This document shows positions 1-64,000 of a DNA stretch of 64,000 nucleotides, piece after piece. Numbering within the stretch: the first letter of the stretch is position 1; each line of letters opens with the position of its first letter. The stretch comes from a virus: positions 62,001-126,000 of the IMG/VR virus record IMGVR_UViG_3300009370_001221; one strand, given 5' to 3'. A model generated the notes under the pieces. The model was not told where the DNA came from, did no database searches, and saw only the letters and a program-made list of their open reading frames with translations. A program made the translations under genes and the position numbers.

Positions 1-412
1 TGGTTTCCACAATGTAGGACTTACCAACCCCTGGAGGGCCTGTTACGATCATTGCTCGGACATCACCGTCAATTGTGGCTTGGGTCATACTGCCCAAGAT
101 CTCAAATCGTTCCGAAATGCGAGACATTACTTCGTCATCACTCTCACCCGCTTCAACAGGGTTGCCAACCATCTTGGCGGCCGCGTCTTCCGCTACTGAC
201 TCACCCACACGCTCATAATGAAGTGGGGAATCGACCTTTACACGGATATTCCGCTGAGGGTAGGCAGGGTTGCCAGTTCCATCAACTGTGATGTACCCAC
301 CTTTTTTGCCCACTTTATAATCGCGGACCAATGGGAATACTACATCTTCAACTATCCCACCGGGTGCATCTGCGTGGTATCCCTTCGTGACTGAAACATA
401 TTCTTGTGACAT
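1..412 (-). CDS. P-loop (AAA-type) ATPase, N-terminal part
   Basis: Partial: only the first 137 residues are in the window and the gene runs off the left edge. The start ATG (410-412) follows a good ribosome site, AGGAG. Residues 125-132 read GPPGVGKS, a Walker A motif preceded by a hydrophobic strand (MIVT), so this is a nucleotide-binding ATPase. The first 90 residues are polar and not recognised. Walker B and sensor motifs would lie outside the window. Similar AAA-type ATPases occur in marine T4-like phages, but the exact role (helicase loader, MoxR-like or other) cannot be decided from this part. It is the last of three leftward genes transcribed from the control region near 1.1-1.3 kb. 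Confidence 0.8.
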   Translation of the reverse strand, partial: MSQEYVSVTKGYHADAPGGIVEDVVFPLVRDYKVGKKGGYITVDGTGNPAYPQRNIRVKVDSPLHYERVGESVAEDAAAKMVGNPVEAGESDDEVMSRISERFEILGSMTQATIDGDVRAMIVTGPPGVGKSYIVET

Positions 413-435
413 AATTCGCTCCTGCGTGTCGTTGG

Positions 436-819
436 TTAAACTAATTCGTAGGGTTTACTGTAGTTCCCTACTTCGAGGTTGAAGTAAAAAGCGGTGTGGA
501 AATAATCCACCATCGCATCACTTTCATCGAACCATTCCCGGCCACCTTCTGCTTTTCCGGGAGCCTTCTTGATAACATCAACAATGTCATCAAAGAGGTT
601 AGCATGTTTACCATACTGGTAAGTATGATACTGATTGATTTGGGCATAGCCATTATCACCTTCGCGCATTATATCGGAAAAATCGACATTGCCTTTCTTG
701 ATGGTGACTTTGACTGAGGAATAATGTTCCTTCTTTACTCCAAATTTCAAATCGGGTCCAAACTCTTCTTTGAGAGCATTTCGAATCTCTCGAACTTCTG
801 CTGTGGTAATATAAGCCAT
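436..819 (-). CDS. LPD29-domain-like hypothetical protein
   Basis: A 127-residue protein of unknown function. The N-terminus (TTAEVREIRNALKEEF, then KFGVKKEHYSSVKVTI) and the C-terminal YFHTAFYFNLEVGNYSKPYE resemble, from memory, the LPD29 domain (large polyvalent-protein-associated domain 29) found in phage and plasmid proteins and also alone in small bacterial proteins. No catalytic residues are evident and no signal peptide or membrane segment is seen. It lies between the ATPase start (24 bases downstream) and another small gene (6 bases upstream), so the three probably form one early leftward operon. The family assignment is moderate; a search against Pfam LPD29 would settle it. Confidence 0.7.
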   Translation of the reverse strand: MAYITTAEVREIRNALKEEFGPDLKFGVKKEHYSSVKVTIKKGNVDFSDIMREGDNGYAQINQYHTYQYGKHANLFDDIVDVIKKAPGKAEGGREWFDESDAMVDYFHTAFYFNLEVGNYSKPYELV

Positions 820-825
820 TGTGCC

Positions 826-1080
826 TTATCTCTGTGAGTGGTGGTTGGTTTCAACTGTGCATCTTGGGACGCCATAACGGCCATCCATGTTCCAGCGATG
901 CGTCAGTTTGCCTTCGATCCCATACCGTTCAACAGTAAGGGGTGTATCAAACCCGCCCTTGAGCAGGTTAAATTCCGCAACCGCATCCATTAGGGTGGCA
1001 GTACTGGCGGATGTAAAAACCCGAGCACCGCCCATTATGGGTTCGCGGTATAAAATTTTAAAACAGCCTTGATCTAACAC
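826..1080 (-). CDS. small hypothetical protein
   Basis: An 84-residue reading frame, first gene of the leftward group. The longest form starts at GTG (1078-1080) without a clear Shine-Dalgarno sequence; an ATG at residue 16 (1033-1035, MGGARVF) is an alternative start. No family is recognised. The sequence is mixed alpha/beta with a basic, histidine-containing end (TNHHSQR). It ends 6 bases before the next gene, and a candidate promoter lies about 35 bases upstream of the GTG. The compact spacing supports it as a real gene; its function is unknown. Confidence 0.6.
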   Translation of the reverse strand: MLDQGCFKILYREPIMGGARVFTSASTATLMDAVAEFNLLKGGFDTPLTVERYGIEGKLTHRWNMDGRYGVPRCTVETNHHSQR

Positions 1081-1114
1081 TTGGGTAACTCTCTGTTTCT
1101 TAACTTACAATACT

Positions 1115-1142
1115 ACTCTAACATATTACTCAGATTTGTCAC
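1115..1142 (-). promoter_or_regulatory. candidate sigma70-type promoter for the leftward operon
   Basis: Reading leftward, GTGACA (1137-1142; 5 of 6 matches to TTGACA) is followed after 16 bases by TAGAGT (1115-1120; 4 of 6 matches to TATAAT). It sits directly upstream of the 84-residue gene and immediately downstream of the iterated repeats at 1164-1266, as expected for an operator-promoter arrangement. The match is moderate only. Confidence 0.4.
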
Positions 1143-1163
1143 TCTTTTCGTGCCTGTAAGTGC

Positions 1164-1266
1164 TTGATTTCATTGAAGAATCACAAATTTCTGATATTCT
1201 GATAAGTGGTTGAAATCATTGAAGAAAAAAAGTCAATGAAATCAATGACTTACTGAAATCACTGAT
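1164..1266. repeat. four iterated TGAAATCA-type repeats
   Basis: Four copies of a short palindromic-type motif lie in the 255-base gap between divergent genes: TTGATTTCATTGAA (1164), TTGAAATCATTGAA (1210), AATGAAATCAATGA (1235) and ACTGAAATCACTGA (1252). Each is close to TGA-N-ATCA/TGATTTCA dyad symmetry. The third is enclosed in a longer imperfect palindrome with arms AAGTCA and TGACTT (1230-1251). Spacing shrinks from 46 to 25 to 17 bases. Their position just upstream of the candidate promoter suggests binding sites for a regulator or an initiator protein. The rest of the gap is AT-rich and has a small hairpin, ACCCTA/TAGGGT (1292-1310). Confidence 0.65.
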
Positions 1267-1322
1267 TTTTTATAAAATTTATATATAATTAACCCTATAT
1301 TTTGTAGGGTATTTGGGGTATT

Positions 1323-1330
1323 CATAAATA
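1323..1330 (+). promoter_or_regulatory. late-type promoter abutting the start codon (CATAAATA)
   Basis: CATAAATA matches the T4 late promoter TATAAATA in 7 of 8 positions. Exactly five bases (TTCAT) separate it from the ATG at 1336, and there is no Shine-Dalgarno sequence. In T4 this element spans about -13 to -6, so transcription would start at the ATG itself. Confidence 0.5.
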
Positions 1331-1335
1331 TTCAT

Positions 1336-1914
1336 ATGAATCTCACTGAATCCCAAATCACGCAGAAATCCCAAGAATGCTTTGATTTTTGGTTTAGGGA
1401 TGTTGGGGTAGAAGGGCACAATCACGGATACATGTCTAAATCTTGTTTTATGTTTGAACACGTATTACACGGAATGCTAAAACCTGCCTACGGGAAATAT
1501 ATGCAAATGGGCACTAATTTTGGCATTAGTTTTGACATATTGTATAGGCAATATGGCGATCGCTGTATTGGGATAGATTTATGGAATCCTCTCAATCATC
1601 CAAATATTATTGAAAAGGACATATATGATTTAGAAAATATGAATCTTGGATTCTGCAATGTTGATGCAGGAGATTTTAGATGGACTCCCGAGTTAAGAAT
1701 GTTCTCTATAGACTACGCAATGCGTAATGTTGTACTACAAGGCGGAATAATATTTACTGCTGGTGGAGATTTTGTTAATGAATGTTTAGGATTAAACTTA
1801 TACGAATATCTCGAGGATCATGGATTTACAATAGCAAATTATCATGATTTTACCGATAAAGAACCATTACCTAACATAGGTATTGAAAACGAACTAATTG
1901 CTATTTCTTCTTAG
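1336..1914 (+). CDS. methyltransferase-like protein (degenerate class I fold)
   Basis: A 192-residue protein. Residues 55-66 (YMQMGTNFGISF) resemble SAM-binding motif I, and CIGIDLWNP (about 77-85) resembles the acidic motif II loop, followed by an IIEKDIYDLE strand. This fits a class I Rossmann methyltransferase, but motif I lacks the usual GxGxG and the protein may not bind SAM. The second half has a further strand (NVVLQGGIIFTAG) consistent with the fold. The gene runs opposite to the FkbM-type methyltransferase and their 3' ends overlap by 14 bases. It lacks a ribosome site; a late-type element lies five bases before the ATG. Substrate unknown. Confidence 0.65.
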   Translation: MNLTESQITQKSQECFDFWFRDVGVEGHNHGYMSKSCFMFEHVLHGMLKPAYGKYMQMGTNFGISFDILYRQYGDRCIGIDLWNPLNHPNIIEKDIYDLENMNLGFCNVDAGDFRWTPELRMFSIDYAMRNVVLQGGIIFTAGGDFVNECLGLNLYEYLEDHGFTIANYHDFTDKEPLPNIGIENELIAISS

Positions 1915-2776
1915 TTTTTTTCTTGGCTTTCTTTTTAGTTTTCTTCTTCGTAGTTTTCTTAAGAGTTTTCCACTTATCATTGACGCCTTTAACCTTTTTT
2001 AAATTAGTAATATCAATATCTATTTCTTTCGGATAAGCAAAAATATTAATTATTTGGCTTGTTGGATCATCAAATATACATTCTTTACTTTCAAAAAAGT
2101 TATCAGGATTAAAATTATTTGAAGGAACCCAATATGATTCATATCCAATATCTTTAATTAGTTGAAATAATTCTTTTGTATTCTCTTGTGCTTCACACAG
2201 AATAAAAGGACGTAAATTTGTAAATAACTGCTCACCAGTTTTTAACACATCTACTTCATTACCTTCTACATCCACTTTTACTAAATTACATTGTTCTAAT
2301 CCAATATCATCTAACTGAAATACAGCACATTGCTCGAAATTATCACCACCATCTTTTGCTGACGTTTTTAATGCTCCATGATTCATTTCATCATTCACTG
2401 TATTAATAGGCAAGTATAATGGTTTTTCCGTTCCGATAGCCGCTTTAAGATGCTGGACATTAAAAGCATCATTAAGAGTTAAATTAGTTACAAGAAAATA
2501 ATAATTTAAATTGCTCGGTTCAAATGCATAAATTTCACCTTCTTCTCCAACCATTTTACTATAAAATACAGAATGTAATCCAATATTAGCACCCACATCT
2601 ATTACTTTACCACCTGGTCTTAACAACTGAGATGCTAATGCAAGTTCTGTCTCAGCATATTCACCATAAGTATCTAAACTTTTACCAATTACTGTATCAC
2701 TTCTCAAATAAGCAAAATCACCATGCTTACACTGTTTTACAGTCACGTTTTTTGTATTAATTATCGGAAATCCCAT
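1901..2776 (-). CDS. FkbM-family methyltransferase with lysine-rich tail
   Basis: A 291-residue SAM-dependent methyltransferase of the FkbM type, a family that usually O-methylates sugars or small molecules. Motif I is VIDVGANIGLHS (58-69), followed by IYAFEPSN (motif II). A typical LVKVDVEGNE motif lies near 165-175, followed by VLKTGEQLF and the FILCEAQE strand. After about residue 265 the protein has a tail made almost only of lysine and threonine, unusual for the family and possibly a nucleic-acid or capsid-binding extension. The start has a good ribosome site (GAGGGT). It follows another methyltransferase gene by 2 bases, so the two are co-translated. Substrate unknown. Confidence 0.88.
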   Translation of the reverse strand: MGFPIINTKNVTVKQCKHGDFAYLRSDTVIGKSLDTYGEYAETELALASQLLRPGGKVIDVGANIGLHSVFYSKMVGEEGEIYAFEPSNLNYYFLVTNLTLNDAFNVQHLKAAIGTEKPLYLPINTVNDEMNHGALKTSAKDGGDNFEQCAVFQLDDIGLEQCNLVKVDVEGNEVDVLKTGEQLFTNLRPFILCEAQENTKELFQLIKDIGYESYWVPSNNFNPDNFFESKECIFDDPTSQIINIFAYPKEIDIDITNLKKVKGVNDKWKTLKKTTKKKTKKKAKKKTKKK

Positions 2777-2778
2777 AC

Positions 2779-3543
2779 TTATACCCTCATATTATAATCT
2801 GTCAACATACCATTCATCCATTTTAGTAACAATACAGTCTCGTCAAAATAGCCTTTTGATTTAATCATATCATCTGTACTTTCTGGCAATACTTTTCTAT
2901 CCATTAAGTCATACATATTTAACTCATATGGGTCATCTGGTGCTTTCCAATCTCTCATTGGTTTTACAACTGCACAAATGTCTCGATTATTCTCTAATTT
3001 TTGAAAATAACCACCTCTGCAATCCCACCCAGCCATTGCTAAATGCGTTATCAATATCGGAAGTGTATAAAAAACCCTATCAAACTGACTAAATTTAGTT
3101 TTTAAACGATTGTATTCCGTATCTAAAGACTGTGGAACTGTAAGGAATAGCAACGAATAATCAGTCATTACTCTTTTCATTTCTACTAATCCTAATACAG
3201 GATCTTTTAATTGCTGTAAAGTATGATGGCACCAACCTAAATTAAACTCATCATCTTTATAAGGCATTGATAATATATCACCTTGAATTCTATCAAACTT
3301 ATCAGTTTTTGAATCTATTAAATCTATGCCTGAAACTTTTGTATGATTAGCATATGGGTCCGCATCATCATATGGTGCTTGATCACACCACCATTGCGTA
3401 TTATATCCATCACCACAGCCAAAATCACAGACATGTAACATATTAGTAAATAAATCTTGTGATACAACTGTAAAAAATTTATTAGCGGAGTCTCTTAAGG
3501 AATCTGGATCTCCATAATATGCTCGTCGTATTTGATCATCCAT
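2779..3543 (-). CDS. class I SAM-dependent methyltransferase
   Basis: A 254-residue methyltransferase. Motif I is VCDFGCGDGYN (38-48). The acidic SGIDLID loop, GDILSMPYKDDEFN (post-II) and WCHHTLQQLKDPVLGLVEMKRVM match the Methyltransf_11-type order closely. The gene starts at the last base of the uvsY stop region (overlap at 3543) and ends 2 bases before the FkbM-type gene, so it belongs to one operon with uvsX-uvsY. The substrate is unknown; small molecule, glycan or protein are all possible. The C-terminal 90 residues are not recognised. Confidence 0.88.
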   Translation of the reverse strand: MDDQIRRAYYGDPDSLRDSANKFFTVVSQDLFTNMLHVCDFGCGDGYNTQWWCDQAPYDDADPYANHTKVSGIDLIDSKTDKFDRIQGDILSMPYKDDEFNLGWCHHTLQQLKDPVLGLVEMKRVMTDYSLLFLTVPQSLDTEYNRLKTKFSQFDRVFYTLPILITHLAMAGWDCRGGYFQKLENNRDICAVVKPMRDWKAPDDPYELNMYDLMDRKVLPESTDDMIKSKGYFDETVLLLKWMNGMLTDYNMRV

Positions 3544-3998
3544 TATACAGTAACATCCTCCATTCCTGAAGTTCTCAGTCTTATTATATTACTTACCTGA
3601 AACTGCTTAACATCTAATCCCTTAATAACTCCTAACCATTTATTTCGCACTAGTGCGACTTCATTTATAATTGTTTCGAGGTCTATTACCTCGTCTTCTC
3701 CATCGACATACTTTTCAACATCGCGGGAGGTCAAGGCCCGCTGATAGTTCTCTAAATAATTCTTAAAATGCTTACGTCTTACTTTTCGTAATTGGATGTT
3801 TAGAAACTGTAATATCGCTTCTATCTCTTGTAACTGGTTAAACCTGTGCTCTACAACGCCAGGTAATTCAGACGAGTTTTTCTCTAATATTCCTTTTATT
3901 TTGACGTCTTTTTTAGCGTCAATTAATTCACCCTCATAATATTCAAGTGCATCAGGAATATTGCTCAAGTCTTGAACTATTTTATTATACCAAGTCAT
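3543..3998 (-). CDS. uvsY: UvsY-like recombination mediator
   Basis: A 151-residue, highly charged helical protein. In T4, UvsY loads the UvsX recombinase onto gp32-covered single-stranded DNA. The section around residues 70-140 (LRKVRRKHFKNYLENYQRALTSRD and the following VIDLETI, RNKWLGVIKGLD) corresponds to the UvsY of marine T4-like phages, which is somewhat longer than T4 UvsY (137). The gene sits just downstream of uvsX with one small gene in between, the usual order in these phages. Its last base is shared with the next methyltransferase gene. The ribosome site is weak (GGTGAT). Confidence 0.88.
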   Translation of the reverse strand: MTWYNKIVQDLSNIPDALEYYEGELIDAKKDVKIKGILEKNSSELPGVVEHRFNQLQEIEAILQFLNIQLRKVRRKHFKNYLENYQRALTSRDVEKYVDGEDEVIDLETIINEVALVRNKWLGVIKGLDVKQFQVSNIIRLRTSGMEDVTV

Positions 3999-4001
3999 AT
4001 A

Positions 4002-4217
4002 TCACCAGTCGTCTTCGTCATCAAATTCCTCAATATCATTTAATTCTTCCAATGCTTGAGCAATTGCTGGACAATTTTCTGCTAACTCACTTAATGCTTG
4101 AGCAGTAGTATCTCCATTTAAATAATTGACAATTTGTTCCGCGGCTGATGATAATTCTTTTTTTGGTATATATGCTTTAAGTATGTCCCAAATATCTATT
4201 AGAACAGTATCTTCCAC
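4002..4217 (-). CDS. small acidic protein between uvsX and uvsY
   Basis: A 71-residue protein starting at GTG (4215-4217) behind GAGGG. The first half is helical (IDIWDILKAYIPKKELSSAAEQIVNYLN) and the tail is very acidic (EEFDDEDDW). A protein of this size and shape with an acidic end is conserved at this position in marine T4-like phages. No function is known; the acidic tail recalls DNA-mimic or protein-interaction tails like that of gp32, but this is only a resemblance. It lies 3 bases upstream of uvsY, so it is probably translated with it. Confidence 0.8.
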   Translation of the reverse strand: MEDTVLIDIWDILKAYIPKKELSSAAEQIVNYLNGDTTAQALSELAENCPAIAQALEELNDIEEFDDEDDW

Positions 4218-4247
4218 AAATAACCCTCAGTTTTAGAGTTATTTATG

Positions 4248-5297
4248 TCAATCAGCCGTTTCTTCCTCTTGTGTTGATACGTTAAAATTACGGGCAACGA
4301 GATCTTCCATTACTAAATCTAACTTCTCACCAACCCAACCTTTCCTAAATTCCAAAATCTCTGTTCCATCTTTACAAGTATACTTTAACCTATTGCCTTG
4401 CTTTGTTACCCAACTTTGTTTTTCAAACATATCAAGCAAACCACTATATGGGTCCATGCCTTGCTCATAAGGTATTTTAACATGAACACCTTCAAATGGT
4501 TTTGCGTATCGTGTTTTCATTACTTTTGCGGCGGCACGAATGCCATTAACTTCAGAAGTTTTATTACCTTCAGCATCTTCTTTTAGTTTAAGTTTTCTTA
4601 ATGCAATTACTATAGAACTTGCATATATAAAGCCTTGCCCACCACTAATCTTGTCATCTGGGTCAAACATATCTTGTGATGCGTATGTATGATTTGTTGC
4701 TACAAGTCCAACATTATACCCACCAAACATGTTTACACAATTACGAACTAATGCTGTTAATGCTTTAGGTTTACGACCTAAATCACCTTTCATATCACCT
4801 TTATCAAACTGATCTACATCAGTTGGAGTAAGTAGCATACCTAAAGAGTCAATAACAAATAACATTTTTGGTCGTTCCTCTTCTGGCATTACTTTGTAAT
4901 CTTTCATAAACGTGCTAATAGTTTTAGCAACATCATCAATCATACTCATGCTTAATCGCATAAGTTTATCTTCATCAGTGCTAACATCCAAACGCTCTAA
5001 CCATTCTTTATCGAGAGCATTTTCACTATCTATTAACACTACAAAAATATCTTGCGCTTGTGCGGCTTTAACAATATTACCTGCCGCGATATATGACTTA
5101 CCAGATCCTGATTCTCCAGCAAGTACAGTAACTCTGCCAAGTGGAACTCCTTTATGAAAGTCTCCGCTCACAAGATAGTTCAAACAATAATTGCCTGTAG
5201 ATATCCAATCTGTTGGATCATTAAAACCTACAGACAATCCGTCTATAGATTTTGTAATATCTCGTCTAAATTTGCTTACATCAAATGGTTTTACCAT
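4248..5297 (-). CDS. uvsX: UvsX RecA-like recombinase
   Basis: A 349-residue strand-exchange ATPase of the RecA/UvsX family. It forms filaments on single-stranded DNA and drives recombination-dependent replication and repair. Walker A is GESGSGKS (61-68); Walker B is KMLFVIDS (144-151), followed by the LVRNCVNMFGGYNVGLVATNH segment and SGGQGFIYASS, which corresponds to the DNA-binding L2 region. The C-terminus is acidic (STQEEETAD). The start ATG has an AAGGAA ribosome site. Together with gp32 upstream and uvsY downstream it gives the full presynaptic set. Length is close to T4 UvsX. Confidence 0.97.
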   Translation of the reverse strand: MVKPFDVSKFRRDITKSIDGLSVGFNDPTDWISTGNYCLNYLVSGDFHKGVPLGRVTVLAGESGSGKSYIAAGNIVKAAQAQDIFVVLIDSENALDKEWLERLDVSTDEDKLMRLSMSMIDDVAKTISTFMKDYKVMPEEERPKMLFVIDSLGMLLTPTDVDQFDKGDMKGDLGRKPKALTALVRNCVNMFGGYNVGLVATNHTYASQDMFDPDDKISGGQGFIYASSIVIALRKLKLKEDAEGNKTSEVNGIRAAAKVMKTRYAKPFEGVHVKIPYEQGMDPYSGLLDMFEKQSWVTKQGNRLKYTCKDGTEILEFRKGWVGEKLDLVMEDLVARNFNVSTQEEETAD

Positions 5298-5309
5298 GCT
5301 AATTCCTTA

Positions 5310-5414
5310 TTAAACATTACAAATGTAATGTGAGCCAAAATCATTTGGCCAACAATCATAGTAATAAATTCTGGTGTCATTATATTCATTTAGATTTTCC
5401 TTAATTTTATCCAT
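5310..5414 (-). CDS. possible 34-residue peptide coupled to the hydroxylase gene
   Basis: A short frame with ATG at 5412-5414 lies inside the last codons of the hydroxylase gene (8-base overlap) and stops 12 bases before uvsX. The peptide is rich in Tyr, Asn and Asp and has two cysteines (DCWPNDFG, YICNV). It fills an otherwise empty gap and would be translationally coupled. It could equally be chance in an AT-rich gap; no family is recognised. Confidence 0.3.
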   Translation of the reverse strand: MDKIKENLNEYNDTRIYYYDCWPNDFGSHYICNV

Positions 5415-6984
5415 CAGTTACTATTATACAATCTGAATTAACTTCTGTCAATTCTTTTAACTTACTTACTACAGTTTCATATCCATATATAAACATCATT
5501 GGTTCATAAAAAAACACATTACTACACCAAACAATACTATCTGATTTAAACCTAGGGGTATCAAATAGATCAATTAACTCAAATTTTACATCTATATTAT
5601 GCCATTTAGGCCAATTATCTTTAATAAATTCTGAAGGATTCCAAGTTCCTATACATTTATTAATATCTATTTCTGCTGGGAGTTCATTTGGAAGTTCTTC
5701 ATAACTATGTAATAATTTAGCAAAATTTAACTGATGTTGGTTACGATCAAATATAGTAATAGACTCATAATCATGCTGTATAACATGTTTTATAGATTTA
5801 AAACCACTTGCTAGTCCATAAAAATGTTTCATACTATCAAAGGATATTGAATAATCAAACTCTTCATATGGACCTGGATAATACCTATTAAATACAGGAC
5901 TAATATCTTCAATCAAATCTGTATTATCAATGTATATATATTTGTTACTATGTATTATAGTTCTTAACATATTTTCTACAATATAGCATTGTTTTGAAGG
6001 ATGATGATAATATCTCTGTTTAAAGTCAATAGGTTTATTTTGATCAAACTCTATAACACATTCTTCATGACCAGGTTCATTCTTACAATTAGATACATCA
6101 TGTCGTATTTCTTGATCTCTGTGTTTTTCTCTATACGTTGTAGTTAAAAATTGTCCTGTATGTAATATTGATTCATTACTATTTGCTATATCATGTGCTT
6201 CTTTTAAACTGTTAACTACTATACATTCATCAAAAAATTCAAGTCCATCGTTTTTTGCATTAAAAAATAATTTGGTTTGGGTAAATCGAAGTAAACTTTC
6301 ATTATCACAATCATGTACTATAATTGCTTTTCTACCTGTATTATCATAATTGTAGCGAAAATATTCTTTTCTATAACTAGTTCTTATTATTCTATCACTT
6401 ACATTAGCATGTAATATCATATGTAACCTAGGTTGGTTTGAATCATTATAAACCATATGCGTATTACTAATGTCTAACATAAACACAGATCCGTCTTTAA
6501 ATGGGACAATACCACGTTCTATAAATTTAAATATACAATTTTTAGGTTGTTTTATTGCTACGTTTATCTCACGCAATCCTTTCTTATCTCTGTCATGATG
6601 TGGTAAAATATATCCTCCAGGTTCTATTAACATAAACCTAATTCTACCGGTGAATTCATTAATTATAAAATTTTCTTTAATCCAATTAACAGTAATAGGA
6701 CATTGTTTTGCAACTTCTGTCCAACTATGCTTTCCATTACCTTCTTCTGTAATGTGAGAATCAATACCGTGTAAGGTTAAACTTTTCCAGCCTTTGTTTT
6801 TTGCTCCTGCTACTACATCATCAGCACGATGCTCGACAGGTGAAATATTAAGATTTATAAACTCTTTATAAATTTCTGTGTATGGTACATCTATACGTAA
6901 TCTTAACCAAGGTATGCCTAATTCTGTTTTAATTTCCTGAGCACTTGGAATTTTTTTAAATTTTTTAAGTGAATCGATAATCAT
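5407..6984 (-). CDS. aspartyl/asparaginyl beta-hydroxylase-like and methyltransferase-like fusion
   Basis: A 525-residue, two-part protein. The N-terminal 195 residues match Fe(II)/2-oxoglutarate aspartyl/asparaginyl beta-hydroxylases: HxD iron ligands in YILPHHDRD (about 129-131), REINVAI and FKF strands, distal histidine in NTHMVYNDS (about 176) and the arginine that binds 2-oxoglutarate in PRLHMIL (about 186). The C-terminal third (FYGLASGFKSIKHVI, SITIFDRNQHQLNF, then ELIDLFDTP) resembles a Rossmann methyltransferase-like domain seen in phage proteins. The middle is unrecognised. I chose the ATG at 6982-6984; a TTG six codons upstream is possible but lies in the gp32 terminator. No ribosome site is seen. 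The target protein or small molecule is unknown. Confidence 0.8.
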   Translation of the reverse strand: MIIDSLKKFKKIPSAQEIKTELGIPWLRLRIDVPYTEIYKEFINLNISPVEHRADDVVAGAKNKGWKSLTLHGIDSHITEEGNGKHSWTEVAKQCPITVNWIKENFIINEFTGRIRFMLIEPGGYILPHHDRDKKGLREINVAIKQPKNCIFKFIERGIVPFKDGSVFMLDISNTHMVYNDSNQPRLHMILHANVSDRIIRTSYRKEYFRYNYDNTGRKAIIVHDCDNESLLRFTQTKLFFNAKNDGLEFFDECIVVNSLKEAHDIANSNESILHTGQFLTTTYREKHRDQEIRHDVSNCKNEPGHEECVIEFDQNKPIDFKQRYYHHPSKQCYIVENMLRTIIHSNKYIYIDNTDLIEDISPVFNRYYPGPYEEFDYSISFDSMKHFYGLASGFKSIKHVIQHDYESITIFDRNQHQLNFAKLLHSYEELPNELPAEIDINKCIGTWNPSEFIKDNWPKWHNIDVKFELIDLFDTPRFKSDSIVWCSNVFFYEPMMFIYGYETVVSKLKELTEVNSDCIIVTDG

Positions 6985-7018
6985 AATAAAATAAAGGGGC
7001 AAACAATGTCTGCCCCTT
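6984..7018 (-). terminator. Rho-independent terminator after gp32
   Basis: Read leftward, an 8-bp perfect stem AAGGGGCA/TGCCCCTT (7011-7018 with 6994-7001) with a 9-base loop is followed by TATTTTATT. It lies 14 bases after the gp32 stop codon. The next gene's ATG begins right at the end of the T-rich tract. Confidence 0.85.
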
Positions 7019-7032
7019 GTATTTAACTTACT

Positions 7033-7986
7033 TTACTGATTCTGTCTTGAGCGAATAGTTGCTAAAATATCCTCTGCTTTAGAACCGCCACTACTCTTTG
7101 GAGCTTCGGAGACACTCTCTTCTTGTTTTACTTCCTTTTCCTCAGATGCGGTAGTGGATGCTTCTGGAGCGGTGGAAGTTGTCGTTCCGTTATCTGGCTT
7201 AAACATACCAGCGGGACGGAAATACTGACCATAAAGATCAGGATCATACTGATTACCATCAACTGATGCTTCAAACATGTCTTTGATAACATTTATCGCT
7301 GTCTCTTCAGGTTTCTTTGGAAGGAAATCAGCCAAGTTCCAAAGTCCATGTTCAGTAATAGCATTCATTTCTTCTTTGTCTAACGCTCGTTCACGGCGTG
7401 ACCAAGATGATGTTGAATAATCAGAATAACCGCCTTTTGTTGTCTTTGTCAAACGAAAATCCAAACCCTGCATATAGTCAGTTGGAAGTTCCTCTAACTC
7501 AGGATCCATTAATGCTGACTTTAAGATTTGGAAAATCTGTGGACCGATAATAAATCGGCGAATGGGATTTTCTGGAACTGTGTCCTCTGCAAGGGGACTA
7601 TCCAAAACAAATCCTTGGAAAACATAAGAACGCTTTTTCCAATATTTCCGACCCATGTCCTCAAGGGATGCGTCTTTAAACCAAGTACGAACCTCAGTTA
7701 ATATTGGACAAGTTTCTCCCCACATTTCCATACAAGGAACTTGTACAAAGCAGTTTTTAGAATCAGTATCGCCTTTTACGCCTGTAAAAGGAAGCCTGAT
7801 CATAAGCCTTTCTGCCCAAAAGAACGGATTGCTCGCGTCTGCATCGGGTAGAAATCGCATTACTGCTGTGGATTGTTCTGGGATATTCCAGAATGGGTAA
7901 ATGGCGTTATCGCCACTAAAACTAGAACCGCTACTTTTATTGTCTTGTGCCTGTAGCCGCGCACGAATATCTGCTAATGATGCCAT
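7033..7986 (-). CDS. 32: gp32-like single-stranded DNA-binding protein
   Basis: A 317-residue homologue of T4 gp32 (301), which coats single-stranded DNA during replication and recombination. The core has the zinc-site region NCFVQVPCMEMWGETCPI (around 100-118) and the YWKKRSYVFQGFV and FRLTKTTKGGYSDY strands typical of the OB fold. The C-terminal 60 residues are a low-complexity acidic/serine tail (EEKEVKQEESVSEAP) for protein contacts. The gene stands alone between its own strong promoter (8053-8081) and terminator (6984-7018), so it can be expressed independently. In T4 gp32 regulates its own translation; I saw no clear pseudoknot here. Confidence 0.95.
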   Translation of the reverse strand: MASLADIRARLQAQDNKSSGSSFSGDNAIYPFWNIPEQSTAVMRFLPDADASNPFFWAERLMIRLPFTGVKGDTDSKNCFVQVPCMEMWGETCPILTEVRTWFKDASLEDMGRKYWKKRSYVFQGFVLDSPLAEDTVPENPIRRFIIGPQIFQILKSALMDPELEELPTDYMQGLDFRLTKTTKGGYSDYSTSSWSRRERALDKEEMNAITEHGLWNLADFLPKKPEETAINVIKDMFEASVDGNQYDPDLYGQYFRPAGMFKPDNGTTTSTAPEASTTASEEKEVKQEESVSEAPKSSGGSKAEDILATIRSRQNQ

Positions 7987-8052
7987 AATAATATGCCTCT
8001 TGTCTGTTATTTGCCTAAAATGTGCCTAATCATATAATACACATTAATATAC

Positions 8053-8081
8053 ATTATATGATATTGTATTTAGTTTGTCAA
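8053..8081 (-). promoter_or_regulatory. consensus sigma70 promoter of gp32
   Basis: Read leftward: TTGACA (8076-8081), exactly 17 bases, then TATAAT (8053-8058). Both hexamers are perfect matches to the bacterial housekeeping consensus and the spacing is optimal. It lies about 65 bases upstream of the gp32 ATG and points only at gp32. It implies transcription by unmodified host RNA polymerase early in infection. Confidence 0.93.
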
Positions 8082-8123
8082 TAAAAATGTGGGTGTTTTT
8101 TGGTGATTTTTGAAGATTTTATC

Positions 8124-10667
8124 TTAACCACGAAGTTGTCTAAATCTACTTACTTTATCTAGTGATTCATTTGACCGCTTATCTCGGAGTTTTTGTTTTC
8201 GATAACCTTTTAATACAACCAATCTATCTTCAAGCAACTTTCTCATAGCAGCTGTAATACCTGGTGTTCGCATATCAGCGTTTACTCTGGCTATTTCTTT
8301 ATCAATATCAGCAAGAGTCATTTTACCATAATCATAACCAAAATTATTTCTCGGAGTATCAGTAATTATATCACCACCTTCTCGATCAGTTCTACCTTGT
8401 GGTTCTTGTGCGGCACCTGCGGCACCTGCTAGACCTAAAGCACCAAGTATCGCTGTAACCCATACTGGTGCCGTCCAAATAGCAAGTGCAGTAATGCCGG
8501 CGGCGACAACCCATATGCCATACTTCACAATTAGAGCCTGCCAATCTTTGTCAGACTGAGGATTAGGATTTTGGGCTATCATAGCATTTAATTTCTGTAT
8601 ACGTTCATCAATCCTTTCTTGAAGATATGGGTTCGGGTTTTCTGAATCAGGACCATATGGTGTTGTTTGTACAAATATACCATCTTCTCCGATAGTATAC
8701 GAATCTCTAATTAGATTTTCACTGTTCGGTAAACCATTTTCAGCTATCGTTTTATCATAAGCCTTCATAAAGTTATCTTTAGTATCACCTGGTGTTGGAG
8801 GATCAATTTTAAGTTCTTCTCTAACCTTAAATATATTATTATAACGTTCTATTTGCTGTTCTATAAAAGCTTCTGTTTCTATACCAGATGCTATAGCCTG
8901 TTCGGCTAGTTTTGTGGCAAGGTCTCTTGGTATACCTTGTTGCATTAGTGCTTTTATTGCGTCAGCTCTGCGTCGATTCTCAAGTGGAGCAATTGGTTCA
9001 TCAACTGGTATTGGGCCACCTTCTGGGTCAGTTCTACCACCTACTGGTTCATCATCATCTGCATCAGAATCTGGAACGTCAGCCATGCTTATTGGTAAAT
9101 TATCTAATTCTGAATCATCTGCATCAGAATGTGGTTGCCCTTGTTTAAAGTTATCAATTGCTTTCTGAATTTCCAGTTCTATTAATCGATTTCGTTGTTC
9201 AACAGTTAAATCATCTATCTGCATAAGAGCATCAGCAATTGCCGCGGCAACTCTATCTGCCTCTTGTCTTGCAAGTTGCTCATCCATATGATCTTGCAGT
9301 TGTAAAAGAGCATCTCCTCTCGCTTTATCCACCCATTCCATATGTTCTGCTTTTGCATCTAATGGATCTGGCAGTACTTGTATAGGTTTTGCCTGATCGG
9401 GTGCATCACCTGTACCTGCCATACCAGTTGTATCACTTGGTATTACTTGTTGTATAGGTTTCTCTTTATCAGGTGCGTCACCTTTACCTGCCATACCAGT
9501 TGTGTCACTTGGTATTACTTGTATAGGTTCCGGTATTGGCTTTTGATCAGGTCCATGTACTGTCTCATGATCATGTGCTTTTGGTGGTGGAAGTGTATGA
9601 TCACTATCAGGTCCTGGATCCGGCTCATAATGAGGGGATCCAACACCAAATTTATAATCATCAATTGCCTTTTGAATTGCATATTTCCGATTTAATTCTA
9701 TTAATTTATCATCTGCTATCTTATTTTGTTTTATAACCCATGCGGCATGTGCCGCGGCAGCTGCGGCCGCAATTTTTTCTCGTTCTCCTTGTTCAACCTT
9801 TAAATCGTCCAACTGTACAAGAGCATCTTCATAAGCACGTTCTCTCTCGGCGTCTATTTTTGCCATGAACTCCGCTTTAGCAGTTAAAGCATTAGGATCA
9901 GTTTCGCGGGCACCTGCAGGTGCTGGCAAGTTACCAGAGGCATGAGCAGGGTATCCCGAAGGTGCTGGTTGTTTGTCTGGAACTGGAACTGGCAAGTTAC
10001 CAGAGGCATGAGCAGGGTATCCCGAAGGTGCTGGTTGTTTGTCTGGAACTGGAACTGGCAATGCACCAGAAGCATGAGCAGGGTATCCCGAAGGTACTTG
10101 TGTTGCCGTGTTAACCGGTGCTTGTCCTGCACCAGGAGTCCCGGGTAAGGGAGTTCCTAACGCATCTCCGAAATCGTACTTGGATGTATCAGTTTTTTTT
10201 TTGCGACGGCCAATTCTAAAGGGATTTCCTAATGCACCACCAATTATTGAACCATCTGTGGCTTTAGATTCTTTATCCCAAGCACCACCACTAGAACCTG
10301 TTTTTCCATAATTCATTATATAACGGCGAACTTTTTCAGAATATTTACCAGGGTTACTGGACGTTCCCGCAAAACCATCTTTATCATTATCAGGAAGCTT
10401 ATCCCATCTGGCTTTTAACTCAGGATATGTTTTTAATTTTAATTCTTCATCACGAGTAAGTTTTCTACGAAACTTGTAGTCTGGTTCTACACCACCAGGT
10501 CCCATGTCAGTCCCGCCTGAAAGGATGCCCAAATTACCTTGCGTACTTTGAACAGTAGTCGAGCCACCAGCGCCACCAGCGCCACCAGTTCGCTTTTGTG
10601 CTTCGGCATTTGCGTTTGTAACTGCTCGAATCACATTAGTGGTATTTGTAAACTCATCTAGAAGCAT
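8124..10667 (-). CDS. large low-complexity repeat protein, probably virion-associated
   Basis: An 847-residue protein of unknown function, last of the terminase-region operon. It starts with MLLDEF and a Gly-rich linker, then has 2.6 tandem copies of a 22-residue Pro-rich repeat (core SGYPAHASG, PVPVPDKQPAP), two copies of QVIPSDTTGMAG, and two helical blocks of related sequence (LVQLDDLKVEQ...AIQKAIDDYKFG and LMQIDDLTVEQ...IQKAIDNFKQG). A hydrophobic stretch (YGIWVVAAGITALAIWTAPVWVTAILGALGLAGA) near 720-755 could span a membrane. The C-terminus is basic and helical. The start has GGAGTAAATTA upstream. It could be an internal head or ejected protein; this is inference from position and composition. 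Confidence 0.75.
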   Translation of the reverse strand: MLLDEFTNTTNVIRAVTNANAEAQKRTGGAGGAGGSTTVQSTQGNLGILSGGTDMGPGGVEPDYKFRRKLTRDEELKLKTYPELKARWDKLPDNDKDGFAGTSSNPGKYSEKVRRYIMNYGKTGSSGGAWDKESKATDGSIIGGALGNPFRIGRRKKKTDTSKYDFGDALGTPLPGTPGAGQAPVNTATQVPSGYPAHASGALPVPVPDKQPAPSGYPAHASGNLPVPVPDKQPAPSGYPAHASGNLPAPAGARETDPNALTAKAEFMAKIDAERERAYEDALVQLDDLKVEQGEREKIAAAAAAAHAAWVIKQNKIADDKLIELNRKYAIQKAIDDYKFGVGSPHYEPDPGPDSDHTLPPPKAHDHETVHGPDQKPIPEPIQVIPSDTTGMAGKGDAPDKEKPIQQVIPSDTTGMAGTGDAPDQAKPIQVLPDPLDAKAEHMEWVDKARGDALLQLQDHMDEQLARQEADRVAAAIADALMQIDDLTVEQRNRLIELEIQKAIDNFKQGQPHSDADDSELDNLPISMADVPDSDADDDEPVGGRTDPEGGPIPVDEPIAPLENRRRADAIKALMQQGIPRDLATKLAEQAIASGIETEAFIEQQIERYNNIFKVREELKIDPPTPGDTKDNFMKAYDKTIAENGLPNSENLIRDSYTIGEDGIFVQTTPYGPDSENPNPYLQERIDERIQKLNAMIAQNPNPQSDKDWQALIVKYGIWVVAAGITALAIWTAPVWVTAILGALGLAGAAGAAQEPQGRTDREGGDIITDTPRNNFGYDYGKMTLADIDKEIARVNADMRTPGITAAMRKLLEDRLVVLKGYRKQKLRDKRSNESLDKVSRFRQLRG
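9925..10096. repeat. 66-bp tandem repeat within the 847-residue gene
   Basis: Two successive identical 66-base units (9925-9990 and 9991-10056) are followed by a partial third (10057-10096) with a few changes. Each unit encodes 22 residues of the Pro-rich SGYPAHASG repeat. Identity at the DNA level, including synonymous positions, indicates recent expansion, so copy number may vary between related phages. Confidence 0.9.
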
Positions 10668-10671
10668 TAAT

Positions 10672-12060
10672 TTACTCCACAGTAATTAACTTTTCTTCTA
10701 AATCATCAACAATATCATCTGCCCACTTATCTACTAATTCTGATTCGTCAATTACCCTGTAATCTTCTGTTTGGAGGTGCCTTACATGCTCTGCATACTC
10801 TGCATCTTCAGCAATACGTCCTAAATCACTTACATATTTTTTAGCCAATTGAACTGCTAACGCACTTTCTTCTGACTCTGTAAGTTCTTGGTTAAGATGT
10901 TTTTGTGCAAACTCTTTAATAATATTATTATCTACAATACGTGTGCTAATATCTTCTAATGCCGCTTGTACTAAACCTCTAACATCTGAATGTTGTATTG
11001 AGCGTGCTAATGCGTCACGATCTAATGAATTTTCTAATACTAAATTACCACTTTCAACAAACTCTTTAATTTGGTCTAAAGTATTTGCTTTGTTTTCCAT
11101 TGCAGTTTTGTAGATGCTGTTAATGAGTGGTAGGGATTCAAAAACATTATCATCATGCTTCTTTACAGTAAAACGGTCTTTCATTTCATCCAAATCATCT
11201 TCAGATAATGTCACTTCTACTGGGTCAAAACCTTCAGCAAAGTTGGCATAACCACGGCGTGAAGTCATTCTAGTTAAGTCCTGTCTAATGTTGTTATACG
11301 CATCGCGTACACTTTCTACAATATCAACAGTATCCTCATTAACTAGTTTATTTCGTTTACTATAATTGATAAAATTTTTCAACTGTCCCATTTGATCCAC
11401 TGTATTAGTAATATGTGTGCCAATATCATCGTGTAATTGCCCACCTTCACTAACGTGCCTTGCAGCTGCTCTTGCGCCTAGTAAGTTTTTAAATGGTAAA
11501 AGCATACGTTCGCCGTCAGTATTTTCAATAAAAATTTTGCTAATGTGTCTACTGCGTGAACCTCTAACGTCCTCATCTACAGGGCGTTTATGCCTTACAA
11601 TAATTTTTGCTGTTTCGCCTAAATCTTGGTAACTGCTTTTAATGCTACCGTACATTTTGCCTTCGTTCATATCAGAATCCCTAAATTCTTGTTGTTGTGT
11701 GCGTAAAAACTCAAAGTCCTTACGTTCTAGATTAGATTTTGTAATATCTCTTACGTCAAATGTCATTAACCGCCTCTTTGCAAACTGACGCATTTCACGT
11801 AAAAAATTATACCACTGTTGTTTATTTTCACCCAAACTTTCTGTCAACTCTTTGTTATAAAACAATTTAAAATGATCATCAACTAAACTAATGGTCACAG
11901 AACCAACATCTGTTCCTTCAGATTCAAACGTAAAATCAAAAAAGCGAGCTTGTTCTGGATCTAGTGTTTTTATAGCACTAGCATCACCAATCTGCAATGT
12001 TGGATATGCCGACCTTAATTTATTAAATAAATCTTCTGCAATGTGTTCTATTTCTTTCAT
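10672..12060 (-). CDS. conserved marine T4-like phage protein, probably structural
   Basis: A 462-residue, largely helical, charged protein. Its N-terminus (IEHIAEDLFNKLRSAYP, then LGENKQQWYNFLREMRQFAKRRLMTFDVRDITKSNL) is of a type I know from marine T4-like phages as an uncharacterised virion-associated protein. The middle has an ISKIFIENTDGERMLLPFKNLLGARAAARH segment resembling that family. No enzyme motif is seen. It lies directly after gp17, with an exact TATAAATA element in the 17-base gap, and its stop is 4 bases before the next gene. A structural or DNA-packaging accessory role is inferred from position only. Confidence 0.75.
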   Translation of the reverse strand: MKEIEHIAEDLFNKLRSAYPTLQIGDASAIKTLDPEQARFFDFTFESEGTDVGSVTISLVDDHFKLFYNKELTESLGENKQQWYNFLREMRQFAKRRLMTFDVRDITKSNLERKDFEFLRTQQQEFRDSDMNEGKMYGSIKSSYQDLGETAKIIVRHKRPVDEDVRGSRSRHISKIFIENTDGERMLLPFKNLLGARAAARHVSEGGQLHDDIGTHITNTVDQMGQLKNFINYSKRNKLVNEDTVDIVESVRDAYNNIRQDLTRMTSRRGYANFAEGFDPVEVTLSEDDLDEMKDRFTVKKHDDNVFESLPLINSIYKTAMENKANTLDQIKEFVESGNLVLENSLDRDALARSIQHSDVRGLVQAALEDISTRIVDNNIIKEFAQKHLNQELTESEESALAVQLAKKYVSDLGRIAEDAEYAEHVRHLQTEDYRVIDESELVDKWADDIVDDLEEKLITVE

Positions 12061-12069
12061 AACTTATAG

Positions 12070-12077
12070 TATTTATA
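12070..12077 (-). promoter_or_regulatory. T4 late promoter TATAAATA
   Basis: An exact T4 late element, read leftward, is squeezed between the gp17 stop (12078) and the ATG at 12060, nine bases from that ATG. With the T4 geometry the mRNA leader would be only about four bases. No Shine-Dalgarno sequence is present. Confidence 0.65.
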
Positions 12078-13661
12078 TTAAACTATTATAAAAGGCATCG
12101 GCATATCATGCTCTTGATCTAAACCATCTTTAAGTCTGTCAAATAAATTAATATCCCATTGCCTTACTTCATAACTCATCCGTATTATTAATAATGTAGC
12201 AGAAACCAAATCATCCGTTTCACCGTCTTTAGCGGCATAACTTTGCCCACGGGCAATATATGTTTTTAGTTCTGATATTAAATTCTTACTTCTTAACTTT
12301 ATCTTGTCTGTTTCAACAAGATTTTTTAACCTACTACATGCTAATAATTTGTTTTTATGGGTAGTATTAAACCCCTTCCTATAACGTTTTGTATTACCAT
12401 GCTTACGAGTTTCTGTTAAAAATACACCACCAAATTGCTGTTCACCCATATCATCAATAACTACAAGTGCCGCTTCACCTAATGTATTATTTTCTATACT
12501 ATACCAAACGGCCGGGTTTGATTCATCTCTGTGATCTATCTCATCTGCAATATAATTAGTAATATCCCGTAATATTTTTACTTGTCCTTGAACTGGTGTT
12601 TTGTTATGCATCCATTCAGCAACTTGTTTCATAGTTGGTATTTCAAACACTTGAATGGCGGCATTATCTCCGCCTGTTCCTAAACTTGGATCAAGTGACA
12701 CCAAATAATTATGTCCTTTTCTAGGTTTATCAAACCACCTAACTTGTCCATGTTTTTCTAATACATCAGTTGGACGCAACATTGACAATGCCCTAGAGTC
12801 TATTAATGTTTCATCATTAATAAGAAACTCACAATCATGCTCTCTAGCGAAACGTTCAGCACCAATGCGTCCCATTTCTTCCGCTTTCCACTGAGCATCA
12901 CGCTCTGGATGTTCATTCCAGTATGACCTAAAAGCAAAAAATCCGTTGCGTCCTACAGTAGTTTCGTTACCTTCATCATCTATAGTTTTATTTGCTTGGC
13001 GCCAAATCATAGCAAACTGATCTTCATCACTGTTTGGCGTTGATGTTATTATTGCTTTACCGCCTGTTGCTAATGTAGGTGAAATACTTGTCCAAAACTC
13101 TCTCGCAATGCTGGGTTTTACAAACGCAAACTCGTCTAAATATAGCATACTGAGTGCCATACCACGTCCAGTGTTTTCAGTAGTTGTTGTACTGACAATT
13201 CTACTGCCATTATCAAAGTCTATGCTACCTTTGTTATAACTATACACACCTGGGCGTATATGATCTGGCACGTCTTCATACGAATATCGTATACGTTGCA
13301 TAATCTCTTGGGAACCTGCATATTTGTGTGCGGCAATTAGTATTGCACTATCAGGTATAAACATAGCATACCACAATATATAACCTGCGGCAGTTGTAGT
13401 TTTACCTGTTTGCCGTGGCATTAAATTTATACTAAATCTATTATCATGATAACTTGCTAATAATCTTGTTTGATAGTCAAACGCTTTATACGGAATACGG
13501 CCGCGTCGCGGATGTTGTATCCAAAAATAATTGTTTATAAAATGACCAGGACCAGTCGCCAAATCTGCACATTTTGCCAACTCCAATAGTTGATCATCAG
13601 TATATTTTTCTTTTGCGTGTGCTCGCTTGACTAAATTGCCATCGAGAGATTTATTGGCCAT
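12078..13661 (-). CDS. 17: terminase large subunit gp17
   Basis: A 527-residue packaging motor: ATPase plus headful nuclease. Residues 79-90 (NLMPRQTGKTTT) are the Walker A of T4-type terminases, and MLYLDEFAF (172-180) is Walker B with the catalytic glutamate. The ITSTPNSDED segment is the coupling motif. The nuclease domain starts near 320: LVSLDPSLGTGGDN gives the first acidic residue, and GETDDLVSATLL near the end gives the last. Length is slightly under T4 gp17 (610). It lies 24 bases downstream of a 53-residue gene. There is no ribosome site; GTTAAATA lies five bases before the ATG. gp16 is about 4.5 kb upstream on the same strand. Confidence 0.97.
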   Translation of the reverse strand: MANKSLDGNLVKRAHAKEKYTDDQLLELAKCADLATGPGHFINNYFWIQHPRRGRIPYKAFDYQTRLLASYHDNRFSINLMPRQTGKTTTAAGYILWYAMFIPDSAILIAAHKYAGSQEIMQRIRYSYEDVPDHIRPGVYSYNKGSIDFDNGSRIVSTTTTENTGRGMALSMLYLDEFAFVKPSIAREFWTSISPTLATGGKAIITSTPNSDEDQFAMIWRQANKTIDDEGNETTVGRNGFFAFRSYWNEHPERDAQWKAEEMGRIGAERFAREHDCEFLINDETLIDSRALSMLRPTDVLEKHGQVRWFDKPRKGHNYLVSLDPSLGTGGDNAAIQVFEIPTMKQVAEWMHNKTPVQGQVKILRDITNYIADEIDHRDESNPAVWYSIENNTLGEAALVVIDDMGEQQFGGVFLTETRKHGNTKRYRKGFNTTHKNKLLACSRLKNLVETDKIKLRSKNLISELKTYIARGQSYAAKDGETDDLVSATLLIIRMSYEVRQWDINLFDRLKDGLDQEHDMPMPFIIV

Positions 13662-13666
13662 ACTAC

Positions 13667-13674
13667 TATTTAAC
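13667..13674 (-). promoter_or_regulatory. late-type promoter abutting gp17 ATG (GTTAAATA)
   Basis: Read leftward the sequence is GTTAAATA-GTAGT-ATG. The element shares TAAATA with the T4 late consensus and is five bases from the start codon. It lies in non-coding sequence after the 53-residue gene. The gp16 start has almost the same 16 bases (GTTAAATAGTATTATG). Confidence 0.5.
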
Positions 13675-13685
13675 AGGGAAAACGG

Positions 13686-13847
13686 TTAAGATTTCTTTTT
13701 CTTGGACTTATTGTAGGATGCCCAAGCAATGCGGTAAGCGGCGGGACAGTCTTTCTTCCCGCCGCATAATTTCTTTTTTAATGCTAATACTTGTTTTTCA
13801 CGACCCGGAGGTGCTTTTTCAACAAGTAATACTTCATTTATAAGCAT
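13686..13847 (-). CDS. 53-residue basic protein with CGGKKDCPAAYRIAWASYNK motif
   Basis: A short gene of 53 residues filling the gap between the 612-residue gene (5 bases upstream) and gp17 (24 bases downstream). It starts MLINEVLLVEKAPPGRE, has two cysteines in KLCGGKKDCPAAYRIAW and ends in a lysine run. The two cysteines, aromatic helix and basic tail suggest a folded, nucleic-acid- or capsid-associated peptide. The C-terminal motif looks like one found at the ends of other marine phage proteins, but I do not know a function. Tight packing in the operon supports it as real. Confidence 0.7.
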   Translation of the reverse strand: MLINEVLLVEKAPPGREKQVLALKKKLCGGKKDCPAAYRIAWASYNKSKKKKS

Positions 13848-13852
13848 TAACT

Positions 13853-15691
13853 TTAATTTTCTCTACCGCCTTCTCTGCCTTTTGATTTAATCGGCCTTGT
13901 AAAAACAGGATCTACGTGACCTGGGCCACCTCCCATTTCTGCACCAGTTCTACCACCAACTTTCTTACCAGATCCATATTTTGGATTATTAGAATCTCCT
14001 GGACCATATCTTGGTTCTGGTTTTTTAAATACTTTGAGTGGCTTACGGATTAAATTACCGTCATCATCATAATCATCATCTGTGTAACTACCAGCTGGAC
14101 CTGATTCTCTACCACCACCTTGGCCTCTTTCTCTTGCCGATCGCTCTGCTTGGCGTCTCGCCATCGCAGCTTGCTGTTCAGCACTCCATGAACCACCTGA
14201 AAGTTTTACTATATCTTTTAATTGTGAATCAGTACTTGAATCATCACCTGCTGGCTGGTCCGTCCACTTCGGCTCCCGCATTATTTGACCTAATACTTCT
14301 GGTGCAATTTCTTTGTCACCGTCACCAATTGGAGTGCCTACTACTTCTGGTCCAGGTGGTAGTGCAGTAGTAATAGCATATCCATCCTCTCCATCACCAG
14401 CACCGGCGCGATTTGGATCATTTGGACCACCTACTTCAAAAGCACCACTTCCTGTCCATGTATGCTCACTTCCAGATGGATGGCCACCTGCTCTTGCGGC
14501 TTTTAGTGAAGGATAACCGGCTTCCCTAGCTGCGGCCATTCTTGCTTGTAGTCCTTCTGCTCTGGCTCTAATACCAGGAGTTCGTGGATTGTATGGCCCA
14601 CTAGGTGCACCGCCACCACTATTTTCACGACCAACTTGTTTTTCTGCTTTACCAAATACTTTAATTTCACGGCCAGGTTTAAGCTTTGTGTAATCCACGT
14701 TACCATCGGCGTCTAATTCATAATCATCAGCTGTATGACTACCTGTTGGACCTGATTCACGACCACTATGTTTTTCTGCTTTACCAAATACGTTAAGTGG
14801 AGTACCAATAAAATTGCCATCATCATCATAATCAGCATCTGTAAAACTGCCTGCTGGACCTGATTCTCTACCACCTTCCTTTGACGCTCTGGCTTGTTGT
14901 CTAGCTGCCATCGCGGCTTGACCTTCTGGACTCCAAGGATCTGGCTCATTTGCTTGTTGTGCGGCTAATTGTTTTTTCAATGCGGCAATTTGTGCTTGTA
15001 ATTCGGCAGTTGTTGCTTCTGTAACAACGGTTGATCCATCACCATTAATGGAATCTATACTGTCCACTAATTTTCTTATATCATTCATATTTTTGTTCTC
15101 AATAATTTTTTCTTCGGGACAGGGTTTCTTTTTCTTCATTTTACCTGCGGCTTCTTCTACTTCTTCTTCGTCAAGCTCTTCTTCTTCAACAATCTCAATA
15201 CTAGTATCTTGCTTCTTCCATGGACTTACTAACTCAACGTCTTCTGTTATTTCTTCTTCCATATCTTCTGCTAGAAAGTTTTCCCATTTTTCTCGAAGTT
15301 TGCCTTCTGCTTCTTCCAAAGCCATTGGATTATCGCCACCATTTACTTTTGGATAAGTTTTCTTTACTTTGTGTAAATCATTACCAGTTTGTGTAATTTC
15401 TTCTGGAGAATATACTACTTCAGTTGCGCCATTTGGTTCATTATCCCAACTATCTCCTTCCGCAACATGCTCATCACCTTCATGCATACCGCCACACACA
15501 TCACAAGAGCCGTGCTCTTCGTGTGCTGGTGCTTCAGGTGCGCTAAGAGCAACTGGATGGCCTCCTTGCATTCCTGCCAATTGCAATATATCTGCAAGTT
15601 GTGCTGGGTTACTTGTGCTAATATTAGTTGAAGCGTGGTCGCCATTTTCGCCACTTGTTGTAATACTTAAATTATATTTTGTACCTTCCAT
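13853..15691 (-). CDS. 612-residue disordered repeat protein, probably virion-associated
   Basis: Unknown function. The N-terminus (KYNLSITTSGENG, STSNPAQLADILQLAGM) is followed by a likely metal-binding CDVCGGMHEGDEH and a very acidic section (EEEELDEEEVEEAAG) with an MKKKKPCPEEK patch. A coiled-coil (TTAELQAQIAALKKQLAAQQ) lies near 230. Then come at least three copies of GGRESGPAGS-[YF]TD-DYDDDGN-...-VFGKAEK, Gly-rich and probably unfolded. The N-terminal LADILQLAG motif and cysteine cluster occur in other marine phage structural proteins. It begins within 2 bases of the end of the preceding gene. It resembles the 847-residue protein in composition, and both may be internal head proteins (inference). 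Confidence 0.75.
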   Translation of the reverse strand: MEGTKYNLSITTSGENGDHASTNISTSNPAQLADILQLAGMQGGHPVALSAPEAPAHEEHGSCDVCGGMHEGDEHVAEGDSWDNEPNGATEVVYSPEEITQTGNDLHKVKKTYPKVNGGDNPMALEEAEGKLREKWENFLAEDMEEEITEDVELVSPWKKQDTSIEIVEEEELDEEEVEEAAGKMKKKKPCPEEKIIENKNMNDIRKLVDSIDSINGDGSTVVTEATTAELQAQIAALKKQLAAQQANEPDPWSPEGQAAMAARQQARASKEGGRESGPAGSFTDADYDDDGNFIGTPLNVFGKAEKHSGRESGPTGSHTADDYELDADGNVDYTKLKPGREIKVFGKAEKQVGRENSGGGAPSGPYNPRTPGIRARAEGLQARMAAAREAGYPSLKAARAGGHPSGSEHTWTGSGAFEVGGPNDPNRAGAGDGEDGYAITTALPPGPEVVGTPIGDGDKEIAPEVLGQIMREPKWTDQPAGDDSSTDSQLKDIVKLSGGSWSAEQQAAMARRQAERSARERGQGGGRESGPAGSYTDDDYDDDGNLIRKPLKVFKKPEPRYGPGDSNNPKYGSGKKVGGRTGAEMGGGPGHVDPVFTRPIKSKGREGGREN

Positions 15692-15692
15692 T

Positions 15693-16295
15693 TTAATTAC
15701 TTCCTACTGGTGATTTTGTACCTTGTGGAGCTTTAAGAAACTCATCTGGATCATGCTCAATTTCACTACTTGGATCCTTTGCAAAATTAATCATATCAAA
15801 CAATCTGCCTTTACGTTTTTTATCTTCTGTATCTAGCATTGCATCAACGTGCTCTTGTCCTGCTACAGCATCGCCATCACTATCTTCATAATCACTATCT
15901 AATAGAGATTCTGGCTTTGCGTCTGGATCTTTATCTTCAATTGCTTTTTGATCCTTGTCATTTTGTACTTCTTCAGGATGATTTGGACTACGCACTACAA
16001 TGTGACTTTGCGGAACACCCAACTTATTGTGTAAATAAGAGGTCAATGTGTCTGGAGTTGTAGGATATTCTAATACAATATCTACAATGTGTATCTCGCC
16101 TGCTGGCAAGTTACCAAAGTCCATTGGATGCTTTTGCATAATTGTTTTAGTTGCTTTGGATACGCTTTTTACACCATATCTATCTAGGCAACTTTCGAGA
16201 GCATCTAGGTGATCATCTGTAATATCTACAGCAAATTTTAACCTAAAAGGATACTCTGTCTTTGCTTCTGTTATATATGTTTTCAAACTTTTCAT
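15693..16295 (-). CDS. conserved marine phage hypothetical protein
   Basis: A 200-residue protein. The first 105 residues look like a folded alpha/beta domain: SLKTYITEAKTEYPFRLKFAVDI, then EIHIVDIVLEYPTTPDTLTSYLHNKLGVPQSHIVVRSPN, a pattern I know from uncharacterised virion-region proteins of marine phages. The second half is acidic and Asp/Glu-rich (SDYEDSDGDAVAGQEHVD) and ends in EFLKAPQGTKSPVG. No enzyme motif. It precedes the 612-residue gene by 1 base. The start at 16295 has little ribosome-site complementarity. Confidence 0.72.
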   Translation of the reverse strand: MKSLKTYITEAKTEYPFRLKFAVDITDDHLDALESCLDRYGVKSVSKATKTIMQKHPMDFGNLPAGEIHIVDIVLEYPTTPDTLTSYLHNKLGVPQSHIVVRSPNHPEEVQNDKDQKAIEDKDPDAKPESLLDSDYEDSDGDAVAGQEHVDAMLDTEDKKRKGRLFDMINFAKDPSSEIEHDPDEFLKAPQGTKSPVGSN

Positions 16296-16321
16296 AATAT
16301 TGGCCCATTAAGGTATTATAC

Positions 16322-17029
16322 TTATTTAGTTGTTTTTATAAAATATTTTATTTCTGATACGTTACTTTGTATATTTTTAAGTTGTAAATCTTGTATTTTA
16401 GTGCCTTTATTAGCCAAAAACTGATCTAAATAACCCATTATTTTTTTATCCCTATATATTGCTTGTTTATCAAAAATATAATAACCGCCAACTTCTAGTT
16501 TATCATATATTATATTAAACCATTTTTCATACTTACTGCCAATAGCATCAAAAACACATTGTACATTTTCTGGAGCCGCGTATGCTTGATTAAATAAATC
16601 TATATCTAATATTGTAATCATATTTTTATATGGTTCAGTATAATCATCAAATAATTCTGCCATAGTTGGAGAATTATAAAGATAACAATTTCGCAATTTA
16701 AGTAAATTTTCCTCTGAGGTACAATCATTTCCAAGTATTATTTTAGATATATTATTCCCCCAATCCTTACCAATTTTATTACCTTCTTTTAAATTTTTAA
16801 ATAAAGGATGTATTTTTTCTGTAATAAGTGACCAATCGTCTATAGTTACGATGTCATAATTTTTACCATGCTTAATTAACTGCCCTGCCCAATAACATGT
16901 AGATCTACCATAAGCACTACCAAGTTCCAATATAGTGCCTGACGATGGTAATTCTGGAATAATATATGTTATTCCTTCTGCACTTGTCGGAGGAAAATAT
17001 CCAGGTATTGTTTTCCAATAATCATTCAT
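16322..17029 (-). CDS. class I methyltransferase of the modification cassette
   Basis: A 235-residue SAM-dependent methyltransferase-like protein. Motif I is ILELGSAYGRST (33-44), IVTIDDWS is the acidic loop, ITILDIDLFNQAYAAPENV includes the post-motif strand, and KLEVGGYYIFDK is the late strand, as in the Methyltransf_24-type enzymes that act on sugars or small molecules. It overlaps the upstream radical SAM gene by 8 bases, so the two are translationally coupled and probably act in one pathway. Substrate unknown. Confidence 0.82.
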   Translation of the reverse strand: MNDYWKTIPGYFPPTSAEGITYIIPELPSSGTILELGSAYGRSTCYWAGQLIKHGKNYDIVTIDDWSLITEKIHPLFKNLKEGNKIGKDWGNNISKIILGNDCTSEENLLKLRNCYLYNSPTMAELFDDYTEPYKNMITILDIDLFNQAYAAPENVQCVFDAIGSKYEKWFNIIYDKLEVGGYYIFDKQAIYRDKKIMGYLDQFLANKGTKIQDLQLKNIQSNVSEIKYFIKTTK

Positions 17030-18227
17030 TTAAAAACTCTAATTCAGGAAATATATCTATAAATTTTACTTTTCTATATACGTCATGTCGTTTAATATCA
17101 TCCATTACACACGTTATATTCTCTCGTATCTTTATTTCATCATTAAATTCTATCATTGTTTTTATTAAACTAGTAGCAGTATCAAATAAAAATCTATTTT
17201 TTATATGCATTTGGGTTTCTTCAAGAAAACACTCCATAACTTCTTTAACATGCTGTTTCCATTTCATTGGCATATATCTATAATCAGAACTTGTACCATG
17301 ACCTGGCTCTGCCAAATAAACATTATGAAAGTTTTTCGTAATCCATCCTTTATTTTGCCAATGTGTTATTATCTCTGGCAATCTATGAAAATTAAACATA
17401 GAAACAACAGGTGAGTATTGCACACTAATGTTAGGATATTGTTTAACATAATCATTAGTCTCTACAATATTAGGCCATTTTTCACCATAACGTATCCATT
17501 CTGCACGTTGTTCTATCTCATCAATACTTGCGGCAAGTTCTACTTCTTTAAACTTTGATAATATGTCCCAAAAGTTTTTGCCCCTATATGTTACATTGGA
17601 CATATTACTATTCAATAATAGTTTAATATTCTTAGATAGGTCCATATCAATTATTGCTTCAAGCATAGTATAACTCTCTTCCATTATACTTGGTTCACCA
17701 CCAGACAAATATATTTGTTCTACTTTAGAAATGTTATCTATTAAACTGTTTAATAAATTTTCAGGTTTGTTTATTTTAGGAATAGGTGATACTTTTTTAC
17801 TAACTTTCTTATTAAAGGCCTCCCACTTACTACTAAAAATCGAGCCACAATAAAAACACATAAGATTACATTTATTAGAGAATCGTATATCAGTATAAAT
17901 TAAATTCATATCTGCTCTACCATCATTAGTATTTTCTAATAAACTAAAATGATGTTTAAAGTTTTTATTGGCCCACAAACGAGTGCTATGGAAGTTGCCT
18001 TTATCTTCTACTTTCCAACACTCAGAACACATATCAAGACGTTTATCAGCAAGGAAGTCTTTGCGTATGTCTCTCGATACATCACTATTCCAAATATCTT
18101 CTAAAGAGGATTCATTAACATTTCCCATTGCTGTGCCATGCATAGACATACAACAGGGATACACATTACCATCGGGCATTATTGCTACAGATACCCACGG
18201 CAATATGCAAATATTATTTCTTGTCAT
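17022..18227 (-). CDS. N-terminal twitch-domain radical SAM enzyme
   Basis: A 401-residue radical SAM protein in the unusual order twitch/SPASM-like domain first, core second. The N-terminus CILPWVSVAIMPDGNVYPCC, then GNVNESSLEDIWNS and MCSECWK (cysteines at about 7, 25, 26, 67, 70), would bind an auxiliary Fe-S cluster. The core has CNLMCFYC (120-127), binding the [4Fe-4S] cluster and SAM, and LSGGEPS (174-180). I recall an NCBI family for N-terminal-twitch radical SAM proteins with this order. The enzyme would do a radical reaction on a peptide, sugar or other substrate; which is unknown. It overlaps gp16 by 14 bases and the next methyltransferase by 8. Confidence 0.9.
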   Translation of the reverse strand: MTRNNICILPWVSVAIMPDGNVYPCCMSMHGTAMGNVNESSLEDIWNSDVSRDIRKDFLADKRLDMCSECWKVEDKGNFHSTRLWANKNFKHHFSLLENTNDGRADMNLIYTDIRFSNKCNLMCFYCGSIFSSKWEAFNKKVSKKVSPIPKINKPENLLNSLIDNISKVEQIYLSGGEPSIMEESYTMLEAIIDMDLSKNIKLLLNSNMSNVTYRGKNFWDILSKFKEVELAASIDEIEQRAEWIRYGEKWPNIVETNDYVKQYPNISVQYSPVVSMFNFHRLPEIITHWQNKGWITKNFHNVYLAEPGHGTSSDYRYMPMKWKQHVKEVMECFLEETQMHIKNRFLFDTATSLIKTMIEFNDEIKIRENITCVMDDIKRHDVYRKVKFIDIFPELEFLNE

Positions 18228-18702
18228 TATTTTGATTTAAGATTTGTTTTACTAACTCATTGCGATCTGCTACTATTGTTGCTTCTCCATCCATAGTATC
18301 ACTATATGGATCCAAGTCTTTACCTTGTTGATCAACCCGTTGTTTTTTAATCTGTAATTCGACCATACGCAACTTTTTATCTATTTTTGCTGTTCTGGCA
18401 TCTATAGCATTTTTCATCATAGTACCAGCAACTTCAAATATTTTACCTGCGTATCGTGCCTCTACATTCATACCCAAGTCCATCAAGTCATTAAACGTAT
18501 CTACAGATTTAGTAGCAATACTATCCATTTCTAAGTCATTTGCTTCCAAATCTCGCACAAGTGGCAAAGCACTGTCTATTTTATCTACATCAGACAGAAC
18601 TTTTTTAAGTTTTTTAGCATCAGTTTTTGCTATCTTACTATCTGGTTGTATTTCTTCAACAGGTGTTTCTAAATCAAACAATTCTTCTAATTTCTTTGTC
18701 AT
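18214..18702 (-). CDS. 16: terminase small subunit gp16
   Basis: A 162-residue protein from the ATG at 18700-18702 (MTKKLEELFDLETP). An upstream in-frame ATG at 18768 would overlap the previous gene by 62 bases and is unlikely. The order KVLSDVDKIDSALPLVRDLEANDLEMDSIATKSVDTFNDLMDLGMNVEAR, then a basic coiled-coil (KIDKKLRMVELQIKKQRVDQQ) and RNELVKQIL, is that of gp16 in marine T4-like phages, which recognises DNA and regulates gp17. A late-type GTTAAATA lies five bases before the ATG. Radical SAM genes flank it tightly on both sides (4-base gap upstream, 14-base overlap downstream). Confidence 0.9.
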   Translation of the reverse strand: MTKKLEELFDLETPVEEIQPDSKIAKTDAKKLKKVLSDVDKIDSALPLVRDLEANDLEMDSIATKSVDTFNDLMDLGMNVEARYAGKIFEVAGTMMKNAIDARTAKIDKKLRMVELQIKKQRVDQQGKDLDPYSDTMDGEATIVADRNELVKQILNQNNDKK

Positions 18703-18706
18703 AATA

Positions 18707-19627
18707 CTATTTAACTGATCCGCACTTCCTACGACATGTAAATCGGTATTCATTATTATCAAATTCATTTTTAATATCTAATGTTTCTATATCATATTCT
18801 TCTTTTGAGGTTCCTAAAATATCAAAATGACAACAAGGTGTTAATTTACCACCCACTGTTAAAAATAAACTATAATCTCCATTACCATTTACATTTATAT
18901 GCATACAATCTTCATGTTTAACATATGTATTATTTGCTTTATCCTTAGATTCTATAAAATCTGCTGGTTCTAAATAATATCTTTCTCCTGTTTTCCAATG
19001 ATATGCCGATGTGATATGCGGCTGTAATACAAAAAATTTCTTAAATCCTATATCTTTTGCTAGTTGCTTTGCTTCCTCAATGTGATGTTGATTGTGTTTA
19101 AAAACTAGATATTGCCATTCTGCAACACCACCTTCATCTATAAACGCTTTAGCATTATCAATTACTTTATTAAAATTAGTTCCTTGTCTATACATTGGAC
19201 TCGTGTCTGCTAACCCATCAATACCAAACACTACAGTATGAGAGTTAGTAAGATCTACACTACACTTTTTACCTAACTCTTGCCACCATTTTACTGAACG
19301 CAAACTGCCATTGGTTGCTATATTAATATCCCAACATCTATCTACTTTAAGAAATTGATGAAAAAATCTAGTTTGGGCCACTGCCTTGTCAATTAATTCA
19401 TTCAAATATTTGTATGCTATTGGATCGCCTAAATTACCGCACAAATGAATTGCTCTTAAATTAGGCAATTTACTTGCCTCTGCAACAATAGTGTCAGGTG
19501 ATAAATCTTGCAACACAAACCCGTCTGCAAGACCAAATCCATTATTATTACGTGGACAACCAGGGCAAGATGCATTACATCTTGTTGTAGGTTCAACATG
19601 TAATAATGTTGTTTTTTCAGTATACAT
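18707..19627 (-). CDS. radical SAM enzyme, downstream member of a tandem pair
   Basis: A 306-residue radical SAM protein. The cluster loop is TTRCNASCPGCPRNNNGFG (cysteines 17, 21, 24). Instead of the common GGEP motif it has HLCGNLGDP, and later NIATNGSLRS and VFGIDGLADTSPMYRQ, as expected for the SAM-binding barrel. The end carries extra cysteines (DCMHINVN, LTPCCHFD, FTCRRKCGS), a probable SPASM-type auxiliary cluster site, typical of peptide- or sugar-modifying members. It is a close paralogue of the next gene upstream, whose stop codon overlaps its start. It ends 4 bases before gp16. Confidence 0.88.
   Translation of the reverse strand: MYTEKTTLLHVEPTTRCNASCPGCPRNNNGFGLADGFVLQDLSPDTIVAEASKLPNLRAIHLCGNLGDPIAYKYLNELIDKAVAQTRFFHQFLKVDRCWDINIATNGSLRSVKWWQELGKKCSVDLTNSHTVVFGIDGLADTSPMYRQGTNFNKVIDNAKAFIDEGGVAEWQYLVFKHNQHHIEEAKQLAKDIGFKKFFVLQPHITSAYHWKTGERYYLEPADFIESKDKANNTYVKHEDCMHINVNGNGDYSLFLTVGGKLTPCCHFDILGTSKEEYDIETLDIKNEFDNNEYRFTCRRKCGSVK
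18708..18715 (-). promoter_or_regulatory. late-type promoter abutting gp16 ATG (GTTAAATA)
   Basis: Read leftward: GTTAAATA-GTATT-ATG, the same arrangement as at gp17, with 15 of 16 bases equal. The element overlaps the stop codon of the preceding radical SAM gene. No Shine-Dalgarno sequence precedes this ATG. Confidence 0.5.
19533..19606. repeat. 74-bp identical segment shared with 20540-20613
   Basis: Bases 19533-19606 and 20540-20613 are identical over 74 positions and encode the same 24-residue Fe-S cluster loop in the two adjacent radical SAM genes. Flanking sequence diverges. A second similar stretch is present at 19388-19455 versus 20395-20462, with a few differences. Identity at synonymous sites implies recent duplication or gene conversion. 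Confidence 0.9.
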
Positions 19628-20640
19628 TATTCAATTGATCCGCATATCGCCCGGCAAGTTAAACGATAGTTATTAGTACTAAATTCTTTTCTAATATCTA
19701 ATGTTTCTATATCATATTCTTCTTTATAAGGAAACCTATTAGACCAATGACAACATGGCATAACTTTTCCATCAATTGACATAAACATACTATATAAATT
19801 AGAATTATCTTGGTGTATATCTAAATGCATACAGTTCTCACTTTTAACATAAGTGTTATCTGTACGAAGTTCGTTTTCTGCCTCTGGATCTCCATATAAT
19901 TTATTTTCATGATACATATCATTAGGTCGTTGCACATCACCAAACACACTTCCTGGTTCTAAGTAATATTCTTCATTAGTTTTCCAATGAAATGCTTTAG
20001 TAAACCACGGTTGCCTTGTATAAAATCTAGTAAACCCTATACTTTCTGACAGTTGCCTTGCATCTTCAACTTGATGTTCATTATGCTTAAATATTAAAAA
20101 CTGCCATTCCGCAACCCCGCCACTATCTATAAAAGCTTTAGCATTATCTATTATTTTATTAAAATTAGTTGCTTGCCTATATATATGATTAGTATCTTTT
20201 AATCCATCAATACCAAATACAATTTTATGTAATCTATATAAATTTTTATTACATTTCTCACCTAATTCTTGCCACCATTTTACTGAACGTAAACTACCAT
20301 TTGTGTGTATATCAACAAACCAATGATCTTTATACTCACCTGTTGGGTAAAATTCATACCGTTTCCAAAAATATTTGTTTTGTTTTATAACTTGATCAAT
20401 TAATTCATTCAAATATTTGTATGCTATTGGATCTCCTAAATTACCACACAAATGTATTACTTTTAACTCAGTAAGTTTTCTTGCAACGTTAATTACAACA
20501 TTTGGATCTATATCACCAATTATTAAATCATCTCTCACCCCAAATCCATTATTATTACGTGGACAACCAGGGCAAGATGCATTACATCTTGTTGTAGGTT
20601 CAACATGTAATAAATTTACTTTGTCTGCATTAATGTACAT
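19627..20640 (-). CDS. radical SAM enzyme, upstream member of a tandem pair
   Basis: A 337-residue paralogue of the gene after it. Cysteines 19, 23 and 26 are in TTRCNASCPGCPR. HLCGNLGDPIAYKYLNELID, HTNGSLRSVKWWQELG and VFGIDGLKDTNHIYRQ follow in the same order. The C-terminal cysteines (ENCMHLDIH, MPCCHWSN, LTCRAICGS) again suggest an auxiliary cluster. It differs from its partner mainly by an insertion of about 25 residues near 225-260 (PGSVFGDVQRPNDMYHENKLYG region) and in mid-barrel. It overlaps the upstream gene by 11 bases. The pair may act on two related positions or substrates; the substrate is unknown. Confidence 0.88.
   Translation of the reverse strand: MYINADKVNLLHVEPTTRCNASCPGCPRNNNGFGVRDDLIIGDIDPNVVINVARKLTELKVIHLCGNLGDPIAYKYLNELIDQVIKQNKYFWKRYEFYPTGEYKDHWFVDIHTNGSLRSVKWWQELGEKCNKNLYRLHKIVFGIDGLKDTNHIYRQATNFNKIIDNAKAFIDSGGVAEWQFLIFKHNEHQVEDARQLSESIGFTRFYTRQPWFTKAFHWKTNEEYYLEPGSVFGDVQRPNDMYHENKLYGDPEAENELRTDNTYVKSENCMHLDIHQDNSNLYSMFMSIDGKVMPCCHWSNRFPYKEEYDIETLDIRKEFSTNNYRLTCRAICGSIE
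20540..20613. repeat. 74-bp identical segment, second copy
   Basis: This is the partner of 19533-19606. It encodes the cysteine loop of the upstream radical SAM paralogue, with identical bases at all 74 positions. Confidence 0.9.
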
Positions 20641-21424
20641 TTTTATACTTGTAATATAATTCGTTTGTTATCTCTACACAATATTCTTTCAACTTACCTG
20701 TATCAAAATTTATTGTTGTAAAATATGTATCTAATATTGGTACAATATGTTCAATATAAAAATCTATATGAAATGAAGGCATTGGAGACATGAACCTCGG
20801 ATCTTCAAATATGCGATACTGATAATGATCACTTTCTTTATATAAATCATATATTGGTGTATGTATTAAAAACTTATCCCATTTAATATTACTCCGCAAA
20901 TGTTCTAATTCTTCCGTATTGTTTATAAATTCAAAATCAAATGGATATCCATAAAAGAAATAATAAGGAATATTATGTAATTCACATAAATTTTGCACAT
21001 CCAATATTTGTTCTAAATCTCTTATATGATCATATACTTTAGATTGTATATATAACTCTTTGATTATATTGTCATCACTATGACTACTTGCCCAAAACCC
21101 TCTATTCTCTACAACATTTGCTTTCATATCTACAATAAAATTTCTTAAATTAAATGTTTTTATTTGCTTTAGAACTTCAGGATCCTCAACAAACATATCT
21201 AATTTACCAATACTAGTCCATTGTATTATTACTACTAATTCTTTGTCTAAATTCTCTAATATATGTTTTTTACATACTCGTCCTATAAACTCGTTCCCTA
21301 CAGCAGGTCCTCCCATAGACAAATGTTTTAATTTATGTGTAAGTGTAGGAAAATGTACCCAAATTGGATAATGTTTAAATTCTCGTTGACTTATTCCGCA
21401 ACCACTAGTTAGCAAATATTGCAT
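20630..21424 (-). CDS. SGNH-hydrolase-like protein
   Basis: A 264-residue protein. The N-terminus YLLTSGCGISQREF has the place and form of the block I serine loop of SGNH/GDSL hydrolases. HLSMGGPAVGNEFIGRVCKKHI corresponds to the Gly/Asn blocks, and the following strand ELVVIIQWTSIGKLDMF matches phage SGNH-like proteins I have seen. A late histidine (SFHIDFY, near 220) could be the catalytic His. Such enzymes are often acetyl-esterases or acyltransferases on glycans. It overlaps radical SAM genes at both ends (11 and 20 bases), so it belongs to the same pathway. Assignment is moderate; substrate unknown. Confidence 0.65.
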   Translation of the reverse strand: MQYLLTSGCGISQREFKHYPIWVHFPTLTHKLKHLSMGGPAVGNEFIGRVCKKHILENLDKELVVIIQWTSIGKLDMFVEDPEVLKQIKTFNLRNFIVDMKANVVENRGFWASSHSDDNIIKELYIQSKVYDHIRDLEQILDVQNLCELHNIPYYFFYGYPFDFEFINNTEELEHLRSNIKWDKFLIHTPIYDLYKESDHYQYRIFEDPRFMSPMPSFHIDFYIEHIVPILDTYFTTINFDTGKLKEYCVEITNELYYKYKNVH

Positions 21425-22298
21425 TATATTGCTTCCGTGTTATAACATTTCCTTGTCCATAATGATCATATTCTATTTCATCTGGATTACCACTACACGC
21501 CTTACATACAACAGGATTTGGCTTTTTAATATTATTAACAAACTCATCTAGATTATCATCATAACTTAATCCTGTATTAAGGTATGGTTGCCATACTTCT
21601 GAATCTCGTATATTAAACAATGCTAAAGTATCATCTAAATTAGCAACGGGAGGACATTTGTATAATTTATTTTTATATAGTGTAGGAGAATTTGGAGCAC
21701 CGCATACTTTATGGGCGCCAATAAAATCTTCATTATTAGCAGGTACTAATTTAGGTCCTTCTCCCATAAATGGACGCCTAAACTCACCAAACAAATTCAT
21801 ATGCCATTTTATATCAGCATTCCTATCTTTTAATTTAATAAGTTTATCTGGTGGATCAAACGGAGTTGCTGTTACTTTCCAATCAGAATGTTTTAAGAAA
21901 AATTTAACATTGTTAATATATTCCTCTGAAGGTGGATAAAAATGTAAACTAGTTTGTATTAAAACATTTTCCAATTCTCTACACCAATTATATAAATCTG
22001 GACGCACAAAGTAATGAAATCCATTAGTAATAAGTTTTACCCTAGCAGTTGGAAAATATTCTCTTATACCAAACATCCATTGTTTTAAATCTTTATTAAG
22101 CAGAGGTTCACCACCCATCAAATTAACTTCCTGTATAGTAAAACGTTGACTCCACTCTTTAAACCATTGCTCACCATCACTCCAAGGAACATGACCTTTA
22201 CGATTATAATTAGACATTACTATACAACCCCTACAAGACAAACTACAAGCATATTGCACCATTACATCTAAGTATTTTAAATCATATTTGTTTGTCAT
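21405..22298 (-). CDS. radical SAM enzyme with canonical GGEP motif
   Basis: A 297-residue radical SAM protein. YACSLSCRGCIVMS gives the CxxxCxxC cluster loop (18, 22, 25), VNLMGGEPLLNKDL (59-72) is the SAM-binding GGEP motif, and LITNGFHYF follows. C-terminal cysteines (HKVCGAP, LYKCPPVAN, VVCKACSGNP) suggest an auxiliary cluster. It is not closely related to the tandem pair and may do a different step. It overlaps the genes on both sides (20 and 17 bases), pointing to coupled translation. Substrate unknown. Confidence 0.9.
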   Translation of the reverse strand: MTNKYDLKYLDVMVQYACSLSCRGCIVMSNYNRKGHVPWSDGEQWFKEWSQRFTIQEVNLMGGEPLLNKDLKQWMFGIREYFPTARVKLITNGFHYFVRPDLYNWCRELENVLIQTSLHFYPPSEEYINNVKFFLKHSDWKVTATPFDPPDKLIKLKDRNADIKWHMNLFGEFRRPFMGEGPKLVPANNEDFIGAHKVCGAPNSPTLYKNKLYKCPPVANLDDTLALFNIRDSEVWQPYLNTGLSYDDNLDEFVNNIKKPNPVVCKACSGNPDEIEYDHYGQGNVITRKQYNAIFAN

Positions 22299-23028
22299 TT
22301 TCTATTTTAACTCGAAACTCTTGATGTAACTCATCTTGCATAGTTATGTCACAATGTTGACTTATTTGCCTCAATACTCTACTTTGTGATGGCACGTATT
22401 GTTGACGAGCATCTAAATCATCATAATTTATATTTAAATTTCTATCAACAACAGAATGATAATTATACTCTGCTTTATCCCATTCTTTTTCTAATTTTTT
22501 TCTATTTTTATCTGTTAATTCTTGTTTACGTGAGGCAAGTATGATATCTATAGTATTCATATTATAATGTGTATTGATATACCACGATTTGTCATTATTC
22601 GTAGTTAACTGTAACAACATACCAAAAAATTCTAACTGTGTTGGCTGTGGCTGATACCAAACTTTACTTTTAATATTGCGTAATATTTGCTTATGGCCTT
22701 CTTTAGAAGCAGGATATGTTATATTAATAAATTTATATCTTTTAAAATACTTCCATATGTCATCTTCTCTATAATGCGTAGGAACTACAACATATTTGTC
22801 TTTATCTAATGTGTTTATATCTTTATGATCATATAATCTTTCTGGCTTAAAATCCATACGCAATAAGTTTTGATTAAATACGTCATCAACTTTATACCTA
22901 TCACCTATTTTACGCCTATCTAAAGTATTACACTCGTCTGATTTGCTTATAATATAGGACAAGAATTCTCCACCTGCACCGTGTGGATAACATAAAAATA
23001 TAAAATTTAATTCAGGTAAGACGAACAC
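22282..23028 (-). CDS. P-loop protein, possibly sulfotransferase-like
   Basis: A 248-residue protein starting at GTG (23026-23028), the only good start near the front. The first strand and loop, FIFLCYPHGAGGEFLSYIISK (about 9-29), resemble the phosphate-binding loop of sulfotransferases, which bind PAPS there. VVVPTHYREDD and KFINITYPASKEGHK fit the next strands of that fold. Conservation is weak and other P-loop enzymes are possible. The gene begins just after gp4 and overlaps the next radical SAM gene by 17 bases, making it the first gene of the modification cassette. Confidence 0.5.
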   Translation of the reverse strand: MFVLPELNFIFLCYPHGAGGEFLSYIISKSDECNTLDRRKIGDRYKVDDVFNQNLLRMDFKPERLYDHKDINTLDKDKYVVVPTHYREDDIWKYFKRYKFINITYPASKEGHKQILRNIKSKVWYQPQPTQLEFFGMLLQLTTNNDKSWYINTHYNMNTIDIILASRKQELTDKNRKKLEKEWDKAEYNYHSVVDRNLNINYDDLDARQQYVPSQSRVLRQISQHCDITMQDELHQEFRVKIENDKQI

Positions 23029-23039
23029 ACTAATACTTA

Positions 23040-23477
23040 TTAGCGTTTCTTACCTTGATGAAAAATATCGTCCTCGGTTACTATTCTAAAACGTATACCT
23101 TGACGTTGACACCATTTATTTGCAGCTTCCCACTTTGCATGGTTCATTGCTACGTGTGCTTGATTGTACTTACTTTTACCGGCTCTCTCTATTAATGTTT
23201 GATTTTTAGGTTTTATCTCTATTAATTCTGCCATACGTTTACCAGACTTATCATTATACACAATAAAAAAATCTGGAACATATTGTGTCTGTTTACCTGT
23301 TAATGGATTTCTATAAGGTATTTTAATTGCTTCACTTGCCCATTCTGTTATGCTAGGATGATTATCACAAAATTGCATAAACGCAAATTCCCATCCACTA
23401 CGATATTTTGGATTTTTTGTTCCTACATATTTTTTATTGTTTTTAGGAAGGAAACGACCTTGGGCAAATTTAGCCAT
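23040..23477 (-). CDS. 4: head completion protein gp4
   Basis: A 145-residue homologue of T4 gp4 (150), needed to finish DNA-filled heads before tail joining. The opening AKFAQGRFLPKNNKKYVG, YRSGWEFAFMQFCDNHP, EWASEAIKIPYRNPLTGKQTQYVPDFF and AELIEIKPK follow T4 gp4 almost block for block. Residues P68-D69 and E87-x-K89 form a PD-(D/E)xK nuclease-type active site. It stands between the 130-residue gene (3 bases) and the modification cassette. Confidence 0.95.
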   Translation of the reverse strand: MAKFAQGRFLPKNNKKYVGTKNPKYRSGWEFAFMQFCDNHPSITEWASEAIKIPYRNPLTGKQTQYVPDFFIVYNDKSGKRMAELIEIKPKNQTLIERAGKSKYNQAHVAMNHAKWEAANKWCQRQGIRFRIVTEDDIFHQGKKR

Positions 23478-23480
23478 GAC

Positions 23481-23873
23481 TTAAGCCAGTATAGTTCGAG
23501 AAATATTATCAGAAACTGCCGTAGTTTGTTCAAAACCCAATATACTGGTTCGATTTCTTGTAGTATTTAATAATAAACTTAATAAGGTATTAAGTTGCAA
23601 TGTATCTTCCAAACCATCTAATTGCTCTATTAAATCAGGTATACTTAAATCTTGCTCTTTTGCTACTTCTAACAATGATATAACTAAATTATCAACAGTT
23701 GATGCATCAAAATTTTTACCTACAAGAAAACCACGCACAATATCAAAATGTGCTGGATCTACTGAATCTACTTGTGTATAATAATTACTAAAAAATTGCT
23801 TTTGTTTTTCATCTTGCGTAAACTCAGCAAAAGTCTCATCAAATATAGGTAAATTAGTTTTATTAATGGCCAT
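23481..23873 (-). CDS. 130-residue hypothetical virion-region protein
   Basis: A helical protein (FAEFTQDEKQKQFFSNYYTQVDSV, HFDIVRGFLVGKNFDAS, LVISLLEVAKEQDLSIPDLIEQLDGL) ending in RTSILGFEQTTAVSDNISRTILA. A protein of this size and layout lies next to gp4 in marine T4-like phages; it has no assigned function. The spacing to gp4 is 3 bases. There is no ribosome site; AGTAAATA, which includes the previous gene's stop codon, lies five bases before the ATG. Confidence 0.75.
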   Translation of the reverse strand: MAINKTNLPIFDETFAEFTQDEKQKQFFSNYYTQVDSVDPAHFDIVRGFLVGKNFDASTVDNLVISLLEVAKEQDLSIPDLIEQLDGLEDTLQLNTLLSLLLNTTRNRTSILGFEQTTAVSDNISRTILA

Positions 23874-23878
23874 CGTAA

Positions 23879-23886
23879 TATTTACT
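23879..23886 (-). promoter_or_regulatory. late-type element abutting start codon (AGTAAATA)
   Basis: Read leftward: AGTAAATA-TTACG-ATG. The TAA in it is also the stop codon of the preceding tube-protein gene. The five-base spacing is the same as at the other genes lacking a ribosome site. Confidence 0.35.
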
Positions 23887-24916
23887 CACGAGTTGCTGTT
23901 GCAAATTTCTTTCCAACTTCACGTGCTACATAGTCTTCCACGCCTCGTGACATATCACGAACTTCATGTTTTAAAGAATCTCTTGCATCAAAACGGCGCA
24001 TTTGCTCTTTTAAAGAATATGCATTTATAGCAGCTTTTGCTATACCACCAATGCCACCTTGTTGTAAATTACCAAAAATATCCATACCTTTATCAAACAT
24101 GCCACCTGGACCTAATACACTATTAGTTCCGCCACCCGCTCCAGACAATACGCTTTTCTCTCTATCATAAAAAGAACCACCTAAAATACTCATTTCAGAT
24201 ACTTGTTTTTCATCATACATAATTGCTTCATAATTTACAGTAACACTATGTTCCATCGGAGTGCCACCAGCAGAAGCATCATGAGTGCCATGATTTATAC
24301 CTGAAAGTATTGGATTTATCAATTTATAACCACTTGCTCTGCCTTTACTTAAAGAATATATTTGAATATAATCAAGTAAATTTTGTCCTCTCGCCTCATG
24401 TGTGAAGGTTGAATCTAAACCCCAAGCTCCGCCAGTACCAAGAAAACCATTTTGACTATATGACTGGCGAAGTCCAGTCCCATCACGCAAATCATGTTGC
24501 GCGTCATGACTAACTGATCCGTCACTAAAATAGTAATTATAATAATTTGCTAAGAAATCACGAATTGTATTTGCACTATCATCATGAAAAGTTATAGTTA
24601 TAGGACTATAATTAACTTTTGTCATATTATAAGTTTTTCGATTATATTGATTTAATTCTTCAATATCAACCGACATTCTAGGCAAATCTACTGCTTTAAC
24701 CATGAAACTTAACTCAGGTTCATGTTGTAACATTGCAGACATACCAGAATATCCAACTGCTTGCCTATTTAATTTAATTAGACAATGATATAAAAATGCG
24801 GTTTTAGGTGATAACCTAAAATTATCATGAGTGAAAAGATTACTTGCATGGCGGTAGTCTTTGATATGTTCTCCACTACCGATTCCATGCAAGAAATTCG
24901 TTATAAATGATGCCAC
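23882..24916 (-). CDS. tail-tube-related structural protein (gp48/gp54-like)
   Basis: A 344-residue protein. The opening SFITNFLHGIGSGEHIKDYRHASNLF, FMVKAVDLPRMSVDIEELNQYNRKTYNMTKVNYSPITITFHDDSANTIRDFLANYYNYYF and the later TVNYEAIMYD follow a marine T4-like family related to the gp19 tube fold. T4 gp48 and gp54, which start and cap the tube on the baseplate, have the same kind of fold, so such a role is likely. The C-terminal third has a Gly-rich linker (SGAGGGTNSVLGPGGMFD) and a helix. Start is GTG at 24914-24916, 8 bases after gp19. Confidence 0.7.
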   Translation of the reverse strand: MASFITNFLHGIGSGEHIKDYRHASNLFTHDNFRLSPKTAFLYHCLIKLNRQAVGYSGMSAMLQHEPELSFMVKAVDLPRMSVDIEELNQYNRKTYNMTKVNYSPITITFHDDSANTIRDFLANYYNYYFSDGSVSHDAQHDLRDGTGLRQSYSQNGFLGTGGAWGLDSTFTHEARGQNLLDYIQIYSLSKGRASGYKLINPILSGINHGTHDASAGGTPMEHSVTVNYEAIMYDEKQVSEMSILGGSFYDREKSVLSGAGGGTNSVLGPGGMFDKGMDIFGNLQQGGIGGIAKAAINAYSLKEQMRRFDARDSLKHEVRDMSRGVEDYVAREVGKKFATATRE

Positions 24917-24924
24917 AGGACTAA

Positions 24925-25533
24925 TTATCCTGTTGCGGCGCTACTTACTGATCTACCTACTGCGGCTCCAATACCAGTTTCAGTTGGTGTATTCAAAGCA
25001 TTATCAAATCTCACACTTAATGAAATTGTTGCTGGCTCACTTGATGCATAGTTCATATCTTGGTAGTTAACTGATTCAATATAACAACCATATAATTCCC
25101 AAGTTTCTAATACTGTTGCAGCTGCGGCACCGTTGCCGCCATCTAATACTTCAAATTTTGTTACAAATTTATAATCAGATCCTGATACAGCAGATGTTTG
25201 TTCAAAAAAGTCGAACTGCTTCTGCATTTGTTCGCCTACTCTACGAGCAATTTCACCATTTACGTCATCACGTAACTGAATTGTAGTTGGATCCCATGTA
25301 TGTTTCCCTGCTAGATATACCCTTGAGTTATACACATCAAGTGTTATCATATCATGTGCAACGGATGGTCGTGTAATATCCATTACATTTTTTGTAATTT
25401 CTGATCTTGGAGTAGTAACACCAAAATTTTCAAGTATTGCACGATATCGATATTTTAACTTCGGCATCAATGTGCCCATTGAACCAGCACCACTAATTGG
25501 TACTGTAAATTTTGTTAATGACGCTACGGACAT
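24925..25533 (-). CDS. 19: tail tube protein gp19
   Basis: A 202-residue homologue of T4 gp19 (163), which stacks as hexamers to form the inner tail tube. Features are the N-terminal KFTVPISG, PKLKYRYRAILENFGV, DITRPSVAHDMITLDVYNSRVYLAGKHTWDPTTIQLRDDVNG, and the C-terminal DMNYASSEPATISLSVRFDNAL strand. The ribosome site is strong (AGGAGAAG) and a late-type promoter lies upstream at 25556-25563. It sits between gp18 and the gp48/gp54-like gene, matching T4 order. Confidence 0.95.
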   Translation of the reverse strand: MSVASLTKFTVPISGAGSMGTLMPKLKYRYRAILENFGVTTPRSEITKNVMDITRPSVAHDMITLDVYNSRVYLAGKHTWDPTTIQLRDDVNGEIARRVGEQMQKQFDFFEQTSAVSGSDYKFVTKFEVLDGGNGAAAATVLETWELYGCYIESVNYQDMNYASSEPATISLSVRFDNALNTPTETGIGAAVGRSVSSAATG

Positions 25534-25555
25534 TTTCTTCTCCTATTGTTATCAA

Positions 25556-25563
25556 TATTTATC
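25556..25563 (-). promoter_or_regulatory. late promoter of gp19 (GATAAATA)
   Basis: GATAAATA, read leftward, 7 of 8 matches to the T4 late consensus. It is 22 bases upstream of the gp19 ATG, with a good ribosome site in between, and just after the gp18 hairpin. Confidence 0.7.
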
Positions 25564-25571
25564 TTATTCAT

Positions 25572-25592
25572 GGGGTGGTTTTACACCACCCC
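25572..25592 (-). terminator. hairpin after gp18
   Basis: GGGGTGG and CCACCCC form a perfect 7-bp stem with a 7-base loop, 18 bases after the gp18 stop. No T-rich tract follows on the leftward side, so it may act as a weak terminator or as an mRNA 3'-end stabiliser. gp19 then has its own late promoter. Confidence 0.55.
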
Positions 25593-25610
25593 AAAAATAA
25601 TAATAGCATA

Positions 25611-28600
25611 TTATTCTTCAGTGACTGTTGCTGAACCTAAAGCTGCTATTTCACCTGTATTTTTAAGTCTTACTGGAATATAAATAAATTCTAACGCTTT
25701 CACAGGCTCAATCGCTACGTCTACGTATAGTTCGTTACGATCAATTCTTGCGGCTGTGTTGTTAGATTCATCACATACAACCAAATAATCATTAAGGGCT
25801 CGTTTTGCCATCAATTCGTTACAAAATGATTCAATTACACCTTTAATTTCATTACGTGTAAGTTCATCATTAGGTTCAAAGATGAATGGCTTAGACATGA
25901 GGTCCAATTGGCGTCTCATGTATGAAACTAGCCTTGAAACGTTAACTCTATCAATTGCAGAGGATGTTGAAGCACGTGATTTATTACCAAAGTTCATTAA
26001 ACCACTACCATTAATAAAGGTAATTGGATTAACTCTATTAGTATATAAAGCATCACGCAATCCTTCACGAACTGCAATACTTTGGAACTCTGCTGTTTTT
26101 GCATCGATATAACCAATAGCAGAAGCATTAGAAACTTTACCACGGTTTGTGCCTGCGGCGGCAAACCATTGGAAGCCAACACTATCATTATAAGCAAATG
26201 TACGCAACATCATATGACTAGATGGTACTACAACTGAGTTACCTGCTAGGTCACTTGAAAATCCTGAAGGATAATAAACACTCATATACGCATTATTGGT
26301 TACTAGACCATCTTCACCATTATCTGTTGCGGCATTAGCGTTCTTACTCCATGATTCCAAATCAGCGGCGTTAGCTGCTAAACGTAAAGGAGCATCAGCA
26401 ATAATATGTGCTGTTTCTTTTCTATCAGTATTTAATGTTGCCATATTACTAATTGCTTCTGGATATCCAGGAGTTGCTATTAAGTTAAATTGACGTTGTT
26501 CTTCACGAACATCTGTATTTGAATTAATTACCGATTTCAATGCAGCTACTACTACTTGACGCTGTGATTTTCTACCCATATAAGGTGAACCATCAGTTTT
26601 ATTACCTGCTTTATTAACCCATCTATCTGGATAGTAATCAGTTACTGCATCATTTGAAAAACGTGCGTTACCTGAAGGATATTTGGCAGCTGTTACTGCA
26701 TCTTTACTATATTCCTTAACCCCATAACCACTTCGTCGTGTATTAAACAACAAAGAACCACGTGGAGATAATGCTGGATTTGGTGCATCTGGATCTAAGA
26801 AACTATCAAGCAACATATCATCAATATCGCTTGCTGTACCAGCACCAGTACCTGATACCGTTGCGCCTGCTTCTGTTTGCCATCTTGCATCTCCAAACAC
26901 AATACCATTACCTGATACTTGATCTGAATTATCAATTGCAACCCAGGCATCAGTTTGATACCTAGAAATCTTTGGATAATTTTCCAAATCTGAAGTATCA
27001 ATCCACAAATCACCATTTACAAGAGCAGTTTTATCTGATTGTAGTGTTGGTGCTGTTGCGGCAAAAATAGGACCTTTTGGATCTGTATTTACTAAATTAT
27101 ATCCTCTAAAGTCAGCGGATACTGTTCTATAACCTTTCCATGTTGTACCATCATTAACCATAATATCTGCAACTAATGTACTATCATACCATAACCTACC
27201 GTTTGCTGGATCAGTTGTTGGTTCTGTTGCTTTTGCTTCATATGTAAGCTCTTGCCAGTTTGTACCAATAAAATCATTATTAGGAAGTTTATAAACATTA
27301 GTTAAAGCATCACTAATACCAGCGTCATCTTCCAATGGCTTGCCTGATGTATCACGCAGTATTAAATCACCACCCTTGGCGTGTGTAATACTTACTGCGC
27401 CGGTTGCTAATACTGCGGCTGAAACGTCAGCGATACTCGCGGCACTAACTGCGGCAACAAAATCTGTTGCACCTGTGCCACCCAATGTTACTGTAGTACC
27501 ATTTATTGTAAATGTTTCAGAACTTGTAAAACTTGGTGTTGTATCTGAACCAGTGATAACAGTTGCACCTGATGAAACTCTTCGATATGTTTTTAATGTT
27601 AATGCTTCTACTTCATCAACATCATGATCTGCAATCAATTGACCTACTGCAATGGTTCTTGGATCTGTTTTACCCAAGTCTGCTGTTGCCAATGCTATTG
27701 TATCATATGTATAAATTGTTGAATCAACCCATGATGAAGAAGTTGATGAATATGATTTAAATTTTAAATCAGTAGCATTTGTACCTGCTTTGTCTAACTT
27801 CATCCATACACTACCTGTTGGTCGTGGATCAGAACCAGTTGATTCCCAACTTGGTATTGCTGTATATGAACTTGATTGCGTTGTTGGACTTGCATGAGTA
27901 CCGGCAGTTACACCCAATGTTGCTAATGGTGTGCCTGCTGTATTAGCCAAAGCAAGTTTACCATCTACTGTAGTTCCATTACTTGCGGCTGAACCAATAG
28001 CATAAAATTCAATCTTATTGTCAACTACAGCACATTGAACACCTTTCTTACCTGCTGAACTACCGTCCATTACTGTGTTAATTGCTGAAACTACACTAGC
28101 AACGTTAGCAACTGCTGACAAGTTAACTGCTTGCCCATTAACAGTAATAGCATCACCTGATGCCATTGCTGGTGGACTTGCCGCCGTACCTGCGACTGTA
28201 GGTCGACTAGATGCCCACGTAGCATCTTTAGTTGCACCTGCATGTGCGGCTGTTGTTGCTGTGCCATCACCGGTCAACTTCCATGTATTACTTCTATTTT
28301 TGTAATATACTGCGTTACTTGTTGTTGTTGTAACTACAGCATAATCACCAACTGAGCCAAATGATGCAACTGGTACGTGACTGCTATGTTCAGAAGCCTT
28401 TGTTACCAATTTTGGTATTTTATTTGTAAATGCACCAGTGGTACCAGTGGATGCATTCCATTCATGAATGCCCCATTCTGTATTTGTAAGATCCAACCAA
28501 TATGTTCCTGCTGTAGGTGTACCTGATGGTGCAGTTGCTGATGCGGCCATCTCAGATAAATCTACATTTGCTCTTACAATATATGCTCTGTTGGCTAAAC

Positions 28601-28904
28601 CTAAGTATGAATATGCAGCTTGCAAACCATACTCATTTAATTCGTAGCCATGTAACATGGTACCCGAAGTACTTTTATAAAAAGTAGGAGTACCAAATGT
28701 ATTGACTAATTCTCTTTGTGAAGTGATGAGATACGTTTTGTCTACATTTGCGGTAGTTGTTCCTGCAGCTGTGCCAGTACCAGAACCTTGTGTTTTATCG
28801 TTTGCCGTCGCAACAAATATTAAAGGAACTGTGCCGGGATCTGAAGAAACATACGCTGACTCATTCGTTACTGTAACTTCAACGCCTGGAGATACTAAAG
28901 CCAT
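25611..28904 (-). CDS. 18: tail sheath protein gp18, greatly enlarged
   Basis: A 1097-residue contractile sheath protein; T4 gp18 has 659. The N-terminus (ALVSPGVEVTVTNES, VPLIFVATANDKTQGSG) and the C-terminal 350 residues (QFNLIATPGYPEAI, MSVYYPSGFSSD, SRLVSYMRRQLDLMSKPFIFEPND, IEPVKALEFIYIPVRL) are typical sheath core. Between about 120 and 700 is a long insert of repeat-like beta units, each with a G-xW-x-D-type signature (GTYWLDLTNTEWG, GSVWMKLD, GRLWYDST, GDLWIDTSD), probably exposed on the tail surface. It has a GAGGA ribosome site and a 5' leader with two inverted repeats after a late promoter at 28977. Confidence 0.95.
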   Translation of the reverse strand: MALVSPGVEVTVTNESAYVSSDPGTVPLIFVATANDKTQGSGTGTAAGTTTANVDKTYLITSQRELVNTFGTPTFYKSTSGTMLHGYELNEYGLQAAYSYLGLANRAYIVRANVDLSEMAASATAPSGTPTAGTYWLDLTNTEWGIHEWNASTGTTGAFTNKIPKLVTKASEHSSHVPVASFGSVGDYAVVTTTTSNAVYYKNRSNTWKLTGDGTATTAAHAGATKDATWASSRPTVAGTAASPPAMASGDAITVNGQAVNLSAVANVASVVSAINTVMDGSSAGKKGVQCAVVDNKIEFYAIGSAASNGTTVDGKLALANTAGTPLATLGVTAGTHASPTTQSSSYTAIPSWESTGSDPRPTGSVWMKLDKAGTNATDLKFKSYSSTSSSWVDSTIYTYDTIALATADLGKTDPRTIAVGQLIADHDVDEVEALTLKTYRRVSSGATVITGSDTTPSFTSSETFTINGTTVTLGGTGATDFVAAVSAASIADVSAAVLATGAVSITHAKGGDLILRDTSGKPLEDDAGISDALTNVYKLPNNDFIGTNWQELTYEAKATEPTTDPANGRLWYDSTLVADIMVNDGTTWKGYRTVSADFRGYNLVNTDPKGPIFAATAPTLQSDKTALVNGDLWIDTSDLENYPKISRYQTDAWVAIDNSDQVSGNGIVFGDARWQTEAGATVSGTGAGTASDIDDMLLDSFLDPDAPNPALSPRGSLLFNTRRSGYGVKEYSKDAVTAAKYPSGNARFSNDAVTDYYPDRWVNKAGNKTDGSPYMGRKSQRQVVVAALKSVINSNTDVREEQRQFNLIATPGYPEAISNMATLNTDRKETAHIIADAPLRLAANAADLESWSKNANAATDNGEDGLVTNNAYMSVYYPSGFSSDLAGNSVVVPSSHMMLRTFAYNDSVGFQWFAAAGTNRGKVSNASAIGYIDAKTAEFQSIAVREGLRDALYTNRVNPITFINGSGLMNFGNKSRASTSSAIDRVNVSRLVSYMRRQLDLMSKPFIFEPNDELTRNEIKGVIESFCNELMAKRALNDYLVVCDESNNTAARIDRNELYVDVAIEPVKALEFIYIPVRLKNTGEIAALGSATVTEE

Positions 28905-28976
28905 AATTTTTTCCTCGTATGTCTTAAATTTTAATATTAAAATTCATACATCCTTTTTGATGTATCTTAATACTCG

Positions 28977-28984
28977 TATTTATT
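28977..28984 (-). promoter_or_regulatory. late promoter of gp18 (AATAAATA)
   Basis: AATAAATAC read leftward, 72 bases upstream of the gp18 ATG. The leader that follows contains a 7-bp hairpin ATACATC/GATGTAT (28946-28965) and an 18-base perfect palindrome (28927-28944) before the ribosome site. Confidence 0.65.
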
Positions 28985-29045
28985 TGATCTTAGTAAAATA
29001 AGCGTCGATACAAACTCATAAAGGGTATAAAAAAGGGTTCCATGA

Positions 29046-29053
29046 AATAAATA
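29046..29053 (+). promoter_or_regulatory. late-type promoter abutting start codon (AATAAATA)
   Basis: AATAAATA-ATATT-ATG on the plus strand, in front of the HNH-like gene. Seven of 8 bases match the T4 late consensus. The spacing predicts that transcription starts at the ATG. No Shine-Dalgarno sequence is present. Confidence 0.55.
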
Positions 29054-29058
29054 ATATT

Positions 29059-29415
29059 ATGAAACATGCTAAAAGACCACTCTGTCGTTGTGGTATGCGT
29101 CCAGTTGCTGTAAATTATTATAAAAAAGGAATACCACATTACAGAACACAGTGTGATAAATGCATACGACAAGATAAAAAATTAGAAACAACATCACACA
29201 CAGAATGGAAAGCAAGCGGATATACTAAAAAAACTCAATGCGAAAGATGTGGTTTTAAACCACAACATCATATACAACTAGATGTATATCATCAAGATGG
29301 AAATAGAAAAAACAACAATTGGAAAAATTTAAGAACAGTGTGTGCTAATTGCCATAGAATGTTATATATCTCAGGAAAAGGATGGAAGCAAGGAGATTTA
29401 ATACCAGATTTTTAA
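29059..29415 (+). CDS. HNH-like zinc-finger protein
   Basis: A 118-residue protein with two zinc-binding parts. The first has CRCGMRP and TQCDKCIRQ (cysteines about 9, 11, 32, 35); the second has TQCERCGFKPQ and TVCANCHRML (61, 64, 95, 98) flanking YHQDGNRKNNNWKNL, an HNH-nuclease-like core. The whole protein matches a small family common in marine T4-like phages, where it is annotated as HNH endonuclease or hypothetical. It could be a homing-type nuclease or a DNA-binding protein. It is divergent from gp18 and 15 bases ahead of the fifth radical SAM gene. Confidence 0.82.
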   Translation: MKHAKRPLCRCGMRPVAVNYYKKGIPHYRTQCDKCIRQDKKLETTSHTEWKASGYTKKTQCERCGFKPQHHIQLDVYHQDGNRKNNNWKNLRTVCANCHRMLYISGKGWKQGDLIPDF

Positions 29416-29417
29416 AA

Positions 29418-29425
29418 GGTAAATA
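29418..29425 (+). promoter_or_regulatory. late-type element abutting start codon (GGTAAATA)
   Basis: GGTAAATA-TTATT-ATG, in the 15-base gap between the HNH-like gene and the radical SAM gene. It has the same five-base spacing as the other such sites. An AAGG just before it might instead serve as a weak ribosome site. Confidence 0.35.
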
Positions 29426-29430
29426 TTATT

Positions 29431-30768
29431 ATGACAAACGGACCAAATTATTTTATGCATCCATTACAGTCGAATTTACAATGTCGTCTTAAATGGTCAC
29501 ATAGCACTATATTTCTAACCACTAACACTACTGCAAGTTGCCACAGAGTTGACCAAGATAGAATACCAGATAACTTTGATTTTCATAACACTGAAGAAAA
29601 AGTTCTCGCAAGACAAAAAATGCTCAGGGATGAATGGCCAGGCAACGGCTGTGAACATTGTAAAGTTATAGAAGATGCTGGCGGAATGAGCGATAGAATG
29701 TTGCATTCAAAGTGGCCACATGGTCCAGAATCTGCAAAGGAATTAAAAGATAATCCTACTCAAGTCGACAATATTACCCCTACTGAATTAGAATTATTTT
29801 TTAGTACTAATTGCCAAATGTCTTGTACATATTGTGGGCAATATTTTAGCACTACATGGGAAGCTGAAAATAAGAAATTTGGACATATAGATGAATATCT
29901 GTATGGATTTGCAACAGATTTGGATCCAAGAAACTGGAAATCCAACTATACTAGTAACGTGTTAAATGTAAAAGAAAAACTATATGTTTGGCTTGATGAA
30001 AATATACAACATTTAAGAAACTTATATATATTAGGCGGCGAGCCCTTTACTCAACCCGAAACCATCGAGTTATTAGATTTCTTATCTACTAAAAAATGTC
30101 CTGAATTAATATTAAATATTAATAGCAATCTTTCATTAGAACCAAAAAAAGTATCTCGCATGATGGACAAAATGCAGGCCTTATGTGATAACGGTAATTT
30201 AAGACAATTTAAACTTATCGCTAGTTTAGATTGTTGGGGTAAGGAAGCAGAATATGTTAGATCTGGGTTAAATCTTGAATGGTGGGAGACTAATTTTAAT
30301 TATTATATAGATAATACTAATATGAATCCAAGCATTAACATGTGTTGGATGCCATTAACAACTTTTACAATGGCAGATCTCATCGATAAAGTTAATACAT
30401 GGCAAGAGCAATTTTTTAAACAAAATAGAACCGAAAAAAGAAAAAGAGAGAAAATATATAGAGTAGTAAACATTTCATTGATGCAAGCAGGTGGACGACC
30501 TTGTATACACCCTTCTATATTTGGACCACAAATTCTTGATTGGGGTTATACTGAAGCTATTAATAGAATAGAAACATTTGGTGAACAAACAATAATAAAC
30601 ACTAAAGAATACTGGGAAGGCATTGCTAAAAGTATTAAAGCATCTACTCCCGATAAGGAATTACAAAAACAACTACACCGTTATCTTTCCGAACTAGACC
30701 GACGTCGCGGCACTAATTATCCAGAACTTTTTCCGGTAGTTTATGACGCTATACATTCAGATTCTTAA
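29431..30768 (+). CDS. N-terminal twitch-domain radical SAM enzyme, second copy
   Basis: A 445-residue radical SAM protein with the same domain order as the enzyme at 17022-18227. The N-terminal twitch-like part has cysteines in NLQCRLKWSHSTIFLTTNT, ASCHRVD and NGCEHCKV (about 18, 37, 74, 77). The core has CQMSCTYCGQYFSTTWEAENKKFG (starting at 128) and YILGGEPFTQPE (199-210). The SSKWEAFNKK/STTWEAENKK stretch after the cysteine loop is shared by both. It is remote from the cassette and rightward, facing the kinase gene with a 20-base overlap of 3' ends. Substrate unknown. Confidence 0.9.
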   Translation: MTNGPNYFMHPLQSNLQCRLKWSHSTIFLTTNTTASCHRVDQDRIPDNFDFHNTEEKVLARQKMLRDEWPGNGCEHCKVIEDAGGMSDRMLHSKWPHGPESAKELKDNPTQVDNITPTELELFFSTNCQMSCTYCGQYFSTTWEAENKKFGHIDEYLYGFATDLDPRNWKSNYTSNVLNVKEKLYVWLDENIQHLRNLYILGGEPFTQPETIELLDFLSTKKCPELILNINSNLSLEPKKVSRMMDKMQALCDNGNLRQFKLIASLDCWGKEAEYVRSGLNLEWWETNFNYYIDNTNMNPSINMCWMPLTTFTMADLIDKVNTWQEQFFKQNRTEKRKREKIYRVVNISLMQAGGRPCIHPSIFGPQILDWGYTEAINRIETFGEQTIINTKEYWEGIAKSIKASTPDKELQKQLHRYLSELDRRRGTNYPELFPVVYDAIHSDS

Positions 30769-31378
30769 CTGCCTCTTCTAAATCTTCCAATGTTCCATCA
30801 TTAACTATAACATAATCTTCAGTGCAACCTGCCCATGAAGATTCACTAGCATGAACTTCAGGATATGCTTGTGGAACCATTGGATTATAATATGGTTCAT
30901 TTCGTCGAGCATTATCTTCAATAGCAAGATCCCACCATGGTGGATCTTCACCACGTTTAACTCTAACAATTTTTCCGTTTAATCGTTGAATTAAATCAAT
31001 CTCATTTGGAAAACGGCAATCAGTAATCATAACATTTTCTTTAATGTCTAATAGTTTTTTCTCAAAACTTAATAACCAAATACCATCATTAAATTGATTA
31101 CGCCACAAATCCGTGCCAATGAGTTGTAAGGCTATACGTGGTGTAAAGCCTGAACGATCTAATTTTTCTGCCCACCACTTATCTACTGTTTCGCGCCATT
31201 CTCTGCTTTCATGTGTGCTACCTTCAAGCATTTCTCTATCCCAACCAAATACACAAGCACAGGTATCTTTAAGAGAGTCAGCAAAACTACCCTTAATCCA
31301 ATTATCATAATGTGTGATAAAAAAATCAGCCGCTGTGTCTTTACCACAGCCTTTTAGACCAACAAGTCCTATAATCAT
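30749..31378 (-). CDS. 1: deoxynucleoside monophosphate kinase (T4 gp1-like)
   Basis: A 209-residue kinase that would convert dNMPs to dNDPs for phage DNA synthesis. The P-loop is IGLVGLKGCGKDTAADF (3-19), FADSLKDTCACVFGW matches the next block of phage dNMP kinases, and the lid/base-binding region includes RIALQLIGTDLWRNQF and VMITDCRFPNEIDLI, closely as in T4 gp1. The end (VIVNDGTLEDLEEAV) is also typical. Its 3' end overlaps the rightward radical SAM gene by 20 bases. Confidence 0.9.
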   Translation of the reverse strand: MIIGLVGLKGCGKDTAADFFITHYDNWIKGSFADSLKDTCACVFGWDREMLEGSTHESREWRETVDKWWAEKLDRSGFTPRIALQLIGTDLWRNQFNDGIWLLSFEKKLLDIKENVMITDCRFPNEIDLIQRLNGKIVRVKRGEDPPWWDLAIEDNARRNEPYYNPMVPQAYPEVHASESSWAGCTEDYVIVNDGTLEDLEEAVKNLNV

Positions 31379-31396
31379 TTCATTATTGTAGCATAA

Positions 31397-32248
31397 CTAA
31401 CCACAAATTGCAAGCAAATCTGCCTTATTTTTATAAATTTTATCTGGAGGCACTTGATACCCTAATGCCTGTAATTTATATGCTATATTAGTATAAATCC
31501 AAGTATCTTCTTCTATAGTAATATTTTTAGTCCAACGATTTACAATATACTCAGGTAAAACTGGGCGTGATTTAAATAAATTATCTAAAGTATAAAAAGA
31601 TTCATCATCTATATCTTCTGTTTTAATAATTGTATCCGTTTCAAAAGATACATCTACTTGCCCACCAAAATACATATACCCACCAGGTCCTATAGCATAA
31701 CTACGTAAATCATCAAAATAATCACCATATCCATTAGTACTTTCATGGTGCCGACGAAAATACTGAGCGTTTTGCTGTAGATCATCACACATTACTTGAG
31801 TAATATGGACACAATGTCCTAATTGATTCCTATTAAGAAGCAGTACTCCTCCAAGAGCATCTAATATTTGATTACGTATAGCATGTAATTGAATAATAGA
31901 ACTACCATGAGTTAAAACTATTTTCCATTTATCATTACGTGGATATCTGTCATCATCTTGTAACCTACGATGCAAGTCAGCAATAATTTCATCAACATAT
32001 TTGTGATATAATACTGTACTAAAATACGTGTTTTTTTCAACAGGTAAAAACTCATGATACCAATATATGTCTGCAAGATAATGTTCTAAAAACTCATGTC
32101 CCCAACCATCTAATTTATGTACTTTTTCATTATAGTATTTTACTTCAAATTGCTCTGGAAATTTTGTAATTAAATTATGTGCTAATTTATTGCCCTTATG
32201 TCCACTGGCATACGCAATAACATAGAACTTCAATGGAGATTGAGTCAT
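31397..32248 (-). CDS. hypothetical protein, possible P-loop/sulfotransferase-like fold
   Basis: A 283-residue protein of unknown function. The start KFYVIAYASGHKGNKLAHNLITKFP resembles a degenerate P-loop, and WKIVLTHGSSIIQLHAIRNQI and GVLLLNRNQLGHC are plausible further strands. The layout recalls the 248-residue protein at 22282-23028 (strand, small/Gly loop, helix, later VxTH). If both are sulfotransferase-like they may serve the same modification system, but this is tentative. It lies 25 bases after gp13 and has ATTAAATA five bases before its ATG, with no ribosome site. Confidence 0.6.
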   Translation of the reverse strand: MTQSPLKFYVIAYASGHKGNKLAHNLITKFPEQFEVKYYNEKVHKLDGWGHEFLEHYLADIYWYHEFLPVEKNTYFSTVLYHKYVDEIIADLHRRLQDDDRYPRNDKWKIVLTHGSSIIQLHAIRNQILDALGGVLLLNRNQLGHCVHITQVMCDDLQQNAQYFRRHHESTNGYGDYFDDLRSYAIGPGGYMYFGGQVDVSFETDTIIKTEDIDDESFYTLDNLFKSRPVLPEYIVNRWTKNITIEEDTWIYTNIAYKLQALGYQVPPDKIYKNKADLLAICG

Positions 32249-32253
32249 AGTAA

Positions 32254-32261
32254 TATTTAAT
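32254..32261 (-). promoter_or_regulatory. late-type element abutting start codon (ATTAAATA)
   Basis: Read leftward: ATTAAATA-TTACT-ATG, in the non-coding gap after gp13. It shares the TAAATA core and five-base spacing with the other sites. Confidence 0.4.
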
Positions 32262-32273
32262 TAGAGAAATTTA

Positions 32274-33038
32274 TTAACCGATAATAAACGACATTGGCAC
32301 ACCACCATCTTCGTAATTATTAAGTTGTAATATTAAATCTGCCATCATTTGCTGTCCTTCTGCTTTTAATTCAGCACCATTCATAGTAGTACCACCTTGT
32401 GGACCAGCAATTGTAGCAAATTTACCACGAGATTCGCCAAGTATTTCTTTATTCATAGCAAGTGTATAATCTTCCATCCATTTCTTAGTCATATGATGTT
32501 GTAAAAGATTTTCATCTGGTTTTTGATTATACATCCACATCAAAACATCTTCACCTTCATCACTATCAATTTTACGCACAATGGTTAATTTTTTAGTAAC
32601 TGGATCAAATCTATAATTAATAAAACCACCAAACATTCTTGCGGCTGTTTCTTGATAACCACTAAACATTTCATATGTTGCTAAACCACCAACCATACCT
32701 GCTTTAAGCATATACATATTCATATATCCTGCTTCAAATGGTTCAAAATTGGAGGCACCACCACCTGTTGTGCTACCAATTGTTCTACGGAAAATTTGTC
32801 TTACTTCTAAAACATTAGCATCTAAAAAGTAATCTTGTCTATTTTTCTCAAGTTTTAAGAAGCCGTAAGATTCTTCTACAGAGTTTGAACTTAATTGACG
32901 ATACTTATTAATAGCATTTTCTAAGCCTACTTCTAAATGCTCATTATCTAATTCAACGTCAATAATCTGAGCACCAAGTCGTAATCTAACATTATCAAAC
33001 AACGCAGTTTTTAGTTTAGTTAATTCTTTACTTGCCAT
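32274..33038 (-). CDS. 13: neck protein gp13
   Basis: A 254-residue homologue of T4 gp13 (309), part of the head-tail connector. NVRLRLGAQIIDVELDNEHLEVGLENAINKYRQ matches the conserved start of gp13, IFRRTIGSTTG the middle, and GPQGGTTMNGAELKAEGQQMMADLILQLNNYEDGGVPMSFIIG the end, where T4 has PGGVTIDGQRLIEEA...ILVG. It has no ribosome site but carries an AATAAATA element five bases before the ATG. Unlike in most T4-like genomes, its partners gp14 and gp15 are on the other strand. Confidence 0.9.
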   Translation of the reverse strand: MASKELTKLKTALFDNVRLRLGAQIIDVELDNEHLEVGLENAINKYRQLSSNSVEESYGFLKLEKNRQDYFLDANVLEVRQIFRRTIGSTTGGGASNFEPFEAGYMNMYMLKAGMVGGLATYEMFSGYQETAARMFGGFINYRFDPVTKKLTIVRKIDSDEGEDVLMWMYNQKPDENLLQHHMTKKWMEDYTLAMNKEILGESRGKFATIAGPQGGTTMNGAELKAEGQQMMADLILQLNNYEDGGVPMSFIIG

Positions 33039-33043
33039 ATATG

Positions 33044-33051
33044 TATTTATT
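33044..33051 (-). promoter_or_regulatory. late-type promoter abutting gp13 ATG (AATAAATA)
   Basis: Read leftward: AATAAATA-CATAT-ATG, 7 of 8 matches to the T4 late consensus. The element overlaps the stop codon of the upstream 390-residue gene. It is one of the clearest examples of the five-base arrangement. Confidence 0.6.
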
Positions 33052-34222
33052 AAAATACCTTCAGCAATATAACATCGCTATTAACTCTCCCATTCAATTT
33101 AATACCTGTAGTAGTTAAATTATCTAAAAATTTACGCAATACTACTTTACCAGCACTATTAAACTCTTTAAGTGATTCTTCAGGCTTGCGTAATGTTTTT
33201 TGTATACTCTTGACATCATCAAATCCAGTAATAGTAGTTCCTTTAATACCTAATTGACCAACACTAAATCCATTTGTAGCAACATACTTGCCAATTTTAC
33301 GAGTTTTGGTATTAAACACCCACAACTCTTGAGCACCTATAATATTTTGAGGATCAATTGATACTAATTTATACTTGTCATCATTTACTTTGTATTTTAA
33401 TTTGGCTACTTGTTTTTCTTTTGATGGTGCTTTTCTCGCTCGCACTTTACGATTTGCTTTTTGTATATTAGAATGGTGTAAGGCATCCTCTATAAGCATA
33501 TTATAAAACTCTAATATACGTTTTATCTCCGCTTTTTTATATGGGTATGCTTCTACCAACTGCTCATATTCGTCATCTTTCTCTACAGGATTGAGCAAAG
33601 TATTAAAGTCTGCAACTTCTTGTGCGTATATAGCAGGTATTAATGCCGCCGCTTTACCAGTAATCTCCTTTAATTGTAATGCATTTGACATTTTAAAATC
33701 ACTTTTTAATCCATTATCAAAAAAGTCATCAATCTCACCTTCTACATGCTCACCAAGAAATTCATTAAGATTTATTTTCATGCGTTCCTGTATAGATATT
33801 ACAGGGGCAAGATTTTTAACTTCTTCTTTTTCTTCTTCTACTACATCTGGTAACTCTTTTATTTTTTGCCTAAGAGCCAATAAAAGATTTTCCATTGGTG
33901 GGCAACCATTTAATAACATTCTTGCTACAGAGCCCACAGTTATTCCTATTTGCCAATCTTTTGCCGATCGAACTTTTCTAATAGATTCTTTATCTACTAC
34001 TTTTTGTGCTTCCATCCACTGTATTAATGGTTGTTTAGAATGCTTTGAAGTAAAATGATAATTGTAAAAATTTAAACCCTGATTAATTCTAAGGTTAATA
34101 TCTTGACGTTGTTTATCACTTATATCCATTAATTCGCCTTCTATAACAATATCATCAAATTTAGGTTCAGAAAATAACCCGTCTTTCTTCTTAGATACTC
34201 GTTTTTGTTTCTTTCTAGCCAT
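33050..34222 (-). CDS. 390-residue conserved phage protein of unknown function
   Basis: A mostly helical, basic protein beginning ARKKQKRVSKKKDGLF. The section NQGLNFYNYHFTSKHSKQPLIQWMEAQK has the look of a conserved marine phage family; VRSAKDWQIGITVGSVARMLLNGCPP and a basic stretch KANRKVRARKAPSKEKQVAKLKYK follow. The C-terminal 100 residues (YKLVSIDPQNIIGAQELWVFNTKTRKIGKYVAT) look like a beta domain. No catalytic motif. It is divergent from gp14 and directly precedes gp13, so a neck- or packaging-related role is possible. The start follows a CGAGG ribosome site. Confidence 0.75.
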   Translation of the reverse strand: MARKKQKRVSKKKDGLFSEPKFDDIVIEGELMDISDKQRQDINLRINQGLNFYNYHFTSKHSKQPLIQWMEAQKVVDKESIRKVRSAKDWQIGITVGSVARMLLNGCPPMENLLLALRQKIKELPDVVEEEKEEVKNLAPVISIQERMKINLNEFLGEHVEGEIDDFFDNGLKSDFKMSNALQLKEITGKAAALIPAIYAQEVADFNTLLNPVEKDDEYEQLVEAYPYKKAEIKRILEFYNMLIEDALHHSNIQKANRKVRARKAPSKEKQVAKLKYKVNDDKYKLVSIDPQNIIGAQELWVFNTKTRKIGKYVATNGFSVGQLGIKGTTITGFDDVKSIQKTLRKPEESLKEFNSAGKVVLRKFLDNLTTTGIKLNGRVNSDVILLKVF

Positions 34223-34244
34223 AGTATTGCCTCGTATATATAGT

Positions 34245-34252
34245 GCTAAATA
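34245..34252 (+). promoter_or_regulatory. late-type promoter of gp14 (GCTAAATA)
   Basis: GCTAAATA followed by GTATTAT on the plus strand, 24 bases before the gp14 ATG. The sequence TAAATAGTATTAT is the same as at the gp16 start, but here a short leader with AAGAG precedes the ATG. Confidence 0.45.
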
Positions 34253-34276
34253 GTATTATAACATAAGAGTTACAAA

Positions 34277-35485
34277 ATGCCAAGACTTTCACTGTGGAAA
34301 CCAACTAAAGGAAATGACTTTAAGTTCATGGATAACCGTATTCGTGAGCAATTTATCATTGGCGGCACTGGTGTTAATATACACAAATACATGGGTCCTG
34401 TCAATCAAGGCGACTTAAAAAAAGCCGACCAACCGATGCACACTAATAATTCTGTAACTAACATACAGGATTTATTGTTTTTAGAAAATCGTGATCGAAA
34501 ATATGAAAAAGATGTAACTTTCATGAAAGGAGTCTATAACGTAAACGATATAGACTTTGATTTAAGTCAATTTGGATTGTTTTTACAAAATGACACTATT
34601 TTTATTACATTTCATATGACTGATATGGTTAGTGTTCTTGGTAGAAAACTAATAAGTGGTGATGTTATTGAATTGCCACATTTAAAAGATGATTATGCAT
34701 TAGAAGATGAAAATGTTGATAAAGTATACGAAAGTTTAAAACGTTATTACGTAATACAAGACGGTAGCAGGGCGGCAGAGGGATTTAGCCAAACTTGGTA
34801 TCCACATTTATGGCGTGTAAAATGTACCCCACTAGTAGATGCACAAGAATATAGAGATATACTTGGTGACATTGAATCTGGTGATGGTGATGATACATTA
34901 AAACAAATTTTAAGTGACTATTCTAAAAACTTAGAAGTAAATGACGCTGTTATAAAACAAGCAGAAGCCATGGCTCCATTTACACAAGATATAGTAGATG
35001 GTCGTAGTGGTTATGATACAACACGCTTTTGGATAGCACCAGGTGCTGAAGATGGTTCAATAATATTAGTATCTACTGACGACACTGGAATCACAGTTGA
35101 TGCAGATGAATCTTCACCAGCCGCAGTAACTGGTGATACATATTACGGCCGACCCGAGAAAAAATTAGAACATTACTTGGCAGGTGATGGTATTCCACCA
35201 AACGGAGCACCAGTAAAAGCATTAACCAGTTTTACTATTAATCCAACTAAAGGCGAATATGTATTAAGAACAGACTATAGTCCTAACAGATTATACGTTT
35301 ATAATGGTAAAAAATGGGTACATGTTGAAGATAATGTACGAATGGATATTACAAATACAAGTACAAGATCAACATATAGAACTAAAAACTTTAATACTAA
35401 AACAAGTATTACACTGGCAGACGGTACTAAAATTGATTCTAGACAAAGTTTATCAAATGTATTAAGTGCTAGAGAGGACAAATAA
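34277..35485 (+). CDS. 14: neck protein gp14, long marine form
   Basis: A 402-residue neck protein; T4 gp14 has 256. The N-terminus PRLSLWKPTKGNDFKFMDNRIREQF is typical of the marine T4-like form. LDLLFLENRDRKYEKD-like, QFGLFLQNDTIFITFH, LGRKLISGDVIELPHL and RYYVIQDGSRAAEGFSQTWYPHLWRVKC correspond to the T4 gp14 core (FGMQVQDEVTLSI, EGDLIYFP, FEINWVEP). The extra C-terminal 150 residues include a collagen-like Gly/Pro linker and beta units. gp14 and gp15 bind gp13 to make the portal-to-tail neck. Its stop overlaps the gp15 start (TAATG). Confidence 0.88.
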   Translation: MPRLSLWKPTKGNDFKFMDNRIREQFIIGGTGVNIHKYMGPVNQGDLKKADQPMHTNNSVTNIQDLLFLENRDRKYEKDVTFMKGVYNVNDIDFDLSQFGLFLQNDTIFITFHMTDMVSVLGRKLISGDVIELPHLKDDYALEDENVDKVYESLKRYYVIQDGSRAAEGFSQTWYPHLWRVKCTPLVDAQEYRDILGDIESGDGDDTLKQILSDYSKNLEVNDAVIKQAEAMAPFTQDIVDGRSGYDTTRFWIAPGAEDGSIILVSTDDTGITVDADESSPAAVTGDTYYGRPEKKLEHYLAGDGIPPNGAPVKALTSFTINPTKGEYVLRTDYSPNRLYVYNGKKWVHVEDNVRMDITNTSTRSTYRTKNFNTKTSITLADGTKIDSRQSLSNVLSAREDK

Positions 35486-36936
35486 TGGATTTTTATTATG
35501 ACGGCCAAATGCGCCGTTACCTTGCTCAATTTATTAGACTGTTAAGTCATTTTTATGTAGAAACTGGCAAAGATTCTGCTGGTAACTCTGCATTAATTCA
35601 AGTTCCTGTAAAATATGGAGATATTTCTCGTCAAGTAGCAAGTATTATTCGCAAAAATAGTGAAAATGCTCTTAATACGGTACCCCAAATTTCTTGTTAT
35701 ATAACAAATGTAGCTTTTGATCGAGATAGAATACAATCTCCCTCTCATATAGACAAAGTTCATATTAAAGAACGATTCTATGATAAGGACACGGCCTCAT
35801 ATACAGCAGGTCCTGGTGATAGTTATACTATTGAACGTAGTATGCCAAGTCCATATAGACTAACAGTTAATGCAGATATTTGGACAAGTAATACTGAACA
35901 AAAAATGCAAATTACTGAACAAATGTTTTATATGTTTAATCCAAGTTTAGAAATCCAAACTACAGACAATTATGTTGATTGGACCAGTTTATCATATGTA
36001 GAACTAACTGAAATATCATTTAGCAACAGAACTGTTCCAGTTGGTGCTGACGATATGATAGACATAGCAACAATGACTTTTGAAATACCAATTTGGATTA
36101 ATCCTCCAGCAATTATTAAACGTCTCGGTGTTATTTCTAAAGTTGTCATGGGTATATTTGATGGCAGTGGTGATTTAGCAAGTAGTGTACTAGACGATAC
36201 AAAACTAATGGGTAGTAGGCAATATTATACTCCATTAAACTACGGTGTGCTATTATTAAATGGACAATTAAAGGCACTATCAGTTAGCGAACCAATTAGT
36301 GGGGACACTAAAGAAGACGTTACTTTTGATCACGTTCCAGTAAAATATGGAGCTAATCTACCATGGCCAAAAATTATAGCACAATATGGTGAATTAAAAG
36401 CAGGCATTAGTCAAGTAAAACTATTAACAAAATTCCAAAATAAAGACACAGGATCGGATTTTACAGAAGTTATTGGCACAGTAGCATATAATTCCACTGA
36501 CGAAACAATATTAGACTTTACAGTAGATACAGATACTATCCCAGCAAATACACAAACCGCTATCAATGCTGTTATTAATCCATTAAAAAATGGACCTGGT
36601 GATGGGTTACCAGCCGCGGCAAGTGGCCAACGTTATTTGATATTAGAAGATATTGGTTCAACTCTTAACACATCAGGCGGTCCTGCAATGTGGCCAGACG
36701 CAAGTGCTGATGACTTACAAGCAAGTAAATTTGATATTATAGAGTATGATGGTACAAATTGGTCAGTGTCATTTGATGCTAGTTCATCAGACGTGGGGAA
36801 GGGCATCCATTATGTAACTAATACAAAAACTGGTATTCAATATAAATGGACTGGAAACGAAGATACAGCCGAATGGATTAAATCCTATGAAGGTGAATAC
36901 CTAACTGGCTTGTGGTCTATTTCCCTACTTCCATAA
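35485..36936 (+). CDS. 15: tail sheath stabiliser gp15, long form
   Basis: A 483-residue homologue of T4 gp15 (272), which caps the finished tail and joins it to the neck. MDFYYDGQMRRYLAQFIRLL, ALIQVPVKYGDISRQVASI, VPQISCYITNVAFDRDR, PSPYRLTVNADIWTSNTEQKMQITEQMFYMFNPSLEIQ and MTFEIPIWINPP match T4 gp15 in order. The last 220 residues are extra and contain beta-rich repeats (GTVAYNSTDETILDFTV). Translation is probably coupled to gp14 through TAATG. Confidence 0.9.
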   Translation: MDFYYDGQMRRYLAQFIRLLSHFYVETGKDSAGNSALIQVPVKYGDISRQVASIIRKNSENALNTVPQISCYITNVAFDRDRIQSPSHIDKVHIKERFYDKDTASYTAGPGDSYTIERSMPSPYRLTVNADIWTSNTEQKMQITEQMFYMFNPSLEIQTTDNYVDWTSLSYVELTEISFSNRTVPVGADDMIDIATMTFEIPIWINPPAIIKRLGVISKVVMGIFDGSGDLASSVLDDTKLMGSRQYYTPLNYGVLLLNGQLKALSVSEPISGDTKEDVTFDHVPVKYGANLPWPKIIAQYGELKAGISQVKLLTKFQNKDTGSDFTEVIGTVAYNSTDETILDFTVDTDTIPANTQTAINAVINPLKNGPGDGLPAAASGQRYLILEDIGSTLNTSGGPAMWPDASADDLQASKFDIIEYDGTNWSVSFDASSSDVGKGIHYVTNTKTGIQYKWTGNEDTAEWIKSYEGEYLTGLWSISLLP

Positions 36937-36958
36937 TAAATTTTATATAATTATTACT

Positions 36959-37381
36959 ATGAAGCAGGTCACTGGAGCGGGTGGTATTTTCTACTGCCGC
37001 GATACAAAACGTTTTCTATTTCTATTAAGGAATGATAAAAAATATAAAAATAGATGGGGTTTTGCAGGCGGCAAAATAGAAAAAGATGAAACAACTATTA
37101 ATGGTTTAAAAAGGGAAATTTTCGAGGAAGTAGGACACTTACCCGATATAGAGAAAACAATTCCTATTGAATTATTTACATCAGAAGATGGTCACTTCTT
37201 TTATCACACATTTATTTTAATAATTGATAAGGAATTTATACCCGTTTTGAATGGAGAACATTGTGGGTTTGCTTGGGTTACTATGGCAGGGTGGCCAGGC
37301 CCATTGCATCCTGGTGTTTTTTCAACCCTTAAACTAGATTCAATTAAAGATAAGATTAAAACTATAGTAGAAACAATTTAA
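36959..37381 (+). CDS. Nudix hydrolase
   Basis: A 140-residue Nudix protein. The box GKIEKDETTINGLKREIFEEVG (38-59) fits the G-x5-E-x7-REU-x-EE-x-GU signature at every fixed position, so metal binding and hydrolysis of a nucleoside diphosphate linked to another group are expected. Substrate might be a mutagenic or capped nucleotide, NAD-type or ADP-ribose compound; it cannot be told from sequence. The WGFAGGK and YHTFILIIDKEFIP segments complete the fold. It lies 22 bases after gp15, and its 3' end overlaps the convergent gene by 4 bases. Confidence 0.92.
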   Translation: MKQVTGAGGIFYCRDTKRFLFLLRNDKKYKNRWGFAGGKIEKDETTINGLKREIFEEVGHLPDIEKTIPIELFTSEDGHFFYHTFILIIDKEFIPVLNGEHCGFAWVTMAGWPGPLHPGVFSTLKLDSIKDKIKTIVETI

Positions 37382-38127
37382 ATATCTGCTTCTATTACAA
37401 AATCCCATACTTTTAATTGGCGGAAATTCTTACACCATTTCCATTCTTCAGGCATTTCATCTTCCATACCATCAGCAGTTACTCTTATAAAATCAACATC
37501 ATTATATGTGTCAAATATTCTTTTCATATTATTAATCCAAACTACATCGCCTGGATTCACATCTGCTGGACCATATAAATCTGTACCAGCATATACATTG
37601 TTATTTGTGTTTGGATCTTCAGGTTGATTATCAAATCCATACAAATAAATTTTCTTATGGCCGTGAAAGCAAGCAAGATATGTTGCTGTTGCACCGGCGT
37701 TCATTCGTGGATCATGCGGAATGAGCGATACATATTCAGGATGTTCTAATACGCTTTTTGCTCTACCAAATACAATATTATCTTCAGCATAACCACTTTC
37801 AACTATTTCATCTGCTAATTCAGGATGTGTTACTACAAGAAAATCCGGATTCCAATCCTGATAGATTCTATTACAACCATAACACTGTCCTTTATATGCT
37901 CCAAAATGGCCGCCGCCTGCCGTTGTAAGATAACTTAACTTCATTGCAACGCCAGAATGGTCTATTCGAGATCTACCATTGCCAACTACATATGCTACTT
38001 TTTTATGGTCAGAGTTAGGAACACTGTGTGGAATCCAGAATCTATCTTGATGTTTCCGGCCATTCTTAACTACAATACCGGATACTACATATTCACCATC
38101 ATAATCAGTAACATATTTGTTTACCAT
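37378..38127 (-). CDS. Rossmann-like phage protein of unknown function (GNGxSR type)
   Basis: A 249-residue protein. VAYVVGNGRSRIDHSGV (about 45-61), GCNRIYQDWNPDFLVVTHPELADEIVESGY, a MNAGATATYLACFHGHKKIYLYGFD block and NNVYAGTDLYG follow a family widespread in phages that looks like a nucleotide-sugar or pterin-kinase-type (DUF115/MptE-like) Rossmann fold. A sugar- or nucleotide-binding role is possible, but nothing in the sequence proves activity. It has its own late promoter (38144) and AGGAG ribosome site, behind the tail-fibre terminator. Confidence 0.7.
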   Translation of the reverse strand: MVNKYVTDYDGEYVVSGIVVKNGRKHQDRFWIPHSVPNSDHKKVAYVVGNGRSRIDHSGVAMKLSYLTTAGGGHFGAYKGQCYGCNRIYQDWNPDFLVVTHPELADEIVESGYAEDNIVFGRAKSVLEHPEYVSLIPHDPRMNAGATATYLACFHGHKKIYLYGFDNQPEDPNTNNNVYAGTDLYGPADVNPGDVVWINNMKRIFDTYNDVDFIRVTADGMEDEMPEEWKWCKNFRQLKVWDFVIEADI

Positions 38128-38143
38128 TTTGTTCTCCTGTAAA

Positions 38144-38151
38144 TATTTATT
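38144..38151 (-). promoter_or_regulatory. late promoter (AATAAATA)
   Basis: AATAAATATTTA read leftward, 16 bases before the ATG of the GNGxSR protein gene, with ACAGGAGAAC as ribosome site in between. It lies just after the terminator of the fibre gene. Confidence 0.65.
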
Positions 38152-38160
38152 TTGCAGATA

Positions 38161-38188
38161 ATGGAGGGGCGAATATTCGCCCCTCCAT
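38161..38188. terminator. strong hairpin terminator after the 1488-residue fibre gene
   Basis: A perfect 28-base palindrome with arms ATGGAGGGGCGAAT and ATTCGCCCCTCCAT. It is GC-rich in an AT-rich genome and lies 32 bases after the stop of the large fibre gene. No long T-tract is present on either side. Confidence 0.75.
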
Positions 38189-38220
38189 AATTACAACTTT
38201 ATTGTCGTAAACTTTTAAAC

Positions 38221-41200
38221 TTATAGTCTACCTACAACAACTTCGATGATACCATTCGTACCGTTGAAGTCTTCTAGAGCCTTACCAATTACGGAACCCA
38301 TTCTTGGATTTGCCTCTGCCTTTGCGTAACCTTCGCCTGCGGAAACTAGCATGTCACCCTTACGGATTGTGCCTGTTACCTTAACAGGTACACGACCTGT
38401 TAGTGCTACTGCTACTTGTGTGCCCTCAAGATCTGCATTCATCAAATAACCAGGGTTTGTACTTACTACACCAGCAATTCTTGAATCCATTGTCTCTGTA
38501 GACATTGTTACTTCAGCGTCACCGCCAAATGTAACAACTGTACCTGCTTCGTATGATGCATCACTTGAATAACGTTCTGCCAAGTCAGCATATTTTGCTG
38601 AACTGGAAACGCCATAAATGTTACGCCATCCGAGGGATGAGGTACCTAGGTCGTATGTTGCATCCGCGGACGGAACAACGTGACCTGCGGCAGTTACAGT
38701 AAAACGCTCTGTACCACCAGTGTCGAAGCGGATAATATCCTCGTCACTTGACTCTTCAACTTGAATTTTTGTATCATTGTCAGCATCTTCTAATGCGTTA
38801 ACTGAAGTCGTTGTTGTAAACTCACGAATTTCAATTTTATCACCGTTAGCAGGTGCTTCTGTGAAAGTAATTGTTGTACCACTAATAGCATATGCTGTTG
38901 TTGGAAGTTGAACAACACCGTTAATGCTTACCATACAACCAGCAGTTGTTAGACTTGAATTCAAGCCTGTGAATGCTGTTGTTGTACCATCACCAGTTTT
39001 TGTTTCACTTCGTACAACTGTAAACTCGGTTGTGGACTGTTTCCAAGCTGAACCATTATAAAATTCAAATGTGTCATTTGTTGTGTTATAACGGAACATG
39101 CCTTCTGCAGCTGAACCTGGACGTTGAGCTGTTGTTCCCATTGGGAGCATTAAGGACTCTGTTGAGCCACTCATGTCAAGTACTGTACCTGCATTAGGTG
39201 TTGCTGTTAACAAACCAATTGCGTCTACACTTGCGTCTACTACGAACATATTTGCTTGGTTGTCTGACTCAATACGGAAGTCATTATCACCACCGCCTTC
39301 GTTGAAGACTGCGGCGTCATTTACACCAAATGTTGTGCCATCATATGTGATGTTTGCTTCTGCTTGGATAGCAGATGTACCATTACCTGTTAGTAGGCTG
39401 TTAGCAGTTAAGGATGTTGCACCTGTACCACCTTGGTCTACTGCTACAGTAGTACCTTGCCATGTACCTGAAGTAATTGTACCAACAGTTGCTAATGAAC
39501 TTGCAGATGTAACATTATTCAATGTATCAAGTGCTGTTTCGAAGTATGTCTCGAAATCAGTTAGTGCTACCTGAACCATAGTACCATTATCGTTAACTAC
39601 CACGCGATCGGCATCTGCCAATGTTGTGCTTGTTGCGGCTGTATCACCATCAGCGGCCGCTGTAAGTTCAGCGGCTGTAGGTGTTACACCTAATGTTACT
39701 AATTGTGCGGCTGCATTGGCGTCATCCAACAATGCTTTACCAGCAGCTGTTAGGTCATATACTGCGGCTGTTCCGGAACCAGTAAACTGGATACCTTTAT
39801 CAGCTGCGGAAGTTAGACCTGCAATTGCGGCTAGTTCTGCGTCATATGCCTGTACATGTGTACCAATTGTTAAACCTAGTGAAGCACGAGCAGTTGCACC
39901 TGTTTCTAATACGAAATTAGATCCATCACCAACAATAATACCGCCATCTGTTACTGCAAGACCTGCGACATCTGCTAGTTGTGCGTCATATGCTTGTACA
40001 TCTGAACCAATTGCTAGACCCAAGGTTGTGCGTTGGGCTGAGGCGTTGGCATCATCCAACAATGCTTTACCTGCGGATGTTAAGTCATATGTTGAAGCTG
40101 TACCTGAACCAGTAAACTGGATACCTTTGTCAGCTGCTGATGTTAAACCAGCAATGGCTGCAAATTCAGCGTCATAGGCTTGTACATTTGTACCAATTAC
40201 TAGACCTAATGTTGTACGTTGAGCGGCGGCGTTAGCGTCATCTAACAACGCTTTACCAGCGGCTGTTAGGTCATATACTGCGGCTGTTCCGGAACCAGTA
40301 AACTGAATACCTTTATCAGCGGCAGATGTTAAACCAGCAATAGCAGCTAGTTCTGCATCATATGCCTGTACATCTGAGCCAATTGCTAGGCCTAGGTTTG
40401 TACGTGCGCCAGAAGCAGTTGAACTACCTGTACCACCATGTGCTACGCCTACGTCTGTACCTTGCCATACACCTGTTGTTACTGTACCAACTGCGGCTAG
40501 GCCTGTTGCAGAAGTAATGCTGTTTTGTGCAGCTGTAGTAATTGTGCCTTCAATGTTACCAAAGATTGCGTTACCAACTGTACCAGAAATAACTTCTGAA
40601 GTAATTGTTGCATCAGGGACAAATGTAAATTTACTCTGACTGTCGTCATAACCAAACCAACCGTTTTTAGCGGCTGAACCGTTATGCCAACGGAATGCAA
40701 CACCTCTATCCTTGTCATCATCTGAACCAGGAGCAGAGTCACCACCAAGTTGCATAATTGGGTCATCCAATGTTACAACTGTGGAGTTTACAGTTGTTGT
40801 TGTACCGTTAACTGTTAAGTCACCGGAAATAACAACGTCACCTGTACCATTTGGTGTAAGTGTAATGTTACCATTTGAGTCTGTTGAACTAATAACGTTT
40901 CCGTCAATACGGATATTATCAGCATTCAACTGACCAGCTGTAAGAGCGGTAATACCACTTGTGATAGTTGCGTCTAATGCGACACTAATATCATTATTAC
41001 TTACTGTTGTTGTAATGTTAGCACCACCAGATATGTTAAGTGTATCTGTACCAACTGTTACTGTATCATCAGAACCTGAATCTGCACCAATTGTTAGTGC
41101 GGATGAACCAACTTCTGAATCGACATATGCTTTGATTGATTGTTGAGTTGCTAGTGCTGTTGCACTGTTGCTACCCATTGCATCCTCATCGAGGATTGCT

Positions 41201-42687
41201 GTTACTGTTGCGCCAGAAGCTAGTGTTAGATCCTGTGCAATTACTACTGAACCGTCGGCGGCGATAGTAAATTTATCTGTGCCATCGGAAATTTCGACAG
41301 TCATTAAGTTAGCTGTCTGTGAGCCTACACCTTTAACTGCTAATGTAATCTCGTTTGTTGTATCACCAGTGATTGTTGCACCGGCGGCTACTACCAACTG
41401 ATCGTTGGCTGTTAATGTTGTAAATGTACCAGCTGCTGGTGTTGAACCACCAATTACTGAGTTGTTTACTGTACCACCACTAATAGTTAGATCATTTGCT
41501 ACATATGCGTCTGCGACTGCTGTACCTTGCCATGTACCTGAACCAATTGTACCTACAGTTGCTAGAGATGATGCTGAAGTTACTGCATTCAAAGTATCAA
41601 GACCTGCTTCAAAATAAGTTTCGAAGTCTGTCAATGCTACTTGCTTCATTGTACCACCATCGTTAACTACCACGCGATCAGCGTCTACTAATGTTGTGCT
41701 AGTTGCAGATGTATCACCATCCATAATATTCAATTCTGCGGTTGTTGATGCGATATCATCTAAAGTATTAAGTTCAGCTGCGGTTGCTGTTAGGCCAAGT
41801 GTCACTAACTGAGCTGCGGCATTTGCATCATCAAGTAATGCTTTACCTGCTGTTGTTAGATCATATACTGCGGCTGTACCTGAACCAGTAAATTGGATAC
41901 CTTTATCAGCCGCTGATGTTAAACCAGCAATGGCTGCCAATTCAGCGTCATATGCCTGTACATGTGTACCAATTGTTAAACCTAACGATGCTCTTGCTGT
42001 CGCACCTGTTTCTAATGTGAAGTTAGAACCATCACCAACTATGAAACCGCCATCTGTTACTGCAAGACCTGCGACATCTGCTAGTTGTGCGTCATATGCT
42101 TGTACATCTGAACCAATTGCTAGGCCCAAGTTAGTTCGTGCGCCTGAAGCGGTTGAACTACCTGTACCACCAGCTGCTACAGCAACGTCTGTTGCTGACC
42201 AAACACCTGTTGTAACAGTACCCACTGCCGCTAATGATGTAGCAGAGGAAATTGTGTTTTGTGCCGCTGTAGTAATTGTTCCTTCAATATTACCAGCAAT
42301 AATGTTTGCTTGACCGGCGACTGAAACGTTGCCTGCTGTACTACCAGTTTCTGTTGTTGTGATAAAGTTAAACTTATCAGCGGATTCATCCCAAATAATA
42401 CCAACGTTGGTATCGTCTCCACGTTCTACAACAAAACCAGCGTCAACAGCTGCTGAGCCAGTTGCGCCTGAACTAAAAACTAAAAGTGGATCTTCAATAG
42501 ACATGTTTGTGGTGTCAACAGTTGTTGTTGTACCATTTACAGTTAAGTTACCAGAAACTGTGAGGTTTGATCCATATGTTAAATCATCAGCGAGCTTACT
42601 ACCTGCGATAGCAGCTGAACCGTTAATTTTGGCATTAGTAATCGCACCATCAGATATCTGGTCTGTTCCTAATCTAGTTAAAGCCAT
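38221..42687 (-). CDS. giant repeat tail-fibre-type protein
   Basis: A 1488-residue protein, the largest in the window. It starts [35 protein letters not shown] and has [24 protein letters not shown]-type units at both about 50 and 600. The middle is built from repeated blocks of about 60 residues ([58 protein letters not shown]). The C-terminal 150 residues ([45 protein letters not shown]) form a conserved end domain of marine phage fibres and whiskers. Such proteins bind host surfaces or decorate the virion. It has a GGAG-type ribosome site and a distant late promoter at 42851. Confidence 0.88.
   Translation of the reverse strand: [1488 protein letters not shown]
39700..41900. repeat. internal DNA repeats of the giant fibre gene
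   Basis: Near-identical stretches of about 100-190 bases, encoding the [15 protein letters not shown] / [12 protein letters not shown] blocks, recur around 39715-39860, 40045-40190, 40235-40370 and 41820-41960. They differ by scattered synonymous changes. Such tandem and dispersed repeats allow copy-number change by recombination. Confidence 0.8.
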
Positions 42688-42850
42688 TTATTTTTCTCCA
42701 TTCCTTAAGAAGGTCCGCTAAGACCTTGTAAAAATACCGTATATACATATAGTGGAATGACACCCTCTTTGCGAAGGTTCCCTTGTTTCTATTCTTATAG
42801 TAGATAACAAGGATCATAAAATATATGCTCGAGCATACACAGTACCTTCG

Positions 42851-42858
42851 TATTTATT
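42851..42858 (-). promoter_or_regulatory. late promoter of the giant fibre gene (AATAAATA)
   Basis: AATAAATACGAAG read leftward, the same extended sequence as at gp18 (AATAAATACGAG). It is about 163 bases upstream of the ATG at 42687. The rest of the 233-base gap (42688-42920) shows no coding frame of note. Confidence 0.55.
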
Positions 42859-42920
42859 ATACAGATTAGAAAATACTAACAGCAGTTTTTTGTTAAGGGA
42901 ATGTATTTAGAATACAGATT

Positions 42921-44201
42921 TTAGTGGAAATCAACCCAAGAACCACCCGCTCGTCCTTGGAACTTACTAGTAGTAGAATTGTATATAACCATACCATTTG
43001 CAACACCTGATAATGCATTGCGTTGTGTGGTTGTATAGGTAGGAAATTGGACGGGAACTTTTGTTTCAATTTTTGTGCTATCTATAACAACACGTTCAGC
43101 ACCACCCGTATCCATTCGTATTTTATCTTCATCACTTGACTCTTCAGTTTGCACTAAAGTATCACCATCTGTATCTGAAAGTTGTAAGGCTGAATTTGAA
43201 GATAATGTATTAATTTTTCTTACTTCAATCACATCACCATTTGCTGGTGCTTGTGTAAATGTCAATGTTGTACCACTAACAGCATAAGAAGTTGTCGGTT
43301 GTTGTAATGCGCCTTCAATACTAACTATAACATTTGCTGTTGTTTGAGTTGTACTTAAAGTAAATGCTGTAGTAGAACCATTACCAGTAAATGTTTGACT
43401 TGTAATAATAGAACTTGACGATGCTTGTAATAAAGTCCAAGCAGATCCATTATAATATTCTAATTTGTTCTCAGTTGAATTATAACGAAAATCACCAGCA
43501 GTTGGACTACCTGGGCGTTGTGCTGTTGTACCTATTGGAGGACGCATTGAGTTAGTTGCTGATACTACTAATGTACCTGTACCATTTGGATCAACAATTA
43601 AGTTCTCATTTGAACCGCTGGTTGTCATTGTGTTAGTGCTAAAAGTAAAGTTACCTAAATCACCACCAACACCAAATTCACCAGTGTATCGCGCACCACT
43701 TATATAACAACTTTTACCTGTAAAGTTTACACCATTAGGTAAGTTTGTACCAATAAAATGTAAAACACCTGATTGATAATCAAAAAACCATTCGTCGTTA
43801 TTACCAGAACCTGTAGCAAATACTTGCGTACCACCTGATGCCGCTGAGCCAGCATTGCCTGCTGTGTGTATATAAACTTTAACTTGATAAGTTGAACCAA
43901 ACTCAGGACTAATCCAATCTGTTAATCCAGTTTTCCAAGTTCTATTAGCAGTTGCCGTTCCATCAACAGTACATTCATCTGGTGCAGATGTTGGATACAC
44001 TGTTACTGGTTCTGAACTACTACCTGGTATGACTGCAGGAATACTACCAGCGGACTTCCATACTTTGTCACCACGTAAAGGAAGTGGACTTGCTATGGCT
44101 TCGTTTGGTGCTTTTTTAGCCGCATTAGTGTCTGTTTTAGTAGCAGTATAACCAATCTTTTTCCAAAGGTAATCAACTTTCTGGCTATCGGAAATAGGCA
44201 T
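42921..44201 (-). CDS. tail-fibre/appendage protein
   Basis: A 426-residue structural protein. The N-terminus PISDSQKVDYLWKKIGYTATKTDTNAAKKAPNEAI is a motif of marine T4-like phage fibre proteins. The middle has WFFDYQSGVLHFIGTNLP. Then come modules shared with the giant fibre: TAQRPGSPTAGDFRYNSTENKLEYYNGSAW, TGNGSTTAFTLS...GTTLTFTQAPANGDVIEVR and EESSDEDKIRMDTGGAERVVI. It ends with another short FRYN-like unit. The stop/start overlap TAATG joins it to the PKD protein gene. Probably part of a fibre, whisker or collar. Confidence 0.85.
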   Translation of the reverse strand: MPISDSQKVDYLWKKIGYTATKTDTNAAKKAPNEAIASPLPLRGDKVWKSAGSIPAVIPGSSSEPVTVYPTSAPDECTVDGTATANRTWKTGLTDWISPEFGSTYQVKVYIHTAGNAGSAASGGTQVFATGSGNNDEWFFDYQSGVLHFIGTNLPNGVNFTGKSCYISGARYTGEFGVGGDLGNFTFSTNTMTTSGSNENLIVDPNGTGTLVVSATNSMRPPIGTTAQRPGSPTAGDFRYNSTENKLEYYNGSAWTLLQASSSSIITSQTFTGNGSTTAFTLSTTQTTANVIVSIEGALQQPTTSYAVSGTTLTFTQAPANGDVIEVRKINTLSSNSALQLSDTDGDTLVQTEESSDEDKIRMDTGGAERVVIDSTKIETKVPVQFPTYTTTQRNALSGVANGMVIYNSTTSKFQGRAGGSWVDFH

Positions 44202-47200
44202 TAGCTCGCTTCTCCTATACTAATAGCCGTTACACTTTGACCTGAAGTTAATTTTATTCTTACTAACACAACATTGGCTGTAGCATTAGACATATTCTCA
44301 CTACCCAACGTCATTGTATAACCACCACTTAATGATGTGCTTGCGGCAATTCTATCACCTGAAGTAAATGCACAACCATCTGAACCATTGCCACCGTTTC
44401 CTGTATCACTACCTGGAACACCACTACCACCATAGGTAGTGCTTGCATCAATCCAACCATTTAATCCACTAGCATCATCAATATCAGTACCTGGTGCGGC
44501 AATCCAAAGTCCAGCAATTCCTGTTGAAGTAATGTTAATATCAAAGTTACTAACAACTTGTCTACGGAACGCAAATGTATAATATTGTGCGCCTGTATCA
44601 CTACTACGATCTGGGCCAACTGGTAAGTAGCCTGAACTATAGTCTGTTACATCATATTTCATTACGCCAAGTCTAATAGTTGCTTCTTTAGTTCCACTCA
44701 CACCTGGGTCAGCACTCTCACTATATAAACTGCTAGTATAATAATTTGTTGCGCCAACAACTGCAGGATTATCTGTAGTGGCCGCACTAAAGTTAAACAC
44801 TCGTTTGCCATCATCTGTATGTGTACCATTACCTAACGAATCTGCTACAGCAATAGCCTGTTCAACGATACCACTTTGTGATGCTGTATGTACTTGTATA
44901 TTAGTGGTACCTATATTAGAATATGATGTTGTACCATTAACACCAGTACATCGTACTTTTGCTCTATCAACTGTTCTTACACTACTGCTTGTAATTGGAA
45001 TTGATAATGTGCCTAATGTATAAGCACCACCAACACCAGTATTAGCTTTTGGAATGCCACTACTCAACATTGTTGTGGCACCATCTATTTGTGCATAAGT
45101 GTAATTTTGATTACTAAATGCGTTACTTGATGTGCTTTCTTGATTAGTACCACTGTCAACTTCAACTACTCCAGGAATATCTCTGTATGCTTGTCCAGTT
45201 AAATTGGTAACTTGAACACCTGTCAAATTAAGTGTCGGACTACCTGTGTTATAATATGGAATACCTGAAATGTATCGTTTTGTGCCAGCAGTTCCTTCTG
45301 CTAATGTGCCTACATTAGAAATTGTTGCGGCTGATGTCATATCATCTCTAACTACATGAACTAAATTAGTATTTCCACCTGCTGAACTTTCTAGCCTTTG
45401 GGCATTAGAGCCAACACTATAACTACCCAACGCTTGAGTAATTTTTGCTGATGCTACAAGATATGTTCTTTGTGGATAAGATCCATTAACTTCATCATAA
45501 TCTCTGTGGTTTGAGGTAACTAAACTAGTAAAGGTGTTATTATTTGCACCGCCTTCTGAAGTTGTAAATGGTCTGTTCCCTCTATCAACATTATTAATTT
45601 TTGCTGTTACAGTTTGGTTTGTGCCATTATAATGATTCGTTATAAAGTTCGAAACAACATTTGTATCAATTGTACCACTTGTGTAGCGTCTTGCTGTTGT
45701 CGTGTTTAATGAATCACCTGGTGATTGTGATGTAAACGCTCCTGTATTATCTGTAAATCCATGACATAATTTTGGTGATGATCCTTGCGCTGAATCAGAC
45801 AATGTTAAACTCTTCGTACTTAAATTTGGTGCCGCGGCAGGAGTAGCATTTATTGTAAATGTTTGGTCAGCGTCTGTATCGGTTTGTGCTGTTAAGTCTG
45901 GTGTGCCAGATGCTTGAACACTCAAAGTATAGTTACCTGCTGACTCGCCAGCATAGTTATGGTCTAGTGGTGCGCCAATACTACCTGCGGCTGAGCCATC
46001 TTCAGTTACATTATCACTATCACCATCATTCCAAGTATATACATAACTATCAGCATTTTGTGATGTGTTAGTCGCTCTTACTAGTGCTCTATTGTTACTG
46101 TCAAGATCATTATAGTCATACAAATCATATTGATTATCACCACTACCAGTACTTACTGTTACCGCAGTTGCCGCAATGTTACAACGCACATCGGGCTCTA
46201 CGTGTACAGTAAAGTTAGCACTTATAAACGGACTACTTGAGTGACTACTTGTTACTCGCAAGTTACCAGTAAAATCTACATCAGTACCAGCTGCTTGTTG
46301 AGCATTACTCAATGCAAATGTATGTGATATAGTATTCCCTGTATCACCTGAGCCACCAGCACCTACATTTACTGTAGTATTTGCTGTGCCATCACCCCAA
46401 GTATAAACATATTGTTGACCATAAGTAGCATAACTACCAATAGTTGCTTCTGTATTATTAGTAAATGTTATTGGTAATCCACTTGTTGCTTCTTGGTTTA
46501 TACCTGTTGTAGCACTCAACGATACTGTTGGTGTATGTGTATCGTAAATCTTATACGCAGTACTACTATTAGTAGGTATTACTGCTGGATTGGCAGTACT
46601 ATGACTATCTAATGTTAATTGTACTGTGCGAGTTTGTTCTTGCTCTGTACTTGCTGTAAATGTGTGAGCAAGTCTTGCGCCGGCCGCACCACCTGCGGCA
46701 CTATCACTTGAAATAACATCATTACTGGAACCATCTCCCCAATTCCATGTATATTGTATTGTTGCACCACCAATATTTGTTGTATTATTATCAAAATAAA
46801 CAGTTGCGCCGTCATCCCAACTCGTAATTGGACTTCCACCTGAAGAAGCGGCATATGCGGCAAAACTTACAACTGGGTTGGCTGTGTAAATTACAATATA
46901 ATTTGTTCTTGTAGAACTTGCTGTACTACCTGTACCTGCTCCACTATTATTTTTTGCTGTTACTGTTACAGTAAAAGGCGAATTAGTATTTGAACTATAA
47001 GTGTGTGAAGGTGTAGAATCTGTCGTATTGGTTGTTGCTGTTTCACCAGTACCCCAATCAATATCATAATGTGTAGGATTACCTACAGTAGTAATTGTTA
47101 AGGTAACAGTTGTTCCAGCACCACCAGCAGTAATATCTGAAACAAATGATGTGCTTTTTATAAATGTATCATTACGAATATTTTCTGTAACTTCATTTAA

Positions 47201-47662
47201 ATCATCAATAGCATCTGTAACTTTTGTAGTTGTAAGCCAACTTTGGTAAGCACCGTTGGTTGTTAAACTACTGTCAGTCGGAGTACCTAAATTAAGATCC
47301 ATACCATCAGTAGCAGTAAGTTGTCCGTCAACATATGCTTTGTTAGCCGCATCATTATTAGCAGTAGGTGTTGCCACATTAGTAATTTTTTTACTGCTAA
47401 CTGAAATATTACCAGTTCCATTAGCATTTAATACTAAATCACCGTTGGTATTAGTTGTTGTAATAGTATTAGTATCTAACTCAATATTACCAATTTCAGC
47501 ATCGCCTGCAACTTCCAAAGAAAATCCCGGAGATGCCGTACCAACACCAATACGTGAATTAGTAACATCTAAATATAATAAATTGGTTTCAAATGCTAGA
47601 TTAGTACCTTGTCTTGCAAGGTTTGCTTGTAACATCGGGCCCGAGACGCGACCTATAGCCAT
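44201..47662 (-). CDS. PKD-domain tail-fibre/adhesin-like protein
   Basis: A 1153-residue structural protein. The first 110 residues (AIGRVSGPMLQANLARQGTNLAFETNLLYLDVTNSRIGVGT, then NKAYVDGQL) are the usual virion-anchoring start of marine phage fibres. Residues about 180-620 hold a row of PKD-type Ig folds, recognisable by WGTGE...SHTYSS, WNWGDGSSND...AHTFTAS, YTWGDGTANT...SHTFALS and YTWNDGDSDN...DHNYAGE. PKD domains usually mediate protein or carbohydrate binding. The last 350 residues are beta-rich and end GQSVTAISIGEAS. A CGGAG ribosome site precedes the ATG. Confidence 0.87.
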   Translation of the reverse strand: MAIGRVSGPMLQANLARQGTNLAFETNLLYLDVTNSRIGVGTASPGFSLEVAGDAEIGNIELDTNTITTTNTNGDLVLNANGTGNISVSSKKITNVATPTANNDAANKAYVDGQLTATDGMDLNLGTPTDSSLTTNGAYQSWLTTTKVTDAIDDLNEVTENIRNDTFIKSTSFVSDITAGGAGTTVTLTITTVGNPTHYDIDWGTGETATTNTTDSTPSHTYSSNTNSPFTVTVTAKNNSGAGTGSTASSTRTNYIVIYTANPVVSFAAYAASSGGSPITSWDDGATVYFDNNTTNIGGATIQYTWNWGDGSSNDVISSDSAAGGAAGARLAHTFTASTEQEQTRTVQLTLDSHSTANPAVIPTNSSTAYKIYDTHTPTVSLSATTGINQEATSGLPITFTNNTEATIGSYATYGQQYVYTWGDGTANTTVNVGAGGSGDTGNTISHTFALSNAQQAAGTDVDFTGNLRVTSSHSSSPFISANFTVHVEPDVRCNIAATAVTVSTGSGDNQYDLYDYNDLDSNNRALVRATNTSQNADSYVYTWNDGDSDNVTEDGSAAGSIGAPLDHNYAGESAGNYTLSVQASGTPDLTAQTDTDADQTFTINATPAAAPNLSTKSLTLSDSAQGSSPKLCHGFTDNTGAFTSQSPGDSLNTTTARRYTSGTIDTNVVSNFITNHYNGTNQTVTAKINNVDRGNRPFTTSEGGANNNTFTSLVTSNHRDYDEVNGSYPQRTYLVASAKITQALGSYSVGSNAQRLESSAGGNTNLVHVVRDDMTSAATISNVGTLAEGTAGTKRYISGIPYYNTGSPTLNLTGVQVTNLTGQAYRDIPGVVEVDSGTNQESTSSNAFSNQNYTYAQIDGATTMLSSGIPKANTGVGGAYTLGTLSIPITSSSVRTVDRAKVRCTGVNGTTSYSNIGTTNIQVHTASQSGIVEQAIAVADSLGNGTHTDDGKRVFNFSAATTDNPAVVGATNYYTSSLYSESADPGVSGTKEATIRLGVMKYDVTDYSSGYLPVGPDRSSDTGAQYYTFAFRRQVVSNFDINITSTGIAGLWIAAPGTDIDDASGLNGWIDASTTYGGSGVPGSDTGNGGNGSDGCAFTSGDRIAASTSLSGGYTMTLGSENMSNATANVVLVRIKLTSGQSVTAISIGEAS

Positions 47663-47710
47663 AATATTCTCCGAATATAATACTTTATACTATTTAGTTT
47701 GGTAAAAGTA

Positions 47711-48139
47711 TTAAACGGTATCAAATCCACGCAACGCTACTATTTTATGCGTGTTCGGAGGAGCGGAGGTAAATGTTACAGTAGTTCCTGATATAGTATA
47801 TGCTACATCTGCTTCTTGGAAAACGTTATTAATAAAAATAAGAACATTATTTTCATCAAGAACACTAGAACTCAACATATTAAATGCTGTGGTAGACCCA
47901 TCACCAGTTGCTGTATCTTTAGTAATAATTGCCTGACTTGGAACTCTAATAGATGACCAACCACCCGCAACATATGCTTCTAAACTTAGAGTAGTTGTAT
48001 TATATCTAATTGTACCATTAATTGGCGTGCCTTCACCTCGTTGGTTAGTTGTACCAGAAGGCACAGTCATACCTTTAGTATCGCCTAATCTAAAATTAGA
48101 ATGTGGATAGTATTGTGGTCTAGTGCTATCAAAAGGCAT
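47711..48139 (-). CDS. small fibre-associated protein
   Basis: A 142-residue protein made of two modules also found in the larger fibre proteins: TNQRGEGTPINGTIRYNTTTLSLEAYVAGGW (27-57) and TGDGSTTAFNMLS...FINNVFQEADVAYTISGTTVTFTSAPPNTHKIVALRGFD (80-140). It resembles a free-standing copy of the C-terminal units of the 426- and 1488-residue proteins. It begins 1 base after the stop of the next gene upstream and is 48 bases before the PKD gene. Confidence 0.8.
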   Translation of the reverse strand: MPFDSTRPQYYPHSNFRLGDTKGMTVPSGTTNQRGEGTPINGTIRYNTTTLSLEAYVAGGWSSIRVPSQAIITKDTATGDGSTTAFNMLSSSVLDENNVLIFINNVFQEADVAYTISGTTVTFTSAPPNTHKIVALRGFDTV

Positions 48140-48140
48140 A

Positions 48141-48539
48141 TTATAAACTCATGTAATTAACAAATACGTTCACTGGAACTGTAGCAGGAGAACCCGACCA
48201 AGTAGGAGACGTATTAGAACTATCATCTAAATCAATATAAAACTTATCACCATTAGCTAGTAACCATTTATTTGCTATCTGACCACTTATAGTATTTACA
48301 TGTACATTTGATCCTGGAAAAATTGGTAGTGTAAAGCCGCCACCGCCACCTGAATTATATAATACATTATTAACTGTAACTGAAGCACTATTTGGTACTA
48401 GGTTTAGTTTCCAATGAAAGAATGAACCAGCATGAGGATCGTTATTCCATAATACTATATCTGTAACAGCAACATTTCCTGATGCTGTGAAAACTGTTGT
48501 TGAGCTATTGTTTACTATGTTTGTTATTGTGACTGCCAT
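48141..48539 (-). CDS. 132-residue structural hypothetical protein
   Basis: A small beta-rich protein (AVTITNIVNNSSTTVFTASGNVAVTDIVLWNNDP, then GFTLPIFPGSNVHVNTISGQIANKWLLANGDKFYIDLD). It looks like a phage tail accessory or decoration fold but is not recognised. A short GGTGG ribosome site precedes it. It sits in the fibre operon with 3 bases to the gene upstream and 1 to the gene downstream. Confidence 0.75.
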   Translation of the reverse strand: MAVTITNIVNNSSTTVFTASGNVAVTDIVLWNNDPHAGSFFHWKLNLVPNSASVTVNNVLYNSGGGGGFTLPIFPGSNVHVNTISGQIANKWLLANGDKFYIDLDDSSNTSPTWSGSPATVPVNVFVNYMSL

Positions 48540-48542
48540 ATT

Positions 48543-49421
48543 TTATCCACCAAATACTAAAGAAAAAGCAATTGCTTTACTTTTACTTATCATTTCTCCA
48601 CTTGTTGTGTTATTAACGAAATACAATCCAGTACCTCCACTGCCAGGTGTTTTAGAGTAAACTTTGTTTGTACTACCTGTTGCACTTGGATCACTGCCTT
48701 GGTCAGCAAAATCCAATTGTATACTCACATTGGCCGCTTTGGACAATGTAATTTCACCGGTGCCATCGGGAGTAATTACAATATCACCATTAGTATTAGT
48801 TGAACTAATAGTATTACCATCTGCTCTCAAATTATCTACATTTAACTGTCCTGTAATTCCTACTGCCCCTGTTCCAGAAGTAAAAGTAAAGGCAGAATTG
48901 CCACCAAATGAACCTGAATTATTATACTGAACTTGTGTATTTGCGCCGGCGGCCGCACCAGCAGATGTAGTATCTACATATGCTTTAATACTTTGTTGTG
49001 TTGCTAGTGCGGTAGCACTATTACTCGCCATATTATCTTCATCTAATATCGCTGTGGCAGTAACTGATCCTATTGTTAAACCACCAGATGAGGTAACATT
49101 AAGTACGTCTAACGCCGCCAAACCTGATCCTACTTTTAAATTAAATTTATCAGTTGCTTCATTCCAAACAATCGATGCATTATCAACTGAACCACGTTCA
49201 ATTTCTACACCAGCAGTACCTGCTGTAACACCTGCGCCAGATTCGTCTTTATTCAAAACAATAACATTATCTGTTATAGTTGTGTTAGTAGTTGTAATAG
49301 TAGTGGTTGATCCAGTAACTGCTAAATTACCAGTAACTGTAACATCAGATGCTGTTAACTTAATATCATTTGTTCCAGCATCAATAGTATAATCACCACT
49401 TGTCGTTAAGGTTCTAGCCAT
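48543..49421 (-). CDS. fibre-type structural protein
   Basis: A 292-residue beta-rich protein. It starts ARTLTTSGDYTIDAGTNDIKLTASDVTVTGNLAVTGSTTTI and has NVIVLNKDESGAGVTAGTAGVEIERG, then TATAILDEDNMASNSATALATQQSIKAYVDT, and QLNVDNLRADGNTISSTNTNGDIVITPDGTGEI. Nearly the same last two blocks occur in the 1488-residue fibre protein, so both are made from one module pool. A perfect TATAAATA promoter is 24 bases upstream, so this is the first gene of the fibre operon. Confidence 0.83.
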   Translation of the reverse strand: MARTLTTSGDYTIDAGTNDIKLTASDVTVTGNLAVTGSTTTITTTNTTITDNVIVLNKDESGAGVTAGTAGVEIERGSVDNASIVWNEATDKFNLKVGSGLAALDVLNVTSSGGLTIGSVTATAILDEDNMASNSATALATQQSIKAYVDTTSAGAAAGANTQVQYNNSGSFGGNSAFTFTSGTGAVGITGQLNVDNLRADGNTISSTNTNGDIVITPDGTGEITLSKAANVSIQLDFADQGSDPSATGSTNKVYSKTPGSGGTGLYFVNNTTSGEMISKSKAIAFSLVFGG

Positions 49422-49445
49422 ATTTCGTTATTTCCAATGTTATAT

Positions 49446-49453
49446 TATTTATA
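49446..49453 (-). promoter_or_regulatory. T4 late promoter of the fibre operon (TATAAATA)
   Basis: An exact TATAAATA read leftward, 24 bases upstream of the ATG at 49421 and right after the terminator of the decoration-like gene. Confidence 0.8.
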
Positions 49454-49469
49454 CAAATTTTAAATAGAA

Positions 49470-49490
49470 AAGGAGCCATAACGGCTCCTT
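49470..49490 (-). terminator. Rho-independent terminator after the decoration-like gene
   Basis: AAGGAGCC/GGCTCCTT, a perfect 8-bp stem with a 5-base loop, is followed leftward by TTCTATTTAAAATTT. It lies 25 bases after the stop codon of the 209-residue gene. Confidence 0.85.
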
Positions 49491-49515
49491 CTCAAAATCA
49501 CCAACTTTATAAAGT

Positions 49516-50145
49516 TTATGATGCTTGTGCGTCAACTACGATTTCACCAGCTGTTGCGGCGGCAACTGTTGCAACACCACCTGAAGTGTATGCTGTAAAA
49601 CCACCACCACTAGTATCAAAACCTGACAACTCGAAGGTATTTGTTGCTGTATTAGCAACTGTGAATGCTGTTTCAAGATTAATTTCTGTCATACCTACTA
49701 CACCGCGAATAGCAATTTTAGTACCGTTTGCTAAACCGTGGCCAGCACTTGTAACTACAGCAGGGTTGGCCTTTGTAATATTAGTAATAACTTTTTCTAC
49801 TGCTTCTGATGTACCTGTGGAAGATCGTGACCACTTTGCGTTAGATGTGCCTTCAACTTGGAAGGTTCTGTTGCGTAGTTTTGTGATCTGCTTTGATACA
49901 CCATCAGAGTCAACAACATTGATACACATTTCACTAGCTGCTAATGAGCCTGGGCTCTTATTTACTAGTGTAACTATTTCAGTTTTACTACCATCAGTTA
50001 CTTGGAACTTTTTGGTTGCTTTCTGTTTAATAATGTGTGCTTCTGTTGCGGCGGCTACTTCTGCGCCTGATGCGAATCGTACTGCGGTGACTTGAATTTT
50101 ACCTGCACCGTCACCAATGTGCTTTTTGTTAATTGGTCTACCCAT
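49516..50145 (-). CDS. capsid-decoration-like structural protein
   Basis: A 209-residue protein. It starts MGRPINKKHIGDGAGKIQVTAVRF, a start I know from abundant structural proteins of marine T4-like phages. Residues about 125-195 (ITKANPAVVTSAGHGLANGTKIAIRGVVGMTEINLETAFTVANTATNTFELSGFD) form a beta domain that is often annotated as E1-FCCH-like in phage tail proteins. It has its own late promoter (50239) and terminator (49470), and lies directly after gp23. A head decoration or high-copy virion role is likely from this; not proved. Confidence 0.8.
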   Translation of the reverse strand: MGRPINKKHIGDGAGKIQVTAVRFASGAEVAAATEAHIIKQKATKKFQVTDGSKTEIVTLVNKSPGSLAASEMCINVVDSDGVSKQITKLRNRTFQVEGTSNAKWSRSSTGTSEAVEKVITNITKANPAVVTSAGHGLANGTKIAIRGVVGMTEINLETAFTVANTATNTFELSGFDTSGGGFTAYTSGGVATVAAATAGEIVVDAQAS

Positions 50146-50238
50146 TTTGTTTCTCCTTAAGGTTGGTCCATTCTATGGACTACGGGGATGGTGTTCCCCA
50201 TAAACGTAGTATATTACTACTGTATTACTACGCATTTG

Positions 50239-50246
50239 TATTTATC
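50239..50246 (-). promoter_or_regulatory. late promoter (GATAAATA)
   Basis: GATAAATAC read leftward, 93 bases upstream of the 209-residue gene and just beyond the gp23 terminator. Seven of 8 bases match the T4 consensus. Confidence 0.7.
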
Positions 50247-50248
50247 CA

Positions 50249-50276
50249 AGAAAAAACCACCCAAAGTGGGTGGTTT
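50249..50276 (-). terminator. Rho-independent terminator after gp23
   Basis: AAACCACCCA/TGGGTGGTTT is a perfect 10-bp stem with a 3-base loop, followed leftward by TTTTTTCTT-type sequence. It is 22 bases after the gp23 stop. It is the best terminator in the window. Confidence 0.92.
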
Positions 50277-50298
50277 CTTCGTCAAATAAGTTAATAAC

Positions 50299-51468
50299 TT
50301 ATGTGAATGATAGATTAGACATACCAATACTCTCGAGGTAGTCAGCTGCATTACCCAAGGATGATGCAGTATTTGTTAGTGCGACATAACCATAACGTGT
50401 CATGAAGCCTACGACTGGTTCGAAAGATGCTGGGTCTAGTACTGTGCCGGAGCTCATAAGTGGGATATATGGGCAATAGAAAGCGGCGGCGTCTGCCTCG
50501 CTTGAACCCTTATAACCAACTAATGTTGCGCCACCATCGCCTAGATATGTGTCAACATAAATCTTCATTGCGCCATTCAATGTACCAACCATCTTTTGAT
50601 TTGTTGGTGCTTCGAATGAACCTTCTGTTGTACGTGCAAATGCACTTGTTGAAGCACTTTGTAGTACTGTTAGTGCAGCTGGTGAAACAACTGCCCAGTT
50701 ACCTGCGCCTCGACGTGTGCGTTGTGCAATACGGTTAGCTGCGCGGTTCATAGCAACCGCTAGTGCGGCATGCTCATCACCAACATATGTTGCTGTACCT
50801 GATACAGCGGCTTGGTCAAATGCTTGTGGAGCAGTACTTGCGATACTACGTAGAGATGCTAAAATCTCTTGATCGATTTCTGCAGTAATTTCTTGTGCTA
50901 ATGCACTCATAATTTCTGCTTCCATGTCGATACCGTGCATTGCATTCGCGTCCTGTGCAGATTCAAAAGTCCAGCGAGCGGATAGCTTTCTGGTTTTTGC
51001 TTCTACAGGTTGCTTTAAAATTTGAATGCTTAACTTGTTGCCTGGGGCGCCTTCTAAAGTTGCTGTTGGTGCACCAGCAATGTCTACATTACCGGAGTAA
51101 CCTTCAGCAATTTGGAATGGGCTTAATGCCTCATCACCTGCTACTGTACTTGTGCCTGATGCACTTGTAAATGCGTCTGCGTATCGTACACGCAATGTAT
51201 GAATTTGTCCTACTGGACCTGCCATTGGTTGAACACCAACGATATCGTTAGCAATTACTGATGGCATTACGCGGCGGATTACTGGCAAAATTACACGGTT
51301 TAGTGTTGCAACGTTGCCTGAAGCAGTCGCGCCTGCTCCTGCAGCTTCTGAAAGATACTGTTTTGTATTTTCTAGAACAGCTGACATTGTACTACGTTGG
51401 TTGCCTTCAAGGCCTTCACACAAGGCTTCTTTGGTCTCGTCCCAACGTTCTGTTAATAGTTCTGACAT
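50299..51468 (-). CDS. 23: major capsid protein gp23
   Basis: A 389-residue HK97-fold capsid protein; T4 gp23 has 521. NRVILPVIRRVMPSVIANDIVGVQPMAGPVGQIHTLRVRYAD is the conserved gp23 signature, with further blocks SARWTFESAQDANAMHGIDMEAEIMSALAQEITAEIDQEIL and GFMTRYGYVAL near the end. The first 60 residues (helical, ending AAGAGATASGN) would be the propeptide removed by gp21. Strong AGGAGAC ribosome site. Gene order gp20-gp21-gp22-gp23 is as in T4, and a strong terminator follows. Confidence 0.97.
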   Translation of the reverse strand: MSELLTERWDETKEALCEGLEGNQRSTMSAVLENTKQYLSEAAGAGATASGNVATLNRVILPVIRRVMPSVIANDIVGVQPMAGPVGQIHTLRVRYADAFTSASGTSTVAGDEALSPFQIAEGYSGNVDIAGAPTATLEGAPGNKLSIQILKQPVEAKTRKLSARWTFESAQDANAMHGIDMEAEIMSALAQEITAEIDQEILASLRSIASTAPQAFDQAAVSGTATYVGDEHAALAVAMNRAANRIAQRTRRGAGNWAVVSPAALTVLQSASTSAFARTTEGSFEAPTNQKMVGTLNGAMKIYVDTYLGDGGATLVGYKGSSEADAAAFYCPYIPLMSSGTVLDPASFEPVVGFMTRYGYVALTNTASSLGNAADYLESIGMSNLSFT

Positions 51469-51496
51469 TTTTTGTCTCCTAAACTCCTTAATTAAA

Positions 51497-52603
51497 TTAA
51501 TTTAATCCCGCTAGCTTCTTGATATCAATAATGTTTGAAGTGGTGATATCGTTCTCTGGTTGAGTTTCTTCTTTGATTTTACGATCACCGGTAACTTCTT
51601 TCTTTACTGACTCAGTTAGTTTGCGTTTTATACCACTGCCATCGCCATTGATAACTGCTGGCAGGTACTTATCAAAAGATGCTTTAAGTTTTTCAGTTTG
51701 AACTGATTCAAGTAAACTTTCCATAATTTCTTTCTTATCCTTAGCCAATGGGTTAAGCATTTCTGAAAGAACTTCTTTCCTGTTTGCCTGATCATTAATC
51801 ATTCTAATTTCAATTTCTCTTGCTTCCACAAGAGCATCTTTTTCTGTTACTTCTTTACTTGCTTCCGCAAGTTCTTCTTCCTTATCGGAAAGTTGCTTCA
51901 TAAGCTTTGCTACTTCAGTCTTCTCATTTAAATATGAGTTAGCATATTCAGCGGCAAATGCTTCAAATAATTGACGTCCAAAATTACTCTCACGAGCACT
52001 CTGGATATCTTCTTTTAATTGTGACATTTCACCTTTAATAGTTTTGGTGACAGTCTCTTCCACCATCTTAGCACTACGCTCAATAAATGTCTTCTTAAGT
52101 TCTGCTAGTTTTGCTTTTGCTTCAGCAACTAACTTAACTTTTGTATCAATTACGTCCTGTTTGTCTTCATTGAATTCGACAATTTCTTCACTTAATGCTT
52201 TGATTACGAAATCCTCTAACTTACCAAATGCTTCAGTCTGCGAACCTCTGTCTGTGCGAAACTCTTGCATTTCATTTGTTAGATTTTTTGTTACGAATGT
52301 GTTAAGCATATCGGCATGCTCTTTAATTGCTGTCTTGTATGCAACTCGCTCAGCAACTACTGCTTGCTTATCCTCAACAAATTCTTGGATTTCTTGTTTT
52401 AGAGAATCTGTAACCATTGTATCTAGGGCTTCGACAATTGCTTCCTTATCGTGCTCATATCGTTGAGCAAACTCTTCACGGAGTTCCGTTTTATTTTGCT
52501 CAGTCGCTTCTGCCAACTTGGATTCCCAAGCCTCCTGAAGCTCATCTCTTGCTTCTTCTGAGATGAGATTGTTGTCGATAAGTGGTTTGAATACCTCTAT
52601 CAT
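51497..52603 (-). CDS. 22: prohead scaffold protein gp22
   Basis: A 368-residue, almost wholly helical, charged protein, which forms the inner core around which gp23 assembles. Coiled-coil heptads extend from about 10 to 280, with repeated units (KEIQEFVEDKQAVV, NEMQEFRTDRGSQT, EEIVEFNEDKQDVI). The C-terminus (ITTSNIIDIKKLAGLN) is short and conserved in form. T4 gp22 has 269 residues, so this is a longer type, common in marine phages. It is preceded by AGGAGAG and lies between gp21 and gp23. Confidence 0.92.
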   Translation of the reverse strand: MIEVFKPLIDNNLISEEARDELQEAWESKLAEATEQNKTELREEFAQRYEHDKEAIVEALDTMVTDSLKQEIQEFVEDKQAVVAERVAYKTAIKEHADMLNTFVTKNLTNEMQEFRTDRGSQTEAFGKLEDFVIKALSEEIVEFNEDKQDVIDTKVKLVAEAKAKLAELKKTFIERSAKMVEETVTKTIKGEMSQLKEDIQSARESNFGRQLFEAFAAEYANSYLNEKTEVAKLMKQLSDKEEELAEASKEVTEKDALVEAREIEIRMINDQANRKEVLSEMLNPLAKDKKEIMESLLESVQTEKLKASFDKYLPAVINGDGSGIKRKLTESVKKEVTGDRKIKEETQPENDITTSNIIDIKKLAGLN

Positions 52604-52612
52604 AATGCTCTC

Positions 52613-53236
52613 CTAAATTTTTAGGTCCTTTATGAGACGCAAAATCCCTTCTTTAAGGTACTTCTGCGCCTTTTGATTCTCACGTACTTCAGCTGCTACC
52701 TCTAACATCCTATGTCCGCCTCTCATATTGAGAAGGCCTTCATAAATTGCTGTTGGATATGCATCTGGAGCACTTGGTTGAGCCACTACATCAATAGTGA
52801 CTATTTCAAAATCTGACACATCTCCACTGGCTTCCTTCACATTTCCGGAACCCCTGGAGGATACTCCTAATTTAACACCTGACTCTAGCATTGTTTTGAC
52901 TAAATTACCCATTGGTGTTGGTAGGATTTTCATCTTACCATAACCATTAGGTCCGTCCATCCACATTTCTGTAACCATGTGGGAAACACGATCTAAATTA
53001 ATCTTTAAATCATCTGGATGGTCAACCTCGCCCAATACTGACATACCTTGATTGATTTGTTCATTTAATGTTGATACGGCGTCTTGTATTTCATTGACTG
53101 GATATACTCGTTTATTTGCATTCTTTACACCACCTTGAATACAAATGCCCTTCATAAATAGATCCTTACCTTCTGAATCAGTCTCGGTTACCATACGTGC
53201 TTGGTCAAATGTCAAGTGTTCTCTTAGATAAGTCAT
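52613..53236 (-). CDS. 21: prohead protease gp21
   Basis: A 207-residue serine protease that cleaves scaffold and capsid propeptides; T4 gp21 has 212. Catalytic residues are in VLGEVDHPDDLKINLDRVSHMV (His 73) and GVKLGVSSRGSGNV (Ser near 126-127). FMKGICIQGGVKNANKRVYPV and DFEIVTIDVVAQPSAPDA are family blocks. It lies between the acidic core protein and gp22. Probable cleavage targets are gp22, gp23, the core proteins and possibly the repeat proteins near gp17. Confidence 0.95.
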   Translation of the reverse strand: MTYLREHLTFDQARMVTETDSEGKDLFMKGICIQGGVKNANKRVYPVNEIQDAVSTLNEQINQGMSVLGEVDHPDDLKINLDRVSHMVTEMWMDGPNGYGKMKILPTPMGNLVKTMLESGVKLGVSSRGSGNVKEASGDVSDFEIVTIDVVAQPSAPDAYPTAIYEGLLNMRGGHRMLEVAAEVRENQKAQKYLKEGILRLIKDLKI

Positions 53237-53249
53237 CTTATATTATCCG

Positions 53250-53969
53250 TTACTTACTCTCGTTTTCAAGTGGTGCTTTTGTGTCCATACCACCCTTGTT
53301 TACACTTGGCGCGGCGCCGCCTGATTCCTCACCGCCGTGTCCCATCATACTGTTAGTTGATTTAATTTTTAGGTCACCACGGTTATGGCTCATTGCTGTA
53401 CCATCTGAGTCACCGCCTTTAGGGGCCGCAACTTTTTCAAGTGAAGCTTCGGTTAATTCTTCATCTGCTTCTTCTGCAACTTCTTCTTCGGCTTCTTCTA
53501 CTGGCTCTTCATCAGTTTCTACAGATTCAAAAGGAACTTCTTCCTCTGCTTCTGCTTCTGCTTCTGCTTCACCACCCATCAAAGCGTCAAATTCTGCTTG
53601 AAGTTCTGCAAAAGCAGCTTCAAGATCACTAATCCTTTCTTCGTTCTCTTCTGGACTTACTTCTTCTTCACCGCCTTCTTCGTCGGCTTCCATGTCCATA
53701 ACATCTTCAAGTTCATCACCAGCATCTTCTAGTGACATACCTTCTTCGTCGCCTTCAATATCGGAAACAAAATCTTCAACTTCGTTATCGGAAACTGCTT
53801 CTTCTACTTCTTCAATTTCCTCTTCGATAGCTTCTAAATCTTGCTCATCAATCAAGCCTTCATAAATCTCACGAGACTTATCCACAATAATTTCATGGAA
53901 AAGCTCTTTGGCTTTATCTTGCTCTTCATTGATAATAAAATCAAGCAACTGTTCAAATTTATTACTCAT
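53250..53969 (-). CDS. acidic prohead core-type protein
   Basis: A 239-residue protein that is extremely rich in glutamate and aspartate. The N-terminus NKFEQLLDFIINEEQDKAKELFHEIIVDKSREIYEGL is a helical, conserved-looking unit found in core proteins of marine T4-like phages. The middle is acidic (EAIEEEIEEVEEAVS and EAEAEAEEEV), with a coiled-coil around AAFAELQAEFDALM. It takes the place of gp67/gp68 next to gp21 and probably fills the prohead core, to be degraded on maturation. It has a good AGGAG ribosome site and a leader of about 130 AT-rich bases (53970-54098) without a clear gene. Confidence 0.8.
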   Translation of the reverse strand: MSNKFEQLLDFIINEEQDKAKELFHEIIVDKSREIYEGLIDEQDLEAIEEEIEEVEEAVSDNEVEDFVSDIEGDEEGMSLEDAGDELEDVMDMEADEEGGEEEVSPEENEERISDLEAAFAELQAEFDALMGGEAEAEAEAEEEVPFESVETDEEPVEEAEEEVAEEADEELTEASLEKVAAPKGGDSDGTAMSHNRGDLKIKSTNSMMGHGGEESGGAAPSVNKGGMDTKAPLENESK

Positions 53970-54098
53970 AGCGAAATCACTCCTTTTAATATTTCATAAA
54001 GGTACAAATTACAAATATATAATTATATTTAATAATAATTTGCTAATATACTTGATTATAAGGGTAAAATGAGTGAAAAGGGGAGAAAAAGGGTAATT

Positions 54099-54344
54099 TT
54101 ACATAGGTGCCGCTGGTGCAGGAGCATATTGTATTGCATATTGCTCTTCATCTTGTAATTGCTCGGATGCACGTAATTCTTGCATTCGACGAATTTTATT
54201 AATTTGCTTCAACGTTAAACGAGTTTTTCGTGTATCGTCTTTTTTCATTACAGTTTGGTCAGCAGAAGGATCATAACGTGAATGTTTATCATCCTTGTCA
54301 TGTTCTTGCATTTTAACATCTGTAAAAATTTCTAGTAAAATCAT
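54099..54344 (-). CDS. small basic core-type protein after gp20
   Basis: An 81-residue protein. DDTRKTRLTLKQINKIRRMQELRASEQLQDEEQYAIQYAPAPAAP has the form of the small protein that follows gp20 in marine T4-like phages, a position where T4 has the core protein gp67. It has a charged N-terminus and a Pro/Ala tail. No ribosome site; AATAAATA is five bases before its ATG. Its role in the prohead core is inferred from place. Confidence 0.75.
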   Translation of the reverse strand: MILLEIFTDVKMQEHDKDDKHSRYDPSADQTVMKKDDTRKTRLTLKQINKIRRMQELRASEQLQDEEQYAIQYAPAPAAPM

Positions 54345-54349
54345 ATTAG

Positions 54350-54357
54350 TATTTATT
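54350..54357 (-). promoter_or_regulatory. late-type promoter abutting start codon (AATAAATA)
   Basis: Read leftward: AATAAATA-CTAAT-ATG. It overlaps the TAA stop of gp20, the same organisation as at gp13. Seven of 8 bases match the T4 consensus. Confidence 0.6.
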
Positions 54358-56035
54358 AAACCGGTGCTGGTTCCGTTGGTGCTACTTCAGGCGCGCCAGG
54401 TGCCATACCAGGTTCTTCACCTTCCATACCTTCCATGCCTTCTTCCATAGGAGGTTCAGGTATCTCAGCCATAGCCATATCACTTTCCAATCCACCTGGA
54501 GTAATACCAATGGACCTCATATCCGATCCTTCAACAGAAGCATTTACTGAATTACCAGTTTCTTCTTGCCACATTTTTGTATTTTCTGCTAACTCTTCTT
54601 CAGTTAAACCAAGATAACGTTGCATCATAAAACGTTTACTCATATATGGCAACGCTTCTAATTGAGTAAATGCTGAAATCTTTGTATTATCCAACTCTGC
54701 TTGTCTATATGATGCAAAGTTTTGTGGTTCATTAAATTTAACTTCAAAAATACTATTATCAATATTAATACCACGTGTTTTTATAAACAACTTAAACTCA
54801 TCATCAATTACTGCGGCAACTATTTGTTGTAATCTCTTACAATATTCGTTAAATCTATATTCTTGTATTAATGCTGTACCAACTCTACCATCTGAAAAAG
54901 CTGCAACACCTTCATCTGGACCTGTTGGCAAATAACTACTTGGTATGCGTAGTGCTCTATACATCTTGTTAGTAAAGAATTTTAAGTCATCAATTTGACC
55001 TAAGTTCTCACCACCTGGTAATGTTTCAACTTTACTACCACGTCCTTCACCTGTTTGTGGGAAAAAGTAATCTTCCATAATGGATAATGGATTATATGTT
55101 GAATCCATCATTTTAGTACCGCCGCCAGTTGTTGTAGGAATTCTACGTTGGTGTATTTCGTTTTTAACACGCTCTACAAAACCCATAGCCATATGGGAAG
55201 GCATGTTACCTACATCAATATAAAATACTCTACGCTCTGGTGCTCTTTGTACTCTGTATATAATAATAGCATCTTCAAGCAATTCTTTTTGTTTATAAGT
55301 TTTAAAAATATTTTCTAAAATACTATTACCAAATGGCCAACTTCCATCCATCTCTTCTGTCATACTAATATGAACAATGTGCTGTGCATCTACAGCAACA
55401 GACTTCTTACCATAACTATATTTTGCTGAGTCTGCTAATGTTTGTTGTGTTTGATGTCCTTGCCTACTGGTTAAGTTAGGAATTGTACTACCTGTTGTAT
55501 CCTTTTCAGTAACTGCAAGTGTTTCAAAATTAATTGCTAAATCACGAATTGTATACTGTTCAATTTCTCGCCCAGCACTTTCATCAACAACAATTTTTTC
55601 TACTTTAGCACTATCTACAAAATGCCATTTTTGTGTTTCAGGATCTCTAATAAAAACTTGGTCACCATATTTTAACACATTACGAAATAATTTAAATACC
55701 TTACGTTCAAACCCTTGCAAGTTATACCAATGTCGTAATTGTGTTTGTAAGATGTCTACTTCTGTATCTGTAGCATCTTCATGATAATGCACGTGAAAAG
55801 CGATACCAGATTCAGTATTAGATTGTGTACAAAATTCAGCAAGGATATCTAGTGCTGAATTAACCTCACTATCTTGATCCATACCATCGTATTGAATATA
55901 ACGTTCGATACGGTTAGGATGTCCTGAATATACTTCAGGTAATACTGAACTGTAGTTTTTAAAACCTACGTCTGGTGTGCCGTTACGTAATGGAACTACG
56001 TTATTTGGCTGTGTAAAATATTTTTTCCAAGTCAT
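54356..56035 (-). CDS. 20: portal vertex protein gp20
   Basis: A 559-residue portal; T4 gp20 has 524. It forms the dodecameric DNA gate and starts head assembly. RIERYIQYDGMDQDSEVNSALDILAEFCTQ, FRNVLKYGDQVFIRD, IIYRVQRAPERRVFYIDVGNMP, YNPLSIMEDYFFPQTGEGRGSKVETLPGGENLGQIDDLKFFTNKMYRALRIPSSYL and the later RYLGLTEEEL are strongly conserved gp20 blocks. The C-terminal 60 residues are acidic, with Gly/Pro/Glu. It starts the head operon together with the tape-measure-like gene 60 bases upstream. Confidence 0.97.
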   Translation of the reverse strand: MTWKKYFTQPNNVVPLRNGTPDVGFKNYSSVLPEVYSGHPNRIERYIQYDGMDQDSEVNSALDILAEFCTQSNTESGIAFHVHYHEDATDTEVDILQTQLRHWYNLQGFERKVFKLFRNVLKYGDQVFIRDPETQKWHFVDSAKVEKIVVDESAGREIEQYTIRDLAINFETLAVTEKDTTGSTIPNLTSRQGHQTQQTLADSAKYSYGKKSVAVDAQHIVHISMTEEMDGSWPFGNSILENIFKTYKQKELLEDAIIIYRVQRAPERRVFYIDVGNMPSHMAMGFVERVKNEIHQRRIPTTTGGGTKMMDSTYNPLSIMEDYFFPQTGEGRGSKVETLPGGENLGQIDDLKFFTNKMYRALRIPSSYLPTGPDEGVAAFSDGRVGTALIQEYRFNEYCKRLQQIVAAVIDDEFKLFIKTRGINIDNSIFEVKFNEPQNFASYRQAELDNTKISAFTQLEALPYMSKRFMMQRYLGLTEEELAENTKMWQEETGNSVNASVEGSDMRSIGITPGGLESDMAMAEIPEPPMEEGMEGMEGEEPGMAPGAPEVAPTEPAPV

Positions 56036-56094
56036 TAAGTTATTCTCTACTACTATTTACCCTATTTTCATTATATTGCTGTCCAATTTGATTA

Positions 56095-58494
56095 TCAAGT
56101 ATATGTATCATTACCCAAGGCTTGCCGAGACTCGGCCATAAGGAAATCTCCCGGGCCGATAGTGACGTCACCCTTAGTCTTTGCTAAATTATCTGAACCA
56201 CCATTATTGCCTCTTTCCATTATAATAAGCTGTCTATTCAATATGGCAAGTTGTTCTTTGCTTGTCGATAATTGCTGGCTGGCTATATCATTCTTGGCTC
56301 CATCAGCTGAAGCAATTCCTTGAGATTGTGTAACTTCTTTTGTAGTTTTCGCGTTGGCGATCGCCTCAGCTCTAGCAACTCCATAAGATTGTATAACTTG
56401 ATCTGTGACTTGTCTTGTACTTAACTGCTGTCGAGGACCTCTGCCCGCTCGCGCCTTATCCATTTCTGCTTGTGTCATGCCAGTCAATTCCAATGCTCTT
56501 TCATTAACTAAAGTAGCAACAGCGGCGCCAGCATCAAGATTTGCATTTCCAGTTGCGGCGAGTTCTTCTTTTATTTTTCTAATTGCAGCTTCTGCTGGGA
56601 TTGCTCCGTTCAATACCGCATTACCAAGATCTCGTTTTTCTAATGCTTCCGTTAAGTCTTCTTGAGACATCCCGGGGCGGGCCGTGAAAAGATCACGGAG
56701 ATTTTCAAATACCGTGTCGAAGGAATAAAAATTACCACCATGACCACCACCATACGAACCATCATTAACTGCCGGAGCTTCTATTCGCATCATTAATAAA
56801 TGCTCAATACTACTAAGAATTGTTTCATAACCACGTGTCCCGAGTTTAAGTGCCTCGCCGGACATTGGCATCAAAGATTTCGCACCGCCTCGGCCGTAAC
56901 CCGTTATTAATTCATGAACAGCAGTACCTGCCAAATCTACAAGTTGTTCCATCATTGCTTTACTTTGTAATAAACGAGTTGCATCATCATACACTCTTTG
57001 ACCACCCTCAACATAAACACCCAATGTTTTATTACGCGCTTCAGTTATAGCAGTAGTCAACTTATCCATTGCAGTAATTTCTTTATCCATTGCTTCAAGA
57101 ATTGCTTGATTTTTCAACGTTGCTTCATTTGTTGCTGTATACAAATTACCAAAACTTGCGCCAACTAATCCACCTGCTTTTGCTAGTGGTAGTAACAGAT
57201 CTCGAGTTTCCATAGCAGCTTGGCCAAGATCGCCCATATACGATTCTAATATGTCAGCCGCGGCTGAACCACCAGCAGATGCTGTTTCACCTGCCATATC
57301 ACTAATAACACCACCTAATGATGTGGACATTAATTTTCTAGCTGCATCTCCAACTGGAACAACACCTGCTAATCTTGCTTTAAATAATTCAGATGCGTCT
57401 TTACCATATGTGTTTTCTACAAATGCTAATTGTGCTTTTGCGGCAGCTGCCTGATCTGCATCCATATCCAATAATGTAGCACTAAATTGAGCATCTTGTG
57501 CTTTTTGTTTCATCTCTTTAGCAAGGGTTTCTCTACTCTTACCGGTAAGTTTGGATAGTTGATCTAACTGAGCAATATATTCAGCAGTTATTTCAGATCT
57601 TTTTATGGCATCTTGGCCATCTTGCATACCTCGCAACTTAGATGCAAAAACTTGATCACCCATTAATTCAGTAAGCAAATTCATAGATTCTTTTGGTGCT
57701 ACGCCCATCATTTTCATTGTTTTAGAATAAGATTGACCACTATCTGCATATCCCTCCACAGTGGACATCATTGCTTCTTGCATATCTACCATGGTTTCAG
57801 CACCCATATCAGCCATACCACCAAATTTTGCCATTACTTTAGAACCTTGTACCATAGCCATGCCAAATTCAGCCATGTCCATACGTGTTCTACCAGCCAT
57901 GCCACCAACCTTTGCTAAATCACCGCTGAGAGTCATACCTGCCTGAGACATTACTTTCCAAGTTTTATATGAATCATCTATATAATCTTCAAGGGCGAGT
58001 GTAGTCGCGCCCAAACCCATCATGGCTATTCGGCCTAGGCCTACGCTTTTCGCTAACCCTCCAAAAGCCGCCGCAAATTTTCCTGTTTTAAATACTTCTG
58101 TAAACTTTTTGATTCCACCAACCGCTCCAGCAACTGATTGGCTGAGCGCACCTGCGCCTATACCTATACCTCCAGCTATGTGCTCAACACTCTCGGTTAT
58201 ACTGTTTGTAGTAAAACCAACACTATCTTTTAACTTTTGTGCTGTTGCTGATAACGAAGTACTGTAACCAGCGGCGGCTGATTCCATTGTACTTACGGCA
58301 GTAACAAAGCCACTAGCTGCTCGTCCAGCTCTGGCAGTACCAGATGCTAAATCACCTAATCCAGATTCAGCACGGCCAGCTGCTCTACTTACGTCATATA
58401 ATCCTTTAGATGCAGAACTAGCACCACCACTTACCTGAGCAAATAGGCTATCTATTCTTTGTTTAGTTTCTCGTAAAATTGCGTCATCTGCCAT
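56095..58494 (-). CDS. tape-measure-like tail protein
   Basis: A 799-residue, Ala/Gly/Met-rich, mostly helical protein. A hydrophobic section (IGIGAGALSQSVAGAVGG and GLGRIAMMGLGATTLAL, about 110-170) is typical of tape-measure proteins. MADDAILRETKQRIDSLFAQ and the later EQLAILNRQLIIMER are coiled-coil. It could be the equivalent of T4 gp29 (590 residues), which sets tail length and is ejected with DNA, but no motif proves it. It has an exact TATAAATA promoter and is upstream of gp20. Confidence 0.7.
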   Translation of the reverse strand: MADDAILRETKQRIDSLFAQVSGGASSASKGLYDVSRAAGRAESGLGDLASGTARAGRAASGFVTAVSTMESAAAGYSTSLSATAQKLKDSVGFTTNSITESVEHIAGGIGIGAGALSQSVAGAVGGIKKFTEVFKTGKFAAAFGGLAKSVGLGRIAMMGLGATTLALEDYIDDSYKTWKVMSQAGMTLSGDLAKVGGMAGRTRMDMAEFGMAMVQGSKVMAKFGGMADMGAETMVDMQEAMMSTVEGYADSGQSYSKTMKMMGVAPKESMNLLTELMGDQVFASKLRGMQDGQDAIKRSEITAEYIAQLDQLSKLTGKSRETLAKEMKQKAQDAQFSATLLDMDADQAAAAKAQLAFVENTYGKDASELFKARLAGVVPVGDAARKLMSTSLGGVISDMAGETASAGGSAAADILESYMGDLGQAAMETRDLLLPLAKAGGLVGASFGNLYTATNEATLKNQAILEAMDKEITAMDKLTTAITEARNKTLGVYVEGGQRVYDDATRLLQSKAMMEQLVDLAGTAVHELITGYGRGGAKSLMPMSGEALKLGTRGYETILSSIEHLLMMRIEAPAVNDGSYGGGHGGNFYSFDTVFENLRDLFTARPGMSQEDLTEALEKRDLGNAVLNGAIPAEAAIRKIKEELAATGNANLDAGAAVATLVNERALELTGMTQAEMDKARAGRGPRQQLSTRQVTDQVIQSYGVARAEAIANAKTTKEVTQSQGIASADGAKNDIASQQLSTSKEQLAILNRQLIIMERGNNGGSDNLAKTKGDVTIGPGDFLMAESRQALGNDTYT

Positions 58495-58544
58495 AATAAT
58501 ATGCGTAGTTTATAATTTATAGTAAATATAGTATAATATTGTAT

Positions 58545-58552
58545 TATTTATA
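58545..58552 (-). promoter_or_regulatory. T4 late promoter (TATAAATA) of the head operon
   Basis: An exact TATAAATA, read leftward, 50 bases before the ATG of the tape-measure-like gene. It lies in the divergent gap with gp26. A TATAAT (58532-58537) on the plus strand could serve gp26, but has no good -35 box. Confidence 0.75.
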
Positions 58553-58575
58553 CATTTAGATTTAGAGGATTTCAA

Positions 58576-59424
58576 ATGAGTGAGACCAGTCGTTTAGCAC
58601 AGTTTTATAGACAACCAGAAATTTATATTACATTACCAGGTGCTCAATTCTATCCAGAAGGAACTTTGGAAATAGGAGCAACAGGCGAGATACCAGTATT
58701 TCCAATGACAGCAAAGGATGATATTGCTATTAAAACACCTGATGCATTAATTTCTGGAGAAGCGGTAGTACAAGTTATATCTAGTTGTATTCCATCAATA
58801 AAGGATCCATGGCAAATGCCTGCAACTGATGTAGATTTTGCATTAATCGCAATTAGAATAGCATCATTTGGTAATGAAATGCTTTTAGATAATTTATGCT
58901 CTAATGAAGAATGCAATGAAGAATTTCAAGTAGGAGTTGATTTAAACCCTTATATTGAACATTTAGGTAATATTAATATTTCATATGACTCATCAGTTAT
59001 ATCATATGGCGAGTTAAAAGTACATATAAAACCATTAACATATAAAGATTTATCTATTATACAACGGCGTTCATTTGAAGAGCAACGAGCAATGGATGCA
59101 GCTCAACAAATGGAAGATGTATCAGAAGAAGAAAGACAAGAAATGTATCAGAGAATTCTCAATAATTTAACTGAATTAAATATTTCTTCACTAACATCAG
59201 GAGTACAAGGCATAGAATTACCTGATGGCCAAGTTATAACTAACAAACAAGAAATTGTAGATTTTGTCAATAATACTAGTATTAAATTATATAGAAAAAT
59301 TACTGACACAATACAACAAATTAGAGAAAACGTAGAACTTGATCCTATTGATGCACAATGCCCAGAATGTAAAAATACAATGAAAGTTCCACTATTATTT
59401 GATTATGCAAATTTTTTCGTTTAA
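58576..59424 (+). CDS. 26: baseplate hub protein gp26-like
   Basis: A 282-residue protein of the T4 baseplate gp26 family, which in T4 helps build the central hub. LPGAQFYPEGTLEIGATGEIPVFPMTAKDDIAIKTPDALISGEAVVQVISSCIP is the conserved opening. LCSNEECNEEF (about 111-120) and AQCPECKNTMKVP (about 263-275) give four cysteines for a likely zinc site. GELKVHIKPLTYKDLSIIQRR is a middle block. AGAGGATTT precedes the start as a ribosome site. The next gene is 11 bases downstream. Confidence 0.85.
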   Translation: MSETSRLAQFYRQPEIYITLPGAQFYPEGTLEIGATGEIPVFPMTAKDDIAIKTPDALISGEAVVQVISSCIPSIKDPWQMPATDVDFALIAIRIASFGNEMLLDNLCSNEECNEEFQVGVDLNPYIEHLGNINISYDSSVISYGELKVHIKPLTYKDLSIIQRRSFEEQRAMDAAQQMEDVSEEERQEMYQRILNNLTELNISSLTSGVQGIELPDGQVITNKQEIVDFVNNTSIKLYRKITDTIQQIRENVELDPIDAQCPECKNTMKVPLLFDYANFFV

Positions 59425-59435
59425 AGCTGCTGTCA

Positions 59436-59648
59436 ATGGATTATAATGAAGTCGTGACCTTGATAAATGATTATGAACAAGAAACAAGAAGTATAAAACG
59501 CCTATGCTTCAAACTTGCTTGGCATATGCGCGGTGGTATGACTATGGAAGAAATGTATAACACTAGTTTTAATGATAGACAAATCATAGCAGAATTAATA
59601 GAAGAAAATATGCAAACAACAAAAGATTCAGGGTTGCCTTATTTTTAA
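59436..59648 (+). CDS. small hub-associated protein (gp51-like position)
   Basis: A 70-residue helical protein (NEVVTLINDYEQETRSIKRLCFKLAWHMRGGMTMEEMYN, DRQIIAELIEENMQTTKDSGLPYF). A small protein with the same WxMRGG core and a final LPYF/PFF follows gp26 in marine T4-like phages, where it is annotated as a hub assembly catalyst (gp51). The match to T4 gp51, which is much longer, is not obvious, so the role is uncertain. Confidence 0.7.
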   Translation: MDYNEVVTLINDYEQETRSIKRLCFKLAWHMRGGMTMEEMYNTSFNDRQIIAELIEENMQTTKDSGLPYF

Positions 59649-59756
59649 GAAATACTTACTTTATTTTCACGCCAGCTGGCTAAATATTAATACTACACCC
59701 GTAGAAAAACCCCGCTGTAAAATCCCCACAATAATTCTGATCATAGGAGGTAAAAA

Positions 59757-60305
59757 ATGACAAACGACATTATTGAACAAAATAAAATCATCGACGCTTT
59801 ATACGATTGGATCAATAACTTTGTAGCAAAAAAGCACAAAGAGTTTGGTAATTTGCCAGCATGTCCTTATGCTCAAGCGGCGTTAAGAGACAATACAATG
59901 AAAGTTGAAATTGTTTATGATGACTTGCTTAACAAGTTAAAGGAAATTGGTAATACTTGGACAGATGAAGGTGTTGAAATTATAGCAGTAATTACACCTA
60001 CAGAAAGATACTCCGCTGAGGAGTTTACAAAAATTTCAGATGAAATCAACGATTACTTAATGCCTATGAATTTAGTAGCATTAGATGATCACCCACATAA
60101 CGTTGAAACGCACGAAGGTTTAGAATTAAACTTCGGCAAAGCGGCTTTGTTTCTAGTGGCAAGGCTTGATGTTTTAAACTCCGCATCACTAGCACTCGCA
60201 AAAAATACAGACTACTATAAAAGTTGGACAAAAGAACATTTAAATTGGGTCACACTATGGCGTTTCGAATCTACGCCAGAAGAATTTAAAAAATATATTG
60301 ATTAA
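59757..60305 (+). CDS. 182-residue hypothetical protein, weakly DUF1415-like
   Basis: Unknown function. LYDWINNFVAKKHKEFGNLPACPYAQAAL (14-42) and the later VEIIAVITPTERYSAEEFTKISDEINDYLMPMNLVALDDHP recall the pattern of DUF1415 proteins (W...LCPFA...HP), but this is weak. There is one cysteine, in the ACPYAQ motif. The ribosome site is the strongest in the window (AGGAGGT, 7 bases before ATG), which suggests high expression. The 108-base gap upstream has no clear promoter. Its end overlaps the convergent transferase-like gene by 4 bases. Confidence 0.72.
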   Translation: MTNDIIEQNKIIDALYDWINNFVAKKHKEFGNLPACPYAQAALRDNTMKVEIVYDDLLNKLKEIGNTWTDEGVEIIAVITPTERYSAEEFTKISDEINDYLMPMNLVALDDHPHNVETHEGLELNFGKAALFLVARLDVLNSASLALAKNTDYYKSWTKEHLNWVTLWRFESTPEEFKKYID

Positions 60306-61009
60306 ATTGTAGTATAAGCCTTAAAACTTCTTATTTTACTATCCCTTTCGCAAAGTAGCGTATACTCTTCCACGTCGGTACTCCATTCCATTCCGTTAAA
60401 CCATTGAAAACCGTCGAACTTGGATTTGTATATGCTACTTTGTTCGTATCCAGGACCAGTATACAAATATTTTAAACCTAATGATTTTGCCCAAGCAATT
60501 TCATGTTCTAAAGTAAGTTCTCCCAAACGCATTTCTGGTTTATGATAATTCCATATAAAAAAGTTTGTTTCTAATATGTCATGATCTGCAAATGGAAATG
60601 GTGGATTATAATGAAGCATTTTGGTTATTGCTACAATACTACCTTTATCATAATATGAAATATATTTAAAACGTTCATGATCTACACTAGCACTATGAAT
60701 ATTTTTAAAATTATTATGATGTATATACTTTGTTAGAATCTTTTGAAATACCGTAGGCATTTCATTAACATTTGAATGCAACGATAAACCTAATTTGAAA
60801 TCAAGAAAATCATAATTTGTTTCTGATAATTTAATTCGCGTATTACGCGACATATACCATTCTTCTTTTCCATCTACAATATCTAAAGCAAATCCTTTTT
60901 CGAGTGCTAGGAATTCCTCTCGTGGATCTACATTGCGTAAACTTATTTGGTTTATTATTATATTTCGAGTTTCTTGTTTTCCGAAGTGTGTATCGTAAGT
61001 GTATTGCAT
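60302..61009 (-). CDS. GNAT-fold protein resembling aminoacyl-tRNA-protein transferases
   Basis: A 235-residue protein. The C-terminal third has MRLGELTLEHEIAWAKSLGLKYLYTGPGYEQSSIYKSKFDGFQWFNGMEW, closely following the pattern of bacterial arginyl/leucyl-type tRNA-protein transferases (SLGTYTILWQIEEA..LGLPYVYLGYWI..S.KM.YKxxF.P.E....W). The middle KGSIVAITKMLHYN fits a GNAT strand. The N-terminal cysteine cluster of true ATE enzymes is absent. It might add an amino acid to a protein N-terminus or be another acyltransferase. A late promoter lies at 61066. Confidence 0.65.
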   Translation of the reverse strand: MQYTYDTHFGKQETRNIIINQISLRNVDPREEFLALEKGFALDIVDGKEEWYMSRNTRIKLSETNYDFLDFKLGLSLHSNVNEMPTVFQKILTKYIHHNNFKNIHSASVDHERFKYISYYDKGSIVAITKMLHYNPPFPFADHDILETNFFIWNYHKPEMRLGELTLEHEIAWAKSLGLKYLYTGPGYEQSSIYKSKFDGFQWFNGMEWSTDVEEYTLLCERDSKIRSFKAYTTI

Positions 61010-61065
61010 AGTTGAACTACGTTCAACTGGTTCTTCATTTCATTCGAACCATGAACGCTTTATAA

Positions 61066-61073
61066 TATTTATT
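61066..61073 (-). promoter_or_regulatory. late promoter (AATAAATA)
   Basis: AATAAATA read leftward, 56 bases upstream of the transferase-like gene's ATG. It is followed by a leader of modest length. Confidence 0.6.
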
Positions 61074-61104
61074 TGTTTACTTTTTCCTGAAGTTTTATTC
61101 ACAC

Positions 61105-61124
61105 TTCTCCTGCTTCCAGGAGAA
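61105..61124. terminator. hairpin TTCTCCTG/CAGGAGAA
   Basis: A perfect 8-bp stem with a 4-base loop (CTTC on the plus strand) in the gap upstream of the late promoter at 61066. On the leftward strand it is followed by GTGTGAATAAAAC without a T-run. It could end a leftward transcript from the nuclease gene. Confidence 0.5.
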
Positions 61125-61393
61125 ATATGAGTTCTTTTTCCATTGTTTAACTCATTAATACTATTGAGGATTGCGTTAGCACGGAGGCGGTTACCCTGTA
61201 CCCCCTACCTCAGACTTCTGACTTTCGTCGTAGCAGGACCATCTTAATGCTATAGTATCAACATTAAAATAGCTGTGGTTTCTTTTTCTTATATCCACAT
61301 CTTTTGGCGCCCTTAGCCTGGGTTGCAACTTCGCCAATTCCTGTATTCACGTGCCTATGCTACGTGCTCGAGGCGAGCAGCTCTTAACTGCAT
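61125..61393 (-). other. unexplained 270-base gap, possibly a small RNA or tiny genes
   Basis: This stretch has no long frame and is visibly richer in G+C than its surroundings. It contains two adjacent hairpins (CACGT/ACGTG at 61349-61366, GCTCG/CGAGC at 61366-61378) and the sequence GGAGGCGGTTACCC. A 28-residue leftward frame starting GTG at 61348-61350 (stop 61264) gives a basic peptide with VATQAKGAKRCGYKKKK. A tRNA is not evident. It may encode a small structured RNA or a tiny basic protein; neither is shown. Confidence 0.35.
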
Positions 61394-61984
61394 TTAGGTT
61401 GCTATGTTAGTTTCTTTTTCTTGCCTGCGGGAGCCAAAAGTTGGGTGTCGTGTTATTGATGTCATATTATAGTTCATTGGTCTTTTTTTTATCGCTGATT
61501 GTAATCTTACTACTTTGGAATTTAGTTTCCAGAATTGATCATACTCACTAAAATTCCATCCTTTGTAATTAATGTGCCTTTTAAATCTGTGATGTAAATG
61601 TTTGTCTTCTATTGCTACATATTTGCCTTTTCGATTGAACTTCATTATTAACATATTGAAGTCGTGTTCATCTGCTGAATCTAATACTTGATTAATCCAT
61701 TCATCTAGTAATTTTACATCACCTGTAAACAAATGATGAAAGGGGAAATCTTTATATGCCTTACACTCTATATTTAAATAGGGCATACTAGGCCCAGGAA
61801 TAATATCACCTTTAAAAGTTCTTATTACTCCTTCATGTAAGTATTCTTTACGTGCTTTATTGGATCCGCCGATGTAAGCTCCACTATGGGGAACTCGAAT
61901 AAATGACTCGTCATATATTTCTGATAAATGTTTTGCAACATCTCGTTCCCACGTGGCGCCTTTTATTTTTTGCTTGCTAGGCAT
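61394..61984 (-). CDS. PD-(D/E)xK endonuclease, Holliday-resolvase-like
   Basis: A 196-residue nuclease. KGATWERDVAKHLSEIY (E13), HSGAYIGGSNKAR, FKGDIIP (D60) and LNIECKAYKDFPFHHLF (E73-x-K75) give the catalytic pattern E...GD...ExK of archaeal-Holliday-resolvase-like and related PD-(D/E)xK nucleases. It would cut branched or recombination DNA, in line with its place beside gp46/gp47. The C-terminal half is less conserved. Its ATG overlaps the stop of the histone-like gene (TAATG). Confidence 0.8.
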   Translation of the reverse strand: MPSKQKIKGATWERDVAKHLSEIYDESFIRVPHSGAYIGGSNKARKEYLHEGVIRTFKGDIIPGPSMPYLNIECKAYKDFPFHHLFTGDVKLLDEWINQVLDSADEHDFNMLIMKFNRKGKYVAIEDKHLHHRFKRHINYKGWNFSEYDQFWKLNSKVVRLQSAIKKRPMNYNMTSITRHPTFGSRRQEKETNIAT

Positions 61985-62163
61985 TACATAGAGTTTTTCT
62001 TTTCTTGAATTTCTGCTCTACGTGCTTTAGATAATTTGCCTAATTCACCGAGTGCTTTGCGAGCACGAGCGGCAGCTGCTTTAACACCTTTATCTTCGAA
62101 TTTTGCTGATTCGCTCAAGTAACTATCTACTTGGTCTAAAATTTGTTGATGGATCGTTGCCAT
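61984..62163 (-). CDS. 59-residue histone H1-like (Hc1-type) protein
   Basis: A short gene of 59 residues from ATG 62161-62163, with an AAGGAG ribosome site. The sequence ATIHQQILDQVDSYLSESAKFEDK then GVKAAAARARKALGELGKLSKARRAEIQEKKNSM is one charged helix pair, with the K-G-x-KAAAxRxRKxL...K...RxEIQEKKN pattern of Hc1-type histone-like proteins of bacteria and phages. It probably binds DNA, perhaps in compaction or in the head. It is in the gap between gp46 (26 bases) and the resolvase gene (overlap TAATG). Confidence 0.75.
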   Translation of the reverse strand: MATIHQQILDQVDSYLSESAKFEDKGVKAAAARARKALGELGKLSKARRAEIQEKKNSM

Positions 62164-62189
62164 TTTCTATACTCCTTTGGTATTTGTAT

Positions 62190-63947
62190 TTACATTATCT
62201 GTACGTCATCACTGTAATTTGTGAATCCGTTCTCTTTTGTAACTGTCAAAACGCTATGTACTCGCCCTGCCAGTTCATCCTTATGGGATATTAGGAACAC
62301 ACTTTTGTTTCTATCTCTACTAACTTTTTTAAGTATGCTGATACTACCTTCCAATCCCAAAGTATCCATTCCACTATCTACTAATTCATCTATAATTAAT
62401 AAGTTTATATTATTATATAAATGTTCCCAAACGTCTCTAAATGCCCAACTTAAACTTAAAATAAGTCTATTGCGTTCGCCTCTACTTAAATTATCAAAGT
62501 CTAAGTCACGGCCATACTCTGTAATTTCAACACTTAAATCATTTTGGAATTCTACAGTATGTGGTAATCCTATTCTATCTAAATAATAACTTAAACGTTT
62601 ATTTAAGAATGCCAAGTTTTGATCTATTATACGTTTACGTATAAACGAATCCTTATTTACGAGCAAACGTAATAAAAATTCCTGATGTTCTCGCACTCTT
62701 ACTATATCATTTAGTTTATCATAATTAACTTCTTGCAATACAGAATCTTGAAGATCTTCTATTTGACTGCTAAACGGATCAACTGCATCTATTTTAGTTG
62801 CTAATTCCTTTTTTAAATACTCTAAACTTGAATCATGTTTATAAGCATCAGCAATCGTTTCATAAAATGTTTCTATTTCAGTATCTATATTATCTATCTC
62901 ATCTATTTTTTTAATTATAGATTTTAAATTTTTCTTTTCCTTTTTTATTATGTCTTTATGTTCGTTTATCTGCGTGTTTATATCAGATAACATTTCTTGA
63001 TGCAATGCATCATGTAATGGTTGCCCACATGCATGACATTTTTTGTCTTCTGCTGATGCTAAATTAGTATTATAATTTTTCAGTTCTCTTTCATACTTTG
63101 TTAATGAACTCTCTGATGTTCTGCGTTCACGTTCATAACTGCGTAATTTGGATTCTATTTTTTCAATGTCTGCTTTTTTAGTATGTAATGCTAATTCATC
63201 CTCTATATTCACTGCTATTAATTTATCAATTGCTTTGTTTAGTTTATCTATTTCAGTATTTTTTGATTCTTCCCACGCTTTTTGTTTCAAACGCAAACTG
63301 TTTATTGTTGTCTCTATATTCTCATTTGCTTTTATTATACCTTTTATTGCGTATTCTTCTTCAGTTATTTTATCTTTAGTTACTTTTACTACTTCTCTTA
63401 AACTCTCTGCCTTTTCACTTAATAAAGTTATACCCAATAATTCCTCAATTACCTCACGTTGATCAGCAACACGCATCGCTAAAAATGGTTCAGTATATGT
63501 ATTAAGTGCTACAATATGTTTGAATATCGTATGCCCTAATCCTATATCACGCTCTATCTCTTCTTGTGTTTGCCTATTTTCACCTTGCGCCGAACTTTCT
63601 TCATCCTGCTTAAAATATTTTAATGTAGCAGGCCGTCTGCCGCGCTCTATACGATAGTCTTGACCATCCTTCTCATACTCAATAGTAACTAACATATTTT
63701 TACCGTTAGTTTTGTTTATGAGATTATCTTTTTTAATATTAGTTAATGCTGAACCATACAACACATAACTCAACGCATTAACAATAGTAGTCTTACCAGT
63801 ACCGTTACGAGCACCAGCATCATCGCCACCCAAGTCCAAATTCTCACCCAATACTAATGTAAGATCTTGTCTGTTTAAATCTACCGCTTGGGTTTGATTA
63901 CCCACGCTCATAAAATTTTTAACTGTTAGAGATTTTAATACTAACAC
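62190..63947 (-). CDS. 46: recombination endonuclease subunit gp46
   Basis: A 585-residue SMC/Rad50-like ATPase; T4 gp46 has 560. With gp47 it resects DNA ends for recombination-dependent replication. Walker A is GARNGTGKT (45-53). Coiled-coil arms follow, with a zinc hook CHACGQ (304-309). The signature LSRGERNRLILSLSWAFRD and Walker B LLIIDELVDSGMD are near the end, followed by the FLISHKDEL switch. I chose GTG at 63945-63947: it follows AGGAG, and its G is shared with the TAG stop of gp47. Confidence 0.96.
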   Translation of the reverse strand: MLVLKSLTVKNFMSVGNQTQAVDLNRQDLTLVLGENLDLGGDDAGARNGTGKTTIVNALSYVLYGSALTNIKKDNLINKTNGKNMLVTIEYEKDGQDYRIERGRRPATLKYFKQDEESSAQGENRQTQEEIERDIGLGHTIFKHIVALNTYTEPFLAMRVADQREVIEELLGITLLSEKAESLREVVKVTKDKITEEEYAIKGIIKANENIETTINSLRLKQKAWEESKNTEIDKLNKAIDKLIAVNIEDELALHTKKADIEKIESKLRSYERERRTSESSLTKYERELKNYNTNLASAEDKKCHACGQPLHDALHQEMLSDINTQINEHKDIIKKEKKNLKSIIKKIDEIDNIDTEIETFYETIADAYKHDSSLEYLKKELATKIDAVDPFSSQIEDLQDSVLQEVNYDKLNDIVRVREHQEFLLRLLVNKDSFIRKRIIDQNLAFLNKRLSYYLDRIGLPHTVEFQNDLSVEITEYGRDLDFDNLSRGERNRLILSLSWAFRDVWEHLYNNINLLIIDELVDSGMDTLGLEGSISILKKVSRDRNKSVFLISHKDELAGRVHSVLTVTKENGFTNYSDDVQIM

Positions 63948-64000
63948 TAAATGCTCCTATATATGTCTAGTAGCATTTGTGGATCATAATGTTCACTCTC
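63947..64000 (-). CDS. 47: recombination endonuclease subunit gp47, C-terminal end
   Basis: Only the last 17 codons are visible (ending QMLLDIYRSI, TAG at 63947-63949), with the gene entering from beyond the right edge. The identity is inferred from place: in T4-like phages gp47, the nuclease of the gp46-gp47 pair, directly precedes gp46, and the overlap of stop and start is typical of coupled translation. The visible residues cannot prove it. Confidence 0.6.
   Translation of the reverse strand, partial: ESEHYDPQMLLDIYRSI

Follow-up and report, generated by a model that had tools for sequence, protein, structure and literature searches.

What is a set of radical SAM (rSAM) enzymes doing between the head closure and small terminase genes of a large T4-like marine phage? 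Marine viruses encode rSAM enzymes in abundance, and to our knowledge none of the viral rSAM families found at this locus has an assigned substrate. The window that we analysed is a stretch of 64,000 nucleotides, bases 62,001 to 126,000 of a virus record totalling 235,363 bases, and coordinates below are those of the window unless they are given for the record. The features on which our argument rests are the following.

29431 to 30768, plus strand: fifth rSAM gene of the window, N-twitch-like, beyond the sheath gene and outside the core
25556 to 25562, minus strand: ATAAATA, T4-late-promoter-like, upstream of gp19 and the nearest such site upstream of the core (consensus match only)
23040 to 23477, minus strand: gp4-like head closure protein, the upstream flank (phrog_218, E 9.5e-44; 50% identical to that of phage PA5oct)
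22282 to 23028, minus strand: P-loop-like protein, core gene 1, 248 aa with a GTG start (ORF and alignments)
21405 to 22298, minus strand: RSc, rSAM, core gene 2 (Pfam Radical_SAM, E 1.7e-9)
20630 to 21424, minus strand: SGNH-like protein, core gene 3 (hhalign and alignment)
19627 to 20640, minus strand: RSa, rSAM, core gene 4, the variable allele (Pfam Radical_SAM, E 6.8e-6; phrog_21308)
18707 to 19627, minus strand: RSb, rSAM, tandem duplicate of RSa (54 to 60% identical to it)
18708 to 18714, minus strand: TTAAATA, just upstream of the corrected gp16 start and within the 3' end of RSb (consensus match only)
18214 to 18702, minus strand: gp16-like small terminase subunit, a backbone gene outside the cassette (start corrected; PA5oct homologue; phrog_445)
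17022 to 18227, minus strand: N-twitch rSAM with an N-terminal SPASM domain, accessory (NF033640, E 2.8e-92)
16322 to 17029, minus strand: methyltransferase-like protein, accessory (Methyltransf_24, E 0.015, under the cut-off)

ORF calling places the seven cassette ORFs on the minus strand between 16322 and 23028, just as an earlier note on this DNA had described them, and the six short overlaps that it reported (1 to 20 bases) recur in the coordinates as junctions of 8, 14, 1, 11, 20, and 17 bases. The cassette abuts gp4, as that note also held, and the order around it is sheath gp18, tube gp19, a second tube protein, an unassigned ORF, gp4, the cassette, gp16, further structural genes, and TerL. 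The start of gp16 is at 18702 and not at 18768: relatives begin MTKKLEEL, the homologue in PA5oct uses this Met as well, and gp16 therefore does not overlap RSb. All four proposed rSAM ORFs match Pfam Radical_SAM (PF04055; E 1.7e-9 to 6.8e-6) with intact CxxxCxxC loops; RSa and RSb score slightly under the Pfam cut-off, and their motif is invariant. The whole record has 13 Radical_SAM matches, four in the cassette and a fifth elsewhere in the window.

Which of these genes belong together is settled by their relatives, which we gathered by protein from IMG/VR environmental contigs. The order gp4, P-loop-like, RSc, SGNH-like, RSa, [RSb], gp16 is found in 20 of the 20 contigs that span gp4 to gp16, a count by contig name that comes to 8 distinct SGNH gene sequences from three clades. 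Where the only RSa-type gene of a contig was slightly closer to RSb by score, as in some contigs, it was counted as the one RSa position. The second copy, RSb, was seen only in the window's species and in contig L025. The N-twitch rSAM occurs, after gp16, only in the window's clade and is absent at this site in L042, L046, L060, and L067, and the methyltransferase-like gene is confined to the window's own species and absent from all other lineages examined. The seven-gene pathway of the earlier note therefore shrinks to four fixed genes: co-inheritance and fixed order apply to the core, and the methyltransferase, the N-twitch enzyme, and RSb are restricted, so that the seven do not form one set. 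The N-twitch and methyltransferase steps were added in particular lineages. Random, independent occurrence in relatives and broken cysteine loops had been named as signs against a working pathway. Neither was seen, given a core present in 20 of 20 contigs and cysteine loops and auxiliary cysteines intact in all complete alleles (the cluster cysteines are invariant in relatives, except for unread residues at one contig end).

Nei-Gojobori comparisons of the window's own sequence with eight relatives gave dN/dS of 0.07 to 0.17 for RSc, 0.07 to 0.15 for the SGNH-like gene, and 0.10 to 0.21 for the P-loop-like gene, against 0.07 to 0.10 for TerL and 0.08 to 0.14 for gp4; in the distant clades dS approaches saturation and the ratios are rough. 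Purifying selection on these three core genes is thus comparable with that on TerL. RSa, with dN/dS of 0.25 to 0.42, is a fast-changing allele that varies between close relatives and is sometimes duplicated. Its dS of 0.87 against contig L024, where the adjoining SGNH-like, RSc, and P-loop-like genes stand at 0.17 to 0.31, is a sign of allele replacement.

Among isolates, the PA5oct group comes nearest by TerL (52% identical), and it offers an empty site for comparison; the isolate collection searched contained no cultured member of the window's own lineage. Pseudomonas phage PA5oct (NC_071039) shares the order sheath, tube, tube 2, structural, gp4, gp16, structural, structural, TerL with the window, and by BLASTP its gp4 is 50%, its gp16 40%, and its next structural gene 35% identical (the last over 108 residues); the window's gp16 is also a T4-type small terminase by PHROG (phrog_445, E 8e-4). 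In PA5oct, however, gp4 touches gp16 with no cassette between them, and no Radical_SAM match was found in its genome. From this shared order and the adjacency of gp4 and gp16, we infer an ancestral state without the core, which was probably inserted between gp4 and gp16 in an ancestor of the large T4-like marine phage group.

The cassette would be read along with the late structural genes, as its overlapping ORFs and the promoter-like motifs around it suggest. Of 30 neighbouring genes on the minus strand, 13 have the T4-late-promoter-like sequence [ACT]TAAATA in the 80 bases upstream, as do 0 of the 7 cassette genes; this is an enrichment upstream of structural genes over a background of 3.1% (p = 1.7e-12, consensus matches only). 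Because such sites precede the neighbours and none precedes a cassette gene, transcription probably reads through from the sites at gp19 and gp16. Late expression, as first proposed, is accordingly plausible for the cassette, with the qualification that no cassette gene has such a site of its own.

What the core enzymes might do is harder to read. RSc carries CxxxCxxC, GGEP, and auxiliary Cys 199/215/265/268, with the cysteines invariant across all members in our alignments, and RSa carries a CNASCPGC loop, an auxiliary PCC, and a C-terminal Cys. The auxiliary cysteines are conserved in RSa, RSb, and RSc, yet none of the three matches a SPASM profile in Pfam. Against solved rSAM structures, RSc and RSa give weak matches that include the peptide epimerase YydG and NifB. 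The N-twitch ORF is the only cassette ORF that matches SPASM; it passes NF033640, the twitch domain-containing rSAM family, at 309.9 bits (cut-off 170), and is by score the only cassette gene that belongs to that family. We know of no substrate for NF033640 enzymes. QueE and 7-deazaguanine DNA modification find no counterpart in the cassette, which gave weak generic matches at E 5.6e-4 or worse.

The labels of the two partner proteins have little behind them. The P-loop-like protein has an invariant motif, CYPHG(A/T/G)GGEFLSYI, and is found in all 20 contigs spanning gp4 to gp16. Its label "P-loop/sulfotransferase-like" is weak: one motif, CYPHGAGGEFLSYII, was its sole basis, profile searches of Pfam, NCBIfam, PHROG, and PDB returned no family for it, and no PAPS-binding loop of sulfotransferases matched in Pfam, NCBIfam, or PDB. 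Two candidate relatives, the sulfotransferase-like protein of a second island in the same record and an L142 protein that also carries a GAGGEF motif, were rejected for want of similarity. "SGNH-hydrolase-like" is weak as well. The SGNH-like protein aligns weakly by pairwise hhalign with a phage GDSL-like family (E 1.4e-4, probability 53%) and with DUF6071 at E 0.045. In the same weak alignment, the SGNH/GDSL catalytic signature (the block I GxS Ser and the block V Asp-x-x-His) is missing: all clades have GCG instead of GxS with its nucleophile Ser, and DPRF, DARY, or DPRY with no DxxH. The catalytic Ser and His are thus apparently replaced, and the protein is probably not a classical Ser/His hydrolase. 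The phage GDSL-like family itself occurs beside rSAM genes. No cellular relatives of the SGNH-like protein were found in the genome collection at the sensitivity used, no isolate-phage relatives of either partner were found even at E 5, and PDB profile searches with both returned nothing useful. AlphaFold models of the two (7-sequence alignments) reached pLDDT of 35 to 36 and were not used for fold searches.

Further evidence comes from the genomic company that the core and its distant relatives keep. A second island of the same record, at 172.9 to 186 kb, holds SGNH-like genes, a carbamoyltransferase (E 3e-48), a DegT aminotransferase (1.5e-97), a Gfo/Idh gene (1.9e-9), a weak sulfotransferase match (E 0.022), an rSAM/SPASM gene, an epimerase-like gene, and a large repeat protein, glycosyltransferase-like by reading; between 155 and 169 kb lie tail-fibre-like, glycosyltransferase-like, and several rSAM ORFs. 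Carbamoyltransferase and DegT genes also occur in three further cassette-bearing records. The core itself is not a sugar-tailoring island, holding no glycosyltransferase or nucleotide-sugar enzyme; such genes lie elsewhere in the same genome. Distant RSc relatives lie with glycosyltransferases and an inosamine amidinotransferase in Synechococcus phage S-SCSM2R, beside carbamoyltransferase-like ORFs in AG-345-D19, and near an amidinotransferase-like ORF in L227. The RSa-type family, found in at least 577 viral stretches, has 74 more distant loci in our set, 58 of which have a cluster of glycosyltransferase-like or sugar-tailoring type within the stretch retrieved; 57 of the 74 have two or more rSAM families. 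Some of these neighbour labels (amidinotransferase-like, glycosyltransferase-like) rest on weak matches or reading.

We favour, at slightly less than even confidence, the reading that the phage expresses the cassette late, as a module that tailors a glycan or glycoconjugate. The P-loop-like, RSc, SGNH-like, and RSa genes sit as a fixed core between gp4 and gp16. Their products would use radical-based and transfer reactions to modify a sugar, cyclitol, or glycoconjugate that other sugar-island genes of the phage may make, and the modified compound could decorate the virion or the infected-cell surface. RSa would be the variable step, with the N-twitch enzyme and the methyltransferase as additional steps in particular lineages. 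The earlier note had left the target as a virion protein, a glycan, or a host molecule, and the neighbourhood evidence leans to a glycan. Several observations speak against this reading. No core gene matches a sugar-acting enzyme by profile, neither the P-loop nor the SGNH label is strong, the catalytic Ser and His are apparently missing from the SGNH-like protein, and a location among head genes would suit modification of a virion protein too. Moreover, rSAM genes are so common (8 to 19 matches per related record) that their co-presence with sugar genes is not specific.

It is unlikely, in our estimation, that the core instead modifies a virion or packaging protein directly, for example by epimerising, methylating, or cross-linking a head or tail protein of the same operon. 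The fixed gp4-gp16 position and overlapping ORFs would fit such a role, as would the YydG matches of RSc and RSa and the weak resemblance of the N-twitch protein to peptide maturases, but these peptide-maturase matches are limited to the generic rSAM core, and relatives outside the clade occupy sugar-type neighbourhoods. Covariation of RSa with a structural-protein substrate, hinted at by two pairs, was rejected over 21 pairs: how far RSa has diverged does not follow the divergence of gp19, gp18, or tube 2 (Spearman 0.08, -0.03, and -0.14), and its highest rank correlation is with gp4 (0.70 over the same number of pairs, which are non-independent). Nor did we find a precursor ORF, in agreement with the earlier note, which had seen no precursor peptide and had suggested a search for a small conserved partner: no small ORF within 8 to 32 kb shares the distribution of the cassette, as a RiPP precursor would. 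A 53-aa ORF at 13686 to 13847 was considered as a precursor and rejected, since it was not detected in the core-bearing contigs L026 and L031.

A role for the core in producing a diffusible small molecule or in changing host metabolism, for example through a compound against superinfection or competitors or through a cofactor, seems to us improbable. The Mosig and S-SCSM2R relatives do lie in natural-product-like clusters (nitroreductase, aminotransferase, carbamoyltransferase, 2OG oxygenases), but no known complete pathway and no exporter is present in the core, which is embedded in late structural genes and not with early host-takeover genes. Selfish or decaying cargo in a permissive gap is largely refuted and very hard to credit: the cassette genes have a G+C content of 27 to 32% (34 to 39% for most structural genes) and the accessory genes come and go, but gp4 and gp16 are themselves rather G+C-poor (33 to 34%), dN/dS is near that of TerL, the Cys motifs are intact, and gene order is identical across three clades.

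Comparison with published phages sharpens what is particular to this locus. The T4-like marine genome TARA_ERS488813_N000010, with 12 rSAM genes (PMC5332604), resembles the window's record in that both are from large T4-like marine phages carrying roughly a dozen rSAM genes (matches: here 13; relatives 8 to 19). That paper ties rSAM genes to Fe-S assembly genes (ATC, IscU), and the passage that we consulted mentions no conserved head-operon core; the 235 kb record yielded no Fe-S assembly gene. In pelagimyophages, rSAM cassettes lie in a host-recognition cluster with glycosyltransferases (PMC7029224); these cassettes are variable, lie close to tail fibre and LPS-type genes, and resemble the other islands of the window's genome. 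Our core differs in its conserved place at gp4-gp16 and its SGNH-like and P-loop-like partners. Pelagibacter phage Mosig (MT647606) likewise has an RSa-type rSAM among modification enzymes, but it is 24.7% identical over 56% of RSa, its neighbours are a nitroreductase, a carbamoyltransferase, and a sugar aminotransferase, and no SGNH/P-loop core was seen. S-SCSM2R (PQ898602) has its RSc relative (24%) within a sugar-modification cluster and not among head genes. The claim that no such system had been described thus holds for the fixed four-gene core, of which we found no description in an open-access library; it does not hold more broadly, as rSAM-rich and cassette-bearing phages have been published and RSa-type genes are widespread in viruses.

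It is possible, though we regard it as doubtful, that an undescribed, vertically inherited pathway of two rSAM enzymes, a new P-loop-like protein, and an SGNH-like protein with a degenerate catalytic site modifies the virions of uncultured large marine phages, on a glycan or a protein, during late assembly, with the hypervariable rSAM setting the chemical variant. The four-gene core, its empty-site relative, and its fast-changing enzyme together form a small, testable unit for finding the substrates of rSAM enzymes, and the core lets one ask whether virions bear radical-installed modifications.

The window carries a fifth radical SAM (rSAM) gene near its sheath gene and, close to its start, a pair of methyltransferase genes.

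Window 29059-30768, + strand: fifth rSAM gene and the ORF ahead of it, adjoining the sheath gene
Window 1901-3543, - strand: tandem pair of methyltransferase genes, one FkbM-type and one class I

The fifth rSAM protein is N-twitch-like (445 aa), and its gene lies on the other strand from the structural genes; the Cys-rich ORF ahead of it (118 aa) was read as HNH endonuclease-like. The tandem methyltransferases possibly belong to another modification cluster.

Three further stretches of the same genome, and one of a core-bearing relative (L026), hold related genes, including homologs of RSa, the fast-changing rSAM of the core.

Genome about 34.5-37.7 kb (L009 7483-10677): RSa-type gene and neighbour
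Genome about 155.8-169 kb (L010 3757-16960): rSAM run
L010 16942-19365: metabolic genes, immediately after the run
Genome about 172.9-186 kb (L011 891-14049): second sugar island
L026 10785-11867: RSa of the relative

The neighbour in L009 reads as a tailspike-like gene. Preceded by glycosyltransferase-like ORFs and a tail-fibre-like gene, the L010 run comprises at least five N-twitch-type ORFs and one RSa-type ORF, all consecutive; among the metabolic genes, one is a glutamine synthetase by Pfam, and others were read as purC-like and purE-like. The L011 island consists of SGNH-like genes, a carbamoyltransferase, a weakly sulfotransferase-like gene, rSAM/SPASM, a 1073-aa repeat protein, Gfo/Idh, DegT and an epimerase-like gene. 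In the RSa of L026, the rSAM core is separated from the auxiliary Cys region by a glycine-rich insert, GRGGGGGGGSNDGYGGTGGQGGG, and RSa alleles vary in length at this site.

Some distant rSAM loci encode a small conserved protein of 73-92 aa.

L104 1083-1361; also L119, L142, L144 and others: small conserved protein

Its pattern is LQxEAxRV...WYxAVxxWY...PSKxGPG. The window's genome gave at most a marginal match to it (window 56-265, E 0.002). All 11 distant ORF copies adjoin rSAM genes, and the protein is a candidate partner of these distant rSAM islands.
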